Of a stretch of 64,000 nt of DNA, positions 1 to 64,000 are shown one piece after another. Under the pieces are notes generated by a model. The model saw only the letters and a program-made list of their open reading frames with translations. It was not told the DNA's origin and did not search any database. Position 1 is the first letter of the stretch. Each line of letters begins with the position of its first letter. The DNA comes from Fictibacillus sp. FJAT-27399 (GTDB lineage Bacteria > Bacillota > Bacilli > Bacillales > Fictibacillaceae). The position numbers were made by a program, and so were the translations under genes. Location: positions 322,574-386,573 of the forward strand of contig NZ_LMVC01000001.1 of NCBI RefSeq assembly GCF_001510655.1. The letters are read 5' to 3'.

Positions 1-330
1 TTCTTCAAGTTTGTTTTTGATTAGGGCGATGGCTAGTTTTCCGCCGTAAATAGGAATGTTCACTTGTCTGAGCAAGTATGGAATACCGCCAATATGGTCT
101 TCGTGTCCATGGGTAATAAACAGACCTTTAATTTTATCTTCATTTTTTACCAGATACGTATAGTCTGGAATCACATAGTCAATTCCAAGCAGCTCGTCTT
201 CAGGAAATTTAATGCCTGCATCAATCAGGATGATTTCATCCTGGAATTGTACGCCGTATGTGTTCTTTCCGATTTCTCCCAAGCCGCCCAGAGCAAACAC
301 TGCTGTTTGATGGTTTTTTACAAATTTCAT
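1..330 (-). CDS. rnjA: Ribonuclease J1, N-terminal part (gene continues off the left edge)
   Basis: RNase J1 is an endo-/5' exoribonuclease of the metallo-beta-lactamase/beta-CASP family that matures and degrades mRNA and rRNA in Firmicutes. The first 110 codons are present ([20 protein letters not shown]...). They include the metal-binding HxHxDH motif in the context [10 protein letters not shown], near residues 74-78. The full protein is about 555 aa, so roughly 80% is missing because of the window edge, not a mutation. The start ATG lies 3 nt after the rpoY stop and its Shine-Dalgarno sits inside the end of rpoY, so the two are cotranscribed, as in other Bacillaceae. Confidence 0.95.
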
Positions 331-333
331 ATA

Positions 334-543
334 TTATCTTTTCTCCACTTCAAAAGAGTCTGATTGCTGCTCGTACTCAAGAAATTTCCCTTTGATTTCT
401 TGAACAAACTCAATATTGTAATTGGTATTAGACAGTTTTTTTCTGACTTCCTCGATTGAATTGGCATCCATATAGATGGATTTTGTGTTCTCTCGGATAG
501 GTACCTCGTTTTTGTTTTCCTGGAAATAAACTTTAAAAATCAT
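334..543 (-). CDS. rpoY: RNA polymerase epsilon subunit RpoY (YkzG)
   Basis: A 69-aa protein matching the small RpoY/YkzG family, an accessory subunit bound to RNA polymerase core in low-GC Gram-positives. Length and sequence (MIFKVYFQENKNEVPIRENT start, VRKKL and FVQEIKGKFLEYE in the middle) are typical. It is the first gene of the rpoY-rnjA unit, which is its usual place. A good Shine-Dalgarno (AAGGAGAC) precedes the ATG. No defect is seen. Confidence 0.93.
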   Translation of the reverse strand: MIFKVYFQENKNEVPIRENTKSIYMDANSIEEVRKKLSNTNYNIEFVQEIKGKFLEYEQQSDSFEVEKR

Positions 544-901
544 CTTTTCGTCTCCTTACCGTGCTAGTATTATCAATATCTTCGTTTTATTATAAATGAA
601 TTAGGTATGTTTTTCATGTTTTTTTCATCTTATCATGATAAATCGGACAATATTAAGCCGGTAAAAGCCAGTTTATTGCAGACAAAAAGGTTTTTTTGCT
701 CTTTTTAAATAAGGATATTCTTGCATTAGTTTTTTTAGCTTGTTCATAAATCTTCGTTTTCGTTTCATTTCAGCCGACCATCCTTTTTATGCGTAGTTTG
801 TAGTAGTATGCCGCTGGTCTGTTTTCTCTTGCTAGGTAAATAGTGGATGAAGTCAAGTGAAAAAAGCTCCAGCCTGATCGGCTGGAGCTTTTTTCATTGT
901 T
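544..901. other. Intergenic region upstream of rpoY, downstream of def
   Basis: About 360 AT-rich bases without a credible gene. A TATAAT hexamer on the minus strand (589-594) could be the -10 of rpoY-rnjA, but no good -35 stands at 16-18 nt. The right part holds the def terminator. I see nothing else. Confidence 0.5.
861..894 (-). terminator. Rho-independent terminator of def (near-symmetric, may act both ways)
   Basis: The arms AAAAAGCTCCAGCC and GGCTGGAGCTTTTTT pair around a short loop, with a T-run on either strand. It begins 8 nt after the def stop on the minus strand. Confidence 0.85.
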
Positions 902-1453
902 CTATCTGTGAAGCGTTACCGCTGTTGGCGGAATAAACGGGTTCTCTTTGTTGATCCGGTCATAAAACATGATTCCATCTAAATGATCGATCTCATGCTG
1001 GAAGACGATAGCAGGCATACCTTTTAACTTTAGTTCGACCTGCTCTCCATCTATTGTTGTTCCTTTAACTGTGGCTTTTGCATAGCGCGGAACGAGGCCG
1101 GGAACTTCTCTGTCTACGGAGAGGCAGCCTTCACCGCCTTCAAGGTAAGTTACTTTAACAGAGTGGCTGACGATTCTTGGATTAAAAAGGGCGTAGCTGA
1201 ATAGTTCCCCTTGTTCGTCAGTAGTATGAACAGCGATGATCCTTTTTGAGATTCCAATTTGCGGACATGCCAGCCCGATGCCCGGGCGGAGTTTGTATTT
1301 CTGGGCAATATCAGGGTCTTGGCTGTTCTTCAGAAATTCAAGCATCTTTTTTGCGGTTTCGATATCCTCTTGCTGAGGAGGAAGTTCAACATTTTCTGCT
1401 TTTTCGCGCAGTATAGGATGGCCTTCTCGGACAACGTCCTTCATGGTTAGCAT
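902..1453 (-). CDS. def: Peptide deformylase (DefB/YkrB type)
   Basis: Removes the N-formyl group from nascent proteins; an Fe2+/Zn2+ metalloenzyme. All three family motifs are visible in the 183 aa: motif 1 GIGLACPQ (residues 58-65), motif 2 EGCLS (metal Cys, near 113) and motif 3 HEIDH (near 155-159). Motif 1 carries Cys63 where the family usually has Ala (GxGxAAPQ). The gene lies opposite pdhA as in B. subtilis, but ykyA, which sits between them there, is absent. The start has a GGGGGAAA-type ribosome site just upstream. Confidence 0.96.
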   Translation of the reverse strand: MLTMKDVVREGHPILREKAENVELPPQQEDIETAKKMLEFLKNSQDPDIAQKYKLRPGIGLACPQIGISKRIIAVHTTDEQGELFSYALFNPRIVSHSVKVTYLEGGEGCLSVDREVPGLVPRYAKATVKGTTIDGEQVELKLKGMPAIVFQHEIDHLDGIMFYDRINKENPFIPPTAVTLHR

Positions 1454-1688
1454 ATGGTTTCCCCCAATTTACAAAGTTTCTTCTTTATTCATATGATAAT
1501 GGCTTTTTCTGTATTCTACCATAAAAGAATAGCTTTCAATCGGTAATTTGACGTTAAGGTTAGCCAGCTTTTGAAAAAACGCTGTTTTGAAACAGGGTGA
1601 TATGGAAAGTGATACAGTGATGATTCTGGTGTGCTAGAAGGGCTTGAACTGGCCTGTAAAAATTCAAAAATATATTGAAAGTAAACAA

Positions 1689-1717
1689 TTGACGCTGTTT
1701 GGACGCTGGTGTAAACT
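1689..1717 (+). promoter_or_regulatory. Sigma-A promoter of pdhA
   Basis: TTGACG (1689-1694), 17-nt spacer, TAAACT (1712-1717). The predicted start near 1724 gives a leader of about 260 nt before the pdhA start codon. Confidence 0.65.
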
Positions 1718-1778
1718 AATCATGTGATAAACATAATTGTATTACTTTGATTTCAATAATATAGTAATACAGTTTTTG

Positions 1779-1879
1779 AAAGCCCTTAGAAACAGGAGGG
1801 GTGCACAAGATCATGTTTACCCATGATCAAATAGGGAAACAGCAATAATGATTTGTGCATCGGACCCTAAAGGCTTTTT
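1779..1879 (+). promoter_or_regulatory. Structured 5' leader element upstream of pdhA (unassigned RNA structure)
   Basis: Three helices can be drawn. Outer helix: 1779-1784 with 1872-1877 and 1786-1789 with 1867-1870 (AAAGCC/GGCTTT plus TTAG/CTAA). Middle helix: TGCACAA 1802-1808 with TTGTGCA 1853-1859. Inner helix: GATCATG 1809-1815 with CATGATC 1822-1828. The closing strand of the outer helix ends in five Ts, so it could act as a weak terminator. A Shine-Dalgarno-like AGGAGGG (1794-1800) lies inside. I do not recognise a known riboswitch class. Confidence 0.5.
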
Positions 1880-1976
1880 ATAATCTTTGTCATGTATACG
1901 GAAAATTATGGGCATTCTAATAGAAGCGCCTATATATACATGGCGGATTACATTGGTGTAAGGAAGGATGAGGTGA

Positions 1977-3062
<1,086 letters not shown>

Positions 3063-3063
3063 T

Positions 3064-4041
3064 ATGGCTCAAATGACCATGATTCAAGCAATTACAGATG
3101 CGATGCGCACTGAATTGAAAAATAATGAAAATGTCGTTGTGTTCGGTGAAGACGTTGGTCAAAACGGCGGTGTGTTCCGTGCAACCGAAGGTCTTCAATC
3201 TGAATTTGGTGAAGACCGGGTATTTGATACTCCTCTTGCTGAGTCCGGTATCGGCGGTCTTGCAATTGGCCTGGGACTTACCGGATTCCGTCCTGTTATG
3301 GAAATTCAGTTCTTCGGATTTGTATTTGAAGTAATGGACTCTGTTGTGGCGCAGGCTGCACGTATGCGTTACCGTTCTGGCGGAGTTTATAATTCTCCGA
3401 TTACGATCCGTTCTCCGTTTGGCGGCGGCGTAAAAACTCCAGAACTTCATGCAGATAACCTTGAAGGCCTTATGGCACAAGCGCCCGGAGTGAAAGTTGT
3501 TATTCCTTCAACGCCTTATGATGCAAAAGGACTTTTGATTTCTGCGATCCGAGATAACGACCCAGTTGTCTACTTGGAACATATGAAACTATACCGTTCT
3601 TTCCGCGGCGAAGTGCCAGAAGAAGAATACACAATTGAGATCGGTAAAGCGGACGTGAAACGTGAAGGTAAGGATGTTTCTATCATTACTTATGGAGCGA
3701 TGGTTCACTCTTCCCTTAAAGCGGCAGAAGAGCTTGAAAAAGAAGGGATCTCTGCTGAGGTTATCGACCTTCGTACGGTTAGCCCGCTTGATATCGACAC
3801 AATCATCGCTTCAGTTGAAAAAACCGGACGTGCGATCGTCGTTCAAGAAGCTCAAAAACAAGCTGGTGTAGGTGCAACGGTTGTAGCTGAAATTAATGAC
3901 CGTGCGATCCTTAGCCTTGAAGCACCTGTACTTCGTGTAGCTGCTCCTGATACGGTATTCCCGTTTGCTTCAGCTGAAGATGTTTGGCTTCCTGATTATA
4001 AAGATATTGTTGAGAAGGCAAAGACAGTTTATAACTTCTAA
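3064..4041 (+). CDS. pdhB: Pyruvate dehydrogenase E1 component, beta subunit
   Basis: Transketolase-type beta subunit of the E1 heterotetramer. I start it at the ATG at 3064 ([14 protein letters not shown]), which gives the family length of 325 aa. The ribosome site is AAAGGAG at the end of pdhA. An upstream in-frame extension would run into pdhA and is rejected. The sequence is typical throughout ([19 protein letters not shown] near the N-terminus). Confidence 0.98.
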
Positions 4042-4056
4042 TGCTGGACAACATGC

Positions 4057-4089
4057 CTGAAAAAGAAATCTATTTGATTTCTTTTTCAG
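4057..4089 (+). terminator. Long perfect hairpin between pdhB and pdhC
   Basis: CTGAAAAAGAAATC (4057-4070) and GATTTCTTTTTCAG (4076-4089) pair over 14 bp with a 5-nt loop. The stem is AT-rich and no clean U-tract follows. It may be a partial terminator or an mRNA-stabilising/processing hairpin that sets the E1:E2 ratio. That role is inference. Confidence 0.5.
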
Positions 4090-4141
4090 CATTTTATCCC
4101 TTTAAAGCATGATTAATTTTTTACTATAGGAGGCGTTGTTT

Positions 4142-5446
4142 GTGGCATTTGAATTTAAGCTTCCCGATATCGGTGAAGGTATCCACGAAGGCGAGATTGT
4201 AAAATGGTTTGTTAAAGCGGGAGATGAAGTTAAAGAAGACGACATCCTGCTTGAAGTGCAAAATGATAAAGCAGTAGTTGAAATTCCGTCTCCGGTTGAC
4301 GGTAAGATTCTAGAAGTAAAAGTTGACGAAGGCACTGTTTCTGTCGTTGGTGATGTTCTCGTAACGATCGAATCAGAAAGTGAGCCGCCTCCATCTGCAC
4401 ATGGTGATGATACTCCAGAACAGCCAAAAGCTGAAGAAGAGAAAAAACCAGCTGCAGAAGAAGCAACTCAACAAACAGAAGCAGCAAAAACAGAGCCGGT
4501 TTCTGATGAAACAGTCGATGAAAATAAACGTGTTATCGCAATGCCGTCAGTGCGCAAATACGCACGTGAAAAAGGCGTTGAAATCCGTAAAGTTTCCGGT
4601 TCAGGAGACAACGGCCGTGTTATGAAAGAAGACATCGACAAATACCTAAGCGGCGATGCTGGAACTCAAGAGCAGGAAGCTGTAAAAGAACCTGCAGCAG
4701 GAGCACCTGCTGCAAAAGAAGCTCCTAAAGCGATCCCAACTGGGGACAATGAAACTCGTGAAAAACTTAAAGGCGTTCGTAAAGTGATTGCGAAAGCTAT
4801 GGTTAATTCTAAGCATACTGCTCCTCACGTGACGTTGATGGACGAAATTGAAGTTACCGAGCTCGTGGCACACCGTAAGAAATTCAAACAAGCTGCAGCG
4901 GATAAAGGAATTAAGCTTACTTACCTTCCTTACGTTGTTAAAGCTTTAGTTTCTGCTGCACGTGAATTCCCTGCAATTAATGCTTCTATTGATGATGCGA
5001 ATGAAGAAATCGTTTGGAAGCACTATTACAATATTGGAATTGCAGCCGATACAGATAACGGACTAATGGTTCCAGTTGTAAAAGATGCTGACCGTAAATC
5101 CATCTTCAAAATTTCTGCAGAAATCAATGAGTTGGCTGTTAAGGCCCGTGACGGAAAACTTTCATCCGATGAAATGAGAGGCGGATCTATTACAATTTCA
5201 AATATTGGATCAGCTGGCGGACAATGGTTTACTCCTGTCATCAACCATCCGGAAGTGGCGATTCTAGGAATCGGCCGTATTGCAGAAAAAGCAATTGTGA
5301 AAAACGGAGAAGTTGTCGTTGCACCGGTTCTTGCGTTATCATTAAGCTTTGACCACCGTTTAATTGATGGTGTAACTGCCCAAAACGCAATGAACCATAT
5401 TAAACGTTTGTTGAACGATCCACAACTTTTGGTAATGGAGGCGTAG
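4142..5446 (+). CDS. pdhC: Dihydrolipoamide acetyltransferase (PDH E2)
   Basis: Core of the pyruvate dehydrogenase complex; transfers acetyl from lipoyl to CoA. Domains in order: lipoyl domain (1 to about 78, lipoyl Lys43 in QNDKAV), acidic/Ala-Pro-rich linker, peripheral subunit-binding domain (about 128-170), second linker, catalytic domain ending with the active-site DHRLIDG near residue 403. I chose the GTG at 4142 because AGGAGG lies 8 nt upstream and the product then begins [13 protein letters not shown] like its homologues. A TTG two codons earlier is too close to the ribosome site. 434 aa. Confidence 0.97.
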
Positions 5447-5450
5447 AGAA

Positions 5451-6863
5451 ATGGTTGTAGGTGATTTTCCGATTGAATTAGACACACTTGTTATAGGATC
5501 AGGTCCAGGGGGATATGTGGCTGCCATCCGTGCAGCACAGCTTGGCCAAAAGGTTGCTGTAGCAGAAAGAGGCGAAATGGGCGGAGTATGCTTGAACGTG
5601 GGATGTATTCCTTCTAAAGCACTGATCAATGCCGGCCATCGCGTTGAACATGCGAAGCATTCTGACGACATGGGAATTAAAGCAGAGAACGTTACTGTTG
5701 ACTTCTCAAAGGTTCAAGAATGGAAATCCGGTATCGTTAATAAATTAACATCTGGAGTTCAAGGCCTGCTTAAAGGAAACAAAGCGGAAATTATTCGCGG
5801 TGAAGCCTACTTCGTCAACGAAAACTCTGTACGAATCATGGATGAAAAGAACTCCCAAACGTACACGTTCAAAAACTGCATCATTGCAACAGGTTCCCGT
5901 CCGATCGAAATTCCTGGATTCAAATGGAGTGACCGTGTCATTTCTTCTACAGGTGCTCTTGCTTTGCAAGAAGTTCCAAAGAAAATGGTCGTAATCGGCG
6001 GAGGCTACATCGGAATGGAGCTTGGAACAGCTTTTGCTAACTTCGGTACTGAAATTACAGTATTGGAAGGAAGCAAGCAGATTCTTCCGGGCTTTGAAAA
6101 GCAGATGAGCCAAGTGGTTTCTAAACGCTTGAAGAAAAAAGGCAATGTAGAGATCTTTACAGAAGCTCTCGCTAAAGGCGTGGAAGAAACAAAAGACGGA
6201 GTTACCGTAACTGCTGAAATCAAAGGTGAAACAAAAACGTTTGATGCAGATTATGTATTGGTAACTGTTGGACGCCGTCCAAACACTGAAGAGCTTGGAC
6301 TTGAGCAAGTCGGGATTGAAATGACTGAGCGCGGATTAATCAAGATCGATAAGCAAGCTCAAACCAATGTAAAAGGCATTTACGCGATTGGTGACATCGT
6401 TGAAGGGCCAGCTCTTGCTCATAAAGCTTCTTATGAAGGTAAAATTGCAGCTGAAGCGATCAGCGGACATCCTTCTGAGATCGACTACCTAGCTATTCCA
6501 GCGGTTGTATTTACCGATCCTGAACTAGCTACTGTAGGATATGATGAAAAGAGCGCGAAGGAAGCTGGATTTGACGTAAAAGCGTCCAAATTCCCATTCG
6601 CTGCAAACGGCCGTGCGCTGTCCATGAATGAAACTGACGGCTTCATGAAGCTGATCACTAGAAAAGAAGACGGATTGCTTCTTGGCGCTCAAATTGCGGG
6701 CGGAAACGCGTCTGACATGATTGCTGAGCTTGGATTGGCTATCGAAGCTGGAATGACAGCAGAAGATATTGCTATGACGATTCATGCCCACCCAACATTC
6801 GGAGAGATCTCCATGGAAGCTGCTGAAGTAGCGCTTGGATCTCCAATCCACATTGTAAAATAA
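5451..6863 (+). CDS. pdhD: Dihydrolipoamide dehydrogenase (PDH E3)
   Basis: FAD flavoprotein that reoxidises dihydrolipoamide with NAD+. Visible motifs: FAD-binding GSGPGG (16-21), redox-active disulfide Cys47/Cys52 (CLNVGC), NAD-binding GGGYIG in the middle, and the C-terminal His/Glu catalytic pair in HPTFGE. 470 aa, the normal length. It follows pdhC after 4 nt with a GGAGG ribosome site inside the pdhC end. The operon terminator follows at once. Confidence 0.98.
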
Positions 6864-6875
6864 TTGTATTCTATC

Positions 6876-6904
6876 AGGCCTTCCCTTAGGGAAGGCCTTT
6901 TTTA
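6876..6904 (+). terminator. Terminator of pdhABCD
   Basis: AGGCCTTCCC / GGGAAGGCCT, 10 bp with a TTA loop, followed by TTTTTT; 12 nt after the pdhD stop. Confidence 0.93.
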
Positions 6905-6954
6905 GGTTTTGTTCCTTTAAAATCCAGCATAGTGTAAGAGAGGAGGGGTGTACG

Positions 6955-7212
6955 ATGAAATGGTTTCTTTTAATCAGTCCAGTACATTGTGTTTTGTGGG
7001 CCGGTTACTTTACAGTGATCGAATTATCCAGACATGATCGAACGTTTTTTGAAATTATTTTGTTTCTCATGTTTTTATACCTGTCTTACCTGTTCTCTCA
7101 TACGTTGTTTCAAAAAAGAACGGTAGCCATTAAAAGCACGATATTGTCCTCGTCTTTATTTTTGCTGGCTAAATGGACCATGCTGCTTTTTGGGACGTTT
7201 ACTCTCTCTTGA
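6955..7212 (+). CDS. Small membrane protein, unknown function
   Basis: An 85-aa hydrophobic protein with about three predicted membrane segments (roughly residues 3-22, 32-51 and 62-82) and few charges between them. The ribosome site GAGGAGGGG is strong, so it is probably expressed. I do not recognise a family. It stands alone between the pdh terminator and a convergent gene. Confidence 0.65.
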   Translation: MKWFLLISPVHCVLWAGYFTVIELSRHDRTFFEIILFLMFLYLSYLFSHTLFQKRTVAIKSTILSSSLFLLAKWTMLLFGTFTLS

Positions 7213-7222
7213 TGGTTAATGC

Positions 7223-7257
7223 AAAAAAAAGATGCCTGTCATCTGGTTCAGGCATCC
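7223..7257 (-). terminator. Terminator of the DUF1885-like gene
   Basis: On the minus strand GGATGCCTG pairs with CAGGCATC, followed by a run of eight Ts (7223-7230 as A on the plus strand). It lies just past the stop at 7273. Confidence 0.8.
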
Positions 7258-7272
7258 AAAGTTGCTGCTTTT

Positions 7273-7695
7273 TTATTTTCTCTTATAGTAGTACATTATT
7301 CTGCCATTAAATAAATGCAGCTCACCCTCTAGTTGTTTCGCCAGGAACTTACAGAATTCATTTGCTTTTCCTTTGTCTCCATGTGTAAACCCTTCCGGCA
7401 GAGTGACCTGGATATAGGAGGTATTTGTTTCATCTGTTTCCTCAGTGTCCAATCCAATCATAATATACTTAAATTGCTGCCTGTCAGTACCTTTTAAATA
7501 AAACCATCGGTCCCTGCCTTCGCTTTTTTCTTCCATTGAATAAGGAAATGCCGATTGACCATATTCCCATCCAAGCTGGGTGCCTGTCTTAGAGGTAATC
7601 TCTTTGTAATAACGAAAAAGATTCTTCACTTCTTCACTTGTAATAGACTGCTGTTTCGATGACGGTACGAGTTTGATATAAGCTTGCTGCTGCAA
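7273..7695 (-). CDS. DUF1885-type conserved protein
   Basis: A 140-aa soluble protein. From memory it matches the Bacillaceae DUF1885 family, whose members also begin with a YIKLVPSSKQQ-like stretch and end with the ELHLFNGRIMYYY stretch. Function unknown. No signal peptide and no membrane segment. It is a single gene with its own terminator and converges on the small membrane gene. The family call rests on memory, not a search. Confidence 0.75.
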   Translation of the reverse strand: MQQQAYIKLVPSSKQQSITSEEVKNLFRYYKEITSKTGTQLGWEYGQSAFPYSMEEKSEGRDRWFYLKGTDRQQFKYIMIGLDTEETDETNTSYIQVTLPEGFTHGDKGKANEFCKFLAKQLEGELHLFNGRIMYYYKRK

Positions 7696-7930
7696 TTTAA
7701 TACCCCGCTTTCCCCCGATTTAACAACGGATGAGGCCAGTATACCTTACCTATTACTTTACCATTATTTTAAATAGTTTGACAATATTGCGTTAATTGGT
7801 TTAACTAAGGAAACACTGGGGAAAAAGATATAAATTAAGTTTGTTATAAAACACATCTCAGGGAATATAGTTGTTATATACTGCAAACATAGCGGCCCGC
7901 TTCAAAAATTATGGTTAGGGAGGGGTTTCT

Positions 7931-8230
7931 GTGGAAGTATTTGAAAAGCTTTATGATGAACATGAAAATGTCAATGTGCGTTTTGTTGGTTTTACAACAG
8001 AAGAGGTTCGGTATGACTTTGGTATTATCCATACGAACATGTTCTTCGGTAAGCCCTTGGTTGTCTGTATGCAGACTGGGCGGTCGGCCCTGCTCGATGC
8101 AAATGATCTTCAGAACCATGAGTACCTGCAGAAGGTGTTTCGTATTCACTCATTAAAGGAAGCGAAAGATCTTTCCCTTTTCTTTGAAGAGTCTCTTCCG
8201 TCTATACTTGCATCTGAGCAATATGATTAA
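7931..8230 (+). CDS. DUF3055-type conserved protein
   Basis: A 99-aa soluble protein. The central stretch (RYDFGIIHTNMFFGKPLVV, then MQTGRSALLD) is what I remember of the DUF3055/SAV0927 family of Bacillales; no function is known. Start is GTG with GGGAGGGG 6 nt upstream. It lies directly before the SR1 locus, so its mRNA may run into the SR1 promoter region; no terminator is seen between them. Confidence 0.78.
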   Translation: MEVFEKLYDEHENVNVRFVGFTTEEVRYDFGIIHTNMFFGKPLVVCMQTGRSALLDANDLQNHEYLQKVFRIHSLKEAKDLSLFFEESLPSILASEQYD

Positions 8231-8248
8231 ACATCATAAATAATTTAA

Positions 8249-8259
8249 TGTGTTATGCT
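8249..8259 (+). promoter_or_regulatory. CcpN-like operator, upstream copy
   Basis: TGTGTTATGCT fits the CcpN consensus as I recall it (TRTGHYATAYW) at 10 of 11 positions. It ends 8 nt before the -35 box of the SR1 promoter. Confidence 0.55.
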
Positions 8260-8267
8260 AATTGGGG

Positions 8268-8296
8268 TTGACAAATTCAATGTGACATAATATTAT
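8268..8296 (+). promoter_or_regulatory. Sigma-A promoter of the SR1 RNA
   Basis: TTGACA (8268-8273), 17-nt spacer, TATTAT (8291-8296): five of six -10 bases and a perfect -35. Predicted start near 8303. Confidence 0.85.
8281..8291 (+). promoter_or_regulatory. CcpN-like operator, spacer copy
   Basis: TGTGACATAAT matches the CcpN consensus at 10 of 11 positions and lies in the promoter spacer, touching the -10. It is 32 bp (about three helical turns) from the upstream copy. Confidence 0.55.
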
Positions 8297-8307
8297 AAAG
8301 GTAAGAA

Positions 8308-8322
8308 TAAAAGCGCTTACAT
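8308..8322 (+). promoter_or_regulatory. cre-like site in the SR1 leader
   Basis: TAAAAGCGCTTACAT contains the AAAGCGCTTACA core of catabolite-responsive elements. It sits just past the transcription start, where CcpA binding would block elongation. B. subtilis sr1 is known to be under CcpA and CcpN; this particular site is an inference. Confidence 0.45.
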
Positions 8323-8340
8323 GAAAAGGAGATGTTTTAG

Positions 8341-8463
8341 ATGGGAGAAATCATTTGCCAGACATGTGATAGCACGATTGAACATTTTGAAGACGAAAAG
8401 GTAACAAAGCTTTACGCAAATAAATGTCCAAACTGCGCAAATCATACTCACGATAATAAATAA
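8341..8463 (+). CDS. SR1P-like small peptide (GapA-interacting)
   Basis: A 40-aa peptide with two CxxC pairs (Cys6/Cys9 and Cys29/Cys32), a zinc-ribbon-like arrangement, and the conserved stretch HFEDEKVTKLY. It resembles B. subtilis SR1P (39 aa), which binds glyceraldehyde-3-phosphate dehydrogenase GapA and strengthens its contact with RNase J1. Ribosome site AAAAGGAG, 9 nt from the ATG. It is carried on the SR1-like RNA; rnjA lies 8 kb away in this window. Confidence 0.85.
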   Translation: MGEIICQTCDSTIEHFEDEKVTKLYANKCPNCANHTHDNK

Positions 8464-8470
8464 AATAAGA

Positions 8471-8498
8471 AAATCCCGGATATCATCCGGGATTTTTT
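8471..8498 (+). terminator. Terminator of the SR1-like RNA
   Basis: AAATCCCGGAT / ATCCGGGATTT, 11 bp with an ATC loop, then Ts to 8498. It lies 7 nt after the SR1P stop. The symmetric A/T flanks may also serve speA from the other side. Confidence 0.9.
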
Positions 8499-8502
8499 AT
8501 TT

Positions 8503-9978
8503 CTATCGAATCGCGATGTGTTCTTTTATCACTTTTAGCTTTCCTAATTCAGGATCTTCTGGACCCTGCACAGGCAGGCCTGCCTCAATGGTTTCCTTAA
8601 TATAGTCCAGGTTATCCTGTGTAATGATTTCACCAGGAATGAAAATTGGAATTCCTGGGGGATAAACCATGATAAATTCGGCAATGATTCTGCCTGCTGA
8701 TTCCTCAAAGGGAACACTCTCGGTATCTGCGTAAAAAGCGTCACGAGGAGATAATGCAAGCACAGGAATATCGGGAACGTGTACAGGCAAAGCTTGTGCA
8801 GCCCTCTCATCTGTATTCTCAAAGTGCTGGGACATTTCTTCAAGTGCGTTTACTAATACCATAATATTCTTCTCGTGATCAGCGGTCGTAATGAGACAAA
8901 GGATGTTATAAAGATCGGACAGTTCGACTTCTATATTATGTTTTTCGCGAAGCCAAACTTCAGCATCATATCCAGTTATGCCAAGTTCTTTAACAGAAAT
9001 AAGAAGTTTCGTCGGATCCAGGTCATAGGTCGCTTCTTTTCCCAATATTTCCTCGCCGACACAATAAAGGCGAGGTATTTTATTGATTTTTTCACGTGCC
9101 TCATTGGCCAGTTTGATGGTTTTTTCAATGATGCTGTATCCTTCAGTAGCCAAACGTTTTCTTGCTGTATCAAGAGAGGCGAGCAAAATATAAGACGTTG
9201 ACGTGGTCGTGAGCATACTCAGGATCGTTTGAACTCTTTTGGCTGAAACAAGACCTTCTTTTATGTTAAGGATAGAGCTCCCTGTAAGTGAACCGCCTAA
9301 TTTGTGAACTGAAGTCGCAGCCATATCTGCTCCCGCCTGCATTGCAGAAAGAGGCATCTTGTCATGAAAGTGAATAAGGACACCATGAGCTTCGTCGACA
9401 AGAACGGGTACACGGTAGCTATGTGCGATTTCAACAATTTCACTAAGATTGGCCGACACTCCATAATAGGTCGGATTAATGACAAGCACCCCTTTAGCAT
9501 CAGGATTCTGCTCCAATGCTTTCTTAACGCTTTGAGGGGTTATTCCATGAGAGATCCCTAGCTCCCTGTCAATTTCCGGATGAATGAAAACAGGTGTTGC
9601 ACCAGAAAAAACGATCGCTGTCATAATGGATTTATGGACGTTGCGCGGTACGATAATTTTATCTCCGGGAGATACGACCGACATGATCATCGTCATGATG
9701 GCACCGCTCGTTCCTTGAACAGAGAAGAAAGTATGGTCAGCTCCAAAAGCTTGAGCCGCTAAGTCCTGAGCCTGTTTTATCATGCCCTTCGGCTGGTGAA
9801 GATCATCAAGGGGAGCAATATTAATTAAATCTATGGACAGGGCATTCTCGCCGATAAAATCCCGGAATTCCGGGTCCATTCCGTAGCCTTTTTTATGTCC
9901 GGGAATATGAAATTGATACGGGTTTCGTTTAGCATGTTCTTTTAGACCAGTAAATAAAGGGGTTTCGTGTTGTGACAA
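8503..9978 (-). CDS. speA: Arginine decarboxylase (PLP, Orn/Lys/Arg decarboxylase class I)
   Basis: First step of agmatine/polyamine synthesis: arginine to agmatine. 491 aa, as in B. subtilis SpeA. The PLP lysine is in TSVHKLGGS, and the C-terminal domain has the family stretch VYPPGIPIFIPGE. I start at TTG 9978 (SQHETPLFTGLKEHA follows) because GAGGTG lies 6 nt upstream and homologues begin there; longer versions up to 10029 would place codons upstream of that ribosome site. It converges with SR1. Confidence 0.95.
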   Translation of the reverse strand: MSQHETPLFTGLKEHAKRNPYQFHIPGHKKGYGMDPEFRDFIGENALSIDLINIAPLDDLHQPKGMIKQAQDLAAQAFGADHTFFSVQGTSGAIMTMIMSVVSPGDKIIVPRNVHKSIMTAIVFSGATPVFIHPEIDRELGISHGITPQSVKKALEQNPDAKGVLVINPTYYGVSANLSEIVEIAHSYRVPVLVDEAHGVLIHFHDKMPLSAMQAGADMAATSVHKLGGSLTGSSILNIKEGLVSAKRVQTILSMLTTTSTSYILLASLDTARKRLATEGYSIIEKTIKLANEAREKINKIPRLYCVGEEILGKEATYDLDPTKLLISVKELGITGYDAEVWLREKHNIEVELSDLYNILCLITTADHEKNIMVLVNALEEMSQHFENTDERAAQALPVHVPDIPVLALSPRDAFYADTESVPFEESAGRIIAEFIMVYPPGIPIFIPGEIITQDNLDYIKETIEAGLPVQGPEDPELGKLKVIKEHIAIR

Positions 9979-10108
9979 TTTTGACACCTCATCTATAATA
10001 AAAATAATCTTATCCTCATGAAAAAACATAGTAAAACAAAAGAAGTATATCAGATTCTAACGGTTTTGTATGCAAAGAATATAAAAAAAGAAAGGTTGGG
10101 GAAGAAGC

Positions 10109-11077
10109 ATGGAAATGAAAACAAAAGTGACGGAGTTGTTGGGAATCCGTTATCCCATCATTCAGGGAGGGCTGGCCTATCTAGCATACTCGAGACTTGC
10201 AGCTGGGGTTTCAGAGGCAGGCGGCCTAGGACAAATTACGGCTATGTCACTGGATTCTCCAGAATCATTAAAAGAGGAGATTAAAAAAACGAAAGAAATG
10301 ACTTCAAGCCCTTTTGGAGTAAATTTTGCAATCGGACAACATGGAAGGTCCTTTGAACATATGGTTGAAGCTGCGGTGGAAGAAAAAGTGCCTGTGATCA
10401 GTATGACAGGCGGAAATCCGTCAGGCATATTCGATCTTTTAAAGGGAATTGAGGTGAAGAAACTTGTTCTCGTTGCATCCACAAGACAGGCTGTTAAAGC
10501 AGAACAGCTAGGTGCCGATGCCGTCATGGTCGTTGGCCAGGAAGGAGGGGGACATATTGGGAAAGATGATGTCAGTACGATGGTGCTCATTCCTCAGGTA
10601 GCTGATGCGGTTTCCATACCGGTAATTGCTTCAGGAGGCATAGGAGATGGGAGAGGCTTGATGGCTGCCCTGGCCCTTGGTGCTGAAGGTGTGGAAATGG
10701 GGACAAGGTTCATTGCTACTAAGGAATGTGAACACGCACATCCTCTATACAAGGAAGCACTCGTTCATGGAACGGAAACAGGGACAGTAGTCATTAAACG
10801 GAAGCTTGGTGCACCAGCCAGAGCGATCAGCAACAGCTGGACAGACCTTATTTTGCAAGAAGAAGAAAAAGCTGCGGGTTACGAAGAGATAAAAGATCTT
10901 ATCAGCGGAAAACGGAACAAGGAATACATCTATGATGGAAACTCAAACGAAGGTTTTGGATGGGCTGGCCAAATCATGGGGAGAATTCAAGATGTTCCTT
11001 CAGTTGAAGAACTCTTTGCCAGGATACTTTCTGAAGCAGACCATATTAAAGAGAGATGGGGAGCAGTGATTAAATAA
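10109..11077 (+). CDS. Nitronate monooxygenase / FMN-dependent TIM-barrel enzyme
   Basis: Member of the 2-nitropropane dioxygenase/NMO-FabK superfamily: FMN-binding TIM barrel that oxidises alkyl nitronates, or in the FabK branch reduces enoyl-ACP. Conserved segments: YPIIQGGLAY at the N-terminus, VVGQEGGGHIG in the middle, IPVIASGGIGDG and GVEMGTRFIAT for phosphate binding. Histidine in GGHIG is the usual catalytic base of NMO. 322 aa. Which substrate is used cannot be told; FabK-type activity is the main alternative. Single gene, start ATG at 10109 (GGTTGGGGAAG upstream). Confidence 0.85.
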   Translation: MEMKTKVTELLGIRYPIIQGGLAYLAYSRLAAGVSEAGGLGQITAMSLDSPESLKEEIKKTKEMTSSPFGVNFAIGQHGRSFEHMVEAAVEEKVPVISMTGGNPSGIFDLLKGIEVKKLVLVASTRQAVKAEQLGADAVMVVGQEGGGHIGKDDVSTMVLIPQVADAVSIPVIASGGIGDGRGLMAALALGAEGVEMGTRFIATKECEHAHPLYKEALVHGTETGTVVIKRKLGAPARAISNSWTDLILQEEEKAAGYEEIKDLISGKRNKEYIYDGNSNEGFGWAGQIMGRIQDVPSVEELFARILSEADHIKERWGAVIK

Positions 11078-11173
11078 AATTATTGAACGTTTTACCCAAA
11101 CATTTTTTGCTCTCAACAATATACTAATGGTAAGAAGAGGAGAAATTCTCTCCCCTTCCTGCCAAATCATATG

Positions 11174-11812
11174 TTACCCGGAATACACCTGTTTTTTTAA
11201 CTCGTAAAGGGGCATCAGGGTTCGGAAGACGCTATCTGCTTTTTCGATAAAGTCCTTTCCGTTCAACTGAACCGCCTCATCCCTAGGTATATGAATCCCG
11301 CATAGCAGTTCGGCCTTTTTCACTTCTGCCAAAGTACGCACAAAGCCTGAAAGGTTACCGTTCTTCATTTCACGATGATGCACAGCATCCGGCTTCATAT
11401 GATCCTGTGACCAAACGAAGTCATCCGGAATGGAGGCAGTGATCGTATTTAATTCTTTTTTGAGCGAAGCGGCATACTCTTTTTTTACTGGGGATTCATA
11501 TATAATAGCAAACCAGATAAATACGTGGGTCTCAAACAGTCCGATTTGAAAATGCGGAAGTTTTTTGTATCCTCTCTTGCTGCTCGAGAATGCCACCCAT
11601 GTATCATTTGGGGGATTAACTGTTCTTCGGGCATGTTTTGCCACATGAAAAAACATCTCCTCTCCCGTTAAAGAAGAAAGTTCTGCCGCGAAATGGCTGC
11701 CTAATGCTTCAAGCTTTGGCCGCACCCGCTCAATCAGTTTCTCCATTCTCGCCTCAAGTCCTTCAATAGCAAATACCTTAAAATCGCTCTCTTTAAATCC
11801 TGTAAAGCTCAT
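11174..11812 (-). CDS. yktB: UPF0637 / DUF1054 family protein YktB
   Basis: A 212-aa soluble protein matching YktB (DUF1054): begins [20 protein letters not shown] and contains [17 protein letters not shown]. Function unknown. The start at 11812 is set by AGGAGG 7 nt upstream; a longer reading to 11893 lacks a ribosome site. In B. subtilis yktB also lies between speA and suhB (yktC). No terminator of good quality was found. Confidence 0.88.
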
Positions 11813-11937
11813 TTCTTTTCCTCCTGCTAGAACTGTTTTGTGCACTGTGGTTAGTAGTTTACCACAAGGGATACTGTAAAAGAAAATCCGCAATATATGC
11901 TACTTTTATATAATTTTTTTAAAAAAAGAGATTAAGG

Positions 11938-11966
11938 TTGCATTAAGTGAAAGTCAATCATATGAT
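11938..11966 (+). promoter_or_regulatory. Sigma-A-like promoter of the 62-aa helical protein gene
   Basis: TTGCAT (11938-11943), 17-nt spacer, TATGAT (11961-11966). Confidence 0.55.
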
Positions 11967-12031
11967 AGAAGACAATATCAAAAATCAGAATATTTAGTAT
12001 TCTTACAAAAGATAGAAAGGATGTGGGATGT

Positions 12032-12220
12032 ATGAAACAAGTCATTCAAACACTGAAAAGAACGGACGCCGAGCGAAGAATACCGGTACTGAAACTTGAG
12101 ATCGATTATGAATTAGCGACATTATTCGAAGCATTGCAAAATAAAAATACCAAGCAGATCAACGAATCCAAGCGGAAGCTGGAAAAACTTCGCCAGGAAC
12201 TAGTGAGACTGGAAGCATGA
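12032..12220 (+). CDS. Small helical protein (YkzI-like)
   Basis: A 62-aa, highly charged protein predicted almost entirely helical; heptad-like spacing of Leu/Ile (VLKLEIDYELATLFEAL, then KLEKLRQELVRLEA) suggests a coiled coil. Its place between yktB and suhB is that of B. subtilis ykzI, and length agrees, but I assign that name only tentatively. ATG 12032 is preferred over GTG 12023 because AAAGGATG sits 8 nt upstream. No function known. Confidence 0.7.
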   Translation: MKQVIQTLKRTDAERRIPVLKLEIDYELATLFEALQNKNTKQINESKRKLEKLRQELVRLEA

Positions 12221-12240
12221 TGATAACTGACACAGGGTAA

Positions 12241-12278
12241 AAAAACGAACCTGATCTATTGCAGGGTCGTTTTTTTTG
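12241..12278 (+). terminator. Terminator after the YkzI-like gene
   Basis: AAAAACGA-CCTG / CAGG-TCGTTTTT with one mismatch and an 8-nt loop, followed by a T-run to 12278. Confidence 0.7.
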
Positions 12279-12384
12279 GGTGAACAATAAAATTCCGTCT
12301 GACAAAAGTGCATGGTATGGTTATGTTAAGCCTTTCTAGTGGTAACATATAATAAAACATTGAACGAAACTGGAGCTGATGATA

Positions 12385-13200
12385 ATGGACAATACAAAAC
12401 TTGAAGATCTATACCAAACGGCCAAGAACTGGGTGTATGAAGCCGGAGAAGTTATTAAGCGTTCATTTTCTAATGAGCTGAACATTACATATAAATCACA
12501 TTATGCCGATTTAGTGACAGATATGGACAAAGCCATAGAAAAGTTCTTTATCGATAAAATTAAAAAAGAATACCCGGACCATGAAATATTGGGGGAGGAA
12601 GGCTATGGCGATGAGGTGAAGGATCTAGACGGAACCGTCTGGATCATTGACCCGATCGATGGAACCACTAATTTTGTCCATCAGCAGAATAACTTTGCCA
12701 TTTCAGTGGGGATTTTTCATAATGGTGAAAGTAAAGCGGCGTTTATTTATGACGTGGTCCGCAACGAATTGTTTCATTGCATAAAAGGGAACGGGCTGTA
12801 TTTAAATGAAGAAAAACTTCCTCTGCTCAGTGAAGTGACATTGGACAAAGCGGTCATCGGCTTAAACGCCACCTGGATTACACCAAACCGCAAGATAGAT
12901 CATCATCTGCTTCTTCCCCTTGTCAGAAAATCGCGCGGAACAAGATCTTATGGTACAGCAGCCATCGAACTGGCCTATGTCGCTTGCGGAAGGCTGGATG
13001 CCTATATGACGATGAGGCTTTCACCTTGGGATTTTGCAGCAGGATATATTTTGATTCAGGAAGCTGGTGGAATCATTTCCACGATGGACGGCAAGAAAGT
13101 GGAGGTTTTGAGCAAAACAAGTATTTTTGCTGCGAAGCCTGGTTTGCATCAAGAAATTTTGGATACCATCCATACGGGAACACCACAAGATGGAGAATAG
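12385..13200 (+). CDS. suhB: Inositol monophosphatase family protein (YktC)
   Basis: Mg2+-dependent phosphatase of the IMPase/FBPase superfamily, acting on inositol phosphates or related sugar phosphates. The metal-binding motif DPIDGTTNF and the second motif WDFAAGYILIQEAGG are both intact, with GEEGYGDE upstream. 271 aa. ATG 12385 is chosen over ATG 12379, because GGAG lies 9 nt from the first and only 3 nt from the second. The following acetyltransferase gene overlaps its last 11 bases, so the two are coupled. A weak TTAAGC-16-TATAAT promoter (12326-12353) lies upstream. Confidence 0.93.
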   Translation: MDNTKLEDLYQTAKNWVYEAGEVIKRSFSNELNITYKSHYADLVTDMDKAIEKFFIDKIKKEYPDHEILGEEGYGDEVKDLDGTVWIIDPIDGTTNFVHQQNNFAISVGIFHNGESKAAFIYDVVRNELFHCIKGNGLYLNEEKLPLLSEVTLDKAVIGLNATWITPNRKIDHHLLLPLVRKSRGTRSYGTAAIELAYVACGRLDAYMTMRLSPWDFAAGYILIQEAGGIISTMDGKKVEVLSKTSIFAAKPGLHQEILDTIHTGTPQDGE

Positions 13201-13660
13201 AAAAATAAGGGATGAAGATTTCGATTTTTTTAAAGAAATAATCCGCCATTCACACACTTGGATGGAAGAAGAAGGCTTGACAGGCCAAGAAAATGATGAG
13301 CATTTGCGGTCTTATTTGCATCGTTATGATGAAACAGGCGGAGAATGGCTGATCTGGAGTGGGGAAGGGCAAAAAATTGGAGCAGCGTATCTTGTATACG
13401 CTGCTCCTTCCAATAAAAAACCATGGCTTGGCACCATTGTCATCCATCCTGAAAAAAGAAAACAAGGATTTGCCAAAAAAATCATAGAGGAGATTTCCTC
13501 AATGGTGATACAGAATAGCCCAGTATTGTTTTCATCCTGTCCTGCGGAAAATACATCCTGGATCCGCTTCCTGAATCACAATGGCTTTGAACAGGCGGGA
13601 TTAGAAAATGATGAAAAAGGAAAAGAATATATTAAATTTGTTAAAGTCCTTTCAGACTAA
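13190..13660 (+). CDS. GNAT family N-acetyltransferase
   Basis: 156 aa. The acetyl-CoA-binding motif A is visible as VIHPEKRKQGFAKKII (R-x2-G-x-A type), and motif B follows with FLNHNGFEQAG. Substrate unknown. The start overlaps the end of suhB by 11 nt and no clear Shine-Dalgarno precedes it, which points to translational coupling; an internal ATG at 13262 would remove the first strand and is less likely. The stop overlaps the convergent ylaF stop by 4 nt. Confidence 0.82.
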   Translation: MENRKIRDEDFDFFKEIIRHSHTWMEEEGLTGQENDEHLRSYLHRYDETGGEWLIWSGEGQKIGAAYLVYAAPSNKKPWLGTIVIHPEKRKQGFAKKIIEEISSMVIQNSPVLFSSCPAENTSWIRFLNHNGFEQAGLENDEKGKEYIKFVKVLSD

Positions 13661-13842
13661 GACTGATTTCTTTCCCTGAATCTTTTTTTTAGTGTAAAAC
13701 CTAATCCCATAAGTAAAAATACAGCAATGATCGCAATGATACCAATCAGCCAGCTATGTTGGCCGATTGCCACTCCGATCAAAGCAATGCTGAACGTTGT
13801 TAACACGGCAATAATCAAAAAAATCATATTTTCAATTTTCAT
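13657..13842 (-). CDS. ylaF: YlaF-like small membrane protein (DUF5325)
   Basis: 61 aa with two membrane segments (about 4-24 and 30-50) and a basic C-terminal tail (KKRFRERNQ). It resembles YlaF, which also precedes typA divergently in B. subtilis. Start ATG 13842, with GGAGG 5 nt upstream. Function unknown. Confidence 0.78.
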   Translation of the reverse strand: MKIENMIFLIIAVLTTFSIALIGVAIGQHSWLIGIIAIIAVFLLMGLGFTLKKRFRERNQS

Positions 13843-13917
13843 AAGGGCCTCCAATCATACAAACGATAACTATAGTGTAACTAATTTTTCAAAAAAGAAA
13901 AAGATTGTAGTTCTTTG

Positions 13918-13926
13918 TGGTATAAT
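13918..13926 (+). promoter_or_regulatory. Extended -10 promoter of typA
   Basis: TGGTATAAT: perfect -10 with the TGn extension; no recognisable -35 at the usual distance. The leader to the typA start is about 85 nt. Confidence 0.6.
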
Positions 13927-14017
13927 AGTAAAGTTGAATTCCAATAGAGAAATAAATATCCAGGTTGGTTCTGGAAATTTAATAAATAAAAGATAGGATT
14001 TTTAAGGAGAGATTATT

Positions 14018-15856
14018 TTGAATTTGAGACAAGATATAAAAAACATCGCGATTATCGCGCACGTTGACCACGGGAAAACAACGCTCGTGGACCAAATGCT
14101 TCACCAATCAGGAACTTTCCGTTCAAATGAACATGTCAATGAACGTGCAATGGACTCCAATGATTTGGAAAAAGAACGCGGAATCACAATCTTAGCAAAG
14201 AATACGGCGATCAATTATGAAGGGATCCGCATTAACATCATGGATACTCCTGGACATGCCGATTTTGGCGGAGAGGTAGAACGGATCATGAAAATGGTTG
14301 ATGGTGTTCTTCTAGTCGTTGACGCTTACGAAGGATGTATGCCGCAAACTCGATTCGTTTTGAAAAAAGCGCTTGAGCAAAAATTGACTCCAATCGTAGT
14401 CGTAAATAAAATTGACCGTGATTTTGCCCGTCCTGAAGAAGTAGTGGATGAAGTCATTGATTTGTTTATCGAGCTTGGTGCAAATGAAGACCAGCTTGAA
14501 TTCCCTGTCGTATTTGCTTCTGCAATCCAAGGTACATCGAGCACGGATCCGCATCAGCAAGATGAAAACATGAAAGCTTTATTCGACTCCATTATTGAAA
14601 ATATTCCATCACCGGTTGATAACAGTGATGAGGCGCTGCAATTCCAAGTTTCTCTTTTGGATTACAATGATTATCTTGGCCGTATCGGGATTGGCCGTGT
14701 TTTCAGAGGAACAATGCATGTAGGTCAGGCTGTGTCTCTTATGAAGCTTGACGGATCCGTAAAAAAATTCCGCGTAACTAAAATCTTCGGTTTCCTTGGA
14801 CTGAAGAGAGTGGAAATCCAGGAAGCAAAAGCTGGTGACCTCGTAGCTGTATCAGGAATGGAAGAAATCAATGTTGGTGAAACGGTCTGTCCTGAAGGCC
14901 AGGAAGAAGCTTTACCGGTTCTTAGAATTGATGAGCCTACATTGAAAATGACCTTCCTTGTGAACAACTCGCCTTTTGCAGGACGAGAAGGGAAATACCT
15001 TACTTCAAGAAAAATTGAAGAGCGACTTCGTTCACAGTTGGAGACTGATGTTTCCCTGCGTGTTGATAACACGGAATCACCGGATGCTTGGATTGTTTCT
15101 GGACGCGGAGAGCTTCACCTTTCCATTCTGATTGAAAACATGAGAAGAGAAGGCTACGAGCTTCAAGTATCAAAACCTGAAGTAATCGTTCGAATGGTTG
15201 ACGGAGTTCGTTCTGAACCTGTAGAGCGTGTTCAAATTGATGTACCAGAAGAGTATACTGGAGCCGTTATGGAATCTCTCGGAGCTCGAAAAGGCGAAAT
15301 GCTGAACATGATCAATGATGGTAGTGGTCAGGTTAGACTCGAATTCATGGTTCCTGCACGTGGTTTGATCGGGTATTCAACAGAATTCTTAACACAAACT
15401 CGAGGCTATGGAATATTGAATCATACATTTGACAGCTATCAGCCGATGCATCAAGGCCAGGTTGGAGGACGCCGCCAGGGAGTTCTTGTATCAATGGAAC
15501 ACGGCAAGGCGAGCCAATACGGTATTATCAATGTGGAAGACCGCGGAACGATCTTCGTAGAACCGGGTACTGAGGTTTATGAAGGAATGATCGTCGGTGA
15601 ACATACACGAGAAAATGATATTACGGTAAATATCGTAAAAGTGAAACAAATGACAAATATGCGATCTGCTAACAAAGACCAGACTGTAAGCATGAAAAAA
15701 CCAAAGGTTATGTCGTTAGAGGAATCACTTGAATATCTGAATGAAGATGAGTATTGTGAAGTTACACCTGAGAGCATCCGTCTTCGCAAAAAAATCCTTG
15801 ATAAAAATGAGCGTGAACGTGCAAGCAAGAAAAGTAAAATAGCCAAGCAAAACTAA
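14018..15856 (+). CDS. typA: Translational GTPase TypA/BipA
   Basis: Ribosome-binding GTPase related to EF-G, needed for ribosome assembly and growth at low temperature. G1 AHVDHGKT (14-21), G3 DTPGH and G4 NKID are present, and the C-terminal BipA domain follows. 612 aa, the family length. Start codon is TTG with AAGGAG 9 nt upstream and the product begins [17 protein letters not shown] as in homologues. Confidence 0.97.
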
Positions 15857-15879
15857 GATTTCGTCTGGTGGTGTGAGCG

Positions 15880-16215
15880 GTGGATGATAAAAAAGTAATG
15901 TCTGCGACGGGTGAGGATTCTTCACCCATCGCTCTTCTTTTAGGAATAAACGAACATCCTGTAGCAGGTTTCTTTCTATTGTATCTGGTCATTACAGTAT
16001 TAACGATTCTTGTCTATCAGCTGGGATTTGCTAAAAAGCTTCCACTTCTTAAATCTGCAGTTATCTATATTCTTTTGATATTGGGCTGTTTTCCGCTTAC
16101 CTTTTTCGGAATAGGCCTGCCGGTTGCAGAGGGTCTTTTGTGTGCTGCCGCAGTATTGATTATTTACAAGATCAGGCTGCACCAGAGCAAAAAAAATAAA
16201 GCCGAACACCTTTAA
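15880..16215 (+). CDS. ylaH: YlaH-like membrane protein
   Basis: 111 aa with three to four membrane segments (about 31-50, 59-79, 82-101). Sequence and place right after typA match YlaH. I use the GTG at 15880; an ATG six codons later is an alternative with its own ribosome site (GTGGATGA). Function unknown. The last two codons overlap nothing, and a good AAGGAG for the next gene follows. Confidence 0.8.
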   Translation: MDDKKVMSATGEDSSPIALLLGINEHPVAGFFLLYLVITVLTILVYQLGFAKKLPLLKSAVIYILLILGCFPLTFFGIGLPVAEGLLCAAAVLIIYKIRLHQSKKNKAEHL

Positions 16216-16226
16216 GGAGAGCCTCT

Positions 16227-16496
16227 ATGACCTTACAGGATGCGCTTTACAATTGGCTAAGTATAAAAAAGGTGGCAGAAGAAAGAACTGATGATCAGGC
16301 TGCAGCAGATACACTGCTTTTTTTCGATGAAATTCTGCGGGATGACCATGGGTTAGAACAAATTGCTGTGCGTATCAGCAATGGCTGTTATGAAGTGGAT
16401 TACAGAATTGGGGATTCACAGCATCATAAAAAATTTCCTTGCGACTATATTGATGCGCTTTGGGAATCGATTGAAGCAGAGCCTAAGTATAATTAG
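16227..16496 (+). CDS. Conserved hypothetical protein (89 aa)
   Basis: An acidic soluble protein of 89 aa starting MTLQDALYNWLSIKKVAEER, with a middle stretch VRISNGCYEVDYRIGD that looks like a beta hairpin. I recall similar unnamed proteins beside ylaH in Bacillaceae, but know no function. Strong AAGGAGAG ribosome site; it follows ylaH by 11 nt, so they are cotranscribed, and a terminator follows. Confidence 0.8.
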   Translation: MTLQDALYNWLSIKKVAEERTDDQAAADTLLFFDEILRDDHGLEQIAVRISNGCYEVDYRIGDSQHHKKFPCDYIDALWESIEAEPKYN

Positions 16497-16511
16497 ACTA
16501 TATTTTGTATT

Positions 16512-16545
16512 GAGCCATGAACACTACTTGTTCATGGCTCTTTTT
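16512..16545 (+). terminator. Terminator of the typA-ylaH unit
   Basis: GAGCCATGAAC / GTTCATGGCTC, 11 bp with a 7-nt loop, then TTTTT. Its right arm lies inside the 3' end of the convergent minus-strand gene. Confidence 0.88.
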
Positions 16546-16955
16546 ATGAGAAAGCCCAAGAGGCATCCATACAGCAGGTGTCCTGCAAACCAGAGAAAAA
16601 GAGCATAAAAGTCAGTAATCGCAGGAGTTGGCTGCAATGAAATAATGGTTAATGGAAAGTATAAAAAGGCAGACGCAGCGCTAAGCGTGAGCGATAAAAG
16701 ATAGACATTCATTCTAATATGCTGCAGAAGGAACAGGGCGGCAAGCCCGATTAAAAATGAAACAAGGAGATGCAGAAGAAACTGAGAAAGTTCAGTCTGC
16801 ATAAAAGAGGGAAGCGAAGGAACAAAATCGATGTTAATCAGGAGCGTGTAGACCCGTTTTCCTGTCAGTGATTCAGCTGCCTTCAGAAAAATAACTAGAA
16901 GACAGCCGGATAATATGCCGGCCCAAAAACCGGCAGCAATCAGTTTACCATTCAT
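16524..16955 (-). CDS. Membrane protein, unknown function
   Basis: 143 aa with four predicted membrane segments (roughly 5-25, 52-75, 80-101 and 115-138). It starts at the ATG inside the last codons of ylaI (GAAAATGAATGGTAA), an 11-nt overlap with no clear Shine-Dalgarno, so it is probably translated by coupling. The loop GKRVYTLLINIDFVP faintly recalls YqhR, but I do not assign it. Its 3' end is shared with the terminator of the convergent gene. Confidence 0.65.
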   Translation of the reverse strand: MNGKLIAAGFWAGILSGCLLVIFLKAAESLTGKRVYTLLINIDFVPSLPSFMQTELSQFLLHLLVSFLIGLAALFLLQHIRMNVYLLSLTLSAASAFLYFPLTIISLQPTPAITDFYALFLWFAGHLLYGCLLGFLIKRAMNK

Positions 16956-17145
16956 TTTCTTTTGCAGGAGAACGGTATAACAAAAAATTTCCTGTTGCAA
17001 TTCTTTTGTTTGTTTTATCAGTGATCCTCTCCTGGCACTTTTCGCACATGTACGTGTGGATCGGCCGGTTTCGCAGCCGTTTAGCCAAAGAGGATTGATC
17101 TTCAATGGATTGAATGGTGTCACATAACACACATTTTACTCGCAT
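16945..17145 (-). CDS. ylaI: YlaI-like zinc-ribbon protein (DUF2197)
   Basis: 66 aa with two Cys pairs, CVLC near the N-terminus and CEKC after HTYM, forming a small zinc ribbon, and the conserved RLRNRPIHTYMCEKCQ. This is YlaI of unknown function. Start ATG 17145 has GAGGTGA 5 nt upstream; an upstream GTG overlaps the ribosome site. The membrane protein gene follows with overlapping codons. Confidence 0.85.
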   Translation of the reverse strand: MRVKCVLCDTIQSIEDQSSLAKRLRNRPIHTYMCEKCQERITDKTNKRIATGNFLLYRSPAKENEW

Positions 17146-17229
17146 ACCAATCACCTCTGTCTTTTTGGTGTTAAAGCCATTATATCAAAGAAGCCTCTAT
17201 AAACACTAATAAATAACAAATCTCCATAT

Positions 17230-17256
17230 AAAAAACCCCGCTTGTCCAGCGGGGAA
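17230..17256 (-). terminator. Terminator of ylaJ
   Basis: On the minus strand CCCCGC / GCGGGG with a 7-nt loop and six Ts. It starts 10 nt past the ylaJ stop. Confidence 0.88.
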
Positions 17257-17264
17257 AAGATGGG

Positions 17265-17894
17265 TTAATGTGTTTCTTTTAATTTTTGCTGCTGATTTTT
17301 TGTGGCTTTTTCTTGTTTTTGCTGTTGGTTTTTCAGGTTCCTTTTCTCGTTATTTGAAAGCTGGCTGTTGTTGGTTTCTGTCGGTGAAGGTTTGCGTGAA
17401 TCCATATTGTTTGGAACTTGCGGCATCAACCTTCCAACGATGGCAGAAAGTTCTCTGATGATTCCGCCTATAGGATGACCTTGTCTGATCTGTCTTCCCA
17501 TTTCTCTTAGACGCTGAACGGTATCAGGATCGGCAGTTACTACCGCATTGGCTCCGTAGGGGTCTTTTTTTAATGCCTCTGCCACAGAATACTTGATTGT
17601 TCCTGTCCTTGATGCGTCCAGTTTAGAATCGACATCAATTCCCACAACTGCATAACGTCCAAGTACAACCGCTGTAGCGTCTTCTACACCCGGTATGCCG
17701 GTAATCAGTTCAACCAGATGCTGAGAAACTTGTTGTGAGTTCCTTGGCCCTTGCTTTTGCCCGTTATTGGCTGTCTGGTTAACCTTGGTTAATTTAGGTG
17801 TGGTTTTATCCGTTTGTTCTGCACTTTTGTTGCTGTTGCATGCAAAAAGCAGCAATAGTGAACTCATAACGGCTATAATCCTTAATGTTTTCAA
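17265..17894 (-). CDS. ylaJ: YhcN/YlaJ family sporulation lipoprotein
   Basis: A lipoprotein: signal segment MKTLRIIAVMSSLLLLFAC with lipobox LFAC, then the YhcN/YlaJ domain (VELITGIPGVEDATAVVLGR...VVTADPD) and a Gln/Lys-rich tail. Family members are found in spores and affect germination or outgrowth. I choose TTG 17894: AAAGGA lies 8 nt upstream, while ATG 17903 directly touches it. 209 aa. The C-terminal third (QQKQEKATKNQQQK) is low-complexity. Confidence 0.85.
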   Translation of the reverse strand: MKTLRIIAVMSSLLLLFACNSNKSAEQTDKTTPKLTKVNQTANNGQKQGPRNSQQVSQHLVELITGIPGVEDATAVVLGRYAVVGIDVDSKLDASRTGTIKYSVAEALKKDPYGANAVVTADPDTVQRLREMGRQIRQGHPIGGIIRELSAIVGRLMPQVPNNMDSRKPSPTETNNSQLSNNEKRNLKNQQQKQEKATKNQQQKLKETH

Positions 17895-18086
17895 TACTTT
17901 CATCCTTTCGAGCATGATCTTTTCCGTTATTTTCTGTGTTTTCTTCTATCTTTATTCAACAGTTCATACATTTAACTATAGTCCGTCCCGGCTGCTTTTC
18001 TTATACAGCTGGAAATAGACATGCAATCATCATTCATTAACACCGCCAAAACCATAGAAAATCAATTGTCAGGAGGCTGTGTAGGA

Positions 18087-19418
18087 TTGAATAAAATATA
18101 TGTCCTTGATACCAATGTTCTTTTACAGGATCCATATTCAATATTCTCATTTGGCAATCATGAGGTCGTTATTCCTGCAATCGTGCTCGAGGAAGTGGAT
18201 TCAAAAAAAAGGTACATGGATGAGATCGGAAGAAACGCACGGGAAGTATCAAGGCTAATTGATAAACTTAGGGCGAAAGGGAAACTCCATGAACATGTTC
18301 CATTGGAAAATGGGGGGATATTGAGGGTTGAACTCAATCATCGGTCCTTCCAGCGGCTTCAGGAAACATTTGCTGAACCCACCAATGACAACAGGATCTT
18401 GGCTGTTTCTTTAAATTTATTAAATGAGGAAAAAGGAAAAGAGAACGCCAAGGAGGTAATTTTGGTCAGTAAGGATGTACTCGTCAGAGTCAAAGCAGAT
18501 GCACTTGGCATCCAAGCAGAAGATTTTCTGAGTGACAGGGTAGTGGATCGCGACGAACAAACCTATTTAGGCTACAAGGAAATATACGTAAACAGCGAAC
18601 TGCTGGATAAATTTTATGAGAATCATGAGCTTACTGTATTGGAGATTGCCAACCACTCTTTCTACCCCCACCAGTTTATCATTATGAAAGACATGTACCG
18701 GAGTTCGGTTTCTGCACTCGCGAGGGTAGAAGATAACGGAAAAAAACTAAAGCCGCTTTTATTTGAAGGGGATTCAATCTGGGGAATTAAGCCAAGGAAT
18801 GTCCAGCAAAAAATGGCGATCGAATTGCTTTTGCGCAAGGATGTTCACCTCGTGACTTTGATCGGAAAAGCAGGGACAGGCAAAACCCTTTTAACATTGG
18901 CAGCAGGTCTTCTGCAGACCGAGGACTTGAAAAAATACATTAAACTCTTTATTGCAAGACCTATTGTACCGGTAGGAAAAGACATCGGTTATCTTCCAGG
19001 TGAAAAAGACGAAAAATTAAAGCCGTGGATGCAGCCGATTTATGATAATCTTGAATATTTATTTAATGCCAAAAAGCAGGGAGAACTTGAAAAAATCCTT
19101 GCGGGCATAGGATCTATTCATGTAGAGGCGCTTACTTATATCAGGGGTCGAAGCCTGCCTGACCAGTTCATTATTATTGATGAAGCACAAAACCTTACAA
19201 AACATGAAGTGAAGACGATATTAACGAGGGTAGGGGAAGGAAGCAAGGTAATTCTCCTGGGTGATCCGAAACAGATTGATCATCCTTATCTCGATGAATT
19301 TACAAATGGACTCACATATGTTGTTGAAAAATTCAAAGACCAGAGCATCAGTGGGCATGTAAAACTTGAAAAAGGGGAGCGATCAAGCCTGGCTCAGCTT
19401 GCGGCGGATCTGCTTTAG
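18087..19418 (+). CDS. ylaK: PIN domain–PhoH ATPase (YlaK, PhoH2 type)
   Basis: 443 aa in two parts. An N-terminal PIN nuclease domain (about 1-140) has acidic residues in VLDTNVLL, LEEVDSKK and NDNR. A C-terminal PhoH ATPase/helicase has Walker A GKAGTGKT (about 260) and Walker B FIIIDEAQN (about 361). In mycobacteria this fusion is an RNase/RNA helicase paired with an antitoxin gene; no such small partner overlaps here. Start TTG 18087 is fixed by AGGAGG 10 nt upstream and by the homologous beginning NKIYVLDTNVLLQDP. Confidence 0.9.
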   Translation: MNKIYVLDTNVLLQDPYSIFSFGNHEVVIPAIVLEEVDSKKRYMDEIGRNAREVSRLIDKLRAKGKLHEHVPLENGGILRVELNHRSFQRLQETFAEPTNDNRILAVSLNLLNEEKGKENAKEVILVSKDVLVRVKADALGIQAEDFLSDRVVDRDEQTYLGYKEIYVNSELLDKFYENHELTVLEIANHSFYPHQFIIMKDMYRSSVSALARVEDNGKKLKPLLFEGDSIWGIKPRNVQQKMAIELLLRKDVHLVTLIGKAGTGKTLLTLAAGLLQTEDLKKYIKLFIARPIVPVGKDIGYLPGEKDEKLKPWMQPIYDNLEYLFNAKKQGELEKILAGIGSIHVEALTYIRGRSLPDQFIIIDEAQNLTKHEVKTILTRVGEGSKVILLGDPKQIDHPYLDEFTNGLTYVVEKFKDQSISGHVKLEKGERSSLAQLAADLL

Positions 19419-19436
19419 AGGATGCTCGAAAAAAAC

Positions 19437-19460
19437 AAACCTGCCGCGGCAGGTTTATTT
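19437..19460 (+). terminator. Terminator between convergent ylaK and ylaL
   Basis: AAACCTGCCGCGGCAGGTTT is a perfect 20-nt palindrome between the two stop codons, usable from both sides. Weak U-tract. Confidence 0.7.
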
Positions 19461-19952
19461 AATAATGAATCCTCTAATGTTTTTTAACGGATTTTCTTTA
19501 TTTCTTCCATCACCGTAATAGAAATGGACGGGTCCGTCTTCTTTTAAAGGCTTTCCATTTAAAGAGAAGCCCAATACAGATTGGAGGCCTTCTTCCAATG
19601 TGATTTCTTCCATGCCGTCTGCTGTATGGATCTCAATATGAGAGGCCGTTTTATCCGGTTCAGCGTTCTTTATGAAGTGTGCAAAGCCAATGCCGAATGT
19701 ACCCGTTGCAATTTTCTCTTTCAGAGTCTTCTTAGACGCTGGCTTTTTCTCTGGAGGAGCAGACCCTTCAATAATTTCTTTATCCCAATGGGAAGATACG
19801 GCTTTTAAATACTTTTCTTCTTCGCTCTCAACATTCTCTTTTTCTTCAAAATATTTGGTCAGATCAAACTTTCTGTCATCGAATATAAATACACCTGGAT
19901 CGATGGTCAGAATATACTTAACTTTTCCCTTTAATTCTAAAACAAAATCCAT
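19455..19952 (-). CDS. ylaL: YlaL family protein
   Basis: 165 aa, acidic, no membrane segment. It matches YlaL by position (between ylaK and ylaN) and overall pattern: N-terminal MDFVLELKGKVKYILTIDP, charged middle region, C-terminal VHFYYGDGRNKENP. Function unknown. ylaM, a glutaminase gene next to it in B. subtilis, is absent. Confidence 0.8.
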   Translation of the reverse strand: MDFVLELKGKVKYILTIDPGVFIFDDRKFDLTKYFEEKENVESEEEKYLKAVSSHWDKEIIEGSAPPEKKPASKKTLKEKIATGTFGIGFAHFIKNAEPDKTASHIEIHTADGMEEITLEEGLQSVLGFSLNGKPLKEDGPVHFYYGDGRNKENPLKNIRGFIIK

Positions 19953-20033
19953 ATTACCATGCTCCTAATTGACGTATAATTATTGTTTCATTCTTATTCA
20001 TTCTATCATGAATAGAGTTAATACTGTAATATG

Positions 20034-20062
20034 TTGATTTTTTGGCTGTCTAGCGCTATATT
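20034..20062 (+). promoter_or_regulatory. Sigma-A promoter of ylaN
   Basis: TTGATT (20034-20039), 17-nt spacer, TATATT (20057-20062); about 30 nt of leader. Confidence 0.65.
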
Positions 20063-20099
20063 AAAGAGTAGAAAGCCAGAGTAGAACGGAGGGATTATA

Positions 20100-20381
20100 T
20101 TGTCACCTGAGATGGCAACAGGACATCGAGAAAAGGCATTTGAACTATTACAGGCGGATGCTGCAAAGATACTGAAGTTAATTGAGGTGCAGATGGAAAA
20201 CCTGACGATGCCGCAATGTCCCCTCTATGAGGAAGTGCTTGATACACAAATGTTTGGACTCTCCCGGGAGATTGATTTTGCAGTAAGGCTTAACCTCGTT
20301 GATGAGGAAGATGGCAAAGGCTTGCTGGAATCACTTGAACGTCAGCTCTCCGCACTGCATGAAGCTTCTATGCGGAAATAA
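20100..20381 (+). CDS. ylaN: YlaN, iron-homeostasis protein (UPF0358/DUF1507)
   Basis: 93 aa; the signature [31 protein letters not shown] is split here as [17 protein letters not shown] and [13 protein letters not shown]. YlaN binds Fe(II), interacts with Fur and is needed for growth when iron is scarce. Start is TTG with GGAGGG 6 nt upstream; ATG 20112 is a less likely alternative. It has its own promoter and terminator. Confidence 0.93.
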
Positions 20382-20388
20382 TAGATAA

Positions 20389-20424
20389 CTCAAACCGTTG
20401 GCAAAATGGTTTGGGTTTTTTTTA
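20389..20424 (+). terminator. Terminator of ylaN
   Basis: CAAACC / GGTTTG with an 11-nt loop, extended by an outer AC/GT pairing, then nine Ts. Confidence 0.75.
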
Positions 20425-20459
20425 TATACTCCATTGAATTTCAGGAGCAATTTACAAAG

Positions 20460-20488
20460 TTGTGTTAAAATATTTTTAACTTTATCAT
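20460..20488 (+). promoter_or_regulatory. Possible promoter of ftsW-pycA
   Basis: TTGTGT (20460-20465), 17-nt spacer, TATCAT (20483-20488). Moderate match only. Confidence 0.4.
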
Positions 20489-20556
20489 ACAGAGGGAAAG
20501 GAAGTTTTATATACGAATCATTGTTAAGGAAAAGACTACATAAAGGATGTAAGATA

Positions 20557-21714
20557 ATGTTAAAAAAAATGTTTCGGCACTATGATTATTCACTGGTGAT
20601 TGCAATTTTAGTTTTATGCGGTCTTGGTCTCGTGATGGTTTACAGCGCGAGCATCATTGTTTCGATTAACCGCTTCGGCTATTCCAGCAATTACTTTTTT
20701 ATCCGCCAGCTTGTTTTTTTGGGAGCCGGGCTTGTCTGTTTTTTGGCTGCGATGATTATTCCCTATCAGTTCTATAAAAAACTCATCGTACCGATTGTTT
20801 TCGGCTCTATCCTCCTGCTCATAGCGGTTCTGTTTATCGGAAAAACGACAAACAACGCACAGAGCTGGATCTACATAGGACCTATCGGGTTTCAGCCGGC
20901 AGAATTTGTGAAGCTTGGGCTGACGATTTACCTTGCTGCGATTTTTTCAAAAAAGCAGGACAAGCTTGAAAATTTTGCGGCCAGCGCACCTCCGTTGAGT
21001 GTATTTGCAGTGATGTTTATTCTGATCATGAAACAGCCAGATTTGGGGACCGGTTTGATTATTGCAGCGACTACCGGCATCATTATCCTGAGCTCAGGTA
21101 TGAAACCGGGACACAAACTGATTTTGATTGTATCTGCACTAATGATCATCGGACTTGGTTCCCAAGTTTTGACACATGAGCAGAAGTCGCGTTTTACGGC
21201 GGCTTATGAACCGTTTAAAGATCCACAAGGGGACGGTTTCCAGCTCGTCAATTCCTACTTGGCTATCGGATCTGGAGGGATCACCGGCAATGGACTGGGC
21301 CAGAGTATTCAGAAATATGGCTTTCTTCCGGAACCTCACACAGATTTCATTATTGCCGTTATAGCGGAAGAGCTAGGATTCTGGGGAGTCGCGCTTATTG
21401 TCGGCTTGATTGGATTTGTTGTTATTAAAGGCTTTATAACCGGCCTTAGAAGCAGGGATACTTATGGAAGCCTGCTTGCCTTTGGTATTTCTGGTATGGT
21501 CGGAATCCAGTCTTCAGTAAATCTTGGGGCAGCCATTGGTCTGCTTCCGATTACAGGCGTACCATTGCCTTTTATATCGTATGGTGGTTCATCTCTAGTC
21601 TTGTTGTTAATTTCCATGGGGATTTTAGTTAATATTTCCTGCCATGTTAATTATAAAAGGAAGCATCAAAAGCCGGAACAAGCACCTGCAAAAGCAAATC
21701 TTCACGCAGTGTAA
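20557..21714 (+). CDS. ftsW: FtsW, septal SEDS peptidoglycan glycosyltransferase
   Basis: Polytopic membrane protein of the SEDS family with about ten helices; polymerises lipid II at the division septum together with a class B PBP (PbpB, encoded 36 kb downstream). The catalytic Asp is in MKQPDLGTG, and the C-terminal FISYGGSS signature is intact. 385 aa. Start ATG 20557 has AGGATG 7 nt upstream; the longer in-frame reading from 20398 crosses the ylaN terminator and is rejected. Position between ylaN and pycA is conserved. Confidence 0.93.
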   Translation: MLKKMFRHYDYSLVIAILVLCGLGLVMVYSASIIVSINRFGYSSNYFFIRQLVFLGAGLVCFLAAMIIPYQFYKKLIVPIVFGSILLLIAVLFIGKTTNNAQSWIYIGPIGFQPAEFVKLGLTIYLAAIFSKKQDKLENFAASAPPLSVFAVMFILIMKQPDLGTGLIIAATTGIIILSSGMKPGHKLILIVSALMIIGLGSQVLTHEQKSRFTAAYEPFKDPQGDGFQLVNSYLAIGSGGITGNGLGQSIQKYGFLPEPHTDFIIAVIAEELGFWGVALIVGLIGFVVIKGFITGLRSRDTYGSLLAFGISGMVGIQSSVNLGAAIGLLPITGVPLPFISYGGSSLVLLLISMGILVNISCHVNYKRKHQKPEQAPAKANLHAV

Positions 21715-21744
21715 TTCCAGGAATTATTAGAGGGAGAGATACCG

Positions 21745-24700
21745 ATGTCACAACAGCAAATCAGAAAAATATTAGTTGCCAACCGTGGAGAGATTGCCAT
21801 CCGCATTTTTCGTGCATGTACAGAGCTGGGAATTCGTACGGTAGCGATTTACTCCAAGGAAGATTCAGGATCCTATCATCGATACAAAGCAGATGAAGCC
21901 TATTTGGTTGGAGAAGGAAAAAAACCGATTGATGCTTATTTGGACATTGAAGGTATTATCACCATTGCAAAAAGAAACGGGATAGATGCCATTCACCCTG
22001 GTTATGGATTCTTATCAGAAAATATCCATTTTGCAAAGCGCTGTGCAGAAGAAAAGATTACGTTTATCGGACCGAAACAAGAACACCTCATTATGTTCGG
22101 CGATAAAGTAAAAGCAAGGGAAGTAGCGGTCAGTGCCGGACTTCCAGTCATACCGGGGTCTGACGGGCCAGTAAACAGCATTGATGAAGTGAGGGAATTT
22201 GCAGGAGAACATGGCTATCCAATCATTATAAAGGCCTCTTTAGGCGGCGGAGGAAGAGGCATGCGGATCATACGAAGTGAAAATTCGCTTGCTGAGGGAT
22301 ATGAAAGAGCAAAATCCGAAGCCAAAGCTGCGTTTGGAGAAGATCAGGTTTACGTTGAAAAATTTGTTGAGAAGCCAAAGCACATTGAAGTTCAGATTCT
22401 TGCGGACTTAGAAGGCAACATTGTGCATTTGTTTGAAAGGGACTGTTCTGTTCAGCGAAGGCATCAAAAAGTAGTTGAAGTTGCACCTAGTGTTGCCCTA
22501 AGTAAGGAACTTCGGCAGGAAATATGTGATGCCGCCGTTCAGCTGATGACGCATATCCACTATTTAAATGCAGGAACGGTGGAGTTCTTGGTTACGGAGG
22601 ACGGCCGTTTTTATTTCATTGAAGTGAATCCCCGTGTGCAGGTGGAACATACCATTACCGAAATGGTAACAGGTGTGGATATCGTTCAGACGCAGATTCT
22701 GATCGCTCAGGGCAATATGCTTCATGGTGATGTAATTGGAATTCCGCAGCAAGAGGATATTGCATGCCACGGCTATGCAATTCAATGCCGGGTAACAACA
22801 GAAGATCCTGCGAACAATTTTATGCCGGATACTGGTAAGATCAATGTTTACCGTTCTGGAGGAGGCTTCGGGGTACGCTTGGATGCTGGAAACGGCTTTC
22901 AGGGAGCTGTTATTACGCCTCATTACGATTCATTGCTCGTTAAGCTGTCAACATGGGCTCTAACCTTTGATCAAGCAGCTGCTAAAATGCTCAGGAATCT
23001 TAAAGAGTTCCGGATCCGCGGTATAAAAACGAACATCGAATTTCTTGAAAATGTTGTAAAACATAAATCGTTTATATCAGGAAACTATAATACTTCTTTT
23101 ATTGACACATCAAGTGAGTTATTCTTGTTCCCTAAGAAGAAGGACCGGGGTACCAAGATGCTGACTTACATCGGTTCAACGACAGTTAATGGTTTTCCCG
23201 GCATTGAAAAAATGAAGAAACCGGCATTTACAAATCCGCGTCTTCCGAATTTACAGCTGATAGATCAGCCTGCAGATGGAACAAAACAAATCCTTGATCA
23301 GCATGGTGCCGATGGACTCGTTAACTGGATTAAAGAACAGAAAAAAGTTCTTCTGACAGATACGACCTTCAGGGATGGACATCAATCGCTCTTAGCCACT
23401 CGAGTAAGGACAAATGACCTGCTGCATGCGGCGGAACCGACAGCCAAACTATGGCCTTCCATGTTTTCTTTGGAGATGTGGGGAGGAGCTACCTTCGATG
23501 TGGCTTACCGATTCCTTAACGAGGACCCATGGGAGCGGCTCTTAAAGCTTCGAGAAAAAGTTCCAAACGTTCTGTTTCAGATGCTGCTGCGTGCTTCTAA
23601 TGCGGTTGGCTATAAAAACTATCCAGATAATGTCGTTGAGGAGTTTGTGGAAATATCATCCGCTGCAGGAATTGATGTGTTCCGAATCTTTGACAGCCTT
23701 AACTGGGTAGAGGGAATGACTGTCGCCATTGACTCAGTAAGGAAGAACGGAAAAATTGCCGAGGCTGCTCTATGTTATACAGGCGATATTCTTGATTCCT
23801 CGAGGACAAAGTACAATGCAGAGTACTACATAAAAATGGCAAAGGAATTAGAAGCTTCAGGTGCTCATATTCTCGCAATCAAGGATATGGCCGGATTGCT
23901 TAAACCGCAGGCTGCTTATGAACTTGTTTCACGTTTAAAAGAAAATGTAAGCCTGCCTATTCACCTGCATACTCATGATACGAGCGGTAACGGAATATTC
24001 ACCTACTCAAAGGCGATTGATGCCGGGGTAGACATAGTAGACGTGGCAGTCAGTTCTATGGCTGGGGGAACTTCGCAGCCTTCTGCCAACTCGTTGTACT
24101 ATGCCCTTGCAGGAAATGAACGGCAGCCGGATGCTGATATCAGCAATCTTCAAGAGCTAAGTTCCTATTGGGAAGATGTCCGCAAGTATTATCAAGGCTT
24201 CGAAAGCGGGATGAACGCTCCTGATCCAGAAGTCTATGAGCATGAGATGCCTGGCGGCCAGTTCAGCAATCTTAAACAACAGGCAAAAGCGGTTGGTCTT
24301 GAAGAAAAGTGGGACCATGTTAAGCGAATGTACCGCCGCGTGAACGATATGTTCGGTGATGTAGTAAAAGTAACTCCTTCTTCAAAAGTGGTAGGAGATA
24401 TGGCACTGTTCATGGTTCAGAATGATCTTACAGAAGACGATGTATACGAAAAAGGTGAAAAACTGGATTTCCCTGATTCTGTCGTTGAGTTTTTCCAGGG
24501 TTATATCGGCCAGCCATACCAAGGGTTCCCAAAAGAACTTCAGCAGCTGATCTTAAAGGGAAGAGAGCATATAACGAAGCGTCCTGGAGAATTGCTGGAG
24601 GCCGCTGACTTTATAGAGATTAAAGAAACGCTCTTCCATAAACTCAATCGTCAAGTAACCAGTTTTGATGCGATATCCTACGCTCTTTATCCAAAGGTAT

Positions 24701-25191
24701 TATTAGACCGCGAAAGAATGTTTCAGCAATTCGGGGATATTTCAGTCCTCGATACACCGACTTTCTTTTATGGCATGAGGCTTGGAGAGGAGATCGAGAT
24801 CGAAATTGAACAGGGGAAAACCCTTATTGTTAAACTTGTGTCCATCGGAGAACCGCAAATGGATGGAACAAGAGTCGTTTACTTTGAGTTGAATGGCCAG
24901 CCGAGGGAAGTTGTCGTTAAAGATGAAAGCATCAAATCGGCTGTCGCTGCCAAGAGAAAAGTAGATCCGTCCGATCCAGGCCAAATCGGTGCAAGTATGC
25001 CGGGCACAGTAGTGAAGGTTTTGGTAGAGAAGGGTGAAAAGGTTAAAAAAGGAGATCATCTGATGATCACAGAGGCGATGAAAATGGAAACAACCGTGCA
25101 GGCGCCATATGATGGAATCATTAAAGAAATCTACGCAGCCAACAGCGAGGCCATTTCACCAGGGGATTTATTGATCGAATTAGCAAAATAG
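21745..25191 (+). CDS. pycA: Pyruvate carboxylase
   Basis: Biotin- and ATP-dependent anaplerotic enzyme, pyruvate + HCO3- to oxaloacetate. 1148 aa in one chain: biotin carboxylase (about 1-455, with SLGGGGRGMR ATP loop), carboxyltransferase (about 530-800, starting TDTTFRDGHQSLLATR), PC/OADA tetramerisation region, and C-terminal biotinyl domain with biotin Lys1113 in EAMKMET. Full length and undisturbed. Follows ftsW by 30 nt with GAGGGAGAG as ribosome site. Its last 30 bases are repeated downstream (see repeat). Confidence 0.98.
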   Translation: MSQQQIRKILVANRGEIAIRIFRACTELGIRTVAIYSKEDSGSYHRYKADEAYLVGEGKKPIDAYLDIEGIITIAKRNGIDAIHPGYGFLSENIHFAKRCAEEKITFIGPKQEHLIMFGDKVKAREVAVSAGLPVIPGSDGPVNSIDEVREFAGEHGYPIIIKASLGGGGRGMRIIRSENSLAEGYERAKSEAKAAFGEDQVYVEKFVEKPKHIEVQILADLEGNIVHLFERDCSVQRRHQKVVEVAPSVALSKELRQEICDAAVQLMTHIHYLNAGTVEFLVTEDGRFYFIEVNPRVQVEHTITEMVTGVDIVQTQILIAQGNMLHGDVIGIPQQEDIACHGYAIQCRVTTEDPANNFMPDTGKINVYRSGGGFGVRLDAGNGFQGAVITPHYDSLLVKLSTWALTFDQAAAKMLRNLKEFRIRGIKTNIEFLENVVKHKSFISGNYNTSFIDTSSELFLFPKKKDRGTKMLTYIGSTTVNGFPGIEKMKKPAFTNPRLPNLQLIDQPADGTKQILDQHGADGLVNWIKEQKKVLLTDTTFRDGHQSLLATRVRTNDLLHAAEPTAKLWPSMFSLEMWGGATFDVAYRFLNEDPWERLLKLREKVPNVLFQMLLRASNAVGYKNYPDNVVEEFVEISSAAGIDVFRIFDSLNWVEGMTVAIDSVRKNGKIAEAALCYTGDILDSSRTKYNAEYYIKMAKELEASGAHILAIKDMAGLLKPQAAYELVSRLKENVSLPIHLHTHDTSGNGIFTYSKAIDAGVDIVDVAVSSMAGGTSQPSANSLYYALAGNERQPDADISNLQELSSYWEDVRKYYQGFESGMNAPDPEVYEHEMPGGQFSNLKQQAKAVGLEEKWDHVKRMYRRVNDMFGDVVKVTPSSKVVGDMALFMVQNDLTEDDVYEKGEKLDFPDSVVEFFQGYIGQPYQGFPKELQQLILKGREHITKRPGELLEAADFIEIKETLFHKLNRQVTSFDAISYALYPKVLLDRERMFQQFGDISVLDTPTFFYGMRLGEEIEIEIEQGKTLIVKLVSIGEPQMDGTRVVYFELNGQPREVVVKDESIKSAVAAKRKVDPSDPGQIGASMPGTVVKVLVEKGEKVKKGDHLMITEAMKMETTVQAPYDGIIKEIYAANSEAISPGDLLIELAK

Positions 25192-25346
25192 ATAGCACCA
25201 ATAAATCCATTGGGGATTTATTGATCGAATTAGCAAAATAGATAGCATCAATAAATCCATTGGGGATTTATTAATTGAACTAGCTAAATAAGAACGCATC
25301 AATAAATCCGTTGGGGATTAATTGATTGAACTGGCTAAATTGAAAG
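25162..25346 (+). repeat. Tandem array of the pycA 3' end (about 3.7 units of 50-51 bp)
   Basis: Unit 1 (25162-25211) holds the last nine codons and stop of pycA plus 20 nt. Units begin again at 25212, 25262 and 25313. Unit 2 differs from unit 1 by one base (in the spacer). Unit 3 differs at TTG/TTA, ATC/ATT, TTA/CTA, GCA/GCT and TAG/TAA, all silent, so it still reads GDLLIELAK-stop. Unit 4 has three silent changes plus an internal stop and a lost terminal stop. The period is not a multiple of 3 and every unit but the first is untranslated. Within units CAATAAATCC and GGATTTATTG are inverted copies. Confidence 0.95.
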
Positions 25347-25348
25347 AC

Positions 25349-25388
25349 AAAAAAGCATTTCACCTTTTGGGGGGAAATGCTTTTTTTT
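25349..25388 (+). terminator. Terminator of ftsW-pycA
   Basis: AAAAGCATTTC (25351-25361) / GAAATGCTTTT (25374-25384), then Ts, after the tandem copies. Confidence 0.88.
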
Positions 25389-25718
25389 AAAGTTAAATAA
25401 GATTGTTCAAAGAAAATTCACAAATTTGTTAAATTTCAGCCTTATACTAAAGTTTGCCAAAACATAGGAATATTATAGGAATATGTCTATCCGAGTCGAA
25501 GTATACAAACCTTCTAAATTGTTTTATAATGTTTTAGAAACATGTCTATCATATCACAACAATATGTGATAAATTTCGCAAATATGTGAAAAAAGGGATG
25601 CGTTTTACATATTGATTTCCGTTTCATTACTATTTAGAATAAAATATGGCATTTTACCTGGATAGTTTCACAAAAACCGGAAATGGAAGGAAACTTACCT
25701 GTAAAGGAGGTGTATACG
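25389..25718. promoter_or_regulatory. Control region of the cta operon
   Basis: 330 bp, AT-rich, no gene; ctaA (haem A synthase), divergent here in B. subtilis, is missing. Seen: ATTCACAAA (25416-25424), inverse of the ResD consensus as I recall it (TTTGTGAAT); a TATAAT (25525-25530) flanked by TTCTAAA/TTTAGAA arms; an inverted repeat TATCACA-N6-TGTGATA (25552-25571); AATATGTGA twice 20 bp apart (25561, 25581); and ATGTCTATC at 25483 and 25542. Density of repeats suggests redox or oxygen regulation. Confidence 0.5.
25552..25571. promoter_or_regulatory. Inverted repeat TATCACA-N6-TGTGATA upstream of ctaB
   Basis: Perfect 7-bp arms with 6-bp spacer. The orientation (TCACA...TGTGA) is opposite to the Fnr/Crp type (TGTGA...TCACA), and it is not the Rex box. 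Its right arm is one of two AATATGTGA direct repeats at 20-bp spacing. Binding protein unknown. Confidence 0.5.
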
Positions 25719-26654
25719 GTGAGCAAAACTCAAACAACATTTGATGATGCTGACAAAGTGATCAAGGCTGATTCTCTACCGGAAGCTAATCCGACAGGTA
25801 CATGGAAAGATTTCCTTGCAATTGCCAAGATGGGAATCGTTATTTCAAATCTCATCACAGTTTTTGCAGGTGTATTTCTTGCCATTAAGTTTAACAGTCT
25901 GCTCTTTATGGATGAGCTGAATGTTTTGGCTCTGGCCGTTGTCGGCTCAGCCTTTGTAATCGCGGGAGGCTGCTGCTTAAACAATTACATAGACCGCGAT
26001 ATTGACGGTTTGATGGATCGTACCATGGACAGACCGACAGTAACCGGTAAGATTGAAGCACACCAGGCATTATGGATGGGGATTATTTTATCTGCCACCG
26101 GCGTGATTCTTCTAGCCATGACAACGCTAACAGCCGCCGTTTTTGGATTGATTGGTTTATTTGTATATGTGGTTGTTTACACGATGTGGCTTAAAAGAAC
26201 CCATTCTATTAATACGGTTGTGGGCGGAATTTCCGGAGCGATGCCGCCGCTGATCGGCTGGGCCGCAGTGGATGCGAACCTGGATATAAAAGCATGGATA
26301 CTGTTCTTGATTCTGTTTTTATGGCAGCCGCCGCATTTTTTGGCGCTTGCGATGAAGAGATGTGAAGAATACAGAAATGCAGGAATACCAATGCTTCCTG
26401 TCGTATCGGGATTTAAAATGACGAAGCGCCAGATGATCTGGTATGTAGCCGCTCTCATCCCGGTCTCCTTATATTTGTATCCATTTGGCAAGGTATTTAC
26501 CATTTTAGCCGCTGTCCTGGGATTTGGCTGGCTGGCTCTTGGGTTATCCGGTATCCGGACAAGTGATGACATCAAGTGGGCAAGGCAGATGTTTGTCTAC
26601 TCTCTTAATTACTTGACTATATTGTTCGTCGCTATGATTCTCGTAAACATATAA
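25719..26654 (+). CDS. ctaB: Protohaem IX farnesyltransferase (haem O synthase)
   Basis: UbiA-family integral membrane prenyltransferase that adds farnesyl to haem B to give haem O for the oxidase. The Asp-rich motif [19 protein letters not shown] (diphosphate binding) and the later [13 protein letters not shown] are intact. About eight to nine membrane helices; 311 aa. I choose GTG 25719 because AAAGGAGGTG lies 6 nt upstream; an ATG at 25683 would precede that site. First gene of the oxidase cluster. Confidence 0.95.
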
Positions 26655-26756
26655 TATCGACTTCAGTACGGAACATCTCCTTGAACCGTCTGGATGAATA
26701 TATTCAAGACCTTTTATATTAAAGGGCTTACATTTCTTTTTGCTATTTGCTGCTTA

Positions 26757-26771
26757 ATGTAAACGGACACA
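26757..26771 (+). promoter_or_regulatory. cre site (CcpA) upstream of ctaC
   Basis: ATGTAAACGGACACA matches WTGNAARCGNWWWCA at 14 of 15 positions. It lies directly upstream of a possible ctaC promoter. Catabolite repression of ctaBCDEF is known in B. subtilis; this exact site is inferred. AAACGG/CCGTTT (26761-26779) also forms an inverted repeat. Confidence 0.6.
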
Positions 26772-26776
26772 GGCCG

Positions 26777-26805
26777 TTTATGACAAGCAGGTAATAGATT
26801 ATAGT
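26777..26805 (+). promoter_or_regulatory. Possible promoter of ctaC
   Basis: TTTATG (26777-26782), 17-nt spacer, TATAGT (26800-26805); weak -35, six bases after the cre site. Confidence 0.4.
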
Positions 26806-26843
26806 AGCTGAACTACAACGAGAAAGTGGGGTTTTATGAAGTG

Positions 26844-27860
26844 ATGAGAAATTTGCTGCGTAAAGGGCGAGTAATCCCTTTGTTTGCAATGCTGGCGCTT
26901 CTGCTGATGGGTTGTGGTGATCCAACACTGTCTGCGCTTATGCCGCAAGGTGAAGTAGCCAACAAACAATACTCATTAATGGTGCTGAGCTTAGCAATTA
27001 TGATTTTTGTATTGTTGGTCGTTTTTATCATTTATGTATTTGTATTGATCAAATTTAGAAGGCGCAAGGGCGATGACACGATTCCTGAACAGGTAGAAGG
27101 AAATCATCTGCTCGAAATTCTGTGGACTGCGATCCCAATTCTTTTACTGATTATTCTTGCAGTTCCGACAGTTATGCAAACTTTTGATTTATCTGCGAAA
27201 GATAAACCTAAAAAGGGTGAACTGGCTCTCAAGGTTACAGGCCATCAGTACTGGTGGGAGTTTGAGTATCCTAAAGAAGAGATTATTACTTCTCAGGAAC
27301 TAGTGCTTCCAGTTAACACAAAAGTGCATGTGGAGCTTTCTTCCGCTGATGTCATCCACTCATTCTGGATTCCATCGCTTGCTGGTAAAACAGACACCAA
27401 TCCTGGTGACGGCAGCAAGAACTACATGTGGATTGAAACAGGAAAGAAAGAACAGATCTATAAAGGGAAATGTGCTGAATTATGCGGTGCTTCTCATGCC
27501 CTTATGGATTTCAAAGTAAAAGTCGTTTCAAAAGAAAAATACAAGGCTTGGGTAGATTCATTCAAGAATGCAAGCGGCAATGCTACCGGAAATGCTGCTG
27601 AAGGGCAAAAAATCTTTAAAAAGAACTGTATGTCTTGTCATGCGGTAGGCAAAAACGGCGGTAATACCGGACCTAATCTTACTGGGTTCGGTGATAAACA
27701 GCGTGTTGCCGGTGTACTTGAGCACAACAGAGCCAACTTGGAAAAATGGATTAAAAATCCTCAAAAAGTAAAACCAGGCAATAACATGCCGAACGTGCCC
27801 CTTAATGATGAAGAAGTTGACGCAGTAGCTGACTATCTTCTAAGTCTAAAACTTCAATAG
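26844..27860 (+). CDS. ctaC: Cytochrome caa3 oxidase subunit II (CuA + cytochrome c domain)
   Basis: Electron-entry subunit of the terminal oxidase. N-terminal lipoprotein signal (lipobox LMGC), two membrane helices, CuA domain with CAELCGASHALM (about residues 209-220), then a fused cytochrome c domain with haem motif CMSCH (about 261-265), which defines the caa3 type. 338 aa. Start ATG 26844 or the adjoining GTG 26841 are both possible; the ribosome site AAAGTGGGG is 9-12 nt upstream. Confidence 0.96.
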   Translation: MRNLLRKGRVIPLFAMLALLLMGCGDPTLSALMPQGEVANKQYSLMVLSLAIMIFVLLVVFIIYVFVLIKFRRRKGDDTIPEQVEGNHLLEILWTAIPILLLIILAVPTVMQTFDLSAKDKPKKGELALKVTGHQYWWEFEYPKEEIITSQELVLPVNTKVHVELSSADVIHSFWIPSLAGKTDTNPGDGSKNYMWIETGKKEQIYKGKCAELCGASHALMDFKVKVVSKEKYKAWVDSFKNASGNATGNAAEGQKIFKKNCMSCHAVGKNGGNTGPNLTGFGDKQRVAGVLEHNRANLEKWIKNPQKVKPGNNMPNVPLNDEEVDAVADYLLSLKLQ

Positions 27861-27895
27861 GCAAGAGGAGCGGTTTGTAAAAAGGAGGTAAAAAG

Positions 27896-29740
27896 GTGTC
27901 TACTCATGCAAGTCACAAAAAGAGAAGTGGGCTGATGGACTGGCTCACTACAGTTGATCATAAAAAAATTGGTATTTTATACCTTATTGCAGGGGGATTC
28001 TTCTTCATCATTGGAGGAATCGAAGCAATGTTAATGCGTATTCAGTTGATAAAACCGGAAAATGACTTTGTCGCTGCTGAGACGTTTAACCAATTGCTGA
28101 CGATGCACGGTACTACAATGATTTTCTTTGCGGCCATGCCGTTGATTTTTGCTTTTATGAATGCTGTAGTCCCATTGCAGATCGGGGCAAGGGACGTTGC
28201 GTTCCCGTTTGTTAACGCATTAGGATTCTGGCTGTTTTTCTTCGGAGGAGTACTACTGAATTTAAGCTGGCTCTTAGGAGGAGCTCCTGACGCTGGTTGG
28301 ACGGCTTATGCGCCTCTTTCAACAACGTCCGGGGGACCGGGGGTGGACTTTTATGTACTGGGAATTCAAATCTCGGGGATAGGAACCCTTATAGGCGGAA
28401 TTAACTTCCTGGTAACAATCATCAACATGCGTGCTCCTGGTATGACATTTATGCGAATGCCGTTGTTTACCTGGACAGCATTTGTTACATCAGGTTTGAT
28501 TCTATTTGCATTCCCTCCATTAACTATTGGTTTATTTATGTTATCTTTTGACAGGGTTTTTGATGCAAACTTTTTCAACCCGGACAATGGAGGTAATATT
28601 TTGATTTGGGAGCATATTTTCTGGATCTTCGGACACCCTGAAGTTTATATCCTCATCTTGCCTTCATTTGGTGCGATCAGTGAGGTAGTTGCGACCTTCT
28701 CAAGAAAACGTCTTTTCGGATACAGCGCCATGGTGTTCGCGACCGTATTGATCGGTTTCTTAGGATTCATGGTATGGGTCCACCATATGTTTACGGTCGG
28801 CCTTGGACCTGTAGCTAACTCTATTTTTGCCGTTGCAACTATGGCTATCGCTGTTCCTACAGGTGTTAAGATCTTTAACTGGCTTTTCACGATGTGGGGC
28901 GGGAAAATCGTATTCTCAACAGCCATGCTTTGGGCGGTTGGATTTATCCCGACATTCGTAATGGGTGGGGTAACAGGTGTTATGCTTGCCATTCCTTCAG
29001 CTGACTACCAATTCCATGACAGCTATTTTGTAGTAGCCCATTTTCATTATGTAATTGTGGGTGGCGTAATACTTGGTCTTTTTGCAGGCCTATACTATTG
29101 GTATCCTAGAATGTTTAACAGGGTTTTGAATGAAACTCTTGGGAAAATTCATTTCTGGACGTTCTTTATCGGCTTCCACCTTACATTCTTCCCTCAGCAT
29201 TTCTTGGGCCTCATGGGTATGCCGCGCCGGGTATTTACATATCTTTCCGGTCAGGACCTGGATCAATTAAACTTTATCAGTTCAATCGGTGCCTTTTTAA
29301 TGGCAATCGGTACGATTGTATTATTAATTAACATTATCATCTCAGCTTCAAAAAAATATGCACCTTCTTCCGATCCTTGGAATGGAAGAACGCTGGAGTG
29401 GGCCATTCCGTATCCTACACCTGAATATAACTTTGCACAAACACCATTAGTTCGGGGACTTGATGCCTTTTGGATTGAAAAAGCAGCTGGGAATAAGGGC
29501 ATGACGCCTGCAGAACCAGTCGGGGATATCCACATGCCTAATCCATCCATCCTCCCGCTCTTTATGTCAATCGGGCTTTTTAGCGCAGCGTTAGGATTAA
29601 TTTATAACACTATAACTGTAACAATCATTGGAATAATCGCCACGTTTATTTGCATGTTCTTACGTTCAATTATTGACGACCATGGCTTCCATATTCACAA
29701 AGAAGAAGTGGAAGACGATTTAAAGGGGGTTAAAGAATAA
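27896..29740 (+). CDS. ctaD: Cytochrome caa3 oxidase subunit I
   Basis: Haem-copper catalytic subunit with low-spin haem A, haem a3 and CuB; reduces O2 and pumps protons. Seen: HGTTMIFF (haem ligand), FWIFGHPEVYILI (CuB His and cross-linked Tyr), HHMFTVG (CuB His pair) and HDSYFVVAHFHYV (haem a3 and a ligands). 614 aa, twelve or more helices. GTG start with AAAGGAGG. Its stop overlaps the start of ctaE by one base. Confidence 0.98.
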   Translation: MSTHASHKKRSGLMDWLTTVDHKKIGILYLIAGGFFFIIGGIEAMLMRIQLIKPENDFVAAETFNQLLTMHGTTMIFFAAMPLIFAFMNAVVPLQIGARDVAFPFVNALGFWLFFFGGVLLNLSWLLGGAPDAGWTAYAPLSTTSGGPGVDFYVLGIQISGIGTLIGGINFLVTIINMRAPGMTFMRMPLFTWTAFVTSGLILFAFPPLTIGLFMLSFDRVFDANFFNPDNGGNILIWEHIFWIFGHPEVYILILPSFGAISEVVATFSRKRLFGYSAMVFATVLIGFLGFMVWVHHMFTVGLGPVANSIFAVATMAIAVPTGVKIFNWLFTMWGGKIVFSTAMLWAVGFIPTFVMGGVTGVMLAIPSADYQFHDSYFVVAHFHYVIVGGVILGLFAGLYYWYPRMFNRVLNETLGKIHFWTFFIGFHLTFFPQHFLGLMGMPRRVFTYLSGQDLDQLNFISSIGAFLMAIGTIVLLINIIISASKKYAPSSDPWNGRTLEWAIPYPTPEYNFAQTPLVRGLDAFWIEKAAGNKGMTPAEPVGDIHMPNPSILPLFMSIGLFSAALGLIYNTITVTIIGIIATFICMFLRSIIDDHGFHIHKEEVEDDLKGVKE

Positions 29741-30360
29741 TGCACGCGGATGAACGATTAAATGATGCTAACTTTCCGAAACATCCCGAAAAAGCCACCC
29801 TTGAAGGCAAAAATAAATTTTTAGGATTTTGGCTCTTTCTTGGAGGAGAAACAGTTTTATTTGCAACATTGTTCGGTACCTATTTAGGCCTTCGCCATAT
29901 GAATATGGATGGCCCAACTACTGAAGAACTATTCAAGCTTCCAACCGTATTCCTGGCAACCATGCTCCTGCTAACAAGCTCTTTAACAAGCGTATATGCG
30001 GTACTTGCATTAAAGCAAAACCGCGTAAAAAGCTTGCAAGGATGGTTTTTTGTAACCTTACTCTTGGGTCTTTGCTTTCTTGGCCTGGAAGTATATGAAT
30101 TTAATGAATATGTCCATGAAGGGCATACTTTTACAAGCAGTGCTTTTGGTTCTGCCTTCTATACCCTTGTAGGATTCCATGGAGGCCACGTAGCTTTCGG
30201 CTGTTTATGGATCATTACATTGCTGGCACGCAACTGGAATCGCGGAATTACGCTTGTAAACGCACCAAAGTATTATTTATTTGCCCTCTATTGGCACTTT
30301 GTTGACGTCGTTTGGGTATTCATTTTCACTGTTGTGTATCTTATGGGGAAGGTGGGTTAA
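29740..30360 (+). CDS. ctaE: Cytochrome caa3 oxidase subunit III
   Basis: 206 aa, five membrane helices, COX3 family; stabilises subunit I and helps proton uptake. The conserved FHGGHVAFGCLW and the final YWHFVDVVWVFIF are present. The ATG shares its A with the ctaD stop (TAATG), a sign of coupled translation. The ribosome site AAAGGGGG lies within ctaD. Confidence 0.97.
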   Translation: MHADERLNDANFPKHPEKATLEGKNKFLGFWLFLGGETVLFATLFGTYLGLRHMNMDGPTTEELFKLPTVFLATMLLLTSSLTSVYAVLALKQNRVKSLQGWFFVTLLLGLCFLGLEVYEFNEYVHEGHTFTSSAFGSAFYTLVGFHGGHVAFGCLWIITLLARNWNRGITLVNAPKYYLFALYWHFVDVVWVFIFTVVYLMGKVG

Positions 30361-30363
30361 GAG

Positions 30364-30705
30364 ATGGCTAATCATAGCAACCCTGAAACCAATGTTCACC
30401 GCAGCGAGGCACTGCAGCGTAAATTGGCGTTTAAAGAAGAGAGGAAACACCATAATGTTTCTTTCATTATGATGATCCTTTTAACACTGATTGCGTTCTA
30501 TGCCATTTGGAGTGATAAAGTAGCAGATTCTTTTGCAGTACTATTTATTCTGGTACTTGCTGTTGTTCAAGTTTTCTTTCAATTGTATATCTGGATGCAT
30601 TTAAGTCATAAGGGACATGATTTCCCGCTTTGGGGAATGATGTGCGGAATCCTTGTTGCAGCCATTACGGTTGTTGGTATTGCAGGAATGATCTGGACTT
30701 CATAA
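30364..30705 (+). CDS. ctaF: Cytochrome caa3 oxidase subunit IV
   Basis: 113 aa with a charged N-terminus and three membrane helices (about 36-53, 60-80, 88-109); contains FQLYIWMHLSHKGHDFP, typical of CtaF. Small accessory subunit of the oxidase. Three bases separate it from ctaE; a strong terminator follows, ending the ctaBCDEF unit. Confidence 0.94.
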   Translation: MANHSNPETNVHRSEALQRKLAFKEERKHHNVSFIMMILLTLIAFYAIWSDKVADSFAVLFILVLAVVQVFFQLYIWMHLSHKGHDFPLWGMMCGILVAAITVVGIAGMIWTS

Positions 30706-30709
30706 AAGG

Positions 30710-30738
30710 AAAATGGCTGCTTAAAGCAGCCATTTTTC
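30710..30738 (+). terminator. Terminator of ctaBCDEF
   Basis: AAATGGCTGC / GCAGCCATTT, 10 bp with TTAAA loop, then TT. Confidence 0.88.
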
Positions 30739-30784
30739 ATAAATATTGAACATCCCTGCTTTCCGTGGGAAAGGAGTTTATATA

Positions 30785-31639
30785 ATGGACCATAACATGA
30801 GTCATGAAAAAATCAGTGATTTTAGTTTTTACAGCCTTTACCGGCCGGATATTTTCATCCTAATTTTGATCATTGGCATTTTATATTTTAAATATTACGG
30901 CAACAAAAACTCGGCTTTTAAAACAACAAATCTGCAAAAGTTCTTTTTTTCAGCAGGTCTTGTATTTTTGTATATTTCCAAAGGCAGTCCGTTAAATGTC
31001 ATCGGCCATCATTATTTATTCAGCGTGCATATGATTGAAATGGCAGTAAGCTATCTTGTGGTTCCGCCGCTTATGATCCTCGGTATGCCGCATGGTTTGT
31101 ATTTGAAGTGGTTTAGCCTTCAGAACTCAATGATGAACATCGTACGCTTTTTAACAAAACCGCTCATTGCGATATTAGTCTTTATTACGCTGTTTTCCAT
31201 TTACCATATGCCAGTCGTCTTTGACGCAGTCATGGCAAATGGATTTGTGGCTTTTCTCAGCCATACCATCTTGTTTATCACGGCATTTACGATGTGGTGG
31301 CCAGTTCTTTGTCCAATTGAAGAATTGAATTCATTGTCTGATTTACAAAAGGTTGGATATGTATTCGCAAGCGGTGTTTTACTGACGCCAGCCTGTGCAT
31401 TGATCATGTTTGCCGGCCATCTGCTCTATACAACGTATGCTCATGCGCCAGAACTGGTATCGTTTCTCCCTCCATTAGAAGACCAGATGACCGGAGGTAT
31501 TGTTATGAAGATTCTCCAGGAAGTGGTTTATGGAGTAGTTCTTGGACACATTTTTTATAAGTGGGTAAAAAGAGAACGGGCGAAAGACAAAGAAGATTTA
31601 GCATTGATCAAAATGAGTGCTGCCGCAAATCATTCATAA
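30785..31639 (+). CDS. ctaG: Cytochrome c oxidase assembly factor CtaG
   Basis: Polytopic membrane protein (about seven helices, 284 aa) of the caa3_CtaG family, needed for assembly of caa3 oxidase, probably in copper delivery. Conserved HMIEMAVSYLVVPPL and MFAGHLLYTTYAH are present, with several Met/His that could bind copper. Start ATG 30785 with AAAGGAG 9 nt upstream. It lies behind the operon terminator, so it depends on read-through or its own promoter. Confidence 0.94.
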   Translation: MDHNMSHEKISDFSFYSLYRPDIFILILIIGILYFKYYGNKNSAFKTTNLQKFFFSAGLVFLYISKGSPLNVIGHHYLFSVHMIEMAVSYLVVPPLMILGMPHGLYLKWFSLQNSMMNIVRFLTKPLIAILVFITLFSIYHMPVVFDAVMANGFVAFLSHTILFITAFTMWWPVLCPIEELNSLSDLQKVGYVFASGVLLTPACALIMFAGHLLYTTYAHAPELVSFLPPLEDQMTGGIVMKILQEVVYGVVLGHIFYKWVKRERAKDKEDLALIKMSAAANHS

Positions 31640-31647
31640 AGACATTA

Positions 31648-31679
31648 AGTTAACCGGTTGCCGGTTAACTTTTTTTTTT
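31648..31679 (+). terminator. Terminator of ctaG
   Basis: AGTTAACCGG / CCGGTTAACT with a TTG loop and ten Ts. Confidence 0.92.
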
Positions 31680-31705
31680 GAAAAAAAAGAGTTGTACCGT
31701 ATAAT
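31678..31705 (+). promoter_or_regulatory. Sigma-A promoter of the Eis-like acetyltransferase gene
   Basis: TTGAAA (31678-31683), 16-nt spacer, TATAAT (31700-31705). The -35 overlaps the end of the ctaG terminator T-run. Confidence 0.7.
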
Positions 31706-31742
31706 GTCGAACTAGTTGTTAGAGAGAAAAGGAGGAAAACCA

Positions 31743-32930
31743 GTGATTAGAAACCTTCAAAAGGAAGAACTGATGCATTCTCTTGAGCTTTCACAGTATG
31801 CATTCAGATATTCATTAACAAAAGAAGATATAGAAAAGAGACTTCGAAATCTCGATCCTGCAAGCGTTTACGGTACGTTTGATAAAGATGGCCAGCTGCT
31901 GGCTAAACTGCATTTGCTTCCGTTTGATGCTTATTTAGGGGGAAAATCCGTAAAAATGGGCGGTTTGGCTGGAGTAGCGACCTGGCCTGAGAACAGAAGA
32001 AAGGGACTGGTCAGGCAGCTGCTCAGACATTCATTGGAAGTGATGAATAACACGGGTACTAATCTATCCATGCTTCATCCGTTTTCAGTAAAGTTTTACC
32101 GAAGTTTTGGATGGGAACTAACGTGTGATTACAAAAAATATAAAATACATAAAACCCAATTCCCGCCCTTTCATGAGGTGAGCGGCAGAGTAGAAAGACT
32201 ATCTGAAGACAGTTCACCTATACTGTCTCCAATATATGAGAGATTCTCAGAACGCTATAACGGCTCATTGAAGCGAAACGAAGTGTGGTGGAATAATAAT
32301 GTGCTTTCAAACTCAAAAATAGCACTCTACCGGCAAAGCAACAACGAGGGTGCAGGTTATATCCTTTATTCAATAAAAGAGAATGTAATGGAGATCGAAG
32401 AGTTTGTTGCACTGGACAGAGAGAGCTGGGAAGGGCTTTGGAACTTTATAAGGAATCATGATTCAATGATTAACGAAGTCACCATTGTAGCTCCCCCTGA
32501 TGATGAAACGGGGTTTTATTTGGATGATCCTAAGATTCATCAGGAGCAGCACAGTTATTTTATGGCGAGAGTTGTCAACGTTCTTGAGGCTCTAAGAGAA
32601 TATCCATTTAACAAGATTCCAGGTGAAACGTTGTTTCTCCACGTGAAAGATGACTTCGCTGAATGGAATACAGGTACCTATTCCGTTACAGCAGATGGGA
32701 TACAGCCAAGTGTGAATTTCTTTCCTGCTAAGGAAGGAGAATTTTCATGCCAAATGGCGCCTAAACGTGGAATTTCCCTTGGAATAAAGGAACTGACGGC
32801 TATTATCTTTAACTATAAACAACCTAAAAGCCTGCTGAATCATGGGAGAATATCCGGTAGGGAAGAAGATATCGCTTTATTTGAATCACTGCTCCCAAAA
32901 AACACACCATTTATCTACGACTTTTTTTAA
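31743..32930 (+). CDS. Eis-like GNAT acetyltransferase with SCP2-type C-terminal domain
   Basis: 395 aa: an N-terminal GNAT domain with acetyl-CoA loop RRKGLVRQLL, a second GNAT-like half, and a C-terminal sterol-carrier-like domain, the layout of Eis-type acetyltransferases. The conserved Tyr in FYRSFGW and the C-terminal Phe carboxylate (ending YDFF) correspond to the general acid and base described for Eis. Substrate unknown. GTG 31743 is set by GGAGG 7 nt upstream. Next gene follows after 13 nt. Confidence 0.85.
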   Translation: MIRNLQKEELMHSLELSQYAFRYSLTKEDIEKRLRNLDPASVYGTFDKDGQLLAKLHLLPFDAYLGGKSVKMGGLAGVATWPENRRKGLVRQLLRHSLEVMNNTGTNLSMLHPFSVKFYRSFGWELTCDYKKYKIHKTQFPPFHEVSGRVERLSEDSSPILSPIYERFSERYNGSLKRNEVWWNNNVLSNSKIALYRQSNNEGAGYILYSIKENVMEIEEFVALDRESWEGLWNFIRNHDSMINEVTIVAPPDDETGFYLDDPKIHQEQHSYFMARVVNVLEALREYPFNKIPGETLFLHVKDDFAEWNTGTYSVTADGIQPSVNFFPAKEGEFSCQMAPKRGISLGIKELTAIIFNYKQPKSLLNHGRISGREEDIALFESLLPKNTPFIYDFF

Positions 32931-32943
32931 GGAGAATGAAATA

Positions 32944-33660
32944 ATGTCAAATAGAGATTCGGCCGTTGAGGCTGCCAAAAAGTTTATTGATCAATTCTTT
33001 CCTTCGGGAGAAGTTGTATTTCTAGCGGGGAGTATCGTTAGAGGGGAAGGTACCGAAAGCTCTGATCTCGATATTGTGATTTTTGATGCCTTGGCAGAAC
33101 ATTCGTTTAGAAAATCGTACCTGGAGTTTGGATGGCCAATTGAAGCATTCGTTCACAGCTTTCAGTCTTATAAAGTTTTTTTTAAGGAAAACAGAGACAG
33201 AGCAAGACCCTCACTTCCACAGATGTGCGCAGAAGGGATCATTCTGAAAGACAACGGACAGGCAGCTGCAATCAAAAATGAATCTCTGGCTCTGTTAAAA
33301 AGAGGCCCGTCACCGTGGAAGTCCAAAGAAGTGGATTCTGCCCGCTATGAGATCACAAACCTGCTTGATGATCTGGAAGGGTCGAGTAATCCATCTGAAG
33401 ATCTTTTCATTGTTTCAAAATTGGCGTACATGATCCATGAATTTATCCTCCGTGTAAATAGCTGCTGGATTGGTGAAGGGAAATGGATGGTAAGGGCGTT
33501 AAAAGAATTTGATGAGGAGTTTGCACTACGTTTTGTTCAGGTGTTCGATGAGTACTATAAAGCAAGAGAGAAACAGCAGGTGATTGGCTTTGCAGATGAT
33601 GTGCTTGAGCCATACGGAGGAAGGCTGTTTGAAGGATATGCAATAGGAAAAAGAGAATAA
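32944..33660 (+). CDS. Nucleotidyltransferase domain protein
   Basis: 238 aa. The Pol-beta-type nucleotidyltransferase motif appears as LAGSIVRGEGTESSDLDIVIF (GS...DxD), with the helical region behind. This resembles minimal or aminoglycoside-type nucleotidyltransferases, but the target cannot be told. ATG 32944 has AAGGAG 9 nt upstream. Cotranscribed with the acetyltransferase; a good terminator follows. A modification pair acting on small molecules is possible, but that is inference. Confidence 0.8.
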   Translation: MSNRDSAVEAAKKFIDQFFPSGEVVFLAGSIVRGEGTESSDLDIVIFDALAEHSFRKSYLEFGWPIEAFVHSFQSYKVFFKENRDRARPSLPQMCAEGIILKDNGQAAAIKNESLALLKRGPSPWKSKEVDSARYEITNLLDDLEGSSNPSEDLFIVSKLAYMIHEFILRVNSCWIGEGKWMVRALKEFDEEFALRFVQVFDEYYKAREKQQVIGFADDVLEPYGGRLFEGYAIGKRE

Positions 33661-33662
33661 GG

Positions 33663-33693
33663 AAAAACCCTTTCCGACAGGAAAGGGTTTTTT
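33663..33693 (+). terminator. Bidirectional terminator
   Basis: AAACCCTTTCC / GGAAAGGGTTT with loop GACA, T-run on both strands; between two convergent genes. Confidence 0.9.
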
Positions 33694-33705
33694 GCAGGAA
33701 GGGCA

Positions 33706-34053
33706 TTATTTGATTTCTTCTATCACTTGATTAATAAGTTTTTTGCAATGATCTGTAATTGTTTTAGGAAACTCCTCATCATATTCAACACCGTGCGGAT
33801 AATAGTGTTTTCCAAGATAAGGATCCGACAGTTCAATCTTTGCATGAGAGCTCTCAACTTCGCCCTCTGCCACACGGCATGGAAAACGCAAGTAATATAC
33901 GTCACCATTCGTCATATCTTCAAATTTATAATCGTATGTAATTCTTTCATAATCCCACTGTCCTGCACGGATGATTCCATGGTTATGCATAATATGTTCA
34001 AGAATTGAAAATTGGACAACTTGCCCCTTCAGGCCGCTTTCTTCAAATAACAT
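33706..34053 (-). CDS. YugN-like protein
   Basis: 115 aa, soluble. The pattern RAGQWDYERITYDYKFE and LGKHYYPHGVEYDEEFP matches the YugN-like family (PF08868 as I recall), function unknown. ATG 34053 has GGGAGG 9 nt upstream. It is a paralogue family member at a place where B. subtilis has none. Confidence 0.82.
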   Translation of the reverse strand: MLFEESGLKGQVVQFSILEHIMHNHGIIRAGQWDYERITYDYKFEDMTNGDVYYLRFPCRVAEGEVESSHAKIELSDPYLGKHYYPHGVEYDEEFPKTITDHCKKLINQVIEEIK

Positions 34054-34095
34054 TTTCCTTAACCTCCCACTGTTCATGTAAACCTTTACTTATCT

Positions 34096-34124
34096 ATGAT
34101 AGTATGAATGCTTTAAAGATGCAA
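34096..34124 (-). promoter_or_regulatory. Promoter of the YugN-like gene
   Basis: On the minus strand TTGCAT, 17-nt spacer, TATCAT. Confidence 0.6.
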
Positions 34125-34222
34125 TCGTTGTCATAATATTTCCCCTTTATTGAATGGGCGTATAAAATGCCTTCAGAAGTGAACACTAATCTCGATAAAA
34201 ATTGAGTATGGAGGAATCTTTA

Positions 34223-34651
34223 ATGAAAACAATAAGTGACATTATGACAACGAACGTGGATTCTTGTTCACCACAGGACAGCATCTATGAAATTGCTGTA
34301 AAAATGAAACAGGATGATGTAGGGGTCATTCCAGTATGTGAAGGAAAGAAACTCCTTGGAGTCATCACGGACAGAGATATCGTCATCAGGGCAGTTGCAG
34401 AGAAGAAACAGGGTTCAACGAAGGTAACGGATGTCATGAGCAGTGAACTCGTAACAGGGAGCCCGGACATGAACATAGAGGAAGCTTCCGATCTCATGTC
34501 AAAGGATCAGATACGCCGCTTGCCGATCGTAGAGAACAGCAATTTAGTTGGAATTGTTTCCCTTGGAGACATCGCTGTGCATAAAGAAACAGACTCTAAA
34601 GCAGGTGCGGCACTAAGTGAGATTTCGGAACAAAGAGATCAGCTTCAGTAA
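34223..34651 (+). CDS. ylbB: CBS-domain protein YlbB
   Basis: 142 aa made of two CBS domains in tandem (about 5-60 and 70-128), with the usual GVITDRDIVIRAV and GIVSLGDIAVH ends that form an adenine-nucleotide pocket. Probably an energy sensor; the partner is unknown. ATG 34223 is set by GGAGG 8 nt upstream. Neighbour ylbA of B. subtilis is absent. Confidence 0.88.
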   Translation: MKTISDIMTTNVDSCSPQDSIYEIAVKMKQDDVGVIPVCEGKKLLGVITDRDIVIRAVAEKKQGSTKVTDVMSSELVTGSPDMNIEEASDLMSKDQIRRLPIVENSNLVGIVSLGDIAVHKETDSKAGAALSEISEQRDQLQ

Positions 34652-34671
34652 AATTGCAAATATCCTAAATG

Positions 34672-35000
34672 AGGGGCTGTCCAGAAAGTCGAAAATTGAC
34701 CTTCAGGCAGCCCCTTTTTGGCTTGAAAAATCTTCAATGAAAAGTTTAATTGAAGTGGAAGATGCGAGACTCCTCGAAAATGAACTTCACATTTTCTTCG
34801 TGCGATAAAAAGCTGCCGGAGCCTTCCTTGTCCTGCGGGACCAGCGTGACAGGTGAGACTCCCGCCGGTGCTTGCACCAAAAAGTAGGTGTTCACGCCGG
34901 TAAGGCTCACCGCATGCCCCGCGAAAGTAGGAGCTCGCGCCGGTAAAAGCGAGCAGCCTGGAACGGAAATCAACAGCTTACAGACTTCTTGGACAGCCCT
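34672..35000. mobile_element. MITE-like dispersed repeat of Bacillaceae
   Basis: 329 bp bounded by imperfect terminal inverted repeats: 34672-34690 (AGGGGCTGTCCAGAAAGTC) and 34983-35000 (inverse AGGGCTGTCCAAGAAGTC). GC content is higher than in the flanks. The inside holds GAAGTGGAAGATGCGAGACTCC, split here at 20 nt, and GGAACGGAAATCAAC near the right end, phrases I know from repeats scattered in many Bacillaceae genomes. GGTGAG/CTCACC (34852/34906) pair inside. The left end (GGGGCTG...CAGCCCC plus Ts, 34673-34719) can terminate ylbB. No transposase gene. No clear target duplication. Confidence 0.7.
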
Positions 35001-35071
35001 TTAATTTATAGACAAATTCCACAATTGTGAAGTACAGTTATGAAAGGTATGTTTTGAAGGGAGAACCACTT

Positions 35072-36100
35072 TTGAAGAAAACAGCAATCCTAACGCTTTT
35101 TGCAATTCTCGTTATCTCGTTCTTTTTGGACAGTTGTGATCAGAATTCTTATCCTACTCCTGAGAGACAGGAGAAACATAAAATCCCTCAGGAGAGTATT
35201 CAAACATTAAGCATCGAAAAATCGACCGTGGCTAATTTTGTAGGTAAAAGCAATAACTATCTGACCAAACGTCTTGGCGCCCCAGACCGAATCGAACCAT
35301 CAGCTTACGGATATGACTGGTATGTTTACTCAAGCTCCGAGAACCAGTATATGCAGGCAGGAATCAAAGATAATAAAGTGGTAACCGTCTTTGTGGCAGG
35401 GGACGGAGTGCCGATCAAACCGTTCAAGATCGGCCAGTCCGTAACGTCGCTTCTAAAAGAGATTCCTGTTAAGAGTGAGGTTACCGTTAATAAAACAGAT
35501 GATTTCTTTCGTTTCGAGCTATCGGAAGATGAAATGAATACCCGTCCTCTTATTCCATTTCATGATATTTATGCTCAGCTTTATTTTGATAAATTTACTC
35601 AAGAGCTTTCCAGCATCAGGTATCTGGATAAAGAAACATTGCTCATGCAAAGACCCTATTCTGTCGTATACAGAGGCAGCTTGGAGAAACAGCCTGTATT
35701 CTCCGAAAAGTTGAAGAGAAAAATTGAAAAAGGACAAGAACAGCAGATTCTGGATATTACCAATGTCATTCGCTTAAAACATGGGTTAGCTCCTTTAGAA
35801 AAGGATAGCAAGACAGCAAAAGTGGCCTATAACCACAGTAAAGAAATGGAAGAGCTTAATTATTTTTCGCATACGTCACCCGCGTCAGGTGACTTGGCCG
35901 AACGGCTAGAAGCGGGAAAAGTGAAGTACACACAGGCCGGTGAAAATATTGCAGCAAAATATACAGATGGACCGGCTGCAGTAGAGGGATGGCTCAACAG
36001 CCAGGGCCACCGGGAAGCGCTTTTAAATAAAAACTATACTAGATTGGGTGTGGGGGTTTATGGGAGCAATTATACACAAAATTTTATAAAGCCAAGATAA
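35072..36100 (+). CDS. ylbC: YlbC-like CAP-domain protein, membrane-anchored or secreted
   Basis: 342 aa. N-terminal hydrophobic segment (about 3-20) followed by DSC, a possible but atypical lipobox; then a CAP-associated domain and a C-terminal CAP/SCP domain (about 225-340) with the conserved His (NHSKEMEELNYFSH) and GENIAAKY / GHREALLNKNYTRLG. Function of YlbC is unknown. TTG 35072 is chosen because AAGGGAG lies 8 nt upstream. The MITE-like element lies between this gene and ylbB. Confidence 0.87.
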   Translation: MKKTAILTLFAILVISFFLDSCDQNSYPTPERQEKHKIPQESIQTLSIEKSTVANFVGKSNNYLTKRLGAPDRIEPSAYGYDWYVYSSSENQYMQAGIKDNKVVTVFVAGDGVPIKPFKIGQSVTSLLKEIPVKSEVTVNKTDDFFRFELSEDEMNTRPLIPFHDIYAQLYFDKFTQELSSIRYLDKETLLMQRPYSVVYRGSLEKQPVFSEKLKRKIEKGQEQQILDITNVIRLKHGLAPLEKDSKTAKVAYNHSKEMEELNYFSHTSPASGDLAERLEAGKVKYTQAGENIAAKYTDGPAAVEGWLNSQGHREALLNKNYTRLGVGVYGSNYTQNFIKPR

Positions 36101-36106
36101 GCAGTC

Positions 36107-36139
36107 AGGGGAGGTCAGATGATCTCCCCTATTTTTTTT
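36107..36139 (+). terminator. Terminator of ylbC
   Basis: AGGGGAG / CTCCCCT with a 10-nt loop, then eight Ts. Confidence 0.85.
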
Positions 36140-36151
36140 GAAACACAAAAA

Positions 36152-36216
36152 ACGTGTTGCTGTGTTAGAGCTCCAGCGCTTGTCGGACTTAAGCAGGCCG
36201 CTTACGCCTTTCTTAC
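36152..36216. repeat. Fragment of a dispersed Bacillaceae repeat
   Basis: GAGCTCCAGCGCTTGTCGG and CGCTTACGCCTTTCTTA resemble a repeat often seen between Bacillus genes (AGCTCCAGCGC...GCGCTTACGCC type, from memory). It overlaps the last codons of the minus-strand thioesterase gene (stop at 36202), so the repeat supplies that C-terminus. Confidence 0.5.
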
Positions 36217-36684
36217 AATAAAAAACGTGCCGGTCGAGACGGCGATTAATTGGTTTTGGTCACCGTAAATTTTTGATTCTGTAACGATGACTTTTTTTCC
36301 ACGGTTTAGCACCTCTGCTTCACAGCGAAGAAAGCTTCCTGTGCCGGGTGAAGTAAAGTTTACTTTCATTTCAACAGTAACAGCTGCTGATCCTTCAGAA
36401 AGCGTCTGGTTGGCTGCTGTTCCCATAGCGGTGTCCATTAAAGTTGCAGTGAGCCCGCCATGCACTATTCCTATTGTGTTGCTTAATAATGGAGTGATTG
36501 GCACAGTGATTTCCAATTTATGATCGCTAATGATGTTCAGCTTCATATCCATTAAGCTTGAAATATAAGTAAAGTGGGTGTGTTCCCTTTTATTTTTTAA
36601 GCTTTTTATGATGCCTGACAGCACATTTCTCTCTTCTTCGGAGGCTTCTGTTATGAACGACTCCATCTCTTTATACAATTCCAT
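36202..36684 (-). CDS. PaaI-type acyl-CoA thioesterase (hotdog fold)
   Basis: 160 aa. The hotdog core carries GIVHGGLTATLMDTAMG, the PaaI/YdiI-type active site, and VEMKVNFTSPGTGSFLRCEAEV. Hydrolyses some acyl-CoA; substrate unknown. N-terminal 45 residues form a helical extension. The final residues (VRKA) come from the dispersed repeat at 36152-36216, so the natural C-terminus may have been different. Start ATG 36684 with GAGAGGAAAT upstream. Confidence 0.87.
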   Translation of the reverse strand: MELYKEMESFITEASEEERNVLSGIIKSLKNKREHTHFTYISSLMDMKLNIISDHKLEITVPITPLLSNTIGIVHGGLTATLMDTAMGTAANQTLSEGSAAVTVEMKVNFTSPGTGSFLRCEAEVLNRGKKVIVTESKIYGDQNQLIAVSTGTFFIVRKA

Positions 36685-36867
36685 TTTTTTATTTCCTCTC
36701 TCTGTCTAGTTGCAACGCCTGCTGCTCTTCAATTTTGACACAAAAAACAAAGGTAAACAACGATGTTTAAAGCAGCACAAGGAAAAATAGGCGCACCATT
36801 TTATAGGCGGAACTGTATCATGTAATAGGTGAATTGTAGTCGTTGAAGGACAGCCGGGGGTGAGAAG

Positions 36868-37305
36868 ATGAAAAAGGACGTTGAGGCATTCCGAATATTT
36901 GTTCAGAAACATCCTAAGCTGATAAGTGAAGTCCGTTCAAATAATCGTACGTGGAGGGATGTCTATGAAGATTGGTATTTCCTTGGAGCAAATCATGAAA
37001 GCTGGAAGGCTTTTAAGGCCGAAAAGGATCAGGATACGTTAAAAACCGATCATTTCAGGGGACTGAAGGAAAGAAAACAGAAACAGGAATCGGCTGAAGA
37101 ACATTCTAAAAAAGAAATTACAGTCGGAGATGTTTTTTCCATGTTTCGAGACATCAATGTCAGTGAAATTCAGCAGCATATTGTCCAATTCAGCGGTGCG
37201 ATAGAAGGCATTCATCAGCTGCTGAAGCAGTTCCAGGGCAGCAAATCAGTTCAGGGCCCGCCGTCAAATTCAAAGGATAGTTATTTTTCAGTATTTAAAG
37301 ACTAA
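36868..37305 (+). CDS. ylbD: YlbD-like spore coat protein
   Basis: 145 aa, charged, mostly helical; N-terminal FRIFVQKHPKLISEVRSN and DVYEDWYFLG match the YlbD coat protein family. It heads the ylbD-ylbE pair. In B. subtilis ylbD is expressed late in sporulation; a possible late-sigma -10 (CATGTAATA near 36820) is too weak to call. GTGAGAAG ribosome region. Confidence 0.85.
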   Translation: MKKDVEAFRIFVQKHPKLISEVRSNNRTWRDVYEDWYFLGANHESWKAFKAEKDQDTLKTDHFRGLKERKQKQESAEEHSKKEITVGDVFSMFRDINVSEIQQHIVQFSGAIEGIHQLLKQFQGSKSVQGPPSNSKDSYFSVFKD

Positions 37306-37317
37306 GGGGTGTGACGG

Positions 37318-37563
37318 ATGAGAAGGGAAATTATTGACTATTTAAATACTAGACCAGACCTTAAGTTTTTTATTCGGGAGCAGCCTAGATGGTATCGGGA
37401 TCTATCGAGAAATCCCCTTCTGCTGGAAGTGATGGAAAGTGAAGCGAATGTGTTTTTTGGGAGGACATTTGGCCAGCGGATTGATAAGTTCCACAATCAA
37501 GTGAAAACAGTGGGATTGATGATTGATTTTCTGAGCATGATGGGAAAAGGAGAAGACCTATAG
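37318..37563 (+). CDS. ylbE: YlbE-like protein
   Basis: 81 aa; the sequence LNTRPDLKFFIREQPRWYRDLSRNP is typical of the YlbE-like family (split here below 20: FIREQPRWYRDLSRNP). Function unknown; with ylbD probably spore-related. It starts 12 nt after ylbD with GGGGTGTG upstream. Confidence 0.85.
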   Translation: MRREIIDYLNTRPDLKFFIREQPRWYRDLSRNPLLLEVMESEANVFFGRTFGQRIDKFHNQVKTVGLMIDFLSMMGKGEDL

Positions 37564-37610
37564 GCCTGCTATAGGCTTCTCTTTTCACCATAATAAAGGG
37601 CATACTTTGC

Positions 37611-38381
37611 TTACCGGTCCATCTCAGCTGCTGTAAGATATTCATGAATTTTTTTCTCTGGAGATACGGCAAGGTGGTTAAAGGCCTGGTTTCCGAAAAG
37701 CACATTAAACTCTAGAATATAAAAACGGCCGTTCGCCGCAACGATATCAAAGCCTGCATGGTTGATATTGAGTCCTTGAGCAACACGAAGGACAAGCTCT
37801 AATGCTTCAGCAGGAATGTTATCGAATGAGAGGGTTCCGCCCTGGCTTACGTTATTATGAAAGCCGTTGCTGCCTATGCGCCAATAACTTCCAATAATCT
37901 CATTTCCAACTACGCATACGCGAAGATCACGGTCAATCGGAAGGTATTCCTGTATATAGAAAACATCGTTTTCTTTTGCATATTCTTCGAATTCTTGTTC
38001 GTTATGAATAAGAAATACGCCTTTCCCCATTGAATTACGAATCTCCTTGGCAACAAAAGGAAAAGAAAAAGTCTCCAGAACCTTGCGCTTGTTCTCATTG
38101 GAATGTCCTAGAATCTCAGTGTATGGAAGATTTTCTGGACAAACCGTCCATAACGCACGTGTCATCTCCATTTTGCTAAACCCAAGCTGAATACTTTCGA
38201 TGCTCGGAAATATTTTTTTCTTCATTCCATATACCAACGAGTTTACCTGCCAGTTTTCCGGAAAAAGAAGGACGTCTGCTGCTTTTATTTTATCAAGCTC
38301 TTTGAACATGTTGTCAGGCTTTACATACTGTATGCCAGGGATTCCAATCGTTCTAAAAGGGTTAAACGTTACAAGTTTCAT
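37611..38381 (-). CDS. RimK-like ATP-grasp ligase
   Basis: 256 aa. ATP-grasp features: KEIRNSMGKGVFLI (ATP-binding loop), FYIQEYLPIDRDLRVCVVG, and the C-terminal metal site AGFDIVAANGRFYILEFNVLFGNQ, with residues E and N. RimK-like enzymes ligate amino acids to a carboxylate; the substrate here is unknown. ATG 38381 has GAGGA 5 nt upstream. It interrupts the ylbE-ylbF order on the opposite strand and has a clear promoter of its own. Confidence 0.82.
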   Translation of the reverse strand: MKLVTFNPFRTIGIPGIQYVKPDNMFKELDKIKAADVLLFPENWQVNSLVYGMKKKIFPSIESIQLGFSKMEMTRALWTVCPENLPYTEILGHSNENKRKVLETFSFPFVAKEIRNSMGKGVFLIHNEQEFEEYAKENDVFYIQEYLPIDRDLRVCVVGNEIIGSYWRIGSNGFHNNVSQGGTLSFDNIPAEALELVLRVAQGLNINHAGFDIVAANGRFYILEFNVLFGNQAFNHLAVSPEKKIHEYLTAAEMDR

Positions 38382-38417
38382 TGCGGTCCTCGCTCTCAAA
38401 GTCTTTCAAACGAGAGT

Positions 38418-38447
38418 ATTATACTTTTTTTTATAAGAAGGAGTCAA
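38418..38447 (-). promoter_or_regulatory. Promoter of the ATP-grasp gene
   Basis: Minus strand TTGACT, 18-nt spacer, TATAAT. Confidence 0.65.
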
Positions 38448-38545
38448 TGTTATGGAGGCGGTTTTTCTTTTATCTCATAATAATTTAGGCTATAATAATA
38501 AGATGAAGGTAGAAAGTATAAGTAATCACTGCAGGGAGTGAGAGG

Positions 38546-38986
38546 ATGCTGGGATTAGTGCTGGATTTTGAATTGCTGGATGAATCCTATTCTCTCGGAA
38601 AGATGATAGCTGAATCAGAAGCTGCCATACAATACCGAGTGTGTAAATATAATCTTGAACAAGACGCAAATGCTCAGAAGCTCATCAATGAGTTCAACAA
38701 AACAAAAGAGCTGTATGAGGAAGTACAGCGTTTTGGAAAGTATCATCCTGATTATAAAACCGTATCAACAAAGGTGAGGGTTTTAAAAAGGGAACTCGAT
38801 TTTAATGAGACCATAGCCGGTTTCAAAAAAGCGGAGAAAGAATTGGAAAGCCTGTTAAACGAATGCAGTTCCCTTATAGCGGGAAGCGTTTCAGAGCACA
38901 TCAAAGTGCCGACAGGCAACCCATTCTTTGATTCAAAAAGCTGCAGCGGCGGTTGTGGAAGCGGAGGCGGATGCAGCTGCGGTTAA
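38546..38986 (+). CDS. ylbF: YlbF (RicF), subunit of the RicAFT Y-complex
   Basis: 146 aa. RicF with YmcA and YaaT forms a complex carrying Fe-S clusters that works with RNase Y in mRNA maturation and is needed for competence, biofilm formation and sporulation. Seen: YEEVQRFGKYHPDYK, KVPTGNPFFD and a C-terminal cysteine cluster CSGGCGSGGGCSCG that fits cluster binding. GGGAG lies 7 nt before ATG 38546. An extended TATAAT (38491-38496) upstream may be its promoter. Confidence 0.93.
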   Translation: MLGLVLDFELLDESYSLGKMIAESEAAIQYRVCKYNLEQDANAQKLINEFNKTKELYEEVQRFGKYHPDYKTVSTKVRVLKRELDFNETIAGFKKAEKELESLLNECSSLIAGSVSEHIKVPTGNPFFDSKSCSGGCGSGGGCSCG

Positions 38987-39017
38987 GGGCTCTCGAAACA
39001 GAGCTCTTATTTTTCTT

Positions 39018-39338
39018 TTATCTATGATAGCGGATACAATCTTCACAAAGGTTGCCGCAGCAGAACATCTTTTGTTGAGGAACGAGAAATCGGAACCGGT
39101 ATACATATAAATGAGAATCTGTCCTGAAATAGGATATTTCTGCGTTCAGCCTTTTGCCCTTCATGGCTTGGATTGATCGAAGTTTTATCTCTTCCTCTAT
39201 TTTCGTTCTGTCTGCCGATCCATCCGTTTTAATATAAAGAAACGGTATACCGGTGATGAGTTTTTTTTCTGCAGAATGGATAAAGGAAGTCTTCCGTACA
39301 GCCTCGAGGAAGCCATTCCAAATGATGTCAAGGTTCAT
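39018..39338 (-). CDS. Conserved hypothetical with C-terminal CCGNxCxDC motif
   Basis: 106 aa. Most is a mixed alpha/beta domain without a recognised family; the C-terminus is FCCGNLCEDCIRYHR, four cysteines as CC-x4-C-x2-C, likely a metal or Fe-S site. The spacing recalls the CCGSGCxxCV motif of the oxidoreductase-like N-terminal domain. It converges on ylbF, whose protein also ends in a Cys cluster. Start ATG 39338 with AAAAGGAG upstream. Confidence 0.72.
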   Translation of the reverse strand: MNLDIIWNGFLEAVRKTSFIHSAEKKLITGIPFLYIKTDGSADRTKIEEEIKLRSIQAMKGKRLNAEISYFRTDSHLYVYRFRFLVPQQKMFCCGNLCEDCIRYHR

Positions 39339-39370
39339 AGGGGAAACTCCTTTTCTTAAATGGGATTAAA

Positions 39371-39399
39371 TTGCAGACTGATAATAATCATGCTAGACT
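39371..39399 (+). promoter_or_regulatory. Promoter of ylbG
   Basis: TTGCAG (39371-39376), 17-nt spacer, TAGACT (39394-39399). Confidence 0.55.
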
Positions 39400-39430
39400 A
39401 AAAAAAATGATGGTGTTAAAGGAGTAATTT

Positions 39431-39706
39431 ATGATTGGAAACCGAATGGGGCTTGCGGTTTATTTGCATTCACTGAAATTTTCAAAGCAGCTGAGGAGAT
39501 ATGGAAATGTACATTATATTTCAAAACGGTTGAAATATGCTGTTATATATTGCGATGCAGCAAAAATTGATGATGTTGCCGGCAAACTGGAATCTCTTCA
39601 TTTTGTGAAAGAAGTGAAACGATCTCATAAACATGAGATCAAAACAGAATATGAAAGCAAGATCCCGGATAAAGCAAAAGAATATGATTACAAGATGGGA
39701 TTATAA
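39431..39706 (+). CDS. ylbG: UPF0298 protein YlbG
   Basis: 91 aa; the stretch [20 protein letters not shown] and [17 protein letters not shown] are the YlbG/UPF0298 signature. Small alpha/beta protein of unknown function with a basic centre, which could suit RNA binding. AAAGGAG 8 nt upstream. Own promoter and terminator. Confidence 0.9.
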
Positions 39707-39707
39707 A

Positions 39708-39745
39708 AGACGATGACCCGAAAGAAGGATTGGGTCATCTTTTTA
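39708..39745 (+). terminator. Terminator of ylbG
   Basis: GATGACCC / GGGTCATC with a 12-nt loop, then TTTTT. Confidence 0.85.
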
Positions 39746-39747
39746 TT

Positions 39748-40125
39748 TTATAACAATGGCGGAATTAGATAATTTAAACGCAAAATGCCGGTCAAATAGT
39801 GAAAATACAGTTCTTTTTCTTCGAAGTCTCCTGAAGGTTTCACGTCAAAGGTGATGATTTTCTTCTCCAGTTTCCGGGAGAGCCCTTCAAAAAGCTGATA
39901 TCGCTTTGAATCTGCCGGAATCCCTTCCCGGCATATGTATAAAGGCTGGAATTTTCCTTCATCTGCGGGATGCAGTACTACGATGAATGAGGCTTTTTGA
40001 ATCCCGTTGATTTCAGTTCTTAGACAGAGCAGCTGACTGAGTCTCTTTTTGTTCGTTTCGGCGATTTCCATTAGTTCAAAAATATCTGAATAACCTTCTC
40101 CGAGTTCAATAAAACGCTGAATCAT
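39748..40125 (-). CDS. Conserved hypothetical protein (DUF7147-like)
   Basis: 125 aa, soluble, starts MIQRFIELGEGYSDIFELME. I recall such proteins in Bacillaceae under the name DUF7147, sometimes labelled methylthioribose kinase; the chain is far too short for that kinase, so I do not use the name. Ribosome site GGGGGATC lies somewhat far (13 nt) from the ATG. Function unknown. Confidence 0.72.
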   Translation of the reverse strand: MIQRFIELGEGYSDIFELMEIAETNKKRLSQLLCLRTEINGIQKASFIVVLHPADEGKFQPLYICREGIPADSKRYQLFEGLSRKLEKKIITFDVKPSGDFEEKELYFHYLTGILRLNYLIPPLL

Positions 40126-40204
40126 AGGATGCGTTGATCCCCCTTTCTTTCTTTGACTTTAGCACACAAGGCTGAGGCTGAAAAGGGAGGGGAGCTTTTT
40201 ATGA

Positions 40205-40236
40205 ATCAAAAAAAACCCGCAGAATATCTGCGGGTT
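40205..40236 (-). terminator. Terminator of the csfG-like RNA
   Basis: Minus strand AACCCGCAGA / TCTGCGGGTT, 10 bp with a 3-nt loop and eight or more Us. Confidence 0.9.
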
Positions 40237-40361
40237 GCCCAAGGATAGGTAAAAACACTTTTTACTATCTTTAAGGCGATGGGAGAGGAGAAACCGGAGG
40301 AAGAACTTATGGGGAAGTAAGTCTTCTCCGCGGTTGGCAACAACATCATTAGGGATGTTGT
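40205..40361 (-). ncRNA. csfG: CsfG-like sporulation small RNA
   Basis: CsfG is a forespore-expressed sRNA lying between ylbG and ylbH (rsmD) in spore formers. The same gap here encodes about 155 nt on the minus strand with: a 9-bp 5' hairpin (AACAACATC/GATGTTGTT), a second stem with C-rich loop CTTCCCCA, a single-stranded C-rich stretch (TTTCTCCTCTCCC) able to pair with Shine-Dalgarno sequences, a third stem (GATAG..TAAAAA / TTTTTA..CTATC) and a strong terminator. The promoter is sigma-F-like. Position plus structure support the call; targets are not known. Confidence 0.7.
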
Positions 40362-40367
40362 TAGGAT

Positions 40368-40396
40368 TAGTATAGCCCTTGTCTAATTTTCTATAC
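40368..40396 (-). promoter_or_regulatory. Sigma-F (or sigma-G) type promoter of csfG
   Basis: Minus strand GTATA (40392-40396), 14-nt spacer, GGCTATACTA (40368-40377), which fits the sigma-F -10 consensus GGNNANAHTR at every position. Confidence 0.65.
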
Positions 40397-40516
40397 TTTA
40401 GGCTTGTAAAATAACTTGACAGTTTCTGTTTATTCTAAAAAAAGTGTGATAGGATAATGTTGAATAAGAGCTGGAAGCAGCCATTAATCGTAAATTGATA
40501 TGTAAGGTGTGGAAAA

Positions 40517-42814
<2,298 letters not shown>

Positions 42815-42938
42815 TTTCATCCCCCGTTTCATCAAGTGAGACTAAAGAGCCATCCCTTGTCCATCTATATATTTATACGTATAGGCAAGTTAATTAGACC
42901 ATATCTTAAAAAGGACAAAAGGTTAGGAGGAGTCTGTA

Positions 42939-43763
42939 ATGCAGAGGCCGATCATCGGTTTGGCACTAGGGTCAGGTGGAGCTAGGGGCTTTGCACATAT
43001 AGGAGTAATCAAGGCACTCCGTGAAGCGGAAATACCGATTGATATGATCGCGGGAAGCAGTATGGGTGCCCTAGTCGGAGCTATGGTTGGAATGGGGCAT
43101 AATAATGAGAATCTCATAAAAATGGCAACTTTATTTAAAAGAAAGTATTATATGGATTATACAGTTCCTAAAATGGGGTTTGTTTCAGGAAAAAAAATAA
43201 AAGAACTGGTCCGCCTGCTCACACAAAATAAAAAGATTGAAGACACCATCATCCCGCTTTCCATTGTTGCTACTGATTTGATCAAAGGTGAAAAAATTGT
43301 TTTTAGAAAAGGCCCGATTGCCGAGGCGGTCAGGGCAAGCATTTCCATTCCTGGCATTTTTGTACCTGAAAAAATAGGCGGCAGGCTGCTCGTTGACGGA
43401 GGAGTGATCGAAAGAGTGCCGGCTGCTGTTGTAAGGGAAATGGGAGCAGATATTGTGATCGCTGTAGATATCTCTCATTTTAAAGCTCAGCCGGAGATGG
43501 CTTCGATTCTGGATGTAATTGTCCAAAGCATTGATATTATGCAAAGAGAAATTGTCCGCTATCATGAGATCTCAGCTGATATTATGATCAGGCCGATGGT
43601 CGAACAATATAGCTCGACAGCTTTTAAGAATGTAAGTGAGATCATCTTAATTGGAGAAGAAGCAGGGAAAAGTAAAATTGAGATGATTAAAAGCAGAATT
43701 GAGAAATGGAAGGAGAACAATCATGAAAGACCATCAAAACCCCCGGAGATCGAGCCGGATTAG
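42939..43763 (+). CDS. ylbK: Patatin-like phospholipase family protein YlbK
   Basis: 274 aa, alpha/beta hydrolase-like patatin fold: oxyanion loop GSGGARGFAHIG (about 10-21), nucleophile Ser in GSSMG (about 46), catalytic Asp in VDGG. RssA/NTE subgroup; lipid esterase activity is likely but the substrate is unknown. Strong AGGAGGAG upstream. Its last 41 bases overlap ylbL, so the two are translationally linked. Confidence 0.92.
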   Translation: MQRPIIGLALGSGGARGFAHIGVIKALREAEIPIDMIAGSSMGALVGAMVGMGHNNENLIKMATLFKRKYYMDYTVPKMGFVSGKKIKELVRLLTQNKKIEDTIIPLSIVATDLIKGEKIVFRKGPIAEAVRASISIPGIFVPEKIGGRLLVDGGVIERVPAAVVREMGADIVIAVDISHFKAQPEMASILDVIVQSIDIMQREIVRYHEISADIMIRPMVEQYSSTAFKNVSEIILIGEEAGKSKIEMIKSRIEKWKENNHERPSKPPEIEPD

Positions 43764-44766
43764 TAAATTATCACTTCTTGGGGTGATCGTGCTGGCGCTG
43801 GTCATCGCACTGTATCCACTGCCTTATTATGTGACATCACCGGGAAGTGCCAATGAACTGGCACCCATTATTCATGTAAAAGACGGCGATAAAGAAAAGG
43901 GAAGCTTTATGCTGACCACCGTACGGATCGGAAAAGCAAATATCCCTCAATATTTATATGCAAAAGTAAGCGATTACCGTGAACTTCTGCCAGCAAATGA
44001 AGTTCGTTCTGACGATGAAACAGATGAAGAATACAACCAGCGGCAGCTTCAGATGATGCAGGATTCTCAGCACGCAGCTACAGTAGTAGCTTACCGGAAA
44101 GCTGGAAAAAATGTAAAAATCATCAGCAAAGGTGTCTACGTCACCGGAATTATTTCAGGTATGCCTGCAGAAGGAAAGCTAAAAGTCGGGGATGAGATTA
44201 CGGAATTAGAAGGAAAACCGGTAAAAACAACAGAAGAGCTGCTAAAAAAATTGGCAGGGAAAAAAGCGGGAGACAAAGTGCAATTAAAAGTCCTCAGAGG
44301 CAAAAAGACATTTGCGAAAACCGTAGCACTTGCTAAATTCCCTAAAAAACTCAGCCAGAACAATGAAAAAAGAGCGGGCATCGGCATTACATATCCTGTA
44401 ACAGATGTAGAGATTAAAGTTGATCCGCCGATCTACATAAAAACAAGTGAAATCGGCGGCCCTTCAGCAGGTTTGATGTTTTCTCTGGAAATCTTAAATC
44501 AGCTGACAAAAGGCGATATGACGAAGGGACACAAGATTGCGGGAACAGGAACGATTAATATTAATGAGGAAGTCGGGCCGATCGGCGGCATTCAGCAGAA
44601 GATTGTGGCAGCGGACAAAGCAGGTGCTGAAATCTTTTTTGCACCTGTCAGTGCCAACAATTACAAAGATGCTGTAAAAGCAGCGAAAGATATTAAAACG
44701 GATATGAAGATCATACCAGTTAAAAAAATGGATGACGCAATCAACTACCTGAACAAATTAAAATAA
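43723..44766 (+). CDS. ylbL: PDZ–Lon-like membrane protease YlbL (DdcP)
   Basis: 347 aa: N-terminal membrane anchor (about 15-35), PDZ domain (about 130-215) and a Lon-type Ser-Lys protease domain with Ser in IGGPSAGLMFSLE and Lys in GGIQQKIVAADKAGA. In B. subtilis YlbL (DdcP) degrades the division inhibitor YneA when the DNA-damage checkpoint is lifted. ATG 43723 with AAGGAG 7 nt upstream, inside ylbK. Full length. Confidence 0.93.
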   Translation: MKDHQNPRRSSRISKLSLLGVIVLALVIALYPLPYYVTSPGSANELAPIIHVKDGDKEKGSFMLTTVRIGKANIPQYLYAKVSDYRELLPANEVRSDDETDEEYNQRQLQMMQDSQHAATVVAYRKAGKNVKIISKGVYVTGIISGMPAEGKLKVGDEITELEGKPVKTTEELLKKLAGKKAGDKVQLKVLRGKKTFAKTVALAKFPKKLSQNNEKRAGIGITYPVTDVEIKVDPPIYIKTSEIGGPSAGLMFSLEILNQLTKGDMTKGHKIAGTGTININEEVGPIGGIQQKIVAADKAGAEIFFAPVSANNYKDAVKAAKDIKTDMKIIPVKKMDDAINYLNKLK

Positions 44767-44778
44767 AATAGCAAAGGC

Positions 44779-46020
44779 CTATAGAAAGAGGCCCTTGCTT
44801 CTGTCAAAGCGTAAGGGAGGAGTACTATACTCTTCCTTTATTTTTTTGGAAAGAACCGCTTGCGGATATCCGGCATAATAAATGGACGAGACACGCTGAT
44901 CCAGCTCCAGCATAGGGTGACTGTACTGTGAGACTGTGGTTACAATTGGTACAGTGACCTCTTTTTTGCGCATTCTTAAGTACCTCTGCCCCTCACTGCT
45001 CATTCCCAGAATGCGTATGTATGGAGGCCCTTTGCGAACCCATTCTGCAGCTGTTTCTTTTTTAATATTGTGCAGGATATGAAGGCACATCCGCTGAAGC
45101 CTTGTCCATGTATAGCGTTTGGTTTTTAAGGCAGCCATAAACTCATGAAAATTATTTGCGTCTGAGATAACTGAACGGAGGCGGTGCTCCAAGCCCTCTT
45201 CTGTTTCATACAGCTCACTTAACTGTTCTGGTGTTGATGAGAGCAGTTTATACCGGAGGATTGGATATAATGACTCCCATGTAGTGAATTGTCCTGTTTC
45301 CTGAAGGTGACTCTCTAGTATATCCCGTGTATAATCTGGAACCGCTTCCTTAATTTCGTTTGTGCTTATATTTTCAGATTCAAATAAAGTCTTTCTTATG
45401 GCGGTTGCACTTGCAATTTTATGTGCAGTGATTTGATCTTCGTGATAGGCGGCCCCGATCCGTTTAATGGTATTAGGCTTGATGGAGAACTCCTGATCGA
45501 GGATTGCTTTTACATATTCAATGCCTAAAATATTATTGGGCTTGGCCAGATCGAGGGTATTGCTGCTTAACATAAGTGAATCGGCCGCAAGGGAAGAAGC
45601 CTTCGGAAATGAATACCCTTGTTTTATAAACGATTGAAAAGATTGATCATATAGAGTTTTATTCTTCTCCAGTTCTGAAATTGTATGGTAGAATGAATCC
45701 ATGTTTCCTGATTCACTGCCAAAGCAGATAGCATCAACACCCATTTCATTTAAAAGAAAGACACTGGATTGTGCAAAAATAGGTGCAGGTGATACGGCGA
45801 ACAGATAGGGTAGTTCAATAACAAGGTCAGCGCCTCCCATAAGGGCCGTTCTTGACCGGTCCCATTTCGAGAGGATGGCGGGTTCACCGCGCTGCAGGAA
45901 ATTCCCGCTCATAACGGCAACAATTATGTCACTCTCTGATTGTTTTTTTGATTGTTGCAAATGATAAGAATGTCCATTATGGAAAGGGTTATATTCGACG
46001 ATGATTCCGCAGGCTTTCAC
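44779..46020 (-). CDS. tmcAL: tRNA(Met) cytidine acetate ligase TmcAL (YlbM)
   Basis: 413 aa. Uses ATP and acetate to make N4-acetylcytidine at position 34 of elongator tRNA-Met. Nucleotidyltransferase-like N-terminus with IVEYNPFHNGH (HxGH type) and VIVAVMSGNFLQRGEPA, then a tRNA-binding C-terminal half. Usual length. It converges with ylbL; a mismatched hairpin (GCAAaGGCCT/AGGCCcTTGC, 44771-44798) between them may help termination. AAGGAGG upstream of the ATG. Confidence 0.95.
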   Translation of the reverse strand: MKACGIIVEYNPFHNGHSYHLQQSKKQSESDIIVAVMSGNFLQRGEPAILSKWDRSRTALMGGADLVIELPYLFAVSPAPIFAQSSVFLLNEMGVDAICFGSESGNMDSFYHTISELEKNKTLYDQSFQSFIKQGYSFPKASSLAADSLMLSSNTLDLAKPNNILGIEYVKAILDQEFSIKPNTIKRIGAAYHEDQITAHKIASATAIRKTLFESENISTNEIKEAVPDYTRDILESHLQETGQFTTWESLYPILRYKLLSSTPEQLSELYETEEGLEHRLRSVISDANNFHEFMAALKTKRYTWTRLQRMCLHILHNIKKETAAEWVRKGPPYIRILGMSSEGQRYLRMRKKEVTVPIVTTVSQYSHPMLELDQRVSSIYYAGYPQAVLSKKIKEEYSTPPLRFDRSKGLFL

Positions 46021-46111
46021 AGATTAACCTCCTTTTTGAATAAACATAGTACTTTTTCTAGTTTAACGTTAATCGCCGCTTCTTTAAAGAACATGCTGTA
46101 AAGATATTATG

Positions 46112-46140
46112 TTGACATTTCTCTTTATGGCCGATATAAT
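46112..46140 (+). promoter_or_regulatory. Consensus sigma-A promoter of ylbN-rpmF
   Basis: TTGACA (46112-46117), 17-nt spacer, TATAAT (46135-46140): perfect in both boxes and spacing, as expected for a ribosomal-protein unit. Confidence 0.93.
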
Positions 46141-46168
46141 TATTACTGTTGCCTTGAGGTGAAAATAG

Positions 46169-46690
46169 ATGAATTGGTCACTACAGGAATTAAAAAACTT
46201 TTATCGAAAACCGCTTGAATTTGATGAGTATGTTGATGCAAGTGAACTTAAATCGCTTGATAAGGAAATTCGCGATATACCGCCTGTTCATGTTAGCGGA
46301 CATGCCGATGTTACTCAGCAGAAAGCCACCTTTTACCTGAAAATTCAGGGAGAAATGGTTCTTCCCTGCTCAAACACATTGGCAGATGTCCATTTTCCAT
46401 TTTCGATAAAGACAACCGAAATTTTTCTTCTGGATCCTTCATATACGGTACCGGCTGAAGAGGAGAACCTTCACACGGTTGAAGGGCATTTCCTTGATCT
46501 GATGCCTTATATACAAGAGCATATTCTGCTTGAAAAGCCGATCAAAGTGGTAGCCGGACCTGATGTTAAGGATAAGAAGGCTCCGCCTGAAGGAGAAGGA
46601 TGGCAGGTCGTTACTGAGGAAGACCGCAAGAAGAAGATTGATCCTAGACTTGCGGATCTTGCCAAGTTTTTTGACAAAGACAAATCGTAA
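46169..46690 (+). CDS. ylbN: YceD/DUF177 family protein YlbN
   Basis: 173 aa, YceD family (DUF177), linked with 23S rRNA accumulation in other organisms. Seen: GEMVLPCSNTLADVHFPF, and the C-terminal IDPRLADLAKFFD common to the family. It always precedes rpmF, as here, under one strong promoter. Ribosome site TTGAGGTG. Confidence 0.93.
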   Translation: MNWSLQELKNFYRKPLEFDEYVDASELKSLDKEIRDIPPVHVSGHADVTQQKATFYLKIQGEMVLPCSNTLADVHFPFSIKTTEIFLLDPSYTVPAEEENLHTVEGHFLDLMPYIQEHILLEKPIKVVAGPDVKDKKAPPEGEGWQVVTEEDRKKKIDPRLADLAKFFDKDKS

Positions 46691-46753
46691 AATTGGGAAA
46701 TCTGATGTATGTTTCAGACAAAACCAATACCCCATTTTAAGGAGGTGGATAAC

Positions 46754-46930
46754 ATGGCAGTACCTTTTCGCAGAACTTCCCAAACCCGCCAAGCAAAGCG
46801 CCGTACTCATTACAAGCTTGAAATGCCTGGTATGGTAAAATGTCCACAATGTGGAGAATACAAACTTTCTCACCGCGTATGCCGTGAATGCGGTTCTTAC
46901 AAAGGAAAAGAAGTAATCAGCAGCAAATAA
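46754..46930 (+). CDS. rpmF: 50S ribosomal protein L32, zinc-binding form
   Basis: 58 aa: [20 protein letters not shown] then a zinc ribbon with CPQC and CREC (C+ form, not the zinc-free paralogue). ATG 46754 has AAGGAGGTG 7 nt upstream; a longer reading from 46709 is rejected. Followed by a strong terminator. Confidence 0.97.
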
Positions 46931-46936
46931 GAAGAA

Positions 46937-46966
46937 ACAGGAAGCAAATCTGCTTCCTGTTTTTTT
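46937..46966 (+). terminator. Terminator of ylbN-rpmF
   Basis: ACAGGAAGCA / TGCTTCCTGT with loop AATC and seven Ts. Confidence 0.93.
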
Positions 46967-47049
46967 ATGTAAATTGAGGATTTATTGATCAATTAAAGGA
47001 TTTTCCCGCTTAAAAACGAACTATATGTGTGACGTAAAGGGGGAATTAG

Positions 47050-47814
47050 ATGGAAAAAGTACTGTATACAATTGAAGATGAGATCGGATGGATCACCATC
47101 AACCGTCCTGAAGTCAGAAATGCCGTGGATTTTGAGGTAATGGAGCAATTAGAGGAATACATAACTCAAGCCCGACAAAATGATAAAGTAAAAGTCTTAG
47201 TGATCAGAGGAGCTGGAAACCGGGCATTTTGTGCTGGGGGAGATTTACGGGCTTTTTCAGGTCTCAAAACAGAAAGACAAGCTCACATTATGCTTTCGAG
47301 GATGGGTGAAGTGCTGAAGAGCCTGTTTTTCTTTCCGAAGCCAACTGCCGCCTTGATCAATGGAACGGCAGTAGGAGGCGGATGTGAAATCGCGTCTGCC
47401 TGTGATGTCAGGATCGCTTCGGCGAATGTGAAGATGGGCTTCGTACAGGGAACGCTCGGGATTACAACAGGATGGGGAGGCGGCACCTATCTAATGGAGA
47501 GGGTACGGAAACTGGATGCACTGGATATGCTGTGGAGCGCAGGAAAGCTGACGGCGAAACATGCAGCCGACAAAGGATTTTTACAGTATCTGATAAAAGA
47601 CGGTGACATTCAAACAGAGTGCACTAAATATTTAAGAAGGTATACGGAACATTCGGTTGATGTGCTGAAGGCCTATAAACAGGTATATCTTCGCAGCCTT
47701 CCCTTCCAAGAAATTAATACAAGAGCAGATGAAGAAATAAAAACATGTGCAAAGCTCTGGGAATCAGAAAATCATCACCATGCTGTGGCAGCATTTTTCA
47801 ATAACAGCAACTGA
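47050..47814 (+). CDS. Crotonase (enoyl-CoA hydratase/isomerase superfamily), substrate open
   Basis: 254 aa. Oxyanion-hole segments FCAGGDLRAF (about 61-70) and GTAVGGGCEIASACD (about 107-121) are intact. The catalytic Pro-Glu of true hydratases is replaced in GFVQGTLGITTGWGGG (about 133-148); GWGGG there recalls ethyl-/methylmalonyl-CoA decarboxylases. So ordinary beta-oxidation hydratase activity is doubtful. It lies 1.4 kb before a biotin-dependent acyl-CoA carboxylase, with gerR and ylbP between. AAAGGGGG ribosome site. Confidence 0.88.
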   Translation: MEKVLYTIEDEIGWITINRPEVRNAVDFEVMEQLEEYITQARQNDKVKVLVIRGAGNRAFCAGGDLRAFSGLKTERQAHIMLSRMGEVLKSLFFFPKPTAALINGTAVGGGCEIASACDVRIASANVKMGFVQGTLGITTGWGGGTYLMERVRKLDALDMLWSAGKLTAKHAADKGFLQYLIKDGDIQTECTKYLRRYTEHSVDVLKAYKQVYLRSLPFQEINTRADEEIKTCAKLWESENHHHAVAAFFNNSN

Positions 47815-47958
47815 TTTGCCTTGATCTTTTTACTAAGTATAGTATCCTGGCGAAATGGAAAACGTACGATGGAGACCTCTTATTAATAGAACAAAAGTCT
47901 ATCTTTTCTATTAATTGCATAACTATGTAAAAACGACATAAAAGATGGAGGGATTAGG

Positions 47959-48567
47959 TTGACTGTTGTTCGCCAGGATGCTTGGAACCAGGATGAAGAT
48001 GTATTGCTAGCAGATGTTGTACTTCGCCATATCAGGGAAGGGAGCACTCAGCTGGCTGCGTTTGAAGAAGTGGGAGAAAAACTGTCACGTACTTCTGCGG
48101 CCTGTGGGTTCAGATGGAATTCTTTGATCAGAAAAAGGTATGAATCAGCCATCGCTATAGCAAAAAAGCAGCGGAAAGAAAGAAATAAAGATAAGATTGA
48201 TTATGAGGAAAGCCGTGCAGACGTTTCGAGGCATGCTGGTAAAAGAGATGAATATGTCGTTGCGAAGGAAAAGTCATTATCACTGGATGATGTCATTGTC
48301 TTCTTGAAGAATTTTAAATCTACTGAAGAACGCCGTTCGGGCCAAGAGCTGGCTAATCTTCGGAATCAAGTGGAGGAACTGAAAACACAAAATGCTCAGT
48401 TTCAGTCCCATCTTCAGAAATTAAATCATGAATACCAGCTCGTTTGTGAAGATTATAAAGCACTGATAGAAATCATGGACCGTGCTAGAAAAATGGTGGC
48501 GACGGATGAAGAAGGCGGCAATCATCTGACATTCAAAGTAGATGGCCTTCAAAAACTTGAAAAATAA
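47959..48567 (+). CDS. ylbO: RsfA/YlbO family sporulation regulator (GerR)
   Basis: 202 aa: N-terminal SANT/Myb-like DNA-binding domain ([19 protein letters not shown], then [19 protein letters not shown]), and a long C-terminal coiled coil (about 120-175). B. subtilis YlbO (GerR) is a sigma-E-dependent regulator of mother-cell genes. Start TTG with GGAGGG 6 nt upstream. I could not find a convincing sigma-E promoter. Confidence 0.92.
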
Positions 48568-48600
48568 AAAAAGATGGCGGAGAGCGCCATCTTTTTATTT
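48566..48600 (+). terminator. Bidirectional terminator between ylbO and ylbP
   Basis: AAAAAGATGGCG / CGCCATCTTTTT with a short loop; T-run on both strands. Confidence 0.9.
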
Positions 48601-48612
48601 TTGCTTATTTAA

Positions 48613-49098
48613 TTATAGCGCTTGTTCAGTTACCCCTTTTGGATAGGACACATAAGGGTTTTCCCCGCGGTCCCTTTCTTCATTGTAGGTAACGGCTTCA
48701 AAGCCCATTTTCTCCCAGAACCCGCTCGATTGCTGTCTTCCATTTGTTTTAATTGGAAGATTGAACGATTGTGCAAATTGAACCAGCGTTTTTCCGTAGC
48801 CTTTCCCTTGATACTGCGGCAGTACTTCCAGCTTCCACAATTCAAAATAATCCTGTGGTGGACTGAAATAACGGTCGTATGCTGCCTCAATTCTATATAA
48901 GCTCATCCTGGCCACTAATTTGTCGCCAAAATAGATTCCGTAAAAAGGAGACTCACTGTCATTTTCAATAATGTTATCTTGAAGATCCTCAAGCATAGAC
49001 AGCTCCTGAATACCGTATTCTTTGAACTGTTTAAATTCTTCTAATGTTTTATAGTTGATGACTAAGCGTTTAACTGTATACGTTTCCATGGTGCTCAT
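48613..49098 (-). CDS. ylbP: GNAT acetyltransferase YlbP
   Basis: 161 aa; acetyl-CoA motif LEVLPQYQGKGYGKTLV (Q-x2-G-x-G) and SSGFWEKMGFEAV downstream. Orthologous by place to YlbP; substrate unknown. GAGGGGG 8 nt before the first ATG (49098); a second ATG three codons later is possible. Confidence 0.9.
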   Translation of the reverse strand: MSTMETYTVKRLVINYKTLEEFKQFKEYGIQELSMLEDLQDNIIENDSESPFYGIYFGDKLVARMSLYRIEAAYDRYFSPPQDYFELWKLEVLPQYQGKGYGKTLVQFAQSFNLPIKTNGRQQSSGFWEKMGFEAVTYNEERDRGENPYVSYPKGVTEQAL

Positions 49099-49265
49099 AA
49101 CTCGTTCCCCCTCAAATGACTCTGTTGATTATGTTTCTTTTAGTATATACTAATTATGCGAAAAATTCTTTAAAAAAGAAATATTCGTTTTGTTGCCGCT
49201 TACAAAAGGAAAAAAATATTTTTTGTCGAATATACGACAATGAAGCATCGAAGGGAGGATATAAA

Positions 49266-50612
49266 GTGAAGAAAATATTGATCGCTAACCGTGGAGAAAT
49301 TGCCGGACGAATCGTTAAAACGTGTTCGGAAATGGGAATAGAATCGATTGTGGTCTTTTCGGATGCTGACAAGGAACTTCCCTACGTTCAGCAGGCCACT
49401 CGTGCTTATCATCTGGGAGAACCCCCGGTCATTAAATCTTACTTGAACCAGGACAAAATCATTGAGATTGCACAATCTGAAAAGGTTGATGCGATTCATC
49501 CAGGCTATGGATTCCTCTCCGAGAACGGGGAGTTTGCTAAAAAAATAGAAGAACTAGGCATAACGTTCATCGGTCCGTCCCCGAACGTAGTGGAGGCCAT
49601 GGGAGACAAAGTTCAGGCGAGAAAAACCATGGAGAAAGCGGGTGTCCCTGTTGTCCCTGGAACGACTGAACCAATTGCAGATGTAGAAGAAGCGGCATCT
49701 ATCGCTGGCAAGATCGGCTATCCTGTTATGCTTAAGGCAAGCGCAGGAGGCGGCGGGATTGGTATGGTCCGCTGTGACGATGAAGAAACCCTTCGAAAGC
49801 AGTTCCTCTCCAGCCAGCAGCGAGCTAAAATGTATTTTGGCAGCGACCGTATGTTTATAGAAAAATTTATCAGCCCTGCCCGCCATATTGAAGTTCAAGT
49901 ATTTGGAGACAGCCAAGGAAACATCATCCATTTGTTTGAAAGAGACTGTTCCATTCAGAGGAGGCATCAAAAAGTAATAGAAGAATCACCTTCACCTTAT
50001 TTAACTGAGAAACTGCGTGGAGAAATGGGTGAAGCCGCAGTGAAAGCTGCTCAATCTGTTTCCTATACGAATGCTGGAACAGTGGAATTTATCGTTGATG
50101 GCGATGGGCATTTTTATTTTCTTGAAATGAATACCCGTCTTCAGGTCGAACACCCCGTAACGGAAATGACGACCGGGTTGGATCTTGTGAGATGGCAGAT
50201 TGAAGTGGCTTCAGGAAAATCGCTCCCGCTCCTGCAGAATGAAGTGCAGCAGAAAGGCCATAGTATGGAATTCCGCCTATATGCAGAGGATCCTGTTAAA
50301 TTTCTTCCTTCACCAGGAAAAATTGAAGTTCTTTCGTTCCCTCAAGGAGAAGGAATCCGAATTGATGCAGGTTATGCAGCAACAAACACTGTCTCTCCGT
50401 TTTATGACCCAATGATTGCGAAGATTATTGTAAGCGATTCCAACAGAGAGCAGTGCCTAAAGAAAGCAGCTGAGTTTTTTAACGAGTTTGAGGTCAGAGG
50501 GATAAAAACAAATGCCCCTCTTTTCAAAAAGGTTCTTGAGGATCCTGATTTTCAAAAAGGGGTCTATACGACAGGTTTTTTAAGTGAGAAGCCAAAGGTT
50601 ACAAAACAATAA
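49266..50612 (+). CDS. Acyl-CoA carboxylase, biotin carboxylase subunit (AccC-like)
   Basis: 448 aa. ATP-grasp enzyme that carboxylates biotin on the carrier protein: KILIANRGEIAGRIVKTC start, ATP loop ASAGGGGIGM, ERDCSIQRRHQKVIEESPSP and FLEMNTRLQVEHPVTE. Similar to AccC and to B. subtilis YngH. It heads a three-gene set with a carrier and a carboxyltransferase not found at this place in B. subtilis. GTG 49266 is set by GGGAGG 7 nt upstream; a longer reading from 49116 is rejected. Confidence 0.94.
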   Translation: MKKILIANRGEIAGRIVKTCSEMGIESIVVFSDADKELPYVQQATRAYHLGEPPVIKSYLNQDKIIEIAQSEKVDAIHPGYGFLSENGEFAKKIEELGITFIGPSPNVVEAMGDKVQARKTMEKAGVPVVPGTTEPIADVEEAASIAGKIGYPVMLKASAGGGGIGMVRCDDEETLRKQFLSSQQRAKMYFGSDRMFIEKFISPARHIEVQVFGDSQGNIIHLFERDCSIQRRHQKVIEESPSPYLTEKLRGEMGEAAVKAAQSVSYTNAGTVEFIVDGDGHFYFLEMNTRLQVEHPVTEMTTGLDLVRWQIEVASGKSLPLLQNEVQQKGHSMEFRLYAEDPVKFLPSPGKIEVLSFPQGEGIRIDAGYAATNTVSPFYDPMIAKIIVSDSNREQCLKKAAEFFNEFEVRGIKTNAPLFKKVLEDPDFQKGVYTTGFLSEKPKVTKQ

Positions 50613-50633
50613 AATACGTAGGAGTGTATGAGA

Positions 50634-50846
50634 ATGAAACAGGTTATCGCATCAATGGCAGGAACAGTATGGAATATTGCTGTATCAGAAGGAGACCAGG
50701 TATCAGCGGGACAGAGTGTGATCATCCTCGAATCAATGAAGATGGAAATACCGGTCGAAGCAGAGTCGGCAGGGACAGTAGAAGAGATTAAAGTAGCGGT
50801 TGGAGATTTCGTAAATGAAGGAGACGTTCTAGTTACTCTGGCTTAA
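50634..50846 (+). CDS. Biotin carboxyl carrier protein, single-domain (BCCP)
   Basis: 70 aa, nothing but the biotinyl/lipoyl fold; biotin Lys36 in ESMKMEIPV. The short form is typical of acyl-CoA carboxylase clusters (YngHB-like) and unlike the long AccB of fatty-acid synthesis. ATG 50634 is taken, 9 nt from AGGAG; ATG 50628 is only 3 nt away. Sits 21 nt after the biotin carboxylase gene. Confidence 0.93.
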
Positions 50847-50903
50847 GGTTACGGAGAAAAACTGAACGAGCGCTCACTCTTTAACGCAGATGGAGGGATA
50901 ACG

Positions 50904-52445
50904 ATGGATTCAACGAAGACAGAATCGTCCTATGAAGTACTTGTCAGCAAGATTAAAGCAGGCGGTGCGGAAAAATATCATGCTAAAAACGCCTCTCAAA
51001 ACAAGATGTTTGCAAGAGAACGTCTCTCGCTGTTATTTGATGAAGGTGAATTTCATGAAGAAGACGGACTGTTTGCAAACAGCCAGGCGGGAGATCTTCC
51101 CGCTGATGGTGTCATCACGGCAACGGGCAAGGTAAACGGACAGACGGTATGTGCGATGGCGAATGATTCTACGGTTAAAGCGGGCTCGTGGGGTGCCCGG
51201 ACTGTGGAAAAAATTATTCGTATCCAGGAAACAGCACAGCGGCTGAAAGTTCCGATGTTTTATCTGGTCGATTCTGCAGGTGCACGGATTACCGATCAGA
51301 TTGACATGTTCCCGAATCGCAGGGGAGCTGGAAGGATTTTTTATAATCAGGTAAAAATGTCAGGCATGATTCCTCAAGTCTGCCTCCTTTTTGGACCTTC
51401 TGCTGCAGGCGGAGCATACATTCCTGCATTTTGTGACGTTGTTATCATGGTTGACCAGAATGCGTCCATGTATCTGGGCTCACCAAGAATGGCTGAAAAA
51501 GTAATCGGCGAAAAAGTTACCCTGGAAGAAATGGGCGGAGCAAGGATGCACTGTTCGGTGAGCGGTTGCGGGGATATCCTCGCTGCAGATGAAAAAGAAG
51601 CGGTCAGCTATGCGAGAAAGTACCTTTCTTATTTTCCGGCCAATTACAAGCATAAGCCTGCTTTTACAGAAGAGAAGGCGCCAGTTTCTGGAAGAGAGAT
51701 CAGCGATATCGTGCCAAAGAACCAGAACGTGCCTTTTGATATGTATGAATTTATCAGCAGAATTGTGGATGAAGACAGCTTTTTTGAGATGAAGAAGCTT
51801 TTCGCTGCAGAAATTGTTACCGGTTTTGCAAGAATAAAGGGCCGCCCGGTCGGATTGATCGCCAATCAGCCAAAAGTGAAAGGCGGAGTGCTGTTTGTTG
51901 ATTCAGCCGATAAGGCCGCTAAATTTATCACGCTGTGTGATGCTTTCAATATCCCTGTTATTTTCCTGGCGGATGTACCTGGTTTTATGATTGGTACGAA
52001 AGTAGAAAGAGCGGGCATTATCCGCCATGGAGCCAAGCTGATTGCCGCCATGAGTGATGTCACGGTTCCTAAACTGTCTGTTATCGTAAGAAAAGCCTAT
52101 GGAGCTGGACTTTATGCGATGGCTGGCCCTGCGTTTGAACCGGACTGCTGTATCGCGCTTCCTACCGCGCAAATTGCTGTTATGGGTCCAGAAGCTGCGG
52201 TAAATGCAGTTTATTCAAACAAAATTAATGAGATTGAAGATCCGAAAGAACGCGTGATGTATGTCCAGCAGAAACAACAGGAATACAAAGAGCATATTGA
52301 CGTGTATAAATTGGCTTCTGAGCTGATTATTGATGATATTGTTGAACCTTCTGCTTTAAGGGAGACGCTCTATCACAGACTCGTCTTTTTTGAATCAAAA
52401 GATATGGTGTTTAGTGAAAGAAAGCATCCTGTCTATCCGGTATAA
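50904..52445 (+). CDS. Acyl-CoA carboxylase, carboxyltransferase subunit (PccB/MccB-like)
   Basis: 513 aa, two crotonase-fold halves in one chain as in propionyl- and methylcrotonyl-CoA carboxylase beta subunits. Oxyanion glycines in FGPSAAGGAYIPAFCD (first half) and VRKAYGAGLYAMAGPAF (second half). Substrate may be propionyl-, acetyl- or methylcrotonyl-CoA; the order BC-BCCP-CT resembles the yng cluster, but without the other leucine-catabolism genes. GGAGGG 6 nt before the ATG; terminator follows. Confidence 0.93.
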   Translation: MDSTKTESSYEVLVSKIKAGGAEKYHAKNASQNKMFARERLSLLFDEGEFHEEDGLFANSQAGDLPADGVITATGKVNGQTVCAMANDSTVKAGSWGARTVEKIIRIQETAQRLKVPMFYLVDSAGARITDQIDMFPNRRGAGRIFYNQVKMSGMIPQVCLLFGPSAAGGAYIPAFCDVVIMVDQNASMYLGSPRMAEKVIGEKVTLEEMGGARMHCSVSGCGDILAADEKEAVSYARKYLSYFPANYKHKPAFTEEKAPVSGREISDIVPKNQNVPFDMYEFISRIVDEDSFFEMKKLFAAEIVTGFARIKGRPVGLIANQPKVKGGVLFVDSADKAAKFITLCDAFNIPVIFLADVPGFMIGTKVERAGIIRHGAKLIAAMSDVTVPKLSVIVRKAYGAGLYAMAGPAFEPDCCIALPTAQIAVMGPEAAVNAVYSNKINEIEDPKERVMYVQQKQQEYKEHIDVYKLASELIIDDIVEPSALRETLYHRLVFFESKDMVFSERKHPVYPV

Positions 52446-52450
52446 AGGAT

Positions 52451-52481
52451 CCCTCCGCTGTTTTTGGCGGAGGTCTTTTTT
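52451..52481 (+). terminator. Terminator of the acyl-CoA carboxylase operon
   Basis: CCTCCGC / GCGGAGG with an 8-nt loop, then TCTTTTTT. Confidence 0.85.
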
Positions 52482-52540
52482 GTGTCAAGATATGATAATA
52501 TGAAGAAAATACGACGATACATAGGGATTAGGAGGAGTCC

Positions 52541-53431
52541 ATGAAAATTGCCATAATCGGAGGAGGATCCATCGGCCTGCTCCTCGCAGCATTTTTTTCA
52601 GAAGAAGGCCAAGAGGTTACAGTTTGCACAAGGACAGGCCAGCATGCAAACGCCATCAAACGAAATGGTGTGATCTGCAGGTCCGTTTCAGGTACTGAAA
52701 AAACATATCCAGTTTCTGCGAGTCTGATTGATGAATACAAAGAAGAACCGCATTATACGGTTGTTTGTGTAAAACAGCATCAGCTGCCTGCTGTCTATGC
52801 TATTTTACGTTCCAGCCAGAGGTTTTTAGACAGTACACTGCTCTTTATACAAAACGGAATGGGGCATGTGGATTCATTGGATTCCCTGCCCCAGCAGAAT
52901 ATTTTGGCCGGCATCATTGAACATGGAGCGCTTAAGATCAGTGATCATGAAGTGCGGCATACCGGAAATGGGAAAATTAAGCTCGCCTCTTACCTGGGCG
53001 GCATTGACAATGCATTTTGGGGAAGAATGATAACAGGAAACTTCAGTATTGAATCAAAAGACAGGCTTGATTCCATCATGATGGAAAAACTTGTGGTAAA
53101 CAGTGTGGTCAATCCATTAACCTCATTGTTCCGTGTTCAGAATGGTGACATTGAGCGGAATGCTCATTTAAGAGTAATGGCGAAACTTCTTTTTGAAGAA
53201 GCCTGTGGTGTTTTAGGTATTGGAGAGACGGATGCTCTTTGGGAGCATGTAAGGAATGTCTGCAGAAGAACAGCGGAAAATCGGTCTTCAATGTTAAGGG
53301 ATATTGAAGAAGGACGAAAAACAGAGATCGAAGCGATCAGTGGATATCTTCTTATGGTCGCTGATCATAAGGGGATGCATCTTCCTTACACGAAGTTTGT
53401 CTATCATGGAATCAAGGCATTAGAACCATAA
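52541..53431 (+). CDS. panE: 2-dehydropantoate 2-reductase (YlbQ)
   Basis: 296 aa. NADPH-dependent ketopantoate reductase for pantothenate, hence CoA, synthesis. N-terminal IIGGGSIGLLLAA nucleotide loop, central KLVVNSVVNPLTSLF with the catalytic Lys/Asn, C-terminal helical domain. AGGAGGAG upstream. It lies 11 kb from coaD of the same pathway, as in B. subtilis. Confidence 0.93.
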   Translation: MKIAIIGGGSIGLLLAAFFSEEGQEVTVCTRTGQHANAIKRNGVICRSVSGTEKTYPVSASLIDEYKEEPHYTVVCVKQHQLPAVYAILRSSQRFLDSTLLFIQNGMGHVDSLDSLPQQNILAGIIEHGALKISDHEVRHTGNGKIKLASYLGGIDNAFWGRMITGNFSIESKDRLDSIMMEKLVVNSVVNPLTSLFRVQNGDIERNAHLRVMAKLLFEEACGVLGIGETDALWEHVRNVCRRTAENRSSMLRDIEEGRKTEIEAISGYLLMVADHKGMHLPYTKFVYHGIKALEP

Positions 53432-53537
53432 AAGCGCAGTGGTTCACCTTCTATTGAATGTTGTTCTTCGCATAAGGTACAATGAAGACTCTTGTTTTGT
53501 TTTCTTAATTTCTGTACTTTTATCCGAGCATTTCATT

Positions 53538-53566
53538 TTGGTGATGAACCTGTAGTTTGCTATACT
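53538..53566 (+). promoter_or_regulatory. Promoter of bshC
   Basis: TTGGTG (53538-53543), 17-nt spacer, TATACT (53561-53566). Confidence 0.6.
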
Positions 53567-53605
53567 CTATAAGCAGTTGTATACATAGAGAAAGGACGTA
53601 CTTAT

Positions 53606-55234
53606 ATGAGGATCGATGAATTCCCTCTTCAAGATAAAAACCAAATAGCCGCATCATATTCAGCTGCTGATCCTTCAGTGGAAAACCTCTATGATTACAA
53701 TGGGTTTACTGCTGAAATGATGGAACAACGGATTTCGGATATCGGCAGCAGAGAGTATGAACGTGAAAAATTGGCGAATTATCTTTCTGATTATAATTTT
53801 CAATTTTCCTGTTCAAAACAAACCTTAACCAACATCGAAAAACTAAGAAACCCTAAAAGTACAGCAGTGATCGGCGGACAACAGGCGGGATTGCTTACCG
53901 GGCCGCTGTTAACCATACACAAATGCATCAGCATTATACAATTTGCCTGTATTCAGGAACGGCAGCTGGGTGTTCCTGTCGTTCCTGTCTTTTGGATTGC
54001 TGGTGAAGACCATGATTATGATGAGATCAATCATGTGAATGTCGAACGGAACGGAGGCCCTAAAAAACGCTCCCTTCCACCGGTTAGCCCGTTAAAGACT
54101 TCTGCAACCTTAATGGAGTGGGATAGCGTGAAGGCGGCGGAGTGGGCTGAATCTGTTTTTAGGGAGTTTGGAGAAACGGAATTCACAAAAGAAGTACTTT
54201 CAAAAGTAAAAGAGATCTTCAAATCTTCTAAAACAGCGGTTCATTCGTTTGCTCAATTTATTACAGATCTATTTGGTGAATACGGTTTGGTTTTAGTGGA
54301 CTCTGGGGAACCGCATTTTAAGCGGCTTCAGACAGATACCTTGGAAAAAATGATTCTTCGCAACAAAGAGGTGGATGAGGCTTTTGCTGCTGGCATCGGA
54401 CAATTAACCGGTCGAGGGTTTTCTGCCCCGGTAGAGCTTCAAGAGAACAACGCCCACTTGTTTATCTATCATAATGAAGAAAGACTGCTGTTATTTCGGG
54501 ATGATAGCGGTAACTTCCTCACGAAAAATGAGGAAGTAACCATCACCTCAGAACAGCTCATGGCTAATGCCAAAGAAAAGCCGGAACTCTTCAGCAATAA
54601 TGTTGTGACCAGACCTGTCATGCAAGAAAGCCTGTTTCCTGTCTTGGCATTTATCGCAGGATCGGGCGAGATTGCCTACTGGTCTGCACTTAAAGAAGTA
54701 TTTCATCTTTTTGGCTTTAAGATGCCGCCTCTAGTACCCAGGCTTTCCATGACCATCGTAACTGGAAAGAATGAAAAACAGCTGAAAGAAACAGGGTTGA
54801 AAGTGGAGGATGTTCTGCGGGAAGGAACCGAAGTACACAAACAGTCTTGGTATGAAAGCCATAAACCCATCGATACGAAAGGTGTCTTTACGGAGACATT
54901 GACCAAGATCGAGGCTGCTCATACAGAACTGAAAATGCTGGCGCTCACTATTGATCCTTCTCTTAAGAGGCTTACGGACATAAATCTAAACAGAATCAAG
55001 AATGAAGTTGATTATCTGCATACAAAAATGGAGCGGTCCATGAAAAAGGAATTAATGGAGCCTCTTGCTTTGTTCGATCATCTGCAGTGCGATCTCGCTC
55101 CGGATGGTGTGCTTCAGGAGAGAGTTTGGAATGCTTTTTCATATATTAACCGCTATGGAACAGATTGGATTAAACAGCTAACAGAGCAGCCTCTTGAATT
55201 CAATGGCAAGCATAAACTTGTATATGTACGTTAA
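53606..55234 (+). CDS. bshC: Bacillithiol synthase BshC
   Basis: 542 aa. Last step of bacillithiol synthesis, addition of cysteine to glucosaminyl-malate. Rossmann-like core with VIGGQQAGLLTGPL and FWIAGEDHDYDEINH (both family marks) and a C-terminal coiled coil (about 445-500). Position before mraZ is conserved. AAAGGACG ribosome site; ends in a terminator. Confidence 0.96.
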   Translation: MRIDEFPLQDKNQIAASYSAADPSVENLYDYNGFTAEMMEQRISDIGSREYEREKLANYLSDYNFQFSCSKQTLTNIEKLRNPKSTAVIGGQQAGLLTGPLLTIHKCISIIQFACIQERQLGVPVVPVFWIAGEDHDYDEINHVNVERNGGPKKRSLPPVSPLKTSATLMEWDSVKAAEWAESVFREFGETEFTKEVLSKVKEIFKSSKTAVHSFAQFITDLFGEYGLVLVDSGEPHFKRLQTDTLEKMILRNKEVDEAFAAGIGQLTGRGFSAPVELQENNAHLFIYHNEERLLLFRDDSGNFLTKNEEVTITSEQLMANAKEKPELFSNNVVTRPVMQESLFPVLAFIAGSGEIAYWSALKEVFHLFGFKMPPLVPRLSMTIVTGKNEKQLKETGLKVEDVLREGTEVHKQSWYESHKPIDTKGVFTETLTKIEAAHTELKMLALTIDPSLKRLTDINLNRIKNEVDYLHTKMERSMKKELMEPLALFDHLQCDLAPDGVLQERVWNAFSYINRYGTDWIKQLTEQPLEFNGKHKLVYVR

Positions 55235-55258
55235 ATTAAAAACGAAATAAAAAGATAA

Positions 55259-55293
55259 AAAAAATCCTGCCCTACAGCAGGATTCTTTTTTTT
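55259..55293 (+). terminator. Terminator of bshC
   Basis: AATCCTGC / GCAGGATT, 6-nt loop, eight or more Ts; A-run on the left side. Confidence 0.9.
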
Positions 55294-55322
55294 GTTAGCG
55301 AATAATTTGTTAGTGGTGAAAA

Positions 55323-55360
55323 GTGGGGCAATGTGGTAGAGTTAGGGTAGAAAGTGGGGG
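55323..55360 (+). promoter_or_regulatory. MraZ operator-like repeats before mraZ
   Basis: TGGGG (55324), TGGTA (55334), AGGGT (55344) and TGGGG (55355) stand at 10-11 bp steps. E. coli MraZ binds TGGGN direct repeats separated by 5 nt, the same period. The last copy overlaps the mraZ ribosome site. Suggests autoregulation of the division cluster. Confidence 0.6.
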
Positions 55361-55367
55361 ATGTCCT

Positions 55368-55799
55368 ATGTTCATGGGTGAATATCAGCATAACATCGAT
55401 GAAAAAGGACGTATGATCATTCCCGCTAAATTTCGTGAAAACCTTGGTTCAACCTTTATCCTAACCCGTGGGATGGACAAATGCGTATTCGGTTATCCTC
55501 TTGAAGAATGGAAAGTGATCGAGGAGAAATTGAAGAGTTTGCCATTCACAAAAAAAGATGCAAGAGCTTTCACCCGCTTCTTCTTTTCCGGTGCAGCAGA
55601 ATGCCAATTGGACAAACAGGGGAGAGTAAACGTGGCACCTCAGCTTAGAGAGTACGCCAACCTCGAAAAAGATTGCGTAGTGATAGGTGTTTCGAATAGA
55701 ATTGAAATTTGGAGCAAATCAATTTGGGAAGAATACTTCGCAGCTTCAGAGGAATCTTTCGGTGAAATCGCTGAAAGCCTCATGGATTTTGATTTGTAG
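55368..55799 (+). CDS. mraZ: MraZ, transcriptional regulator of the dcw cluster
   Basis: 143 aa, two AbrB-like half-domains each with the DxxxR motif: DEKGRM (first, about 11-16) and DKQGRV (second, about 84-89). Ring-forming DNA-binding protein that represses the division and cell-wall cluster. ATG 55368 gives [16 protein letters not shown], as in homologues; a longer reading from 55323 would include the operator repeats. Confidence 0.96.
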
Positions 55800-55844
55800 C
55801 CAAATGAAAAACTCTCTGACTTTATACACAGGAAGGAATACATC

Positions 55845-56777
55845 ATGTTTGACCATATTACCGTACTTAAAGAAGAAGCCGTTAATGCCTTAGATGTGAA
55901 ACCGGATGGAATTTACGTTGACTGTACACTTGGAGGAGCAGGCCACAGCCGACTCATACTCTCAAAACTGACATCAGGCCACCTGTATGCTTTTGACCAA
56001 GATGACACGGCCATTGAACATGCAAAAGCTGCCCTTAAGGAATATGAAGGAACTTTCACCATTATTAAAAGCAATTTCCGTTACATTAAAGAAGAGCTTT
56101 ATAATCGTGGGATTGAGAAAGTAGATGGAATTTTATTCGACCTGGGTGTATCCTCGCCGCAGTTGGATGAAGCAGATCGGGGATTCAGCTATCAGCACGA
56201 TGCGCCGCTAGATATGAGGATGGATCAGACGGCTCAGCTGTCTGCCCATGAAGTAGTTAATGAGTGGCCTTATGAGAAGCTAGTGAAAATTATTTTTCAG
56301 TATGGAGAAGAGAAGTTCGCTAAGCAGATCGCAAGAAAAATTGAAGCTGCCAGGAAAGATCGGACGATTGACACAACTGGAGAACTTGTGGACCTGATCA
56401 AGGATGCCATACCTGCACCAGCCAGGAGAGCTGGCGGGCATCCAGCCAAAAGAACGTTCCAAGCCATCCGAATCGCAGTCAATGATGAATTGAACGCGTT
56501 CGAAGAAGCATTGGAGGATTCTATAGAGCTGCTTTCGATCGGCGGTAGACTTAGCATCATTACCTTCCATTCACTGGAAGACAGAGCCTGCAAAACGATC
56601 ATTAAAAAGCACAGTACCGGACCGTCCCTGCCTCCAGGTTTGCCGATCATACCCGAAGAATTTTTGCCGGTATTAAAAAACATAACAAGGAAGCCGATAC
56701 TACCACGTGAAGAGGAAATTGACGTTAATAGGAGATCACGATCGGCCAAACTGCGCATAGCAGAAAAACAAAAATAA
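55845..56777 (+). CDS. rsmH: 16S rRNA (cytosine1402-N4)-methyltransferase
   Basis: 310 aa, SAM methyltransferase. Seen: [14 protein letters not shown] (SAM loop), [19 protein letters not shown] (split: [17 protein letters not shown]) and ITFHSLEDR. Modifies C1402 in the decoding centre. Second gene of the cluster, 45 nt after mraZ, with AGGAAGG upstream. Confidence 0.97.
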
Positions 56778-56791
56778 AGGAGAGTTATGGG

Positions 56792-57160
56792 TTGAGTAAT
56801 TTAGCGTATCAAACACAGAGACAATATCAGCAAGAATCAAGACAAAAATATGTCCAGCAACAAGCACAACCGAGAATCAGAACCCCACGAATAACAAAAG
56901 GAGAAAAGTTCCTTTGGGTTTTTGCCTCCCTTATGCTTATTGCAGGCGCCATTTTCATGGTGTCAAACTACGCCTCAATCTATAAAGTGAACTCCAGCAT
57001 CGAATCCGTTCAAAGTTCGATCAACTACGAAAATAAAGTAGTGGATGATTACAAACAGCAGGTCACAGAACTAAGTGCACCCGACCGCATTCTTAAAATT
57101 GCAAAAGAAAAGCTAGGGATGACGCTTAACGATAAAAACGTAAAAGTGCTTGAAAATTAA
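56792..57160 (+). CDS. ftsL: Cell division protein FtsL
   Basis: 122 aa: basic, Gln-rich cytoplasmic tail (1-36), one membrane helix (about 44-64) and an extracellular coiled coil (about 68-110). Divisome subunit working with DivIC and PbpB. Start is TTG with GGAGAG 7 nt upstream; the weak start may keep its level low. Place between rsmH and pbpB is diagnostic. Confidence 0.93.
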   Translation: MSNLAYQTQRQYQQESRQKYVQQQAQPRIRTPRITKGEKFLWVFASLMLIAGAIFMVSNYASIYKVNSSIESVQSSINYENKVVDDYKQQVTELSAPDRILKIAKEKLGMTLNDKNVKVLEN

Positions 57161-57176
57161 GGCGGAGTATTGAACT

Positions 57177-59342
57177 ATGGAAAATAAGTTTAAATTTAAT
57201 TGGGGAGCAGGGGTTATCATGTTAGTTTTCAGCCTGCTCTTTTTTGTGTTGATAGGAAGATTTTTTTACATCGCGTATACGAAACACATTGAAAATGTTG
57301 ATTTAAAAGCCTATGCAGAAGAAAAATGGACGAGGCATAAAACCCTTGATGCCAACAGGGGGACAATCTTTGACCGCCACGGGCAGGCAATCGCCAAAGA
57401 TATTCCATCCTATACTGTAACAGCCACACTTGACAAGAAGTATCCGACCCATATTAAGGATCCTGCAGCGGCTGCTTCCAAGCTGGCAGGTGTCCTGGAT
57501 GCAGATGAAGGGACGATCGAAGAAGCGCTGAGTAAAAAGAAATTGTTTGAGGTCCAAGTTCCCGGCGGCAGAAAGATCAGCCACAGCGATAAAGAAAAAA
57601 TAGAAAAGATGAAAATAGACGGTATTGATTTTCGGCCGGAAACGAAACGATATTATCCAAACCAAACGTTTGCTCCTTACGTGATTGGCTATACGAATGA
57701 GCAGGGGGAAAATGAAATATCTGGGGCTTTCGGTCTTGAGAAAACGCTTGATAAATACTTAAAAGAAACAAACGGAAGCCTGTCGTTCAAGAGTGATACG
57801 AAAGGCGTAAAGCTTCCGGATCCAGGAGAAAAGATCAAGAAACCGAAGAACGGTTCCAATGTATACTTAACTCTCGATGAGAAAATCCAAATGGTGCTCG
57901 AACAGTCGATGGATAAGGCGAACAAAAAATATAAGCCTGAAAAGATTATCGGTATTGTAGCCGATCCGAAAACGGGCAGGATATTGGCCATGAGCAACCG
58001 GCCGGCTTTTAATCCGAACAAGCGGAACATTAAAGACTTTACGAACCTTGCCATCTCAGATCCTTACGAGCCAGGATCTACGATGAAAATCTTTACATTG
58101 GCGGCTGCGATCCAAGAAGGGGTGTACAATGGCAATGAAACTTATAAATCAGGCCAATACAAGATTCCCCACAACCGGCCGATCAGCGATCATAACAAAG
58201 TTGGCTGGGGAACGATCACCTTCAATGAAGGGGTTCAAAACTCTTCCAACGTGCTATTCTCCAAGCTTGCGAGAGAGAAGCTAGGTTATGACCGGCTTTT
58301 AAATTACTTGAAAAAGTTCGGCCTGGATCGTCCAACCGGCATTGATCTGCCGAATGAAAAATCCGGAAGAATCCTCTACAACTATGAGATTGAAAAACTC
58401 ACCACCGCATTCGGACAGGGGACAACAGTAACACCAATCCAGCAGATCCAGGCGGCAACAGCAATAGCGAACGGCGGTAAAATGATGAAGCCGTATGTGA
58501 TTGACAAAGTGGTGGATCCCTCCGACAAAAAAGTGCTGCTGCAGCACAAACCGGAAGTGGCAGGAAGACCGATTTCAGAAAAAACATCAAAAGAAGTCCG
58601 CGATATTTTAGAGACCGTTGTGACGAAAGGAACAGGAAAGCCTTATCAGATCAAAGGGTACTCTGTCGCTGGCAAAACAGGTACAGCACAGGTGGTAGAT
58701 AAAGAGACTGGAAGATATGCTCACGGATGGGGACAAAATGTTTTTTCTTTCATGGGTATGGCTCCTAAAGACGATCCTAAGCTGCTCGTCTATGTCGCTG
58801 TTGACCGCCCTCATTTAAAGAATAATGAGCTCGGATCTTACCCGGTGTCAGACGTCTTCACTACAGTTATGAAAAACAGCCTTCAATACTTGAACATTGA
58901 ACCTGAAGATGAAAAAGAAACAAAAAGAAAAATTTCCGACAGTTCAATCAAAATCGATGATTACAGCGGTGAGGAGGCTGCAAAAGCTGAAGATGAACTG
59001 AAACAGAAAGGGATGAAAGTGCTGACCCTTGGAAGCGGAAGCCAAGTCATCTCCCAGCAGCCCTCTGCCTCTTCAGGACTGCTTCCTGGAGAGAAGGTCA
59101 TCCTTCGGACAGAAGGTGATGTACAGATGCCGGACCTTACCGGATGGTCTTTGACAGATGTCCTGAAATTTTCGAAGATCATGGACATCGACGCCTCCGT
59201 AGAAGGTTCAGGTTTTGCATCGAAACAGAGTTTGAAAAAAGGATCGGTAATCAAAGATAAAGATTACCTGACAGTCGAGTTTGAAAAGCCTCAGATGCCT
59301 TCCGTGAATCTCAGCGATGAAAGCGGAGGCGGAACAGAATAG
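57177..59342 (+). CDS. pbpB: Penicillin-binding protein 2B, septal transpeptidase
   Basis: 721 aa, class B PBP: N-terminal anchor (about 14-34), dimerisation domain, transpeptidase with STMK (Ser about 301), SSN (about 356) and KTGTAQ (about 499), then two PASTA domains at the C-terminus (about 595-710). Cross-links septal peptidoglycan and partners with FtsW (20.6 kb). Full length. A hairpin follows before spoVD. Confidence 0.96.
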   Translation: MENKFKFNWGAGVIMLVFSLLFFVLIGRFFYIAYTKHIENVDLKAYAEEKWTRHKTLDANRGTIFDRHGQAIAKDIPSYTVTATLDKKYPTHIKDPAAAASKLAGVLDADEGTIEEALSKKKLFEVQVPGGRKISHSDKEKIEKMKIDGIDFRPETKRYYPNQTFAPYVIGYTNEQGENEISGAFGLEKTLDKYLKETNGSLSFKSDTKGVKLPDPGEKIKKPKNGSNVYLTLDEKIQMVLEQSMDKANKKYKPEKIIGIVADPKTGRILAMSNRPAFNPNKRNIKDFTNLAISDPYEPGSTMKIFTLAAAIQEGVYNGNETYKSGQYKIPHNRPISDHNKVGWGTITFNEGVQNSSNVLFSKLAREKLGYDRLLNYLKKFGLDRPTGIDLPNEKSGRILYNYEIEKLTTAFGQGTTVTPIQQIQAATAIANGGKMMKPYVIDKVVDPSDKKVLLQHKPEVAGRPISEKTSKEVRDILETVVTKGTGKPYQIKGYSVAGKTGTAQVVDKETGRYAHGWGQNVFSFMGMAPKDDPKLLVYVAVDRPHLKNNELGSYPVSDVFTTVMKNSLQYLNIEPEDEKETKRKISDSSIKIDDYSGEEAAKAEDELKQKGMKVLTLGSGSQVISQQPSASSGLLPGEKVILRTEGDVQMPDLTGWSLTDVLKFSKIMDIDASVEGSGFASKQSLKKGSVIKDKDYLTVEFEKPQMPSVNLSDESGGGTE

Positions 59343-59347
59343 ATTGG

Positions 59348-59372
59348 CGGAATGGCACACTGCCATTCCGTT
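59348..59372 (+). terminator. Hairpin between pbpB and spoVD
   Basis: CGGAATGGCA / TGCCATTCCG, 10 bp, 3-nt loop, followed by only two Ts. Probably partial termination, separating vegetative pbpB from sporulation gene spoVD. Confidence 0.5.
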
Positions 59373-59428
59373 CTAATCGCCTATGTACAAGCATATATTG
59401 AAACGAGCCATGTGGAGGAGGTAATCAT

Positions 59429-61357
59429 GTGCGTGTTTCAAATGTGACGGTACGTAGGCGGTTAATTTTTGTTCTTACCTTTGGGCTGATCTTCTTTTTT
59501 ATCATTGGAGTCAGGCTTGGTTATGTACAGTTTGTAATCGGAGACTGGCTGACAGGCAAAGCACTTGACTCATGGAGCCGGAATATTCCGTTTGAACCGC
59601 AGAGGGGTGAAATTCTGGATCGGAACAATGTGCCGCTGGCAACCAATATCAGTGCGCCTACTGTCTTTGTGATACCAAGACAGATCAGCGATCCTGTTCA
59701 AACGTCTGAAAAATTAGCAGCCGTGCTGGATATTTCCCAGCTTGATGTATATAAAAAAATCACAAAGAAATCTTCCATCATCCGTCTGGACCAAGGCGGC
59801 AGGAAGATCAGCAATGAAAAAGCGAATCAAGTCCGTGAGCTAAACCTGCCTGGTATCTTTATTGCTGAAGACAGCAAGAGGCACTATCCTTTCGGCAGCT
59901 ATCTCTCCCATGTGTTGGGTTTTGCCGGGATCGACAACCAGGGGCTTATGGGACTGGAGCTCTATTATGATAAACAGCTAAAAGGAACAAAAGGACATGT
60001 TTCGTTCTTTTCTGATGCGAGGGGACGCAGAATGCCCTCGTTATCGGATGATTATGAGCGGCCAAAGGATGGTTATAACCTCAAACTGACCATTGACTCA
60101 AAAGTACAGACCATCATCGAACGCGAACTGGACATCGCGCAGGCGAAATACAATCCTGATGGAGCAGTAGCCATTGCGATGAACCCGAATACCGGCGAGA
60201 TCCTTGGCATGTCAAGCCGGCCTGACTTTGATCCCGAAGAATACCGCCGTGTTGCGCCGGAAGTGTATAACCGAAATCTGCCGGTATGGGCAAACTATGA
60301 ACCCGGTTCAACATTTAAGATCATTACGCTGGCAGCGGCCCTGGAAGAAAATAAAGTTGATCTCGAGCACGACCACTTTCATGATCCTGGATCTATTGAA
60401 GTTGGCGGCAGGAAACTGCGCTGCTGGAAAAGGGGAGGACATGGCAGCCAATCCTTCTTGGAAGGAGTTCAGAACTCATGCAACCCTGGATTTGTTATTC
60501 TCGGGCAGCGTCTTGGCAAAGAAAAACTGTTCTCCTACATTCAAAATTTTGGATTTGGCCAGAAAACGGGTATCGACCTTCAAGGAGAGGGAACAGGAAT
60601 ATTGTTTAACCTGAAGAACGTAGGGCCGCTCGAGCTCGCAACGACCGCGTTCGGCCAGGGGGTTTCAGTTACGCCGATCCAGCAGGTTGCAGCGGTATCC
60701 GCTGCGATTAACGGTGGTTATCTGTATGAGCCATACATTGCCAAGGAACTGGTTGATCCAGCGACCGGGAAAACGGTGAGCAGGCAGACGCCAAAACTAA
60801 AACGGCGTGTCATATCAGAGAAAACATCCAAAGAAGTCCGGCATGCACTTGAGACCGTTGTGGCACAAGGTACTGGCGGCAATGCGTTTGTAGATGGCTA
60901 TCGTGTAGGCGGAAAAACAGGGACAGCACAAAAAGCTAAGAATGGAAAATATCTTCAGAACAATCATATTGTATCGTTTATCGGTATGGCTCCTGCAGAT
61001 GATCCGCAGATCGTTGTTTACGTTGCGGTCGACAACCCGAAAGACACCATTCAATTCGGAGGTGTAGTTGCTGCGCCGATGGTTGGAAAGATTGTGGATG
61101 ACTCCTTACGAGCGATGGGGGTAGAGAAGCGGAAGAACCAGATCGAAAAGAAAAAAACGTGGCAGGATCAGGAGCTGATCAAAGTGCCCAATCTTGTAGG
61201 CAAGTCGACGAAAGAAATCAAAGGCTTGCTCTATGATTTGAAAATCCAAAGCTCCGGACGAGGGCAATATGTAGTAAAGCAAGCACCGGAACCTGGAGTA
61301 AAACTAAAGCCGGGTTCAGTTATTCGCCTGTTTTTGGGTGACAAACCGGATAGGTAG
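59429..61357 (+). CDS. spoVD: Sporulation-specific penicillin-binding protein SpoVD
   Basis: 642 aa, class B PBP for spore cortex synthesis, working with SEDS protein SpoVE. N-terminal membrane anchor, STFK (Ser294), SCN (about 350-352), KTGTAQ, one C-terminal PASTA domain (about 575-640). Cys332 and Cys351 are both present, 19 residues apart, the pair whose disulfide is reduced by StoA in B. subtilis. GTG 59429 is set by GGAGGAGG 7 nt upstream; an overlapping ATG in another frame stops at once. Confidence 0.96.
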   Translation: MRVSNVTVRRRLIFVLTFGLIFFFIIGVRLGYVQFVIGDWLTGKALDSWSRNIPFEPQRGEILDRNNVPLATNISAPTVFVIPRQISDPVQTSEKLAAVLDISQLDVYKKITKKSSIIRLDQGGRKISNEKANQVRELNLPGIFIAEDSKRHYPFGSYLSHVLGFAGIDNQGLMGLELYYDKQLKGTKGHVSFFSDARGRRMPSLSDDYERPKDGYNLKLTIDSKVQTIIERELDIAQAKYNPDGAVAIAMNPNTGEILGMSSRPDFDPEEYRRVAPEVYNRNLPVWANYEPGSTFKIITLAAALEENKVDLEHDHFHDPGSIEVGGRKLRCWKRGGHGSQSFLEGVQNSCNPGFVILGQRLGKEKLFSYIQNFGFGQKTGIDLQGEGTGILFNLKNVGPLELATTAFGQGVSVTPIQQVAAVSAAINGGYLYEPYIAKELVDPATGKTVSRQTPKLKRRVISEKTSKEVRHALETVVAQGTGGNAFVDGYRVGGKTGTAQKAKNGKYLQNNHIVSFIGMAPADDPQIVVYVAVDNPKDTIQFGGVVAAPMVGKIVDDSLRAMGVEKRKNQIEKKKTWQDQELIKVPNLVGKSTKEIKGLLYDLKIQSSGRGQYVVKQAPEPGVKLKPGSVIRLFLGDKPDR

Positions 61358-61382
61358 GATTAAAATAGACTTGAATGCTAAT

Positions 61383-61410
61383 AGCCAGGCGATAGCCTTG
61401 GCTTCTTTTT
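61383..61410 (+). terminator. Possible terminator of spoVD
   Basis: AGCCA-GGC / GCC-TGGCT with one bulged T and a 4-nt loop, then TCTTTTT. Close before murE, so perhaps partial. Confidence 0.5.
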
Positions 61411-61444
61411 CTGATGTAAACTCTTGTAGAAAGGTCTTGATAAT

Positions 61445-62911
61445 GTGGAACTAAAGACACTAGTAAATCATTTATTAAACTATAAAACAGATCATGAAAC
61501 GAACGCTGAAATTACTTCGATTGAAATGGACTCCAGAGCAGCAGGACCGGGAAGTCTGTTTGTCTGCATCAAAGGGTTTACCGTAGACGGTCACGACTAT
61601 GCCGGGCAGGCTGTAAAAAACGGAGCAGCTGCAGTATTGGCTGAAAAACCTCTGGAGGGCATTGATTCGGTGCCCGTCATTTTAGTGAACGATACCAAAA
61701 GGGCGATGGCGGTGCTCGCGAATGTATTTTACGATTACCCAACAAGTAAACTGCATCTGATCGGGGTCACCGGAACGAACGGTAAAACGACCACTTCTCA
61801 TCTGATCGAGCAGATTTTTTCAGATGCAGGGAAACGAACGGGCATGATCGGCACCATCGATATGAAAATAAATGGAGTCAGCCATAAAGTATCCAACACC
61901 ACCCCGGAATCTCTTTTTCTTCAAAAAGCGTTTAAAGAGATGATTGATCAGGGCGTGGAGAGTGCAGTCATGGAAGTTTCCTCCCATGCCCTGGATATGG
62001 GCAGGGTCAGGGGCTGCGATTATGACATCGCTGTGTTCACGAATTTTACCCAGGACCATTTGGACTATCATAAAGATATGGAGACGTATTTAAGAGCTAA
62101 AGGGCTTCTGTTCGCTCAGCTCGGTAATACATACGCCGGGAATAAGGAAAAGATCGCCATCCTTAACAGGGATGACGAGGCTTCAAAAAAGTTCGAAAAA
62201 ATGACAGCCGCCCAAATATTAACGTACGGTATTGAACAAAAAAGCGATATTATGGCGAAGGATATTAAGGTGACTGGAAAAGGAACCTCCTTTACTCTTG
62301 TAACGCCGTTAGAAGAGAGGCCTGTTTCCATAAAACTAGTCGGTAAATTTTCGGTATACAACGTACTTGCTGCGATTTCAGCTACGCTTTTATCCGGTAT
62401 TCCGATTGACTCTATTGTCAAAACCATGGAAAATATGAATGGTGTACCGGGGCGGTTTGAAACGGTTGATGCTGGCCAAAGCTTTACGGTAATCGTTGAC
62501 TATGCCCATACACCTGACAGCCTCGAGAATGCACTTACAACCGTGAATGAATTTGCCGTTGGAAAAGTGATTTCTGTAGTAGGCTGCGGAGGAGACCGTG
62601 ACCGGACTAAAAGGCCGCTGATGGCAAAGATTGCAGCAGAGCATTCGGATGTTGCCATCTTTACTTCCGATAATCCCAGGACAGAAGATCCGCTTGCGAT
62701 ACTTGAGGATATGAAAGAAGGCGTTCAGGGCTACGAATACATCATTAAGCCAGACCGAAAAGATGCGATCACCTACGCGGTAGAAATCGCAGATGACAAT
62801 GACATTATCCTGGTTGCCGGAAAAGGGCATGAAACCTACCAAATTATCGGAAAAGACGTTCTGGATTTTGATGACCGGAAAGTAGCTGCAGAAGCGATTG
62901 GAGCGAAATAG
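61445..62911 (+). CDS. murE: UDP-MurNAc-L-Ala-D-Glu:meso-diaminopimelate ligase
   Basis: 488 aa Mur ligase. ATP loop [10 protein letters not shown] (about 107-116), DNPR in [10 protein letters not shown] (about 410), the mark of enzymes adding meso-diaminopimelate and not lysine, and HETYQ near the end. So the cell wall is of the DAP type. GTG start at 61445 with AAAGG upstream at a long distance (11 nt). murF follows after 2 nt. Confidence 0.96.
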
Positions 62912-62913
62912 CA

Positions 62914-64000
62914 ATGAAATTGGATTTAAAAGAATTAACAGGGATAGCTGTATCGACTACTGGAAACATTGAGAATACAGTGATTCATGAGGTAACCAAA
63001 GATTCAAGGCAATCTTCTCCGCAATCGCTGTACATCCCAATCTCTGGAGAGAAATTCGATGGACATCGTTTTTTAATGCAGGCCATTGAGCAGGGAGCTG
63101 TAGCCTCTCTTTGGAAAGAAGGTACACCCTTGCCAGAGGGGCTCGAAAGCTCGTTCCCTCTCCTTTATGTAAAAGATACGGTGGAATCTCTTCAGCAGAT
63201 GGCTAAGCTTTATTTAAGGAAAGTAAAGCCGGTCGTTATTGCTGTAACTGGTTCCAATGGGAAAACGACGACTAAGGATCTGCTGGAAGCTGTTGTTTCC
63301 ACGAGTTTTAAAACCCATAAAACACAAGGCAACTACAATAACCATATCGGCCTGCCTCTGACGATCCTGTCCATGGAAAACGACACTGAGGTTATCATTC
63401 TTGAAATGGGAATGAGCAATTTCGGAGAGATCTCATTACTTAGCAGATTGTCTGAACCTGATCTGGCGATTGTAACAAATATTGGAGAATCACATATCGA
63501 GTACCTCGGAAGCAGAGAAGGCATCGCAAAAGCTAAACTTGAGATTAAAGACGGCCTTAAAGAAAGCGGGCTGCTCATTGTTGATGGAGATGAACCTCTT
63601 CTTCAGCATCTGTCATCACCCAATATATTAAAATGTGGCTATGGTGAAGATTGCACGGTGAAGATCGTGAATCAAGATGGTGATGAGGATGGCTTCACAT
63701 TCGAGCTTGAAGGAGGGAACATGGTTTATTCTCTTCCGCTGCTCGGTACTCATAATGTTAAAAATGCAGCATATGCTATCGCAGTCGGCCATTATTTGAA
63801 CATTGAGGACAGCGCGATCAATGAGGGTTTGAAAAACCTGAAGCTGACCAACATGAGGCTGGAAAAATACCGCGGCTTGAATGGGGCGCTGCTGATCAAT
63901 GACGCATATAATGCCAGCCCTACAAGCATGGCGGCTGCTATAGAAGCTGTTAAAGGACTGCAGAATTATAAAAGAAAAGCCGTTGTACTGGGAGATATGT
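62914..64000 (+). CDS. murF: UDP-MurNAc-tripeptide:D-Ala-D-Ala ligase, partial (cut by right edge)
   Basis: The first 362 codons of about 450 are present, open to the window edge. N-terminal substrate domain (VTKDSRQSSPQSLYIPISGE), ATP loop VTGSNGKTTTKDL (about 109-121), GNYNNHIGLPLT, EMGMSNFGEI and DAYNASPTS, all typical of MurF. It adds D-Ala-D-Ala to the DAP tripeptide, directly after MurE in the pathway. In B. subtilis murF lies elsewhere (by ddl); here it keeps the ancestral dcw order. Confidence 0.95.
   Translation, partial: MKLDLKELTGIAVSTTGNIENTVIHEVTKDSRQSSPQSLYIPISGEKFDGHRFLMQAIEQGAVASLWKEGTPLPEGLESSFPLLYVKDTVESLQQMAKLYLRKVKPVVIAVTGSNGKTTTKDLLEAVVSTSFKTHKTQGNYNNHIGLPLTILSMENDTEVIILEMGMSNFGEISLLSRLSEPDLAIVTNIGESHIEYLGSREGIAKAKLEIKDGLKESGLLIVDGDEPLLQHLSSPNILKCGYGEDCTVKIVNQDGDEDGFTFELEGGNMVYSLPLLGTHNVKNAAYAIAVGHYLNIEDSAINEGLKNLKLTNMRLEKYRGLNGALLINDAYNASPTSMAAAIEAVKGLQNYKRKAVVLGDM

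Follow-up and report, generated by a model that had tools for sequence, protein, structure and literature searches.

Tandem copies of a pyruvate carboxylase gene end in Fictibacillus as possible former 3' ends of the gene

The pyc locus and its tail array

The window considered here is a stretch of 64 kb (64,000 nucleotides) from the genome of Fictibacillus sp. FJAT-27399, to which all coordinates refer. It carries the pyc (pycA) gene for pyruvate carboxylase (21745..25191, + strand), an ORF of 1148 amino acids whose C-terminal residues GDLLIELAK are followed by TAG. Near full-length matches to this gene were obtained in 59 of the 60 genomes searched, including that of FJAT-27399 itself (G000), with a partial match only in G051; the named best matches of the gene belong to Fictibacillus. 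Past the stop codon, the last 30 bases of pyc, together with a spacer of 20–21 bases, recur at 25212, 25262 and, in decayed form, 25313. These recurrences, which an earlier note on this DNA had read from the sequence together with the gene end at 25162, were confirmed by repeat finding and by direct reading. Tandem Repeats Finder reports a 50-base unit in 3.4 copies between 25162 and 25330 (90% matches, score 259), and its two remaining rows for the 64 kb have scores of 42 and 41, so that the pyc-tail array is the sole strong tandem repeat of the window. A 23-base core of the unit, sought with up to three mismatches, is matched three times in the window (units 1–3), and not once in 100 shuffles.

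All parts of the array lie on the + strand. The tail of unit 1 (25162..25191) is the coding end of pyc itself, and the 20-base spacer behind it (spacer 1, 25192..25211) contains CAATAAATCC, an inverted match to the tail. The tail of unit 2 (25212..25241), located beyond the pyc stop, has the same sequence as that of unit 1, and spacer 2 (25242..25261, also 20 bases) differs from spacer 1 by one base; unit 2 has the appearance of a simple duplicate of unit 1 that arose recently. Spacer 2 is the same as the spacer found in genome G060 (see below), and its inverted match to the tail extends over 12 bases. The tail of unit 3 (25262..25291) has five silent differences from unit 1 and a stop of its own, TAA, and is followed by a 21-base spacer (spacer 3, 25292..25312). 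The tail of unit 4 (25313..25342), the counterpart of the last unit of G060, has decayed, with an in-frame TAA at codon 3 and TTG where the stop would be; it has three codon changes in common, in kind, with unit 3 (ATT, CTR and GCT), as the earlier note had reported along with the loss of its reading. Decay within the window thus grows with distance from the gene, from an identical unit through a silently changed one to a broken one, again as first described. An intrinsic-terminator-like hairpin with a T run, recognised by eye and with its stem present in the RNA fold, lies 3' of the array (25349..25388, + strand), and is followed by an ORF (25683-26654) that we take, from the type of its sequence, to be ctaB.

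Distribution among genomes and genes

The array is known from three genomes of two species, with unit tails of 30 bases, and the conclusions below are based on these three genomes: FJAT-27399 with four units, strain G060 with two, and F. terranigra (G005) with two. G060 is assigned to the same species as FJAT-27399 and differs from the window at 1471 of 59062 aligned sites (2.5%), and unit number therefore varies between strains of one species. The pyc gene of G060 has a one-base deletion relative to the window about 170 bases before its end; either the gene is broken or the sequence contains an error here. Elsewhere in the comparison, the regions at about 8603-9169 and 14198-15979 of the window are more diverged from G060 and are perhaps recombined patches: the 500-base segments at 8501, 14501, 15001 and 15501 show 87–91% identity, with mostly 96–99% in their surroundings. 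G060 also has some 310 extra bases at window positions 20422-20438, part of which is 79% identical to window 34726-34917; to judge from this resemblance, the two are likely to be copies of a small interspersed repeat. F. terranigra possesses a second, distant pyruvate carboxylase gene (G005:C12:181931-185353), with 63% identity to the pyc gene of the window.

The rarity of such arrays was assessed with 1281 ORF ends in 1.38 Mb of DNA, for each of which a close copy of the last 30 bases was sought at most 250 bases downstream. Besides the window, the DNA comprised 60 pieces of 20 kb taken from G000 and roughly 60 kb from each of the genomes G060 and G005, the share of G000 (about 1.26 Mb) amounting to 28% of its 4.5 Mb genome. 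Only two of the 1281 ends had a downstream copy matching at 22 or more of the 30 bases, and both were pyc, that of the window (30/30) and that of G005 (25/30). Three further ends reached 20/30, and the top shuffle 19/30; the pyc gene of G060 is absent from the matches, apparently owing to its broken frame. Among pyc loci the picture is similar. Of 110 loci fetched, all but L009 could be tested, several genomes being represented twice, and in these 109 a tail copy above the shuffle maximum (19/30) was detected only in FJAT-27399 and F. terranigra (L002, L032). No tail copies were found behind pyc at the Fictibacillus loci L003-L005, of which L005 is from F. enclensis. A search for plasmid copies gave only six records, with distant pyc sequence, and we found no description of such a tail array in pyc in the open-licence literature. 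In other Fictibacillus-group genomes (loci L010, L015, L018, L020, L021 and L022), a G+C-rich repeated element (around GCTCGCTTTCC) is located directly behind pyc, in either orientation.

Silent divergence between units

The differences between units are concentrated at silent sites. Units 1 and 3 of the window differ by five bases in five codons, all of them silent and including TAG/TAA, as the earlier note had stated, and the same pattern holds for the F. terranigra pair, whose two tails differ by five bases, again all silent. A third comparison sets unit 3 of the window against unit 2 of F. terranigra, the inner unit in each species, and gives four bases in three codons, with 4/4 silent. 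Random changes in the pyc tail would be silent in 20–32% of cases depending on transition bias, and the probability of an all-silent outcome is accordingly 0.001–0.003 for five changes and 0.004–0.009 for four. These values bear on chance as an explanation, namely that an ordinary short tandem duplication took place and that the few changes since then were silent by luck. The tails have merely 30 bases, and unit 2 of the window appears to be just such a plain duplicate; against this, mostly non-silent change is expected of an untranslated copy that was duplicated and then drifted (P 0.001–0.003 for the observed pattern), and three silent-only comparisons (of 5, 5 and 4 changes), although not fully independent, each have P <0.01. 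Luck of this kind seems improbable to us.

A past as coding ends of pyc is instead supported for the downstream units by the silent-only pattern in the second species, by the strain-variable unit number and by the rise of decay with distance in the window. Units 2 and 3 of the window and unit 2 of F. terranigra still read GDLLIELAK-stop, and unit 4 of the window and unit 2 of G060 no longer do. These last two, counterparts of each other, differ by two bases, both non-silent, and the stop is gone in both. This pair serves as a small internal control, its non-silent change suggesting that displaced units are unprotected and free to decay. The two units of G060 differ by six bases in five codons, four of which are silent and the fifth being the lost stop; the coding tails of the window and G060 differ at 3 of 30 bases, against 2.5% divergence overall.

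Of the 473 fourfold sites of pyc, 259 (55%) differ between the window and F. terranigra, as do 471 of 1149 third positions; with 55% fourfold divergence, tails that had been untranslated since the species split would be expected to have changed heavily, non-silent changes included. The two tails of F. terranigra differ in 5 of 10 codons, a density as between species. On these grounds unit 3 of the window and unit 2 of F. terranigra were most likely displaced fairly recently, independently in each lineage, and would have been coding pyc ends until then. Differences in the spacers lie mostly off the third positions of the continued tail frame (by eye), and it seems that the tail was constrained as far as the stop, spacer excluded. 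The pattern seems to agree more with former gene ends and their 3' flank than with a repeat inside a longer protein. The inner units of both species have the states ATT, GCT and TAA in common; some units may descend from a common ancestor, lineages may have exchanged tails, or the agreement may be coincidental, the sites allowing few alternatives.

Inverted repeats and RNA folding

An inverted pair in each unit had been reported in the earlier note. The pair is real and specific, but the exact form CAATAAATCC/GGATTTATTG occurs only in units 1 and 2 and at the 1/2 junction; nine base pairs remain in unit 3 and at the 2/3 junction, the 3/4 junction has an internal mismatch, and unit 4 lacks a spacer arm behind it. 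Read as its reverse complement, the spacer common to G060 and unit 2 has a 12-base match to the tail, and a match of at least 10 was obtained in 0 of 20000 spacer shuffles. Such an inverted match may be the trace of template switching when the unit first formed, or may derive from an ancestral 3' stem at the gene end. A scan of 24900-25800 against Rfam gave no family at gathering score; two hits below threshold, one to GibS (31.7 bits, gathering score 115) and one to Plastid-psbJ-4, were taken as chance.

The arms raise the question whether the repeated unit could be an RNA or recoding element under selection, acting as a post-stop hairpin, through -1 frameshifting at A AAA UAG, or by readthrough. 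The junction hairpin of G060 (-16.7 kcal/mol, z -3.9) is stronger than shuffles, as is the fold of the whole array (z -6.7, a figure inflated by the multi-copy inverted repeats), and in F. terranigra a period of 51 bases leaves the second tail in frame past the stop. The junction hairpin is nevertheless not conserved across the array-bearing genomes: it is weaker in the window (z -1.5 to -2.4), and in F. terranigra it is not above shuffles (z -0.18, with 76 of 200 shuffles folding as well). Neither is the frame relation conserved, with a first-junction period of 50 bases in two strains versus 51 in F. terranigra, and G060 has no A before AAA. Together with the lack of an Rfam family across the scanned region, the lack of tail copies at the other Fictibacillus pyc loci tested, and the non-silent change of the last unit common to FJAT-27399 and G060, these observations make a selected RNA or recoding role quite unlikely.

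Proposed history of the array

The explanation that we favour, at about even odds, is that the extra units are former pyc 3' ends, displaced by imported, diverged pyc tails. The units carry a tail, mostly a stop, and a 3' flank of 20–21 bases. A short tandem duplication, perhaps aided by the hairpin between tail and spacer, would first have produced two units. Tails of pyc belonging to different lineages within the species group would later have recombined in, possibly via DNA uptake, and an incoming tail pairing one unit out of register would have become the coding end, with the resident tail shifted one place down; units so displaced would decay afterwards. This account does not need any present function of the extra units.

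Import from a relative, as the earlier note had envisaged, is less well supported than the past of the units as coding ends. ComEC-family proteins are encoded in all three array-bearing genomes and also in 10 of 14 control genomes, and natural transformation of B. subtilis has been studied with DNA up to about 23% diverged, with efficiency dropping as divergence rises, according to the account in PMC6382021; together, these data at most make import possible. A match of the inner units to the pyc allele of another lineage did not emerge among the 109 pyc ends: unit 3 is matched best by the end from Priestia koreensis (26/30), and unit 2 of F. terranigra has no match above 26/30. The tails of units 3 and 4 of the window and of unit 2 of both G060 and F. 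terranigra are coding in none of these 109 ends nor in G060, in a sample that includes seven genomes of the genus only, and ELAK-stop is encoded by just three of the 109 loci, those of FJAT-27399 and F. terranigra (two loci). Immediately 5' of the array, the window and G060 have 12 differences in 201 bases, a density that 4.3% of windows reach, and there are 19 clusters of differences in about 59 kb; this diverged patch is unexceptional and counts against import. In F. terranigra no marked divergence break was seen near the pyc end, and a decayed third unit sought there was unsupported (28–33% of shuffles score equally). Two further observations count against the displacement account: the inner-unit states common to both species, not an outcome expected if simple displacement took place independently in each, and the G060 pair, which is not silent-only in that it has one non-silent change, at the stop.

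Part of the observed pattern could also be produced within the array. Slippage or unequal exchange within a lineage would shuffle the units, so that downstream copies periodically become coding again and are then cleared of non-silent changes, no foreign DNA being involved. The unequal copy number of the close strains FJAT-27399 and G060 would fit, as would the coding tail of G060, which combines states of unit 1 (ATC, TTA, TAG) with the GCT of units 3 and 4, and the presence of AAG in both F. terranigra tails, where AAA stands in each of the six tails of the window and G060, hints at intragenomic exchange. Such shuffling requires, however, that two tail classes stayed separate, both under coding selection, while more than half of the fourfold sites changed, and we regard it as rather unlikely as the whole explanation.

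A mobile element could in principle have brought the variant tails. In this scheme, the units would be fossil attachment sites of an element that targeted the pyc 3' end, carried a silent-variant tail that displaced the resident one, and later disappeared, leaving only the spacer behind. Such an origin would account for the silent divergence that separates attP-like from resident tails, tail bases 1–11 are identical in 6 of the 8 units with most silent changes after base 11, and the junction is flanked by inverted arms. The nearest match to a tyrosine integrase (PF00589) upstream of pyc, however, lies 59 kb away in G000 and 50 kb away in both G060 and G005; three scans of viral contigs for exact tail or junction patterns gave no match, nor did blastn against a phage collection; and a 20–21 base spacer of like kind would have to be the only remnant of the element in all three genomes. 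An origin of this kind appears very improbable.

If the displacement account is true, short untranslated repeats behind ordinary genes become readable as former gene ends, and past allele replacement becomes visible where no other scar remains. As a caution, repeats outside coding sequence that diverge at silent sites only would not, then, have to be translated or under selection at present. It is tempting to go further and view the pyc 3' end in this clade as a recombination junction where, with no mobile element involved, tails from different lineages have piled up one behind the other in an ordered, readable record of past alleles, an extension that we put forward tentatively and with some doubt. 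The array probably has no effect on the cell, and looks less like a working device than like a small fossil record left by earlier recombination.

Comparison with known systems

The nearest parallel appears to be C-terminal displacement in rhs genes, in which, as described in PMC2935791, an incoming 3' end displaces the resident one downstream, giving rise to an array of silent former ends prone to decay. In pyc, too, the gene end would be displaced downstream, leaving silent former ends able to decay, and all five downstream units (three in the window, one in G060 and one in F. terranigra) begin with GGGGATT, a shared tail start as in rhs arrays. Unlike the rhs tips of that description, which encode unrelated C-termini, units 1–3 of the window and both units of F. 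terranigra encode GDLLIELAK; moreover, pyc is a metabolic gene, and its unit measures about 50 bases. As differing C-termini are a defining feature of rhs, we do not file the pyc array under rhs displacement. A second parallel is prophage e14 in the icd gene of E. coli, where the incoming DNA supplies the 3' end of the gene and the old end (163 bp) stays as a duplicate (PMC6379469). What the two cases would share is a housekeeping gene whose 3' end comes from incoming DNA and whose old end persists as a duplicate, but e14 sits between both ends following site-specific integration, whereas the pyc units are separated by 20–21 bases only.

Two mechanisms described elsewhere may be relevant to how the units arose. 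Homology-facilitated illegitimate recombination, in which diverged DNA is added at one anchored end, offers a possible route in a Bacillus relative (PMC6382021), although no foreign segment was delimited at pyc. Template switching between short inverted repeats (PMC8604942) may have left the 12-base inverted match of the spacer to the tail as its trace; the case presented in that source concerns yeast coding sequence, whereas here the birth event is recorded in none of the genomes compared.
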